Below are positions 1 through 20,033 of a stretch of DNA of 20,033 bases, piece after piece (the first letter of the stretch is position 1; each line of letters begins with the position of its first letter). The translations under genes were made by a program, and so were the position numbers. The stretch comes from a virus. Below the pieces are notes generated by a model. That model had not been told where the DNA came from, ran no database searches, and saw nothing but the letters and a program-made list of their open reading frames with translations. The stretch spans positions 1 through 20,033 of the IMG/VR virus record IMGVR_UViG_3300031977_000086, one strand, 5' to 3'.

Positions 1-191
1 GATACAACGGAAACTTCACCACCACTAAAGGTATTGTTTCTCATTCTGCTGCTGTAGGAACTGTTAAACTGCTTGATCTTGCTACCGAATCGGAGTATCA
101 GATCGAGCGTCAAGGTACGTTGTTTGTCGCTAAGTATGCTATGGGTCACGGAGTTCTCCGTCCTGAGTGTGCTATCGAACTAATAGCGTAA
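1..191 (+). CDS. Major capsid protein, C-terminal part (T7 gp10-like)
   Basis: The window opens inside a gene. Read in the phase whose first full codon is at base 3, it gives 62 codons and a TAA at 189-191. The tail of the protein includes the segments VGTVKLLDLATESEY and VAKYAMGHGVLRPECAIEL, which resemble the C-terminus of T7-like major capsid proteins, the HK97-fold subunits that form the icosahedral shell. Its place directly before the two tail tubular genes is the gp10 position in T7. Only the C-terminal end is visible, so start and length are unknown. I saw no obvious slippery sequence for a gp10B-like frameshift, but only the last codons can be inspected. Confidence 0.85.
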   Translation, partial: YNGNFTTTKGIVSHSAAVGTVKLLDLATESEYQIERQGTLFVAKYAMGHGVLRPECAIELIA

Positions 192-209
192 CGCTCTTCT
201 CTCGGTGTT

Positions 210-238
210 GGGGAGGTCTGTGATTCGTTCCGCTCCCC
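210..238 (+). terminator. Weak hairpin after the capsid gene
   Basis: GGGGAG (210-215) is the exact reverse complement of CTCCCC (233-238), with a 17-base loop. T7 has a partial terminator (T-phi) right after its capsid gene, so the position fits. However, the loop is long and no U-run follows the stem, so this is not a typical intrinsic terminator. It may instead slow the polymerase or protect the 3' end of the capsid message. Confidence 0.3.
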
Positions 239-249
239 TCCACTGATTA

Positions 250-267
250 TATACTTTATAGAACATC
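250..267 (+). promoter_or_regulatory. Leader with TATACT and AACATC before tail tubular A
   Basis: TATACT (250-255) lies 12 bases before the ATG, and AACATC (262-267) abuts it. No Shine-Dalgarno sequence is present. The same AACATC-ATG junction, with a TATA-like hexamer just upstream, occurs before the genes at 12741 and 17120. I see no good -35 box at the right distance here. It may be a promoter for host or phage polymerase, or a translation-initiation element; the sequence alone does not decide. Confidence 0.35.
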
Positions 268-846
268 ATGGCTTTAACGACTAAACTAAATGCAGTAAAT
301 ACAATCATCAGTGTTATCGGGGAAGCCCCGGTTAATACACTTGGAGGTACAGCAGTTCCTGTTACAGTCGTTCAAGCAGAAGCAGTCCTCGACGAAACCA
401 GTAAAGCTATACAGTCAGAGGGTTGGCACTTTAATACGGAGCACGAGTACACACTTACTCCTGATGCTTCCACGTCTAAGATTAACTTACCAAGCAATAC
501 GCTTCGTGTAGACTTAGACCCAGAAATTTATACAGACAGTGATCCAGTACAACGTGGACTTTTGTTATACGACAGAAAGAATCACACGGATGTATGGACC
601 AAAGAGGTGAAAGCCTCTATTACTTTTGAGTTAGCATTCACAGATATGCCTGAGCAGTTCCGTCACTACATTACAGTTAAAGCAGCTCGTATCTTTGCTA
701 ATCGATTCTTAGGCAGTAGAGAGATCGAAGGGTTTGCTTTGCGGGATGAGATAGAAGCGAAAGCACGTGCGATTGATAGCGACTCTGAGAATGCAGACCG
801 TACTATCTTTGACCACTACAGCGTACTAAGAGTATTAGATAGATAA
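268..846 (+). CDS. Tail tubular protein A (T7 gp11-like adaptor)
   Basis: This 192-residue protein is close in length to T7 gp11 (196 aa). Its N-terminus has the family pattern LNAVNTIISVIGEAPVNTL, then a helical segment and the typical EGWHFN motif (residues about 51-56). Late residues show the FRHYITVKAARIFANRF pattern seen in this family. In T7-like phages twelve copies form the adaptor ring between portal and nozzle. It lies just after the capsid gene and three bases before the nozzle gene, as in T7. ATG 268 is the natural start, since the protein aligns with the family from its first residues. No Shine-Dalgarno precedes it; instead there is the AACATC leader shared with two other genes. 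Confidence 0.93.
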   Translation: MALTTKLNAVNTIISVIGEAPVNTLGGTAVPVTVVQAEAVLDETSKAIQSEGWHFNTEHEYTLTPDASTSKINLPSNTLRVDLDPEIYTDSDPVQRGLLLYDRKNHTDVWTKEVKASITFELAFTDMPEQFRHYITVKAARIFANRFLGSREIEGFALRDEIEAKARAIDSDSENADRTIFDHYSVLRVLDR

Positions 847-849
847 GAG

Positions 850-3456
850 ATGCCTCTGTTAGTAAACAGTGTACCGAATCTCGCACAGGGAGTATCGCAA
901 CAGCCTGACAATCTCAGGTATCCCGGTCAGTGTGACGAACAAGTAAATGCTTGGGCTACTGTCGTTGAGGGGTTAGTAAAGCGTCCTAATACACGACACA
1001 TCAGTAAGTTATTTACTTCTGCTATTAGTGACGATGCTTATGTACAGTACATCAATAGAGACGACGACAATCAGTTTGCTGCTGTTATACAGAACAATGA
1101 TCTATCTTTATTTGATCTGAGTGACGGTACGGAAAAGACAGTATCTATCACAGCTAATGCACAGACTTACTTAGATGGTATAACAACTCCTCGTACTGAT
1201 GTTAAAGCATTAACTGTAGCTGACTATACATTCATAGCGAATAAAAAACAGACAGTAGCGTTGAGCAGTACACTTAGTTCTACACTTCCTTACGAAGCTT
1301 TAGTGTTCGTTAAATTGGGGGATTACAGTAAAGAATACAGCGTAGAGATAGACGGCCAGAAATTTATCTATGAAAGTGGAGACGGTCAGGACTCATCCGC
1401 TGATTCCACTGGTAACTCAGAAGGTACAGGTAAAGATGCGGATACTGAATACATAGCTGGACAACTAGCACAGACTTTAGGAACAGGTGGTCAAGTGACT
1501 TCTGTTACAATAACAAACGGAGGAAGCGGATACACCACACCACCAGATGTTACATTCAGTAATCCTGCTACAGGTACTGATAATGCTGGAGGTTATGCTT
1601 TGTTATCGGGAGGCGTAGTTACAGAAGTTGTTGTCACCCACGGAGGTAGAAAGTATACATCAGCACCTACTATTTCATTTAGTACAGGATCAGCAACAGC
1701 TACCGCTACAATAGCATCTACAGGTGTATCTCAAACAGTGGAAGTACAGAATGCTTGCATCAAGATCACAGGTACATCTGACTTTCAGATCGGAGCTAAG
1801 GATGGATTAGCTGACCAAGGACTGGGTTTAGTTTACAAAGAAGTAGGTAGCATCACTGATCTACCATCTAAAGCATACCACGGATTCCGTGTTAAAGTGC
1901 GTGGTGATGCAGAACTGGTGCAAGATGATTACTATGTAAAATTTGAGGTGCACGACGAAGAAGCGTTTGGAGGAGGTAGTTGGATAGAAGATATAGGATA
2001 CGGCATAAAGACTACTATCAACGCTACCACCATGCCATTACAGCTTAAACCTGATGACGCTACTTTTAATACTTGGACATTAGACACAGCAACTTGGGGA
2101 ACTAGATTAGCGGGAGATGATGACACGAATCCTGCTCCTACATTTGTTGGTAGTAAGATAAACGACATATTCTTCTTTAAAAACAGATTGGGTTTACTGA
2201 CAGATAGCAGTATTGTATTCTCCGAAGCAGATGAGTACTTTAACTTTTGGAGGACCACTGTGTTATCGTTGTTGGACTCTGCCCCTATCGATGTTGGAGT
2301 AGCACACACAAAGGTAGCTATCTTACAACACGCTATACCATTTCAAGAGAAGCTGCTTATCTTTTCTAACAGCACACAGTTTGTGCTACGTGGTACAGAT
2401 TTGTTAACACCTAAGACGGTAAGTATTACACCAGCTACAGAGTACGATTCATCAGATACTATAAAGCCGTTGGTGCTTAACAACTATGTATACTTTAACT
2501 TCCGTAGGAATAACTACGAAGGTGTTACAGAATACTACGTAGATAACGATACTAATATCTTTGACGCTGCTGAGATCACGGCACAAGTACCTACTTATGT
2601 ACCATCCCGTATCGAACTGATGACAGGATCAGCCACTGAGAATTTGTTGTGCTTGATAAACGGTAATCGTACTGAGATGTTTGTGTACAAGTTCTTTTGG
2701 CAGAATAAAGAAAAGGTACAGAGTGCTTGGCAGAAGTTTACATTTGGTAGGGAGATTGTAAGCATGGGCTTCATAGAGTCCGATCTGTACGTTATAACAA
2801 AAGATACCACAGATACATTCTTAGAGGTACTACCTATGGAGAATGATCTACAGGATACTGATCTTACTTACTCTATATTATTGGACAGTCGTATAGATGG
2901 CAGTGCATTGACTACTAACTTTAGTGGCGGTGTTACTACAATCAGCGGGTTTCCTTACGATCCAACAGGTGTCGAGATATACAGTAAAGCTGGACATAAG
3001 TACGCATTTACTAGGACATCAGCTACAGAGGGTACGGTGAGTGGTGATATAACATCTGTTCCATTCTTTGCTGGCATCCCGTACAATATGTTGTACAGGT
3101 TCTCCGACCAAACACTGAAGCAATCAACAGAAAGAGGAGGAAGAAGTGCATCTGATTACACCTTCCAAACGATTCGTAGTGGTAGCTTGAACTATGCAGA
3201 TACCGGACACTTTGTTGTAGAAGTAACACCGAAGTTCAGAGATAAGTATACCTACGTCTACAATCCTGATATTCTTGGAGCTGACTTAACACTTAACAGT
3301 TTTACCCCTCAGAGTGGTCACTTTAGATTCTCTGTACAAGCACAACCAGAAGAAGCAACCATCGAAGTAAAGAGCAGTTCTGCATTGCCAGTTAAGCTAT
3401 TAGCTGCAGAGTTTGAGTCTATGATGATACCGAGAAGCAGAAGATATGGAGCTTAG
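850..3456 (+). CDS. Tail tubular protein B (T7 gp12-like nozzle)
   Basis: This 868-residue protein begins with the gp12 signature: VPNLAQGVSQQPDNLRYPGQ, then QVNAWATVVEGLVKRP. Six copies form the tapered nozzle at the tip of the short tail, which binds the fibres and is the exit for DNA and internal proteins. The body keeps family features such as KNRLGLLTDSSIVFSEAD (around residue 443) and ends in IPRSRRYGA, a basic C-terminus usual for the family. It is longer than T7 gp12 (794 aa). Part of the extra length is an insert at about residues 216-290 with two GGSGYT-type beta repeats 41 residues apart. It follows gp11 by 3 bases and overlaps the next gene by 11. Confidence 0.93.
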   Translation: MPLLVNSVPNLAQGVSQQPDNLRYPGQCDEQVNAWATVVEGLVKRPNTRHISKLFTSAISDDAYVQYINRDDDNQFAAVIQNNDLSLFDLSDGTEKTVSITANAQTYLDGITTPRTDVKALTVADYTFIANKKQTVALSSTLSSTLPYEALVFVKLGDYSKEYSVEIDGQKFIYESGDGQDSSADSTGNSEGTGKDADTEYIAGQLAQTLGTGGQVTSVTITNGGSGYTTPPDVTFSNPATGTDNAGGYALLSGGVVTEVVVTHGGRKYTSAPTISFSTGSATATATIASTGVSQTVEVQNACIKITGTSDFQIGAKDGLADQGLGLVYKEVGSITDLPSKAYHGFRVKVRGDAELVQDDYYVKFEVHDEEAFGGGSWIEDIGYGIKTTINATTMPLQLKPDDATFNTWTLDTATWGTRLAGDDDTNPAPTFVGSKINDIFFFKNRLGLLTDSSIVFSEADEYFNFWRTTVLSLLDSAPIDVGVAHTKVAILQHAIPFQEKLLIFSNSTQFVLRGTDLLTPKTVSITPATEYDSSDTIKPLVLNNYVYFNFRRNNYEGVTEYYVDNDTNIFDAAEITAQVPTYVPSRIELMTGSATENLLCLINGNRTEMFVYKFFWQNKEKVQSAWQKFTFGREIVSMGFIESDLYVITKDTTDTFLEVLPMENDLQDTDLTYSILLDSRIDGSALTTNFSGGVTTISGFPYDPTGVEIYSKAGHKYAFTRTSATEGTVSGDITSVPFFAGIPYNMLYRFSDQTLKQSTERGGRSASDYTFQTIRSGSLNYADTGHFVVEVTPKFRDKYTYVYNPDILGADLTLNSFTPQSGHFRFSVQAQPEEATIEVKSSSALPVKLLAAEFESMMIPRSRRYGA

Positions 3457-3892
3457 GATAGATGAAGCACACGGTGATATGGATGCAGTTGATCTGTATG
3501 AAGACCTGCGGGAGGAAGATATGTTAGAGATACTCGGACTTATGCACCACCCACGAGACGCTGTTATGATGTCTTACGCTTGTAGTACAAAGTGTTACAG
3601 CGTGAAAGATGAGATGAATAACTTGTACTGTTCATTTGGTGTGGCTCCTATCGAAGGTACTAATATCGGAAGTGCTTGGTTATTGGGTACTAGACGGTTA
3701 CCAAGTATTAAGAAGTTCTTTTTGAAGCACTCCAAGGAACGGATGATGGGGTTGTTAGATGGTTTTGATTATCTCACTAACTTTGTTATGAAGAGTAACA
3801 CGTTGAGTTATAGGTGGTTGGAGTGGTTAGGTGCAGAGTTTAACGATTGTCAGTACGAAGGCTATCTGTCATTTATATTAGAGAGGAAGTAA
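3446..3892 (+). CDS. T7 gp13-like internal virion protein
   Basis: The protein has 148 residues, close to T7 gp13 (138 aa), and lies between the nozzle and gp14-like genes, the gp13 position. It starts inside the last codons of the nozzle gene (11-base overlap), implying translational coupling. Visible features are an acidic N-terminus (DLYEDLREEDMLEI), a GVAPIEGTNIGSAWLLGT core and a C-terminal WLEWLGAEF segment. This pattern recalls the DUF2833/gp13 family and also looks acetyltransferase-like (GNAT), with the WLxxLGA strand-turn near the end. In T7, gp13 is needed for correct virion assembly. No enzymatic activity is claimed; the acetyltransferase fold is an inference. Confidence 0.75.
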   Translation: MELRIDEAHGDMDAVDLYEDLREEDMLEILGLMHHPRDAVMMSYACSTKCYSVKDEMNNLYCSFGVAPIEGTNIGSAWLLGTRRLPSIKKFFLKHSKERMMGLLDGFDYLTNFVMKSNTLSYRWLEWLGAEFNDCQYEGYLSFILERK

Positions 3893-3897
3893 TTGTT

Positions 3898-4596
3898 ATG
3901 TGTTTTCCAGCAATAGGTGCAGCAGTCGTCGGAGCCAAGGCAGCAGCTGGTATGTCAGCTGTACAGTTAGGTATAGTAGGTGCTTCAACGGTAGCTGGTG
4001 TAGCGTCTCCTCTTGTATCGTATGCGGGGCAGCGTCAGCAAGCTAGACAACAAGCTAGATACCAAGCACAAGCAGCAGCTGCGGAGCGTCAGCGTTTCAT
4101 GCAGGAACAGACCTCTCTTCGTATGCGTCAAGCACAAGAACAAGAGGCAGTTGGACGGGAACTTGAACAAGTAAGTCGTAAATCACAAGCTGCACTTGCT
4201 AGAGCTAGAGTATCAGCTGGAGAAGCTGGAGTAGCGGGTGCGTCTGTACAGGCGTTGATGGACGACTATATGAGACAAGAAGCTGGGTATCGCAGTGCGT
4301 TATTACGACAACAAGAACTTGGTGGTATATCTACAGGCTTAGGTCTTGAACAAGCTGGGTTCGCTACGCAACAACGTCAGATCGGAATTAACCAACCAAT
4401 AGATAGACCTAGTGCTTTAGGTGCGTTACTTCAAGCTGGGCAGCAAGCTGTCAGTGGTTATTCGACTGGTTTACAAATGCAAAGTATGATGGGCGGCGGT
4501 GGAGCTGGAACATCTTCTGCATTACAATCTTACACAGCACCTAGAGCTATCGGTAGGTCTAATGTTAAAATCGGAGGCGGTTACAAGATACTATAA
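3898..4596 (+). CDS. T7 gp14-like internal core protein
   Basis: I place the start at ATG 3898, giving 232 residues. It has a purine-rich AGAGGAAG ribosome site at about 3882-3889, and the protein then begins MCFPAIGAAVVGAKAAAG, a typical gp14 opening. An in-frame ATG at 3847 lies inside the preceding gene and would add 17 unlikely residues. The N-terminal 45 or so residues are Ala/Gly/Val-rich and could insert in a membrane; residues about 48-120 are Gln/Arg/Ala-rich and probably a long helix. In T7, gp14 is ejected first and forms a pore in the outer membrane. The stop codon overlaps the next start by one base (TAATG). T7 gp14 is 196 aa, so the length is similar. Confidence 0.82.
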   Translation: MCFPAIGAAVVGAKAAAGMSAVQLGIVGASTVAGVASPLVSYAGQRQQARQQARYQAQAAAAERQRFMQEQTSLRMRQAQEQEAVGRELEQVSRKSQAALARARVSAGEAGVAGASVQALMDDYMRQEAGYRSALLRQQELGGISTGLGLEQAGFATQQRQIGINQPIDRPSALGALLQAGQQAVSGYSTGLQMQSMMGGGGAGTSSALQSYTAPRAIGRSNVKIGGGYKIL

Positions 4597-7001
4597 TGGC
4601 TAAAGAACGAGTACAAGTACAAGGGTTGGGAGACGCAGTTCCCGGCATTCAGCCGACTATTCAACGGGGCGGTCAGTACGCCGTGCAAGTTCAACGAGCA
4701 GGTCGGAATAAGTTGATGGACTTGGCTGATGCGTTGGGTCAAGTTAATCCGTTATTGCAGCAGTACGGAGGTTTACAGAAACAACAGGAACAGATCGGTA
4801 TTGAACAAGCTCAGTTAGTAGAAGAACAGAATGTTATATCTGAGTTAAAGAAGCAGAAGGATGTAGATGGCTTCAGTATATTAGCTACTACCAACAGGGA
4901 CAGAGCATACAGAGATGCGTTGTTAAAACGACACATCAATAGTACTATGTTGCCTAGTTTAGAAGCTAAAGCACAGGACTTAATCAATCCCGAAAAATAC
5001 AGAACTAGAAATGATTTGTTTCAAGCAGCGGATCAAACACTATCTGATGAATGGAGTGCGTTCGTAGCTGAAGTCGGCGAAGAGGTTGCTAACAGTACAG
5101 CAGGTAAAGCTATGTGGAGTGTTGTTACTTCTCCTTATAAAAATGAACTAGCAGCTAAGTACGAAAAAGCTAAAGATACTTTTGTAGCTGGGACTATCAG
5201 TGATGAAATTGGCAAATATTTAAAACCTAAGTTAAACCGATTCGATGAAGCTTCTGGTAAATATATTATAGATGTTAATGGTATACAGGACGGAGTAGCG
5301 GTATTCGATGAAAGATTATCTGAAGACTTACCCCACCTAACTAAACCGGAACGTAGTAAATTTTTAGTAAATAACTTTGCTAACGAACTAGAGGGGCTTT
5401 ATTCAGCTCAAAGATATACAGACGCTGCTCGTATGTTATCAGTTCTTAAAACCACTGAGTTAAATGATTCGTTTATATTCACAACACCTACAGCTAAAGA
5501 TATACTTAACCCAATAGAAACTAAAATAAACAATGCTATTGAAAAGTACGCAGATAAGAAGGAAAAGAAGAAGGTAGGTATTTATGTTAATAAAGTAACG
5601 GAGGCTCAGAAGGGTTTATACTTAGTTAATACTAAAGAGCAATTAGATGCTAATCCCGTTTTAAGAGCAGAGCTAATGGAGGCTTTTTCGTTTAGCGGCT
5701 TGGGTAACGGCGGAGTGCTTACGGAAGAAAGGAAACAACAAGCTATTGATGAATTATTTAATCCTGATGTCCCCGGCTTACCGCTTCAAAAATTTATACC
5801 TATCCTTAAAAACTTAGCAAAAGAAGGTGGAGAAGAATCTTACGATCATTTGTACGATGGTTTAGATGATATAAATGAAGGCCTTATCAACGCCTTAAAA
5901 GCTCCCGGTGCTCCTGTTGTTTTAGACGATGAAACGAAAAAGGATATAATTGAGGACCCGGTTAGCGGTTTAAAAGCTAAGTTAAAAGAAAACCCTAGAT
6001 TAAGTTTACTGCAATTCCAACGAGAACATCCTACAAACTTTGAGGTATGGAATGATTTAAAGAAGGAATACGCTGATTTAACTCGTTCTAATTATGTGTT
6101 TGATACAAACGTATGGAAAACTTCTAGCGATATTTTCGAAGAAAGATTAACTCAAGTTAACAATAAAATTATAGAAGAAGTTGGTATTAAAGCTACTGAA
6201 GCTAAACAAGAATTAAAGTCAGAATCTGAAATATATTCAAAGGCTCTTCAAAGCGATATAGAAACTTTACTTAAAACCGAAGCAGCTAAACCTGAAATAC
6301 TAGAATTAGAACCAGAGATTAGAGAAAGAAAGTTAAGAGAAAAACTAGATGAGATTGTTGCATATCATGCAGAGCGTTATCAAGGAATAACAGAAGCTAT
6401 GATAGAATTCAAAGAGAACACCGCAGAACGTAAAGTGGATGTAGATGTAGCAACAGAAGTTAAATTAAAAAAGACACTCAAAAGAAAAGCTGCTGAAACT
6501 GTGGAGTTTAAATCTTTACAGCCGCCTGAAATGGTTACTAAAAGAATAGGTAGGAGAATTGTGAAGCAACCAGCTATTATATCTTCCGAATTAATAAACG
6601 AAGATAGAAAGAAAATGATGGAAGGTGGTTTCCCTACTAGAAATCAGTTAAGGCTTTCATTGCACCGTTACGGGATGGATAGATGGAATCCTAAAGAAGC
6701 TGTTGAAATGTTAGATCAAGCAGGTATGACTTACCTAGATGTAAAATTATTCGGTAGCCACGCTGAGTTAGCTAAGGTAATGGATAAATGGTTACCTGTT
6801 ATGTATAAAGATATTGGTTATGTAGAAAAGGACGGTGTGTTTGAAATAGGAGACGCCGGGTTTTTAACTGAAGAAGAAATCGAAATAAGAAATGAGTATC
6901 AATCTTTTGGGCTAACGCCTCTAAGTGAGACTGATATTGTAGAGCAAGTATTAGATGGTGCTAACGGTTTTGAAGAAGCACAACTTAGTTTACTTAGATG
7001 A
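4596..7001 (+). CDS. T7 gp15-like internal virion protein
   Basis: The protein has 801 residues (T7 gp15: 747) and sits between the gp14-like and gp16-like genes with one- and four-base overlaps. It is mostly hydrophilic and helical. A Gln/Gly-rich N-terminus (GRNKLMDLADALGQVNPLL) is followed by long charged helices, and I see no membrane segment or transglycosylase motif. In T7, gp15 and gp16 leave the capsid and form a periplasmic tunnel for DNA translocation. The assignment rests mainly on gene order, length and character, since this family diverges quickly. The bases become more AT-rich here than in the tail tubular genes. Confidence 0.78.
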   Translation: MAKERVQVQGLGDAVPGIQPTIQRGGQYAVQVQRAGRNKLMDLADALGQVNPLLQQYGGLQKQQEQIGIEQAQLVEEQNVISELKKQKDVDGFSILATTNRDRAYRDALLKRHINSTMLPSLEAKAQDLINPEKYRTRNDLFQAADQTLSDEWSAFVAEVGEEVANSTAGKAMWSVVTSPYKNELAAKYEKAKDTFVAGTISDEIGKYLKPKLNRFDEASGKYIIDVNGIQDGVAVFDERLSEDLPHLTKPERSKFLVNNFANELEGLYSAQRYTDAARMLSVLKTTELNDSFIFTTPTAKDILNPIETKINNAIEKYADKKEKKKVGIYVNKVTEAQKGLYLVNTKEQLDANPVLRAELMEAFSFSGLGNGGVLTEERKQQAIDELFNPDVPGLPLQKFIPILKNLAKEGGEESYDHLYDGLDDINEGLINALKAPGAPVVLDDETKKDIIEDPVSGLKAKLKENPRLSLLQFQREHPTNFEVWNDLKKEYADLTRSNYVFDTNVWKTSSDIFEERLTQVNNKIIEEVGIKATEAKQELKSESEIYSKALQSDIETLLKTEAAKPEILELEPEIRERKLREKLDEIVAYHAERYQGITEAMIEFKENTAERKVDVDVATEVKLKKTLKRKAAETVEFKSLQPPEMVTKRIGRRIVKQPAIISSELINEDRKKMMEGGFPTRNQLRLSLHRYGMDRWNPKEAVEMLDQAGMTYLDVKLFGSHAELAKVMDKWLPVMYKDIGYVEKDGVFEIGDAGFLTEEEIEIRNEYQSFGLTPLSETDIVEQVLDGANGFEEAQLSLLR

Positions 7002-10000
7002 CGGAAGAAGAATATCGAAAGTATAAGGAAGAAAGAAGGAAGATGCTTGGTCTTCCTAGCTTACCAGTAAGAGAAGTAGCTACGCCCGAACCTGAGATTC
7101 CCGATTATACTATATCATCAAACACTACACCTGAAGTACCTCAAGAAGTAATTGATGCTTACTCACAAGTTCAAGGTGAGATAGAGGAAGGAAGTTATAT
7201 AACTGGAACTGCTCTAAGTGTAGCGGGTGAATTAGGTTTAGGTATAGGTTTATCTAGGCAGTTACACAAAAGTCAAAAATATTTAAAATGGATTAACGGT
7301 GCTCGTAGAGTATCTATGGCTGGTATATTAGCACCTGAGCCTTCTACTACTGTGGCTGGTGTTGTAGGTTTAGCGGCTACTGAAGCAGGTATATGGGGGC
7401 TGTCTAACTTTATTGGTCAACAGATTAGGCAGGGGTTTGGATTACAAGATGAGTATTCAGTTGGAGAGGGTATAGCTGCCTCTGTGTTTGGTGTAGGTAT
7501 TGTCACTAAAGCCGCTGATAAAGTATTTAAACTAGGCCCCGGTATTGGTGCTGCAAACGCATGGAAAGGACAGACAGCGTTAGTTAATGGTGTTGAAACG
7601 TTTATAAGCGGGGGTGCATTAGGTATAGCAGAATCTGCGTTGCGTCAAGAGATTGAAGCACAAATGAATGGTAAGGAACGCAACACTTATGACTACTTGT
7701 TCTCAGGCATAGCTGGCGGGGCTTTCAATACTTTGTTTTCAGTTTGGGGACGCACGGGTAAATGGGGTCGGGATCAAGCCAACGAAGCTGCAAGTAACGC
7801 TAAGAAACGTTTATTAAAAGATAAAGCCGATCTAATTGCTAAGCAGAATAAAATAGCTGGCAGAGCCGGAGCTGCTAGTAGAAGAAAGATACAGGGGGAA
7901 ATAAATAAAATCGATCAAGCCGTTGAAGTAATCGATGACGGCATAAGGGAAATAAAAGGTGCGGACGAAATACTTACAAAGCAAGAACAGGAGGCCGTAG
8001 CTGAAGACTTACCAGAGATTAAAAAAGAAGATCAAGGTCCTATATTGGAAGCTGAAGATATATCTGAAATTAAAAAACAAGATGAGGAAGTTGTAGCATC
8101 AAAGGATTTAGAGGAGGAAACAACGCAAGCTAGAGAAGCTGAAGAAGAAGTTGTTGAAGAACCTGCTAAGCCAGAAGAACAACCGGATGTTGTAGAAAAA
8201 GAAGCACTGCCTAGATTTGTGGATGATGAAAGGGAAGGAGCTTTTGACGCACTAGTAAGGCAGACTGAGACATACGGTTTTGTTAACATAGCAGATAACA
8301 GAAGGATGACTCGTATATCTCAAAGGCTATACGAAAGAAGTAATCAAAACTTTGAAATATTCTCTAAACGATTAAGGGAAGATATTACAGATATAGACAC
8401 TATCCAAGAGTTTTTAAATGAAGTTAAGTTCTTACGTAAATTAAACAATGAGATACGTTATCCTTTAGGTTTAGCGGCTGGCGGTGGTGTTCAAGCTTTT
8501 AAAGGAGATTCAGATAAATTTGCTTGGAGGAACGATAAAGCTAGTTACGCTAACCAATTAGAAGATGCGTCTTACGCAAAGCTGGAAGCTGATTTAGAAA
8601 TAGCACTCGGCAAGGGTACGTTATCTGAAGACGCTGACATACTTAAACAGCACAACGAATATGTAGAAGTAGACGAACCTAAGCCAGCACCTAAAGACGA
8701 AGCAGACTTAGAGATTGAGGATACTATGATGGAGGCTCCTGTGTCTTCTGAAGTAGATGTTGAAGCACAAACAGCAGAGGAAGTTACTAGAAAACTTTCA
8801 AAAAGAAAAGACGGATTAAAACAAAGGCTAAAGAAATTAGAGGAAGCTAGAGAAGAATTTGTTGGTTTAAGGGAAGAGGTTGCACCGAAGAAAGCTAAAG
8901 CGAAAACACCGGAAGAAGCAGACATACAGAATAGATTAGCTTTTTACAGAACTGCTAAGAAAGAAGCTAAAGAAACAGCACTGTTAGAAAATAGATTAGA
9001 AAGATACTTTGAATTATTAGAAGAAGGTGATATAGAAAAGATTAGACAGGAAGTAGGACCTGCACCTGATTGGGCTAAACCCAAAGAAATAGAAAGCTAC
9101 TTAGGCAAGTTAAGGTCTGTCGTAAATAAAACTAAAAAGCTTTTACAGAAAGAACTTATAGACGAAGATGAAGTACTCAGGTTAAAAGAAGCCGACGCAC
9201 TCGCTAGACAAAAACAGAGACTAGAAGGTAGACTAGAGCAGCTACAAGAACGCTTTGGTGATAGAGCTAAAATACAACCTAAAGAAAAGAAAGAAGTAAA
9301 GGTTGATCCTGAAGTAGCTGAATTAAAGCAACGTATAAAGTTTTACGAAGAAGCTGAGGCTGATGCGTTAGAGGTAGAGAGGTTAGAGGCTGAGTTAGCT
9401 AAAGTAGCTGAACTAGATGTAGCACCACTAGGCGAACAAAGAGCAGCTGTTACTCCTAAACCTACAGGACCACAGAAGCCTGACACTAGAGCGTCTGAAT
9501 TGCGTAGTAAAATCGCTAAAGTAAAAGCAAACATTAAGCAAAGACTAGCTGATATAGATAAAGCTAGACTTGAAATGTCTGATGAGTTTCAGGCGGCTAA
9601 AGCTGAAGCAGCGTTTCAAAAGAAGATCAACGGTTTACAAGCTAAGTTAGATGAACTTCGTGCTACATTTGCAAAAGAACCAGAGGAACTCGTACCCGGT
9701 AAACCTAAAGAAAAAGACCCTAAAGTAAAAGACTTAGAAGATAAGATTAAGTTTTACAAAGACGCACAATCTGAAGCTAGGAAGATAAAGGAACTAGAAG
9801 CTGAAAGAGCTAGGCTGTTAGAAGTTGAGACGGGACCATTGGGTAGACAGCGAGAAGAGATAACACCGAAACCTACAGGACCAAAGAAAGCACCGGGTAG
9901 GGTTGAGGAGCTAAATAAAGATATAGCTTTCTTGCGTAGTAACATGCGTAACAGAATACGTGAAATTGATCGGGCTAGAGTTGAAATGTCTGATGAATAT

Positions 10001-12694
10001 AAAGCAGAACAGTTACGCCAAGCTTACGAGAAGAAAAAGAATCAACTAGAAACAGAACTAGACGAATTACGTGAACGCTTTGGTAGAACTCCTGAAGACG
10101 TAGAAACTAAACCCGCCAAAGAACTAGAGCCAGAGTTTAAAGAACTTAAAGATAAGATAAATTATTACAAACAGGCAGAGCGTGAGATAACAAAGATTAT
10201 AGAGTTAGAAAAAGAATTAGCTAGAGTGGCAGATATAGAAGGTCGTAGTGTTATGGGTGAGCTTAGAGCGGAGACTGCTGTGCGACCTAAAGGACCTACG
10301 AAACCTCTAAAGTCAGCTGAGTTAAGAAAAAAGATAACAGCGTCTAAAAGAAGGATGCGTAAGAAACTTGCTGACATAGATAAAGCAGCTCAACAAATTA
10401 AAGACGAAGAATTACGCTTAGAAGTATTTAAAGATATGGAGGATGCGATATTTAAAAGCATGGATGTTGATGCTGTAAATACCACAACTAAAGTATTTCG
10501 TTGGGTTAAGCAGGCTAGGCAGTTAGCTTTAATTGACCAACTCCCATCTGTATTAGCTGGTGTTCCTACTGGTATAGGTGCTGTGTATAAACGTTTCTGG
10601 AAACCTTTATCTCGATACATAGTTACAAGGATGGAGGGAGGAAGTGCTGACGTTTCTAAGAAGATGGCAGCGATAGAAGCCCAAGCTGCTTTTAAGGTTA
10701 TTAGTATTCAGAAGGATTTGTTGGTAGCTATGAAGCGTTCATTCCAACAGAATATAGATGTTACCGATAAGATGCGTGGTAAGTTAGCTACTGATATTAA
10801 TAGGTTACCACAAGGCGAAGCTGCATTATTAAATAAAGCTTATAGAAGTGCTAAACAAAAACAGGAAGGATTAGATAACTTAGGAAACTATTTTGTAGAC
10901 ACTATCATAAACGGACATGTTATGGATTTGTTATCTCTAGGAGTTAGAGGCATACAAACTGTAGACGCTGTCTTTAAAAGGCAGTTAATTAAAGGTGATA
11001 TATACGCCGCATCTCAACAAAAAGCATTATTAAATAATCCGAAGGATTCGGCGAAAGCGATTAAGGAAGCTGAAGACGCATACAAAAAAGCGTGGATAGA
11101 TGATGACGGTTTAGAGGTGTTAGCATCCCACCATGAGTTTCAGGATAGAGTAGACAAAGTCAGGCAAGAGTTATTGTTTGCTGCAAATACAGATGATTTA
11201 GATTTAGCTTCTGGTACTTATGTAACTGAAAAGATAATAGGATTACTTAAAGACCTTAGTTCGGGAGACGGTTTACCGGGTACTGTTATTAACGCTTTCC
11301 TGCCTTATATAGGTGTACCTATCAGAGCTGTATATCGTGGATCAAGATTAGTAGGCTCTCCTGCTTTGCTTTTATCAGCTAGAACTAAAAACAATCCATA
11401 CAATAGAAGATTAGCTGAAGTTAAACAAAAGATGGCTGGTCTTCAAATGACTCTCAATAGGGATAATATAACTCCTGAGATGAAACAAAATGCTATGGGA
11501 TTGATGCAGGAGTTAAGGGAAGAGTCTACACGGTTAACTTCTCAGAGAACGGAGTACAATGTAGATATACTTACGGACACTTTTGTAGCCACATCTCTAG
11601 CTGTTGTTGGTTATGGAATGGCTACTAGCGGGATGATGACTGGTTCTCTTGCTTGGCTAACTGACGACCAAAGACAAAAAACAAAACTAGAACCCTTTAA
11701 AGCTTTAGATTCAGATTATTCAGCTGCCTTACCTTGGTCTTTTCCTTTAGCCTTAGCAGCGGACGTAGGAGCATTTTTAAAAATTAGAGCAGAGGAAGAT
11801 GCTACTGGTTCAAAGATTTTAACTAAAGATCAAACTTTGATACACGTTGTCAAAAACTCTCTTAAAGAACTAGCTAAAGAAATGCCTCTCGCACAAGGTG
11901 CTAGGAACTTTGAGGAACTAATAGACGGAGACGGTGAAGTATTCACTAGGGCTATGTACAGTTTAGCAACGAGTTACTTTCCTTATCCAGCTCAGTTTCG
12001 AAAATTTATGCAAGCATACGAGAATATAGGGGAGGCTGCTGTAAATGATTTAAGAGGAGGAGACTATAAAGATAGATTGTTATATTCTATATTTGGTAGA
12101 GGTATAGTTAATAAGAAGACAGACCACTTTGGATACGATATACAATCTAATAGAACTTTTATGACGGAAGCCGTTATAAGACAAGCACCTAGAAAGTCTA
12201 TAGACCGTACACAGTTTGATGATATACTAGCTGCTGATACACACGAGAACATACAAAGAAAGCCTTCTACCCTAGGACCCGGTATTAAATTCACAGACTT
12301 CAGAGACTCTGATGGCATGACGCTTTCTTACGCTTTCGACTTAAAGTTAAGAGATACTAAGATAAGAATTAAAGGTAAAAATCGTGTTATGGAGGATGCT
12401 ATATACGATCTTATCAATAGTACAAAATGGAATAAAAAGTTCGAACAAGGATTTAAACCCAGTGAAACTAGGCCAGATGTATATATTAACGAAGGTCTTA
12501 GAGAACTTAATGCGTTGATGCAGCAGTACTACAGAAGGACTAAAGAGGATTTATTAAAAGACAAAGATTATCTGTACGATTTCGTAGGTCCAAATGACAA
12601 ATCCTTGATAGATATTATTGAAGAATTAAAACAACCAGCTGAAGAAACTGGAAGACCTGCATCGATACGAGAACTATTAACTCTTGCTGACTAA
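6998..12694 (+). CDS. Giant T7 gp16-like internal virion (ejection) protein
   Basis: At 1898 residues this is far larger than T7 gp16 (1318). It starts in an ATGA overlap with the gp15-like gene. Residues about 60-255 hold Gly/Ala-rich hydrophobic stretches (LSVAGELGLGIGL, VAGVVGLAATEAGIWGL, FISGGALGIAESAL) like the membrane-active part of gp16. Residues about 265-420 are very charged and low in complexity. Residues 637 to about 1155 form four tandem coiled-coil repeats. The C-terminal 700 residues include hydrophobic segments (VATSLAVVGYGMATSGMM, ALPWSFPLALAADVGAF) arranged as in the T7 gp16 C-terminus. The N-terminal transglycosylase domain of T7 gp16, with its catalytic Glu motif, is not recognisable. 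It probably forms the inner part of the ejection channel. The role is inferred from position and layout. Confidence 0.75.
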   Translation: MTEEEYRKYKEERRKMLGLPSLPVREVATPEPEIPDYTISSNTTPEVPQEVIDAYSQVQGEIEEGSYITGTALSVAGELGLGIGLSRQLHKSQKYLKWINGARRVSMAGILAPEPSTTVAGVVGLAATEAGIWGLSNFIGQQIRQGFGLQDEYSVGEGIAASVFGVGIVTKAADKVFKLGPGIGAANAWKGQTALVNGVETFISGGALGIAESALRQEIEAQMNGKERNTYDYLFSGIAGGAFNTLFSVWGRTGKWGRDQANEAASNAKKRLLKDKADLIAKQNKIAGRAGAASRRKIQGEINKIDQAVEVIDDGIREIKGADEILTKQEQEAVAEDLPEIKKEDQGPILEAEDISEIKKQDEEVVASKDLEEETTQAREAEEEVVEEPAKPEEQPDVVEKEALPRFVDDEREGAFDALVRQTETYGFVNIADNRRMTRISQRLYERSNQNFEIFSKRLREDITDIDTIQEFLNEVKFLRKLNNEIRYPLGLAAGGGVQAFKGDSDKFAWRNDKASYANQLEDASYAKLEADLEIALGKGTLSEDADILKQHNEYVEVDEPKPAPKDEADLEIEDTMMEAPVSSEVDVEAQTAEEVTRKLSKRKDGLKQRLKKLEEAREEFVGLREEVAPKKAKAKTPEEADIQNRLAFYRTAKKEAKETALLENRLERYFELLEEGDIEKIRQEVGPAPDWAKPKEIESYLGKLRSVVNKTKKLLQKELIDEDEVLRLKEADALARQKQRLEGRLEQLQERFGDRAKIQPKEKKEVKVDPEVAELKQRIKFYEEAEADALEVERLEAELAKVAELDVAPLGEQRAAVTPKPTGPQKPDTRASELRSKIAKVKANIKQRLADIDKARLEMSDEFQAAKAEAAFQKKINGLQAKLDELRATFAKEPEELVPGKPKEKDPKVKDLEDKIKFYKDAQSEARKIKELEAERARLLEVETGPLGRQREEITPKPTGPKKAPGRVEELNKDIAFLRSNMRNRIREIDRARVEMSDEYKAEQLRQAYEKKKNQLETELDELRERFGRTPEDVETKPAKELEPEFKELKDKINYYKQAEREITKIIELEKELARVADIEGRSVMGELRAETAVRPKGPTKPLKSAELRKKITASKRRMRKKLADIDKAAQQIKDEELRLEVFKDMEDAIFKSMDVDAVNTTTKVFRWVKQARQLALIDQLPSVLAGVPTGIGAVYKRFWKPLSRYIVTRMEGGSADVSKKMAAIEAQAAFKVISIQKDLLVAMKRSFQQNIDVTDKMRGKLATDINRLPQGEAALLNKAYRSAKQKQEGLDNLGNYFVDTIINGHVMDLLSLGVRGIQTVDAVFKRQLIKGDIYAASQQKALLNNPKDSAKAIKEAEDAYKKAWIDDDGLEVLASHHEFQDRVDKVRQELLFAANTDDLDLASGTYVTEKIIGLLKDLSSGDGLPGTVINAFLPYIGVPIRAVYRGSRLVGSPALLLSARTKNNPYNRRLAEVKQKMAGLQMTLNRDNITPEMKQNAMGLMQELREESTRLTSQRTEYNVDILTDTFVATSLAVVGYGMATSGMMTGSLAWLTDDQRQKTKLEPFKALDSDYSAALPWSFPLALAADVGAFLKIRAEEDATGSKILTKDQTLIHVVKNSLKELAKEMPLAQGARNFEELIDGDGEVFTRAMYSLATSYFPYPAQFRKFMQAYENIGEAAVNDLRGGDYKDRLLYSIFGRGIVNKKTDHFGYDIQSNRTFMTEAVIRQAPRKSIDRTQFDDILAADTHENIQRKPSTLGPGIKFTDFRDSDGMTLSYAFDLKLRDTKIRIKGKNRVMEDAIYDLINSTKWNKKFEQGFKPSETRPDVYINEGLRELNALMQQYYRRTKEDLLKDKDYLYDFVGPNDKSLIDIIEELKQPAEETGRPASIRELLTLAD
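8906..10460 (+). repeat. Four tandem ~135-residue coiled-coil repeats in the gp16-like gene
   Basis: Repeat units begin at residues 637, 770, 907 and 1044 (bases 8906, 9305, 9716 and 10127). The last two spacings are both exactly 137 codons (411 bases); the first is 133. Each unit has the same parts: a P-E/K-[VF]-x-x-L-x-x-[KR]-I-x-[FY]-Y helix start, a Lys/Glu-rich coiled coil, a Pro hinge (TPKPTGP in units 2 and 3, RPKGP in unit 4), then a DID[KR]A helix and an L-x-E-L-R-x-x-F end. Unit 1 is divergent and unit 4 loses its tail. Units 2 and 3 share stretches of 15 identical bases, so they duplicated more recently. Confidence 0.85.
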
Positions 12695-12725
12695 GGACTT
12701 GCTCTTCTCACTCAATAATTAATAA

Positions 12726-12740
12726 TATACACTTAACATC
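12726..12740 (+). promoter_or_regulatory. Leader with TATACA and AACATC before the tail fibre gene
   Basis: TATACA (12726-12731) lies nine bases before ATG 12741, and AACATC (12735-12740) abuts the start codon, as at 262-267 and 17114-17119. No Shine-Dalgarno is present. GCTCTTCTC at 12701-12709 also occurs at 193-201, upstream of the other leader of this kind, so two parts of the leader are shared by both intergenic gaps. Promoter or translation signal remains open. Confidence 0.35.
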
Positions 12741-14576
12741 ATGGCTAACACCTACGTAGACTACACAGGCGACAACAGCGAGACTGATTTCATCTTTAAC
12801 TTTGACTACCTTCAAGACGACCACGTTAAGGTAAAAGTAAACGATGTTATCGTAACGAACTACTCCATCGTAGAAGTATCAGCGGATAATGTTATTCGTT
12901 TTGATACAGCTCCAGCATCCAATGCTTCAATCCGCATATACCGTGACAGTCGTGGTGATTTCTCCCCGCTTGTTGACTTTGTGGACGGCTCTGTACTTAC
13001 AGGTGACAACTTAGATGAAGCATACAAACACAACTTATTTGTATCACAAGAAGCGTCAGAAGGTACTGGTAATGAATTGCTTAACAAAAAAGGAGGAGCT
13101 AACTACGACGCTGAAGGTAACAAGATAATAAACCTCGGCACTCCTACTGATTCTACCGACGCTGCTAACAAAGGATACACCGATCAAACCATAGACAACG
13201 CTATAGCTCTTGGTGGTAGTCCTGCTATTGTATCGCTCGGTGGGTACGATGTTACTGCATTCGGTACTAGTATTACTAAATCTTTAGCTAACTGGACTAA
13301 TGATTTAAATTCACCTACAGCTACAGGTTCAACTACATCTAGGAGTCTTGCTGATCGGTTTGCTGATGTAGTTAATGTCTTAGACTTTGGAGCCGACAAT
13401 ACAGGGACATCAGATAGTACAACAGCTTTCACTAGTGCTTTCACTAGAGCTAATGCTATAGGTCTTGATTTTATTTATGTACCAAGAGGTACTTATTTAG
13501 TAACAAGTATAACAGCGTCAGGGTGTGGTATAATAGGAGACGGTCAAGATTCTACAATAATAAAAGGTACAAACGCTAGTGCTGTGATTTTAACTATAGC
13601 TGCTAATACAGAGAACACCCGGTTCATGGATTTTCATATAAGATTTGATAGCACAAGTGCCACAGGTAAATGCATAGAACTAGCTAATAATACACACCAA
13701 CTAAGCTTTCAAAGAATTTGGACAAGATATGGGGCATACGGGATATACAGCGATACTAATAACACGCATTGGATGTCTGACTATACTAATATTAGGGCAG
13801 ACAACCACAGTAGTTATGGTTATTATATAAACGGTACTAATGCGGCTTTGACTACATTATCGTTTAGAAATTGCTACGCCAATAATTGTACCAGTGGTTT
13901 CTTCATTTCTAATTGCAGTGAGCTGACCATGATTGATTCGGCTGTTGACCTCGCAACGACTTGGGGTATGAACTTACAATTCTGTGAGGGAGGCAATATT
14001 CTTTCTAGCCATTTTGAACAGTGTGATTTTGGAGCGGAAACAGAAAGGGCTTTGATAAATTTAATTAACTGCGACTCAATGAATATTGACGGAGTATACA
14101 GCGACACTAACCAAGCTGATACTTCTTTTTACGCTTTGAGAATAGCCGGATCAAACGGTGCTCGTAATATTAAGTTCAGTAACCTTTTTCAAATATCTAA
14201 CACAAACTTAAACTTTTTATATGTAAACAGCGACTGCACTAAAGCTAATAGTAATCTACTGTTAAGCGGAGTTAATGCTGATTTAAATGCTACATTCTCA
14301 GGTGATACTGTTATTACCCATTTAGATTATTTAAACTTTGTTAGGTCAGTCAGTACGGACGTAAACGGTTCTATCGATGGTACATTCCCAACAGCTCCTA
14401 GTTATTTAAGTAAAACAGCACATTCGTATGTGGATGATGGTATGACTGACTATTATGTGTCAATGGATAAACCTACTTCCACTACATATCAAGCTAGATT
14501 AAGGAACCCCGATGGTACGTTTGCTACAGTAAGTGGTATTGAGATCATAACTAAATTCTCTTTTTATAGATTTTAA
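12741..14576 (+). CDS. T7-type tail fibre/tailspike with pectate-lyase-like beta-helix
   Basis: The 611-residue protein opens with the T7 gp17 tail-attachment domain (residues 1 to about 115: VDYTGDNSETDFIFNFDYL, later IRIYRDS and LTGDNLDEAYKHNLFVSQEA). A linker with the phage-fibre pattern IINLGTPTDSTDAANKGYTD follows. From residue 213, VLDFGADNTGTSDST marks the start of a pectate-lyase-superfamily domain (PF12708 type), and the next 220 residues have the Asn-rich short-strand rhythm of a right-handed beta-helix. Such spikes often bind or cleave surface polysaccharide. A depolymerase activity is plausible but no catalytic residues can be assigned by eye. The N-terminal domain would dock it on the adaptor-nozzle junction. 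The C-terminal ~90 residues are a separate, unrecognised module. Confidence 0.9.
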   Translation: MANTYVDYTGDNSETDFIFNFDYLQDDHVKVKVNDVIVTNYSIVEVSADNVIRFDTAPASNASIRIYRDSRGDFSPLVDFVDGSVLTGDNLDEAYKHNLFVSQEASEGTGNELLNKKGGANYDAEGNKIINLGTPTDSTDAANKGYTDQTIDNAIALGGSPAIVSLGGYDVTAFGTSITKSLANWTNDLNSPTATGSTTSRSLADRFADVVNVLDFGADNTGTSDSTTAFTSAFTRANAIGLDFIYVPRGTYLVTSITASGCGIIGDGQDSTIIKGTNASAVILTIAANTENTRFMDFHIRFDSTSATGKCIELANNTHQLSFQRIWTRYGAYGIYSDTNNTHWMSDYTNIRADNHSSYGYYINGTNAALTTLSFRNCYANNCTSGFFISNCSELTMIDSAVDLATTWGMNLQFCEGGNILSSHFEQCDFGAETERALINLINCDSMNIDGVYSDTNQADTSFYALRIAGSNGARNIKFSNLFQISNTNLNFLYVNSDCTKANSNLLLSGVNADLNATFSGDTVITHLDYLNFVRSVSTDVNGSIDGTFPTAPSYLSKTAHSYVDDGMTDYYVSMDKPTSTTYQARLRNPDGTFATVSGIEIITKFSFYRF

Positions 14577-14581
14577 CAACA

Positions 14582-14833
14582 ATGATCGACTCCCTCTCCA
14601 GTCTTCTTAACACCATCCTTGTAGTCGGCCTTGGCGTAATCGGGTGGATTATAAAACGTGTTATCGAACGTCTTGATCTCGGTGAGAAAAGAATGACCCG
14701 GATAGAGGTGGAGTTAGCTGCACAGCGAGAAAGAGACATTGCTGTTGAATCTCGCATCGCAAAGGTAGAACAAGCCATTAACGAGATGCACGGTAAGTTA
14801 GACCGTATGATGGAAATATTAGTGAGGAAATAG
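14582..14833 (+). CDS. Small membrane protein, candidate class II holin (gp17.5 position)
   Basis: This 83-residue protein has one clear membrane segment (about residues 8-27, LLNTILVVGLGVIGWIIKRV), followed by a charged helix with coiled-coil character up to the C-terminus. Positive residues directly after the membrane segment predict the C-terminus inside the cell. That makes it unlike an i-spanin (Rz), which has its coiled coil outside. Its place right after the tail fibre is where T7 carries its holin gp17.5 (67 aa, also C-terminus inside). It follows the fibre stop by five bases. A holin is the best guess; a membrane-anchored structural or regulatory protein is the alternative. No endolysin is seen in the window. 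Confidence 0.55.
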   Translation: MIDSLSSLLNTILVVGLGVIGWIIKRVIERLDLGEKRMTRIEVELAAQRERDIAVESRIAKVEQAINEMHGKLDRMMEILVRK

Positions 14834-14835
14834 AC

Positions 14836-14964
14836 ATGCCAAAAGGATTATACGCAAATATAAACAGAAGAAAGAAGCTCGGTATTAGCCGTAGCAAAAA
14901 GAAGTCTACCATTACACCTAAGGCTTACGCTAATATGAAGCGTGGCTTTCCTAAGAAGAAGTGA
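14836..14964 (+). CDS. 42-residue Lys/Arg-rich protein (MPKGLYANIN family)
   Basis: ATG 14836 has a GAGGA ribosome site eight bases upstream (14823-14827) and runs 42 codons to TGA 14962-14964. The product begins MPKGLYANINRRKKLG and ends YANMKRGFPKKK. The motif YAN occurs twice and about a third of the residues are Lys or Arg. I recall similar very short basic proteins starting M-[PA]-[KR]-GLYANI in marine podophages and cyanophages, all of unknown function. The charge suggests nucleic acid or capsid-interior binding, which is inference. Its stop overlaps the GTG start of the next gene by four bases. Confidence 0.75.
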   Translation: MPKGLYANINRRKKLGISRSKKKSTITPKAYANMKRGFPKKK

Positions 14965-15197
14965 GTGTATCGTTGTCCATAGGCAGAGGTGAGAAGTCCC
15001 GTAAAGGCGGACTCACCGCAAAGGGACGGGCTAAGTACAACAGAGCTACTGGATCTAAGCTGAAAGCCCCACAGCCCGGAGGTGGTCCACGTAAGCGTTC
15101 TTTCTGTGCTAGGATGTCTGGAGTCAAAGGACCGATGAAGGACAGTAAAGGTAGACCAACAAGAAAAGCTTTAGCGTTGCGTAGGTGGAAGTGTTAA
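14961..15197 (+). CDS. DUF6321-like small basic protein
   Basis: A GTG start at 14961 overlaps the preceding stop (GTGA), giving 78 residues. The sequence has the pattern GLTAKGRAKYNRATGSKL, then PRKRSFCARMSG and GRPTRKALALRRWKC. I associate this with a widespread family of small phage proteins (DUF6321). It is strongly basic with two Cys, at S-F-C-A-R and at the C-terminal W-K-C. No ATG lies early enough to keep the conserved N-terminal segment, which supports the GTG start. Function is unknown; its position among virion genes suggests a minor structural or DNA-associated role. Confidence 0.75.
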   Translation: MSVSLSIGRGEKSRKGGLTAKGRAKYNRATGSKLKAPQPGGGPRKRSFCARMSGVKGPMKDSKGRPTRKALALRRWKC

Positions 15198-15198
15198 T

Positions 15199-15420
15199 AT
15201 GCCACTGCGTCCTATAGTTCGACCACACCCGCTTGCGTTCCAACAACGAACAATAGCCGCTGCTTCCGCTGCACAAGCAAAAGCAAATAAAGAGGAAGCG
15301 GAACAGTTGGAAACAAAGGTTACATCTTTAGAGAGTGATCCATTCTTTGTTACACTTGATGGAGGAGGTCCAGTAGTAGAAGACACTGATATATTTGACG
15401 GAGGAGCACCAGATGCCTAG
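15199..15420 (+). CDS. Hypothetical 73-residue protein
   Basis: ATG 15199 lies one base after the preceding stop, and the TAG at 15418-15420 lies inside the start of the next gene. I do not recognise the product. Residues 15-45 are an Ala/Glu/Gln/Lys-rich helix that could form a coiled coil (AAASAAQAKANKEEAEQLET). The C-terminus is acidic with Gly and Val (LDGGGPVVEDTDIFDGG). The tight packing on both sides supports it as a real gene. Sitting between basic proteins and fibre modules, it may be a small fibre or assembly protein, which is only a guess. Confidence 0.6.
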   Translation: MPLRPIVRPHPLAFQQRTIAAASAAQAKANKEEAEQLETKVTSLESDPFFVTLDGGGPVVEDTDIFDGGAPDA

Positions 15421-15646
15421 TTTTACAAAACGCATACAATTACGTAGAGGAACTTCTAGTGAGTGGACAACTGAGAACCCAATATTACTTGAGGGAGAGC
15501 TGGGAATCGAATTAGACTCAGCACGTAACAGAATTAAGATTGGAGACGGGACGACCGCTTGGAACTCTTTACCGTATTTCTTGGACGCTCGTGAAGAGGA
15601 GGTAGGTGATTACCAAGACTTCCTTGATGCCTTGACCGCTCCGTAA
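15413..15646 (+). CDS. Mtd_N-like small tail/fibre protein
   Basis: I choose ATG 15413, which has a strong GGAGGAG ribosome site at about 15400-15406 and gives 77 residues starting MPSFTKRIQLRRGTSSEW. An in-frame ATG at 15395 would add six residues ahead of this site. The protein has the pattern of the Mtd_N domain, the N-terminal domain of the Bordetella phage tropism determinant: IQLRRGT, then N-P-I-L-L-E-G-E-L-G-I-E, then KIGDGTTAWNSLPY. Domains of this type anchor receptor-binding proteins to the tail. Here it is nearly the whole protein, with only a short acidic tail (REEEVGDYQDFLDAL). It may be an adaptor or a fibre-knob base. Confidence 0.78.
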   Translation: MPSFTKRIQLRRGTSSEWTTENPILLEGELGIELDSARNRIKIGDGTTAWNSLPYFLDAREEEVGDYQDFLDALTAP

Positions 15647-15667
15647 TTACTGTAATAACACCGAGGT

Positions 15668-16012
15668 ATGAGTAGTTTACTTACACAATTAGGACAGAAG
15701 GTTAAAGCCAAGCTTGATAACAAGTTTGATAAGTCCGGAGGCTTGATTAGTGGTTCGGTAAATATATCACAATCTCTGCAAATAGGATCATATCTTACAT
15801 CTAGTTTACCAGCAGCTGGCACATCAGGGCGTATCATATATGTTACTGATGGGGACGGTAGTGGTGGTCCTTGTATAGCTGTAGATGATGGAACGGATTG
15901 GAAAATCGTAGAGCTTGGCGGTGCAGTACCTACTGTTACTCATATACTTGCGGAAGATGGAGACAGTTTAACTACTGAGGCTGGGGCTATTTTAATCACC
16001 GAGCCAGCTTGA
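15668..16012 (+). CDS. Short fibre-like protein (MSSLLTQLGQK module)
   Basis: The protein has 114 residues. The first 18 or so (MSSLLTQLGQKVKAKLD) match the start of the larger fibre protein at 16077 almost exactly, implying a shared attachment module. The middle, GTSGRIIYVTDGDGSGGP then CIAVDDGTDWKIVELGG, resembles short beta segments in tail and fibre proteins of marine phages. The end (HILAEDGDSLTTEAG then ILITEP) has the repeating LxxEDGxxLxxE pattern common at phage structural protein C-termini. Start at ATG 15668; the only purine run, GAGG, is unusually close. Probably a minor virion protein at the tail. Confidence 0.65.
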   Translation: MSSLLTQLGQKVKAKLDNKFDKSGGLISGSVNISQSLQIGSYLTSSLPAAGTSGRIIYVTDGDGSGGPCIAVDDGTDWKIVELGGAVPTVTHILAEDGDSLTTEAGAILITEPA

Positions 16013-16035
16013 CAGTTATTAGCTGTACTTATACT
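16009..16035 (+). promoter_or_regulatory. Sigma70-like promoter before the long fibre gene
   Basis: A perfect TTGACA (16009-16014) overlaps the stop of the preceding gene and is followed, after 15 bases, by TATACT (16030-16035). The spacer is two bases short of the ideal 17, which weakens the call. A 5' untranslated region of about 35 bases would follow, with an AAGGA ribosome site at 16063-16067, nine bases before ATG 16077. A host-type promoter would let this fibre be made independently of the phage polymerase. Confidence 0.35.
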
Positions 16036-16076
16036 CTTTCTAAACACAACTAACCCACAACAAAGGATTATATATT

Positions 16077-17027
16077 ATGTCTAGTTTGCTTACCCAATTG
16101 GGTCAAAAAACAAAAGTAGAGCTTGATAAGAAGCTTGCCCTCGCAGGTGGAACAATGACTGGGGCTTTGACCCTCAGCGGTGCTCCAACTGCTTCCCTTC
16201 ACGCCGCTACCAAAGCTTATGTAGATACTGCTTCTGATACTTCAGCTCTTCAGTCCGAACTCGACGCTACTCAAGCTGGTGCAGGTCTTGGATCAGGTGG
16301 TGCTTATACCGCTAACGGTTCAGCCAACTACATCAGCTCGGTAACAACTCTGCAAGCAGCTGACAACGCTCTTGACGCACAGATCAAAACAAATGCTGAC
16401 GCTATCGCTTCTAACGATTCTGACATTTCTACCTTACAATCTAACGTAAGTAGCAATGACTCAGACATCAGCTCACTTCAATCTGACGTTTCATCTGCTC
16501 AGTCTGACATCACTACTCTTCAATCGAACGTAAGCTCGAATGATTCGGACATCAGCACTCTTCAAAGCAACGTATCCAGCAACGACACTGACATCTCCAA
16601 TCTGCAAACTCAAGCTGGTTCCCTCGCTTCTGACGGTAACTCTGCTTCGTTCAGTGGAAACATCAGTGCTGCTAATGCTACATTCAGCGGTAACTTGACT
16701 GTTAATGGTACGACCACTTCGATCAACACCACTAACATCGACGTTACTGACTCCTTGATGAACCTTTCTAAAGGTGCAGCTTCCGGTACTAACGCTTCTA
16801 ATGACGGTGGTTTCATCGTTGAGCGTGGTTCTTCCGAAAGCAATGTAGCTTTTATCTGGGACGAAGGAGATGACAAGTTCAAGGTTCTTTCAACCTCCGC
16901 AACTGCTGCCGCTACTGACGTATCCAGCACGGACGGCTCTGCTACTCTAGCTGATCTTGACGCTAACCTCTACCACAACGGAACTGAATTAGGAACCGTT
17001 GCTGAGTTCGAGTCTGCTTTAACCTAA
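16077..17027 (+). CDS. Long fibre protein with 14-residue coiled-coil repeats
   Basis: The 316-residue protein has distinct parts. Residues 1-20 (MSSLLTQLGQKTKVELDKKL) repeat the start of the 15668 gene. Residues 24-50 (GGTMTGALTLSGAPTASLHA then ATKAYVD) are the phage-fibre pattern that often precedes shaft domains. Residues 112-181 are five 14-residue repeats predicted to be a trimeric coiled coil. From about 185 come FSGN/ATFSGNLTVNGTTT beta repeats and a C-terminal domain with GGFIVERGSSESN and FIWDEGDDKF, motifs I associate with marine phage fibre tips. It is likely a trimeric side fibre or whisker. AAGGA at 16063-16067 supports ATG 16077. Codons here are less AT-rich than in the gp15/gp16-like genes. 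Confidence 0.8.
   Translation: MSSLLTQLGQKTKVELDKKLALAGGTMTGALTLSGAPTASLHAATKAYVDTASDTSALQSELDATQAGAGLGSGGAYTANGSANYISSVTTLQAADNALDAQIKTNADAIASNDSDISTLQSNVSSNDSDISSLQSDVSSAQSDITTLQSNVSSNDSDISTLQSNVSSNDTDISNLQTQAGSLASDGNSASFSGNISAANATFSGNLTVNGTTTSINTTNIDVTDSLMNLSKGAASGTNASNDGGFIVERGSSESNVAFIWDEGDDKFKVLSTSATAAATDVSSTDGSATLADLDANLYHNGTELGTVAEFESALT
16410..16619 (+). repeat. Five 42-base repeats encoding 14-residue coiled-coil units
   Basis: Units start at residues 112, 126, 140, 154 and 168. The consensus is SNDSDISTLQSNVS, with Ile at 6, Leu at 9 and Val at 13, and Asn at 2 of the next unit completing two heptads. Synonymous codons differ freely between units while the residues are kept, so the repeat is under protein-level selection and is not a recent DNA duplication. 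Unit 3 has SAQ in place of SND; unit 5 ends differently (LQTQAG). Confidence 0.85.
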
Positions 17028-17047
17028 GATTTAGCTCATCCATCATT

Positions 17048-17083
17048 AAGGGTCGCCTCTGCGTAGCGGGGGCGGCTCTTTTT
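17048..17083 (+). terminator. Strong intrinsic terminator after the fibre genes
   Basis: Bases 17048-17062 pair with 17066-17080 over 15 positions (four G-T pairs included) around a three-base loop GTA. The core GTCGCC (17052-17057) pairs with GGCGGC (17071-17076). TTTTT follows at 17079-17083. It begins 20 bases after the fibre stop codon and separates the fibre unit from the terminase genes. Confidence 0.85.
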
Positions 17084-17084
17084 G

Positions 17085-17113
17085 TTTACAAAGATAACAA
17101 CCACTAGTATGAT
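17085..17113 (+). promoter_or_regulatory. Sigma70-like promoter for the terminase genes, possibly leaderless
   Basis: TTTACA (17085-17090) and TATGAT (17108-17113) are each one mismatch from the host consensus and are separated by exactly 17 bases. The start of transcription, about seven bases past the -10 box, would fall on or next to ATG 17120. The intervening AACATC (17114-17119) is the junction also seen at two other genes. No Shine-Dalgarno is present. The promoter starts right after the terminator, so the terminase genes look like a separate transcription unit. Confidence 0.5.
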
Positions 17114-17119
17114 AACATC

Positions 17120-17377
17120 ATGCTTAGTCATAAAGAGGGGAGTAAACTGCACGATAAAATAGCAGGAGCGTACAGCCACAGCATTGATATGATGGAAGAT
17201 ATGGGGGAGTACAACGCTGCCCTACTCAATGGAGCCAGACAGTTCCTGAAAGATAACAATGTATTGATGGACAGTGGTGTGGGTACGCCTTTAGAAGCGT
17301 TAGATCATCAATTAAAAGCGTTACCATTTGAAGAAGAAGAACAACATCGAGATACCGCCCAAGCTACGGGACTTTAG
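17120..17377 (+). CDS. Terminase small subunit (T7 gp18-like)
   Basis: The protein has 85 residues (T7 gp18: 89) and lies directly before, and overlapping, the large terminase gene, where the small subunit belongs. It is helical, with the segment YNAALLNGARQFLKDNNVLM in the middle, which resembles T7-like small terminases, and an acidic stretch FEEEE before the C-terminus. It would recognise concatemeric phage DNA and recruit the large subunit at the portal. There is no Shine-Dalgarno before ATG 17120, but a promoter-like element is immediately upstream. Its last 50 bases overlap the most likely start of the large subunit. Confidence 0.85.
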   Translation: MLSHKEGSKLHDKIAGAYSHSIDMMEDMGEYNAALLNGARQFLKDNNVLMDSGVGTPLEALDHQLKALPFEEEEQHRDTAQATGL

Positions 17378-19025
17378 AAACTTTCTATACTTAGTTTGGA
17401 AACACCTTAACCTCCCTGATCCTACCCCGCTTCAATACGACATAGCGGAGTACCTGCAACACGGTCCGAAGCGGTCTGTTATCATGGCGTTCCGGGGAGT
17501 AGGTAAGAGTTGGATAACATCTGCTTTTGTAGTACATCAGCTACTCCTGAATCCATCTAAGAACATACTTGTTGTATCAGCTAGTAAGAATAGATCGGAT
17601 GACTTCTCTACCTTTACCCTTCGTATCATTCAAGAGATTCCCATCTTACAAGGATTAAAGCCATCAGAGAACCAACGATTCAGTAAGATAGCATTTGATG
17701 TTGGTCCTGCTCCAGCCTCTCACGCACCATCTGTTAAGTCTCTTGGTATATCGTCACAGCTCACAGGTTCTCGTGCAGACATCATCGTAGCAGACGACGT
17801 AGAGGTAGCTAACAACAGTGCCACTCAAGGAATGCGGGATAAACTGGATGAACAAGTAAAAGAGTTCGACGCTATCGTTAAACCACTCGACTCCTCCCGT
17901 ATCATCTTTCTTGGTACTCCTCAATGTGAGGACAGTATATACAACAAACTGCGAGAGAGGGGCTACAAGAGCCGTATATGGCCTTCAGAGTATCCAGACG
18001 AGTCAGAAGCTACTAACAACTACGGAGGCGATCTAGCACCCCTTATAGCTGATAACATAGATGAAGACACGGTAGGTACTTCTACAGAACCCTTACGGTT
18101 CACAGATCTCGACTTAGAAGAACGGAAGATGAGCTACGGTCGTACTGGGTACGCTCTTCAGTTCATGTTGAATCCTAAGCTGTCTGATGCTGATAGATAC
18201 CCACTAAAGATAAACGATCTGATAATATCTGATGTGGATGTAGACTTAGCTCCTGAAAAGATCGTGTGGTCGTCTGACCCGGATAACACAGATAGAGAAC
18301 TACCTAATGTCGGATTGGCGGGGGATCGATTTAGGAGACCCTCTTCAACTGTTGGGGATATGATACCGTACAGCGGCTCTGTGTTATCTATTGACCCATC
18401 TGGACGCGGTAAGGACGAAACGGGGTACGCTGTAGTAAAGATGCTTAACGGACAGTTGTACGTCCCAGATGCTGGCGGTATACGAGGCGGTTACGACGAG
18501 AAGACCCTTAAACAGCTGGTAGCTATAGCAAAGGATAACAAAGTTAATAAGGTTGTTATAGAGTCTAACTTTGGAGACGGTATGTTCATGGAGCTGATTA
18601 AACCTCTGTTTAGAACAACTTACCCTGTAACCATAGAAGAAGTACGTCATAACAAACAAAAGGAACTTCGTATCGTCGATGTAATGGAACCTGTACTTAA
18701 CGCTCATCGTCTAGTCATCGACCCTTCTGTTATAACAAATGATTACAGATCAGCTCTTAGCTATCCTATAGAACAACAAACCAGATATATGTTAATGTAT
18801 CAGCTATCAAGGATAACAAGAGATAAGGGTAGCTTAGTACATGATGACCGTCTTGACGCTCTATCAATCGCTGTTGGTTATTGGACGCAGCAGATGGCTG
18901 CTAATGCAGACCAATCGATGGTTGATAGACAACAAGAACTATTACATCAGGAGTTACAAGCTTTCACTGATAGCTTCCATAAAAGAAGCAACAGCTCTAA
19001 AGCGGTCCTCTGGATGCAGTCGTAG
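17328..19025 (+). CDS. Terminase large subunit (T7 gp19-like packaging ATPase/nuclease)
   Basis: The 565-residue protein (T7 gp19: 586) is clearly of the T7 type. It has a Walker A AFRGVGKS (residues 54-61), Walker B DIIVADD (151-157), coupling motif GTPQ (196-199) and the conserved LTGSRAD. The nuclease half has Asp356 in SIDPSGRGKDETGYAV, Glu412 in VIESNFGDGMF and the Asp cluster in HDDRLDAL (506-510). It pumps DNA into the capsid and cuts concatemers. The start is unusual: the frame opens after a TAA at 17313-17315 and the only standard start before the Walker A region is TTG 17328, with no clear Shine-Dalgarno and a 50-base overlap with the small subunit. Translation coupled to the small subunit is likely. 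Confidence 0.93.
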   Translation: MKKKNNIEIPPKLRDFRNFLYLVWKHLNLPDPTPLQYDIAEYLQHGPKRSVIMAFRGVGKSWITSAFVVHQLLLNPSKNILVVSASKNRSDDFSTFTLRIIQEIPILQGLKPSENQRFSKIAFDVGPAPASHAPSVKSLGISSQLTGSRADIIVADDVEVANNSATQGMRDKLDEQVKEFDAIVKPLDSSRIIFLGTPQCEDSIYNKLRERGYKSRIWPSEYPDESEATNNYGGDLAPLIADNIDEDTVGTSTEPLRFTDLDLEERKMSYGRTGYALQFMLNPKLSDADRYPLKINDLIISDVDVDLAPEKIVWSSDPDNTDRELPNVGLAGDRFRRPSSTVGDMIPYSGSVLSIDPSGRGKDETGYAVVKMLNGQLYVPDAGGIRGGYDEKTLKQLVAIAKDNKVNKVVIESNFGDGMFMELIKPLFRTTYPVTIEEVRHNKQKELRIVDVMEPVLNAHRLVIDPSVITNDYRSALSYPIEQQTRYMLMYQLSRITRDKGSLVHDDRLDALSIAVGYWTQQMAANADQSMVDRQQELLHQELQAFTDSFHKRSNSSKAVLWMQS

Positions 19026-19083
19026 TCGCTATTGCTCCTACTCCTTTATAATAACAAACCTTCTGTAGCTGTTATATAAGGTG

Positions 19084-19253
19084 ATGACGTAGTTAGTTTA
19101 AATACACCTACTATAGCTACTGTTTCTGTTGTAGGTTTATTTATAAACACACCTATCCTTAAAAACTTATTTAAAGATCGTTATCATCAATCTGTACGTT
19201 TTAGAGATGTTAGCGAAAGAACGGAGTATGAGCTAACTAATCAGATGAACTGA
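19084..19253 (+). pseudogene. Candidate frameshifted small gene after large terminase
   Basis: From 19080 a frame stays open for 57 codons to TGA 19251-19253 and reads like protein: SLNTPTIATVSVVGLFINTP, then LKNLFKDRYHQ and RDVSERTEYELTNQMN. It has no ATG, GTG or TTG of its own. ATAAGG followed by GTGATG (ATG 19084-19086) lies at its head but in another phase, and one extra base after ATG-AC would join them. Upstream, the same frame also reads on after the terminase stop (YNNKPSVAVI) until TAA 19077-19079. Past the TGA, a one-base shift gives LIDLMEL. It could be a small membrane protein gene in decay, an assembly indel, or chance in AT-rich DNA. Confidence 0.35.
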
Positions 19254-19263
19254 TTGATCTGAT
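19240..19263. repeat. Seven-base inverted repeat
   Basis: ATCAGAT (19240-19246) is the reverse complement of ATCTGAT (19257-19263), with a ten-base loop. It straddles the end of the candidate broken gene. There is no U-run, so it is not a typical terminator. Confidence 0.4.
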
Positions 19264-19381
19264 GGAGCTGTAGCGTTTGTAATGTTTACCTTTGTTAAAA
19301 GGAGGAGCTACAAAATGTATCAGCTAATGTAACCTATGTTGATGCTATTGCTTATCTGCTTATCTATATTACCTATTAAGA

Positions 19382-19412
19382 ATACCTATCGGTATGAGAC
19401 GTCTTAAACGTC
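19382..19412. repeat. Two adjacent small hairpins
   Basis: ATACC-TATC-GGTAT (19382-19395) and GACGT-CTTAA-ACGTC (19398-19412) are two five-base-pair stems only two bases apart. They follow the hydrophobic mini-frame and lack a U-run. Paired small hairpins like these could be a protein-binding or processing site; no function is shown. Confidence 0.4.
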
Positions 19413-19501
19413 AGTTATGACGCCTATCTAAATCTCATTATTATACAATCTATCAGCCGGAGGGAACGTGTAAAGCATAAAAGTTAAAAGCGTAGTGTTT
19501 A

Positions 19502-19546
19502 AGCGGGGTACAGCGGGTGTCTCAAAACGGTCTCAATAACATCTCA
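19502..19546. repeat. Helically phased short direct repeats
   Basis: AGCGGG occurs at 19502-19507 and 19512-19517 (10-base spacing). TCTCA occurs at 19520-19524, 19531-19535 and 19542-19546 (exactly 11-base spacing twice). All units therefore face roughly the same side of the helix. The array lies in the gene-free DNA between terminase and the next small genes. It may be a binding site for terminase or a regulator. Confidence 0.45.
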
Positions 19547-19593
19547 CATTTAACTAGTAAACAGCTTTGTTATAAAGTAGTATAGCTACAGTG

Positions 19594-19821
19594 ATGAATA
19601 TCAACGATCAAACAGATACATTCCAGTACGAACTAGCCAAGCTAGTGTATAGGTTCAAGAGCGAATACGACCTTAACGATTACACCATAGCCGGGTGTCT
19701 GGACTTCTGTAAGCTCTCTGTACTAACGGAGACAGATGATGTTATCTTTACTGGAGAATTAACGGAGGACACCGATGAAGAAGACCACACCGAAGACGAC
19801 GAAGCTTTCCCTCATTTCTGA
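19594..19821 (+). CDS. Small acidic hypothetical protein
   Basis: ATG 19594 gives 75 residues; a GTG three bases earlier would add one Met. The N-terminal half looks helical (DTFQYELAKLVYRFKSEYDL), followed by NDYTIAGCLDFCKLSVLTET. The C-terminal 20 residues are almost all Asp, Glu, Thr and His (GELTEDTDEEDHTEDDEAF). The pattern YxLxxxTIxGCLxxxKLxxL reminds me of small early proteins in T7-like phages, but I cannot name a family. There is no Shine-Dalgarno; TATAGC at 19581-19586 is a weak -10 candidate. The next gene starts inside it (47-base overlap), so the two form an operon. Confidence 0.65.
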   Translation: MNINDQTDTFQYELAKLVYRFKSEYDLNDYTIAGCLDFCKLSVLTETDDVIFTGELTEDTDEEDHTEDDEAFPHF

Positions 19822-20011
19822 CCTTCCGATCATTAAGATCGTCTCTGAAGAAGAAGAGATGCACGTTAAAATGGAACTGGAGATGGAAGACACAACCCAC
19901 GATATGCTTGTTAAATGGGGCAAAGAAGTAGCGACTGATGAAGACTATGTAAGGATCGCTATAGACGCTGGAATACGGGAAGCTGTAGATGCCTTAAATA
20001 ACAAGCAATAA
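19775..20011 (+). CDS. Small hypothetical protein
   Basis: ATG 19775 has a good GGAGGA ribosome site (19764-19769) within the preceding gene, and the frame runs 78 residues to TAA 20009-20011. The first 18 residues are basic and hydrophobic (MKKTTPKTTKLSLISDLPII). The middle is acidic (SEEEEMHVKMELEMED) and the rest is an amphipathic helical region (HDMLVKWGKEVATDEDYVRI then AIDAGIREAVDALNN). I recall the WGKE-ATDEDYV pattern only loosely from small phage proteins of unknown function. The first 47 bases are read in two frames with the upstream gene, whose acidic tail they encode. The last 22 bases of the window hold nothing I recognise. Confidence 0.68.
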   Translation: MKKTTPKTTKLSLISDLPIIKIVSEEEEMHVKMELEMEDTTHDMLVKWGKEVATDEDYVRIAIDAGIREAVDALNNKQ

Positions 20012-20033
20012 GTAACACCTCAAAAGGTTTAGT

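What the first reader, a model, noticed from the sequence alone, without database searches (positions are those of the whole stretch)
8906..10460. Recent tandem amplification of a 137-residue coiled-coil unit in an ejection protein
Four related units (residues 637, 770, 907, 1044) lie in the middle of the gp16-like protein, the last two intervals exactly 411 bases. Each has a Lys/Glu-rich coiled coil broken by a TPKPTGP-type hinge. T7 gp16 has no such insert. Proteins of this class must unfold, pass the tail and form a periplasm-spanning tube, so a repeat that adds a fixed length per copy could act as a molecular ruler matched to the host envelope. The ruler idea is inference; the repeat is visible directly.
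Basis: partly seen in the sequence, partly recalled or inferred. Interest (0 to 1): 0.65.

Follow-up and report, generated by a model that had tools for sequence, protein, structure and literature searches.

The report
Shuffled length modules in phage injection protein
A huge DNA-injection protein of uncultured marine phages carries zero to four copies of a roughly 137-residue helical block; the blocks are ancient relatives rather than recent duplicates, and related phages gain or lose whole blocks by precise recombination, so the protein changes length in fixed steps, though nothing here shows that this measures the host envelope.

Summary
The repeat is real. ORF 6998-12694 (1898 aa), in the gp16 position of a T7-like marine phage, holds units at residues 632-764, 765-901, 902-1038 and 1039-1151. 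The offset-137 diagonal scores 471 against a shuffled maximum of 68-77. "Recent tandem amplification" is wrong: window units share only 24-45% identity, while each matches the same-position unit of relatives at up to 96%. About 60 relatives carry architectures none, A, BA, DA, CBA, DbA, DbbA or DCBA, in fixed order with 133-143-residue spacing, with at least 10 changes on an array-free tree. One mechanism is visible: L098's single middle unit is an in-register chimera of L099's two, switching at an 8-nt shared site, exactly 411 nt apart. The window's unit D is 59% identical to a clade otherwise 29-41% identical, so it looks imported. Units are under purifying selection (dN/dS 0.02-0.08). The C-terminal part is remotely homologous to cultured gp16-type proteins (E 2e-13). 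The envelope ruler is not supported: phages with 1, 3 and 4 units share 69-82% identical tail fibres, and the gp15-like partner's length is unrelated to copy number.

The parts
6998..12694 (+). gp16-like ejection protein, 1898 aa, no Pfam/PHROGs match and no relative in 50,697 phage records
   Evidence: homology of the C-terminal part to cultured gp16-type proteins
6998..8707 (+). N-terminal region (residues 1-570) with Gly-rich hydrophobic segments at residues 68-177
8768..8860 (+). weak partial unit before the array (residues 591-621); arrays in the family typically start with a C-terminal partial unit
8891..9289 (+). Unit D (residues 632-764), GPAPDWAKP hinge; absent from sister L003 (DNA similarity to L003 is lost over about 8790-9250 and recovers by about 9300); shared with the L042/L046 and L093-L108 lineages
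9290..9700 (+). Unit C (residues 765-901, 137 aa), TPKPTGP hinge
9701..10111 (+). Unit B (residues 902-1038, 137 aa), TPKPTGP hinge
10112..10450 (+). Unit A (residues 1039-1151, C-terminally truncated unit), present in nearly every family member
10451..12691 (+). C-terminal gp16 core (residues 1152-1898), homologous to P-SSP7 gp16 / pelagiphage 'internal virion protein D'; hydrophobic segments at residues 1176-1196 and 1522-1596
4596..7001 (+). gp15-like partner (801 aa); its length does not follow unit number in relatives
12741..14576 (+). gp17-like tail fibre (Phage_T7_tail N-terminus plus pectate-lyase-like domain), used as a host proxy

Best explanation
The feature is a modular, helical, length-quantised spacer inserted in a gp16-type ejection protein of uncultured T7-like marine phages, directly in front of the conserved gp16 core. 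SHOWN: it is built from ancient, diverged ~137-residue unit types (D, C, B, A and the b units of another clade) that keep a fixed order and nearly fixed spacing (133-143 residues, most often 137) and are under purifying selection; whole units are gained and lost among close relatives. SHOWN for two lineages: a changed copy number with a hybrid unit at an in-register crossover between two paralogous units exactly 137 codons apart (direction, loss or gain, not proven). SUPPORTED for the window: unit D was imported as a module from another lineage on top of a C-B-A array. INFERRED: each unit folds as a long helix, a proline hinge and two shorter helices, so adding or removing a full period keeps the fold, the helix register and the reading frame intact; the array acts as an adjustable rod or tether between the N-terminal hydrophobic part and the gp16 core of the ejectosome, and its length is tolerated over 0-4 units rather than measured against one host.
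For: Repeat significance. Position-specific unit types with same-position orthology across the family. Copy numbers 0-4 with spacing 133-143, C-to-B spacing exactly 137 in every member having both, and 845-870 residues from the last unit to the C-terminus in all members with an intact end. Architecture changes at least 10 times on an array-free tree. Chimeric unit: L098 vs L099 DNA identity 0.92-1.00 (mostly 0.98-1.00) per 50-nt window to unit m1 up to the junction and then to m2, switching at AAAGA(T/C)AT, period exactly 137 codons; m1 and m2 only 40% alike; L103 vs L105 shows the same pattern, more diverged; L098 = L108 from two metagenomes. Unit D: 58-59% to the L093-L108 clade while A-unit is 38-41%, C-term 29-31%, N-term 31-33%; absent from sisters L003, L004, L005/L006. 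Purifying selection, dN/dS 0.083, 0.022, 0.041 in units C, B, A vs 0.066 N-terminal and 0.038-0.039 C-terminal. gp16 homology: hhalign prob 98%, E 2.3e-13 over 450 columns; column-shuffled controls reach raw score 28 against 96-117.
Against: Fold of the units is predicted only at low confidence (pLDDT 58), so rod-like shape and constant rise are unproven. L005 to L006 loses 181 residues (one unit plus a 44-residue linker), so not every event is an exact period. All relatives are metagenomic contigs; no host, virion or protein data exist. The window's four-unit D-C-B-A state is backed by one other contig only (L001, identical from residue 648). Direction of the L098/L099 event is not resolved.
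Confidence: 0.62

Rival explanations
1. Periplasmic molecular ruler: copy number sets the span of the ejectosome and is matched to the host's envelope thickness.
For: Length changes in nearly fixed steps per unit; the protein is of the gp16 ejection type; gp15/gp16 of T7 span the periplasm (PMC8954989).
Against: Tail fibres 69-82% identical over full length are carried by phages with 1 (L061), 3 (L020) and 4 (L094) units; close gp16 relatives with unrelated fibres keep the same copy number; gp15-like lengths 713-804 do not follow copy number (e.g. 801 in both window and L003); copy numbers 3 and 4 coexist in one metagenome, 3300025759 (L003, L095 with three; L105 with four); by T7 analogy the array lies between the two membrane-associated regions, i.e. 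in the cytoplasmic part.
Confidence: 0.1
2. In-virion role: the units enlarge or brace the gp16 ring of the internal core stack inside the capsid, and extra units tune packing rather than ejection reach.
For: T7 gp16 forms the top ring of the core stack and is globular before ejection (PMC8954989); units are strongly conserved.
Against: No capsid, portal or core data could be compared with copy number here; does not by itself explain why 0 to 4 units are all viable.
Confidence: 0.15
3. Neutral filler: the array is a low-constraint spacer whose copy number drifts by recombination with no functional effect.
For: Copy number changes at least 10 times; members with no detectable unit exist (L054, L055, L073).
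Against: dN/dS of 0.02-0.08 in the units, as low as in the flanking domains; spacing fixed at 137 between units C and B in every member having both; same order and position-specific sequence over deep divergence.
Confidence: 0.1
4. Recent tandem amplification within the window's lineage (the title of the finding).
For: Head-to-tail arrangement and exact 411-nt spacing of three units.
Against: Units differ from each other by 55-76% of residues while same-position units of relatives are 88-96% identical; unit D nests with other lineages, not with units C-A.
Confidence: 0.02

Closest known systems
gp16-type internal virion protein (internal virion protein D) of marine Autographiviridae, e.g. Prochlorococcus phage P-SSP7 gp16, pelagiphage HTVC025P, Roseobacter phage CRP-125 (PHROG phrog_6651)
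   Same: Gene position after gp14/gp15-like genes and before the gp17 fibre; C-terminal domain homologous at profile level (E 2.3e-13, 450 columns)
   Different: About 1440-2070 aa instead of 773-1420 in most cultured members fetched; unit array immediately upstream of the conserved core; no direct sequence hit in 50,697 phage records
Escherichia phage T7 gp16 (phrog_342)
   Same: Gene order; weak hydrophobic clusters before and after a long central part
   Different: No N-terminal SLT transglycosylase domain and no detectable similarity by hhalign (prob 0.4%)
Tail tape measure proteins with repeats (long-tailed phages)
   Same: Works-like comparison only: a helical repeat array that changes protein length in steps
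   Different: Podovirus-type gene set; nothing shown to be measured; no profile match. The comparison rests on general knowledge, not on a test here

Membership tests
gp16-type internal virion / ejection protein | Position in the T7-like structural operon (gp11, gp12, gp13, gp14, gp15, gp16, gp17) | tested here: met
   PHROGs tail proteins phrog_446/457, internal virion proteins phrog_308/805 upstream, T7_tail fibre downstream
gp16-type internal virion / ejection protein | Homologous C-terminal core | tested here: met
   A6 vs 13 cultured gp16-type proteins: prob 98%, E 2.3e-13; shuffled controls far lower. Remote only; single-sequence comparisons fail
gp16-type internal virion / ejection protein | Membrane-associated segments flanking the central part | tested here: inconclusive
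   Weak hydrophobic clusters at 68-177 and 1176-1196/1522-1596, strength similar to T7 gp16
gp16-type internal virion / ejection protein | Ejected into the host and required for infection | not testable with these tools
   No virion or infection data
T7 gp16 proper (phrog_342) | N-terminal SLT transglycosylase domain and sequence similarity to T7 gp16 | tested here: not met
   No SLT domain in the window protein, present in T7 gp16; hhalign prob 0.4%
Recent tandem repeat expansion | Copies in one genome more alike than same-position copies of relatives | tested here: not met
Molecular ruler (tape-measure-like) | Protein length correlates with a physical dimension of host or virion | not testable with these tools
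   No host or particle data; proxies (fibre, gp15-like length) show no relation

The most novel reading that the evidence does not exclude
The unit number is an evolvable length dial of the short-tailed phage ejectosome: by in-register recombination between diverged paralogous units and import of units from other phages, gp16 reach (or the distance at which its cytoplasmic hub holds the entering DNA) is reset in about 137-residue steps, a podovirus counterpart of the tape measure principle.
Probability: 0.18. Interest if true: 0.8.

Novelty: new variant of a known kind. Interest (0 to 1): 0.55.

Why it matters
It supplies a natural allelic series (0, 1, 2, 3, 4 units) in a single ejection-protein family, with close pairs that differ by one period, so the question whether ejectosome dimensions matter for genome entry becomes testable. 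It also shows a precise route for length change in a large virion protein: crossover at matching positions of paralogous repeats that share only about 40% of residues, leaving frame and period intact, plus horizontal import of single modules. The family has no relative in 50,697 phage records, PHROGs, Pfam or PDB by direct sequence search, so it extends the known range of gp16-type proteins.

Tried and rejected
Direct tblastn of the protein, of several relatives and of the gp15-like partner against 50,697 phage records: nothing usable. Pfam, PHROGs and PDB sequence searches of the family: nothing usable. Host by prophage: genome-contig scan found no relative, so host envelope comparison was impossible. 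AlphaFold2 of the array (pLDDT 58) and of the C-terminal domain (pLDDT 61): too weak to measure a rise per unit. Foldseek of the C-terminal model: no PDB match, but 18 viral models at E<=0.001 including cyanophage internal virion proteins, which prompted the profile comparison that worked. Single-sequence hhalign against T7, CRP-125, P-SSP7 and S-CBP3 proteins was insignificant. Foldseek of the array model found only an unannotated marine-virus relative, A0A0F7LB33. Antisense ORFs at 9343-9534, 9754-9945 and 10165-10377 lie about 411 nt apart, as expected from repeated sequence, and were not taken as genes. The tail-fibre test is only a proxy for host. Literature searches found no description of such an array in an ejection protein, but the library holds open-licence papers only.

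Full report
Observation. The ORF at 6998-12694 encodes 1898 residues. An ungapped self-alignment at offset 137 spans residues 765-1000 vs 902-1137 with score 471, against maxima of 77 (residue shuffles) and 68 (heptad-phase shuffles). A unit profile finds four units at 632-755, 765-895, 902-1032 and 1041-1151, the first divergent (99 bits) and the last truncated (profile 3-113 of 131); register 1 of the units lies at 632, 765, 902 and 1039. The stated coordinates and 411-nt intervals are right. Pairwise identities between units are 24-45%.

What the protein is. Genes upstream match tail and internal virion protein families (phrog_446, 457, 308, 805) and the gene downstream has the T7 fibre N-terminus; a T7-type terminase follows. 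The gp16-position protein itself has no Pfam, PHROGs, PDB or phage-record match. IMG/VR scans returned about 60 relatives. A profile of 40 C-terminal domains matches a profile of 13 cultured gp16-type proteins (P-SSP7, S-TIP37, S-CBP1/2/3, P60, Syn5, HTVC025P, ProddE, Roseobacter CRP phages and others) over 450 columns at prob 98%, E 2.3e-13; column-shuffled and reversed controls stay at raw score 28 or below against 96 for the real pair. So it is a remote member of the gp16-type ejection proteins, without the SLT domain of T7 gp16 and with no direct similarity to T7 gp16.

Not a recent amplification. In a unit tree, units group by position counted from the C-terminal end (A last, then B, then C), and the window's first unit groups with the first unit of L042/L046 as a fourth type, D. 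Window units C, B and A are 88, 96 and 91% identical to the same-position units of L003. The arrays observed are: none (L054, L055, L073), A (L058-L065, L070, L049, L050), B-A (L006, L048), D-A (L042, L046), C-B-A (L003-L005, L007-L022 and others), D-b-A (L093, L095, L096, L098, L102, L103, L108), D-b-b-A (L094, L097, L099, L101, L104-L107) and D-C-B-A (window, L001). The lower-case b units score best with the B profile but form groups of their own. Order is constant; C-to-B spacing is exactly 137 in every member having both, other spacings are 133-143, and the length from the last unit to the end is 845-870 in members with an intact end. On a tree of the C-terminal domain alone at least 10 changes of architecture are needed (unordered parsimony on a quick tree).

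How copy number changes. L098 and L099 belong to one sub-clade. L098 has one middle unit where L099 has two that are only 40% alike. The L098 unit matches the first L099 unit up to KDI and the second from there on; in DNA, 50-nt windows are 0.92-1.00 identical (mostly 0.98-1.00) to one path before the switch and to the other after it, the switch lies in a shared AAAGA(T/C)AT, and the paths are exactly 137 codons apart. L103 relative to L105 shows a hybrid at about the same position, more diverged. This is in-register recombination between paralogous units; whether the event was a loss or a gain, and whether the two cases are independent, is not settled. L006 relative to L005 lost 181 residues, one unit plus a 44-residue linker. 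The window itself gained or kept D: relative to its sister L003, DNA similarity is lost over about 8790-9250 and recovers by about 9300. D is 58-59% identical to the L093-L108 clade although A-units are 38-41%, C-terminal domains 29-31% and N-terminal regions 31-33% identical, and none of the sisters has D. Import from another lineage is therefore the simplest reading.

Function. Units are under strong purifying selection (dN/dS 0.083, 0.022 and 0.041 in C, B and A between window and L003; flanks 0.066 and 0.038-0.039; simple Nei-Gojobori counts). AlphaFold2 gives helices with a break at the proline hinge but at low confidence. In T7 gp16 two membrane-associated regions (residues 243-410 and 1119-1290) flank a part assigned to the cytoplasm (PMC8954989). 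The window protein has weak hydrophobic clusters at 68-177 and at 1176-1196/1522-1596, and the array lies between them. If the topology is shared, the array would be on the cytoplasmic side, not in the periplasm. This is analogy.

Ruler test by proxy. No host is known; a scan of one genome per species found no prophage relative. A fibre of 264-273 residues is shared at 69-82% identity over its full length by L061 (1 unit), L020 (3 units) and L094 (4 units). Conversely, close gp16 relatives with unrelated fibres keep their copy number, for example L011/L015 (3) and L058/L060 (1). The two sister pairs that differ in copy number (window/L003, L005/L006) also differ in fibre, but so do same-copy pairs, so that is uninformative. 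The gp15-like partner is 801 in both window and L003, 743 in L099 and 748 in L098. Phages with three units (L003, L095) and four units (L105) come from one metagenome, 3300025759. None of this supports a host-matched ruler, although fibres are only a proxy.

Verdict. A real, conserved and modular array in a new branch of gp16-type proteins, with an unusually clear record of how copy number changes. The evolutionary part is well supported; the mechanical role (adjustable spacer) is inference.

Noticed in passing
L042:4503-10292 (residues about 390-680) vs L046:4935-10304: The gp16-like protein of L042 carries a methyltransferase-like stretch (PF08241, E 1.6e-4, residues 439-481) and, by eye only, an ADP-ribosyltransferase-like stretch near 560-670 that the near-identical L046 appears to lack: possible swapped enzyme cargo in an ejected protein.
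   Followed up: partly
window 16077-17027 vs L003 16812-17753: ORF with short NDSDISTLQSNVSS-type repeats; the L003 homologue aligns with 33 gap positions, so a second, short repeat also seems to vary in copy number in these phages.
   Followed up: no
window 15668-16012 and 16077-17027: Two neighbouring ORFs begin with nearly the same sequence (MSSLLTQLGQK), suggesting paralogous fibre-associated proteins.
   Followed up: no
window 4596-7001: The gp15-position protein (801 aa) also has no match in PHROGs, Pfam or 50,697 phage records.
   Followed up: partly
L005 and L006 units C and B: L005's unit C and L005/L006's unit B cluster with the L007/L013/L014 lineage while their unit A clusters with the window and L003: recombination between lineages with a breakpoint inside the array.
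   Followed up: partly
window 850-3456 vs L006:1135-4485: The gp12-like tail protein has an insert (residues about 191-313) matching domains of other PHROGs, and is 1116 aa in L006 against 868 here.
   Followed up: no
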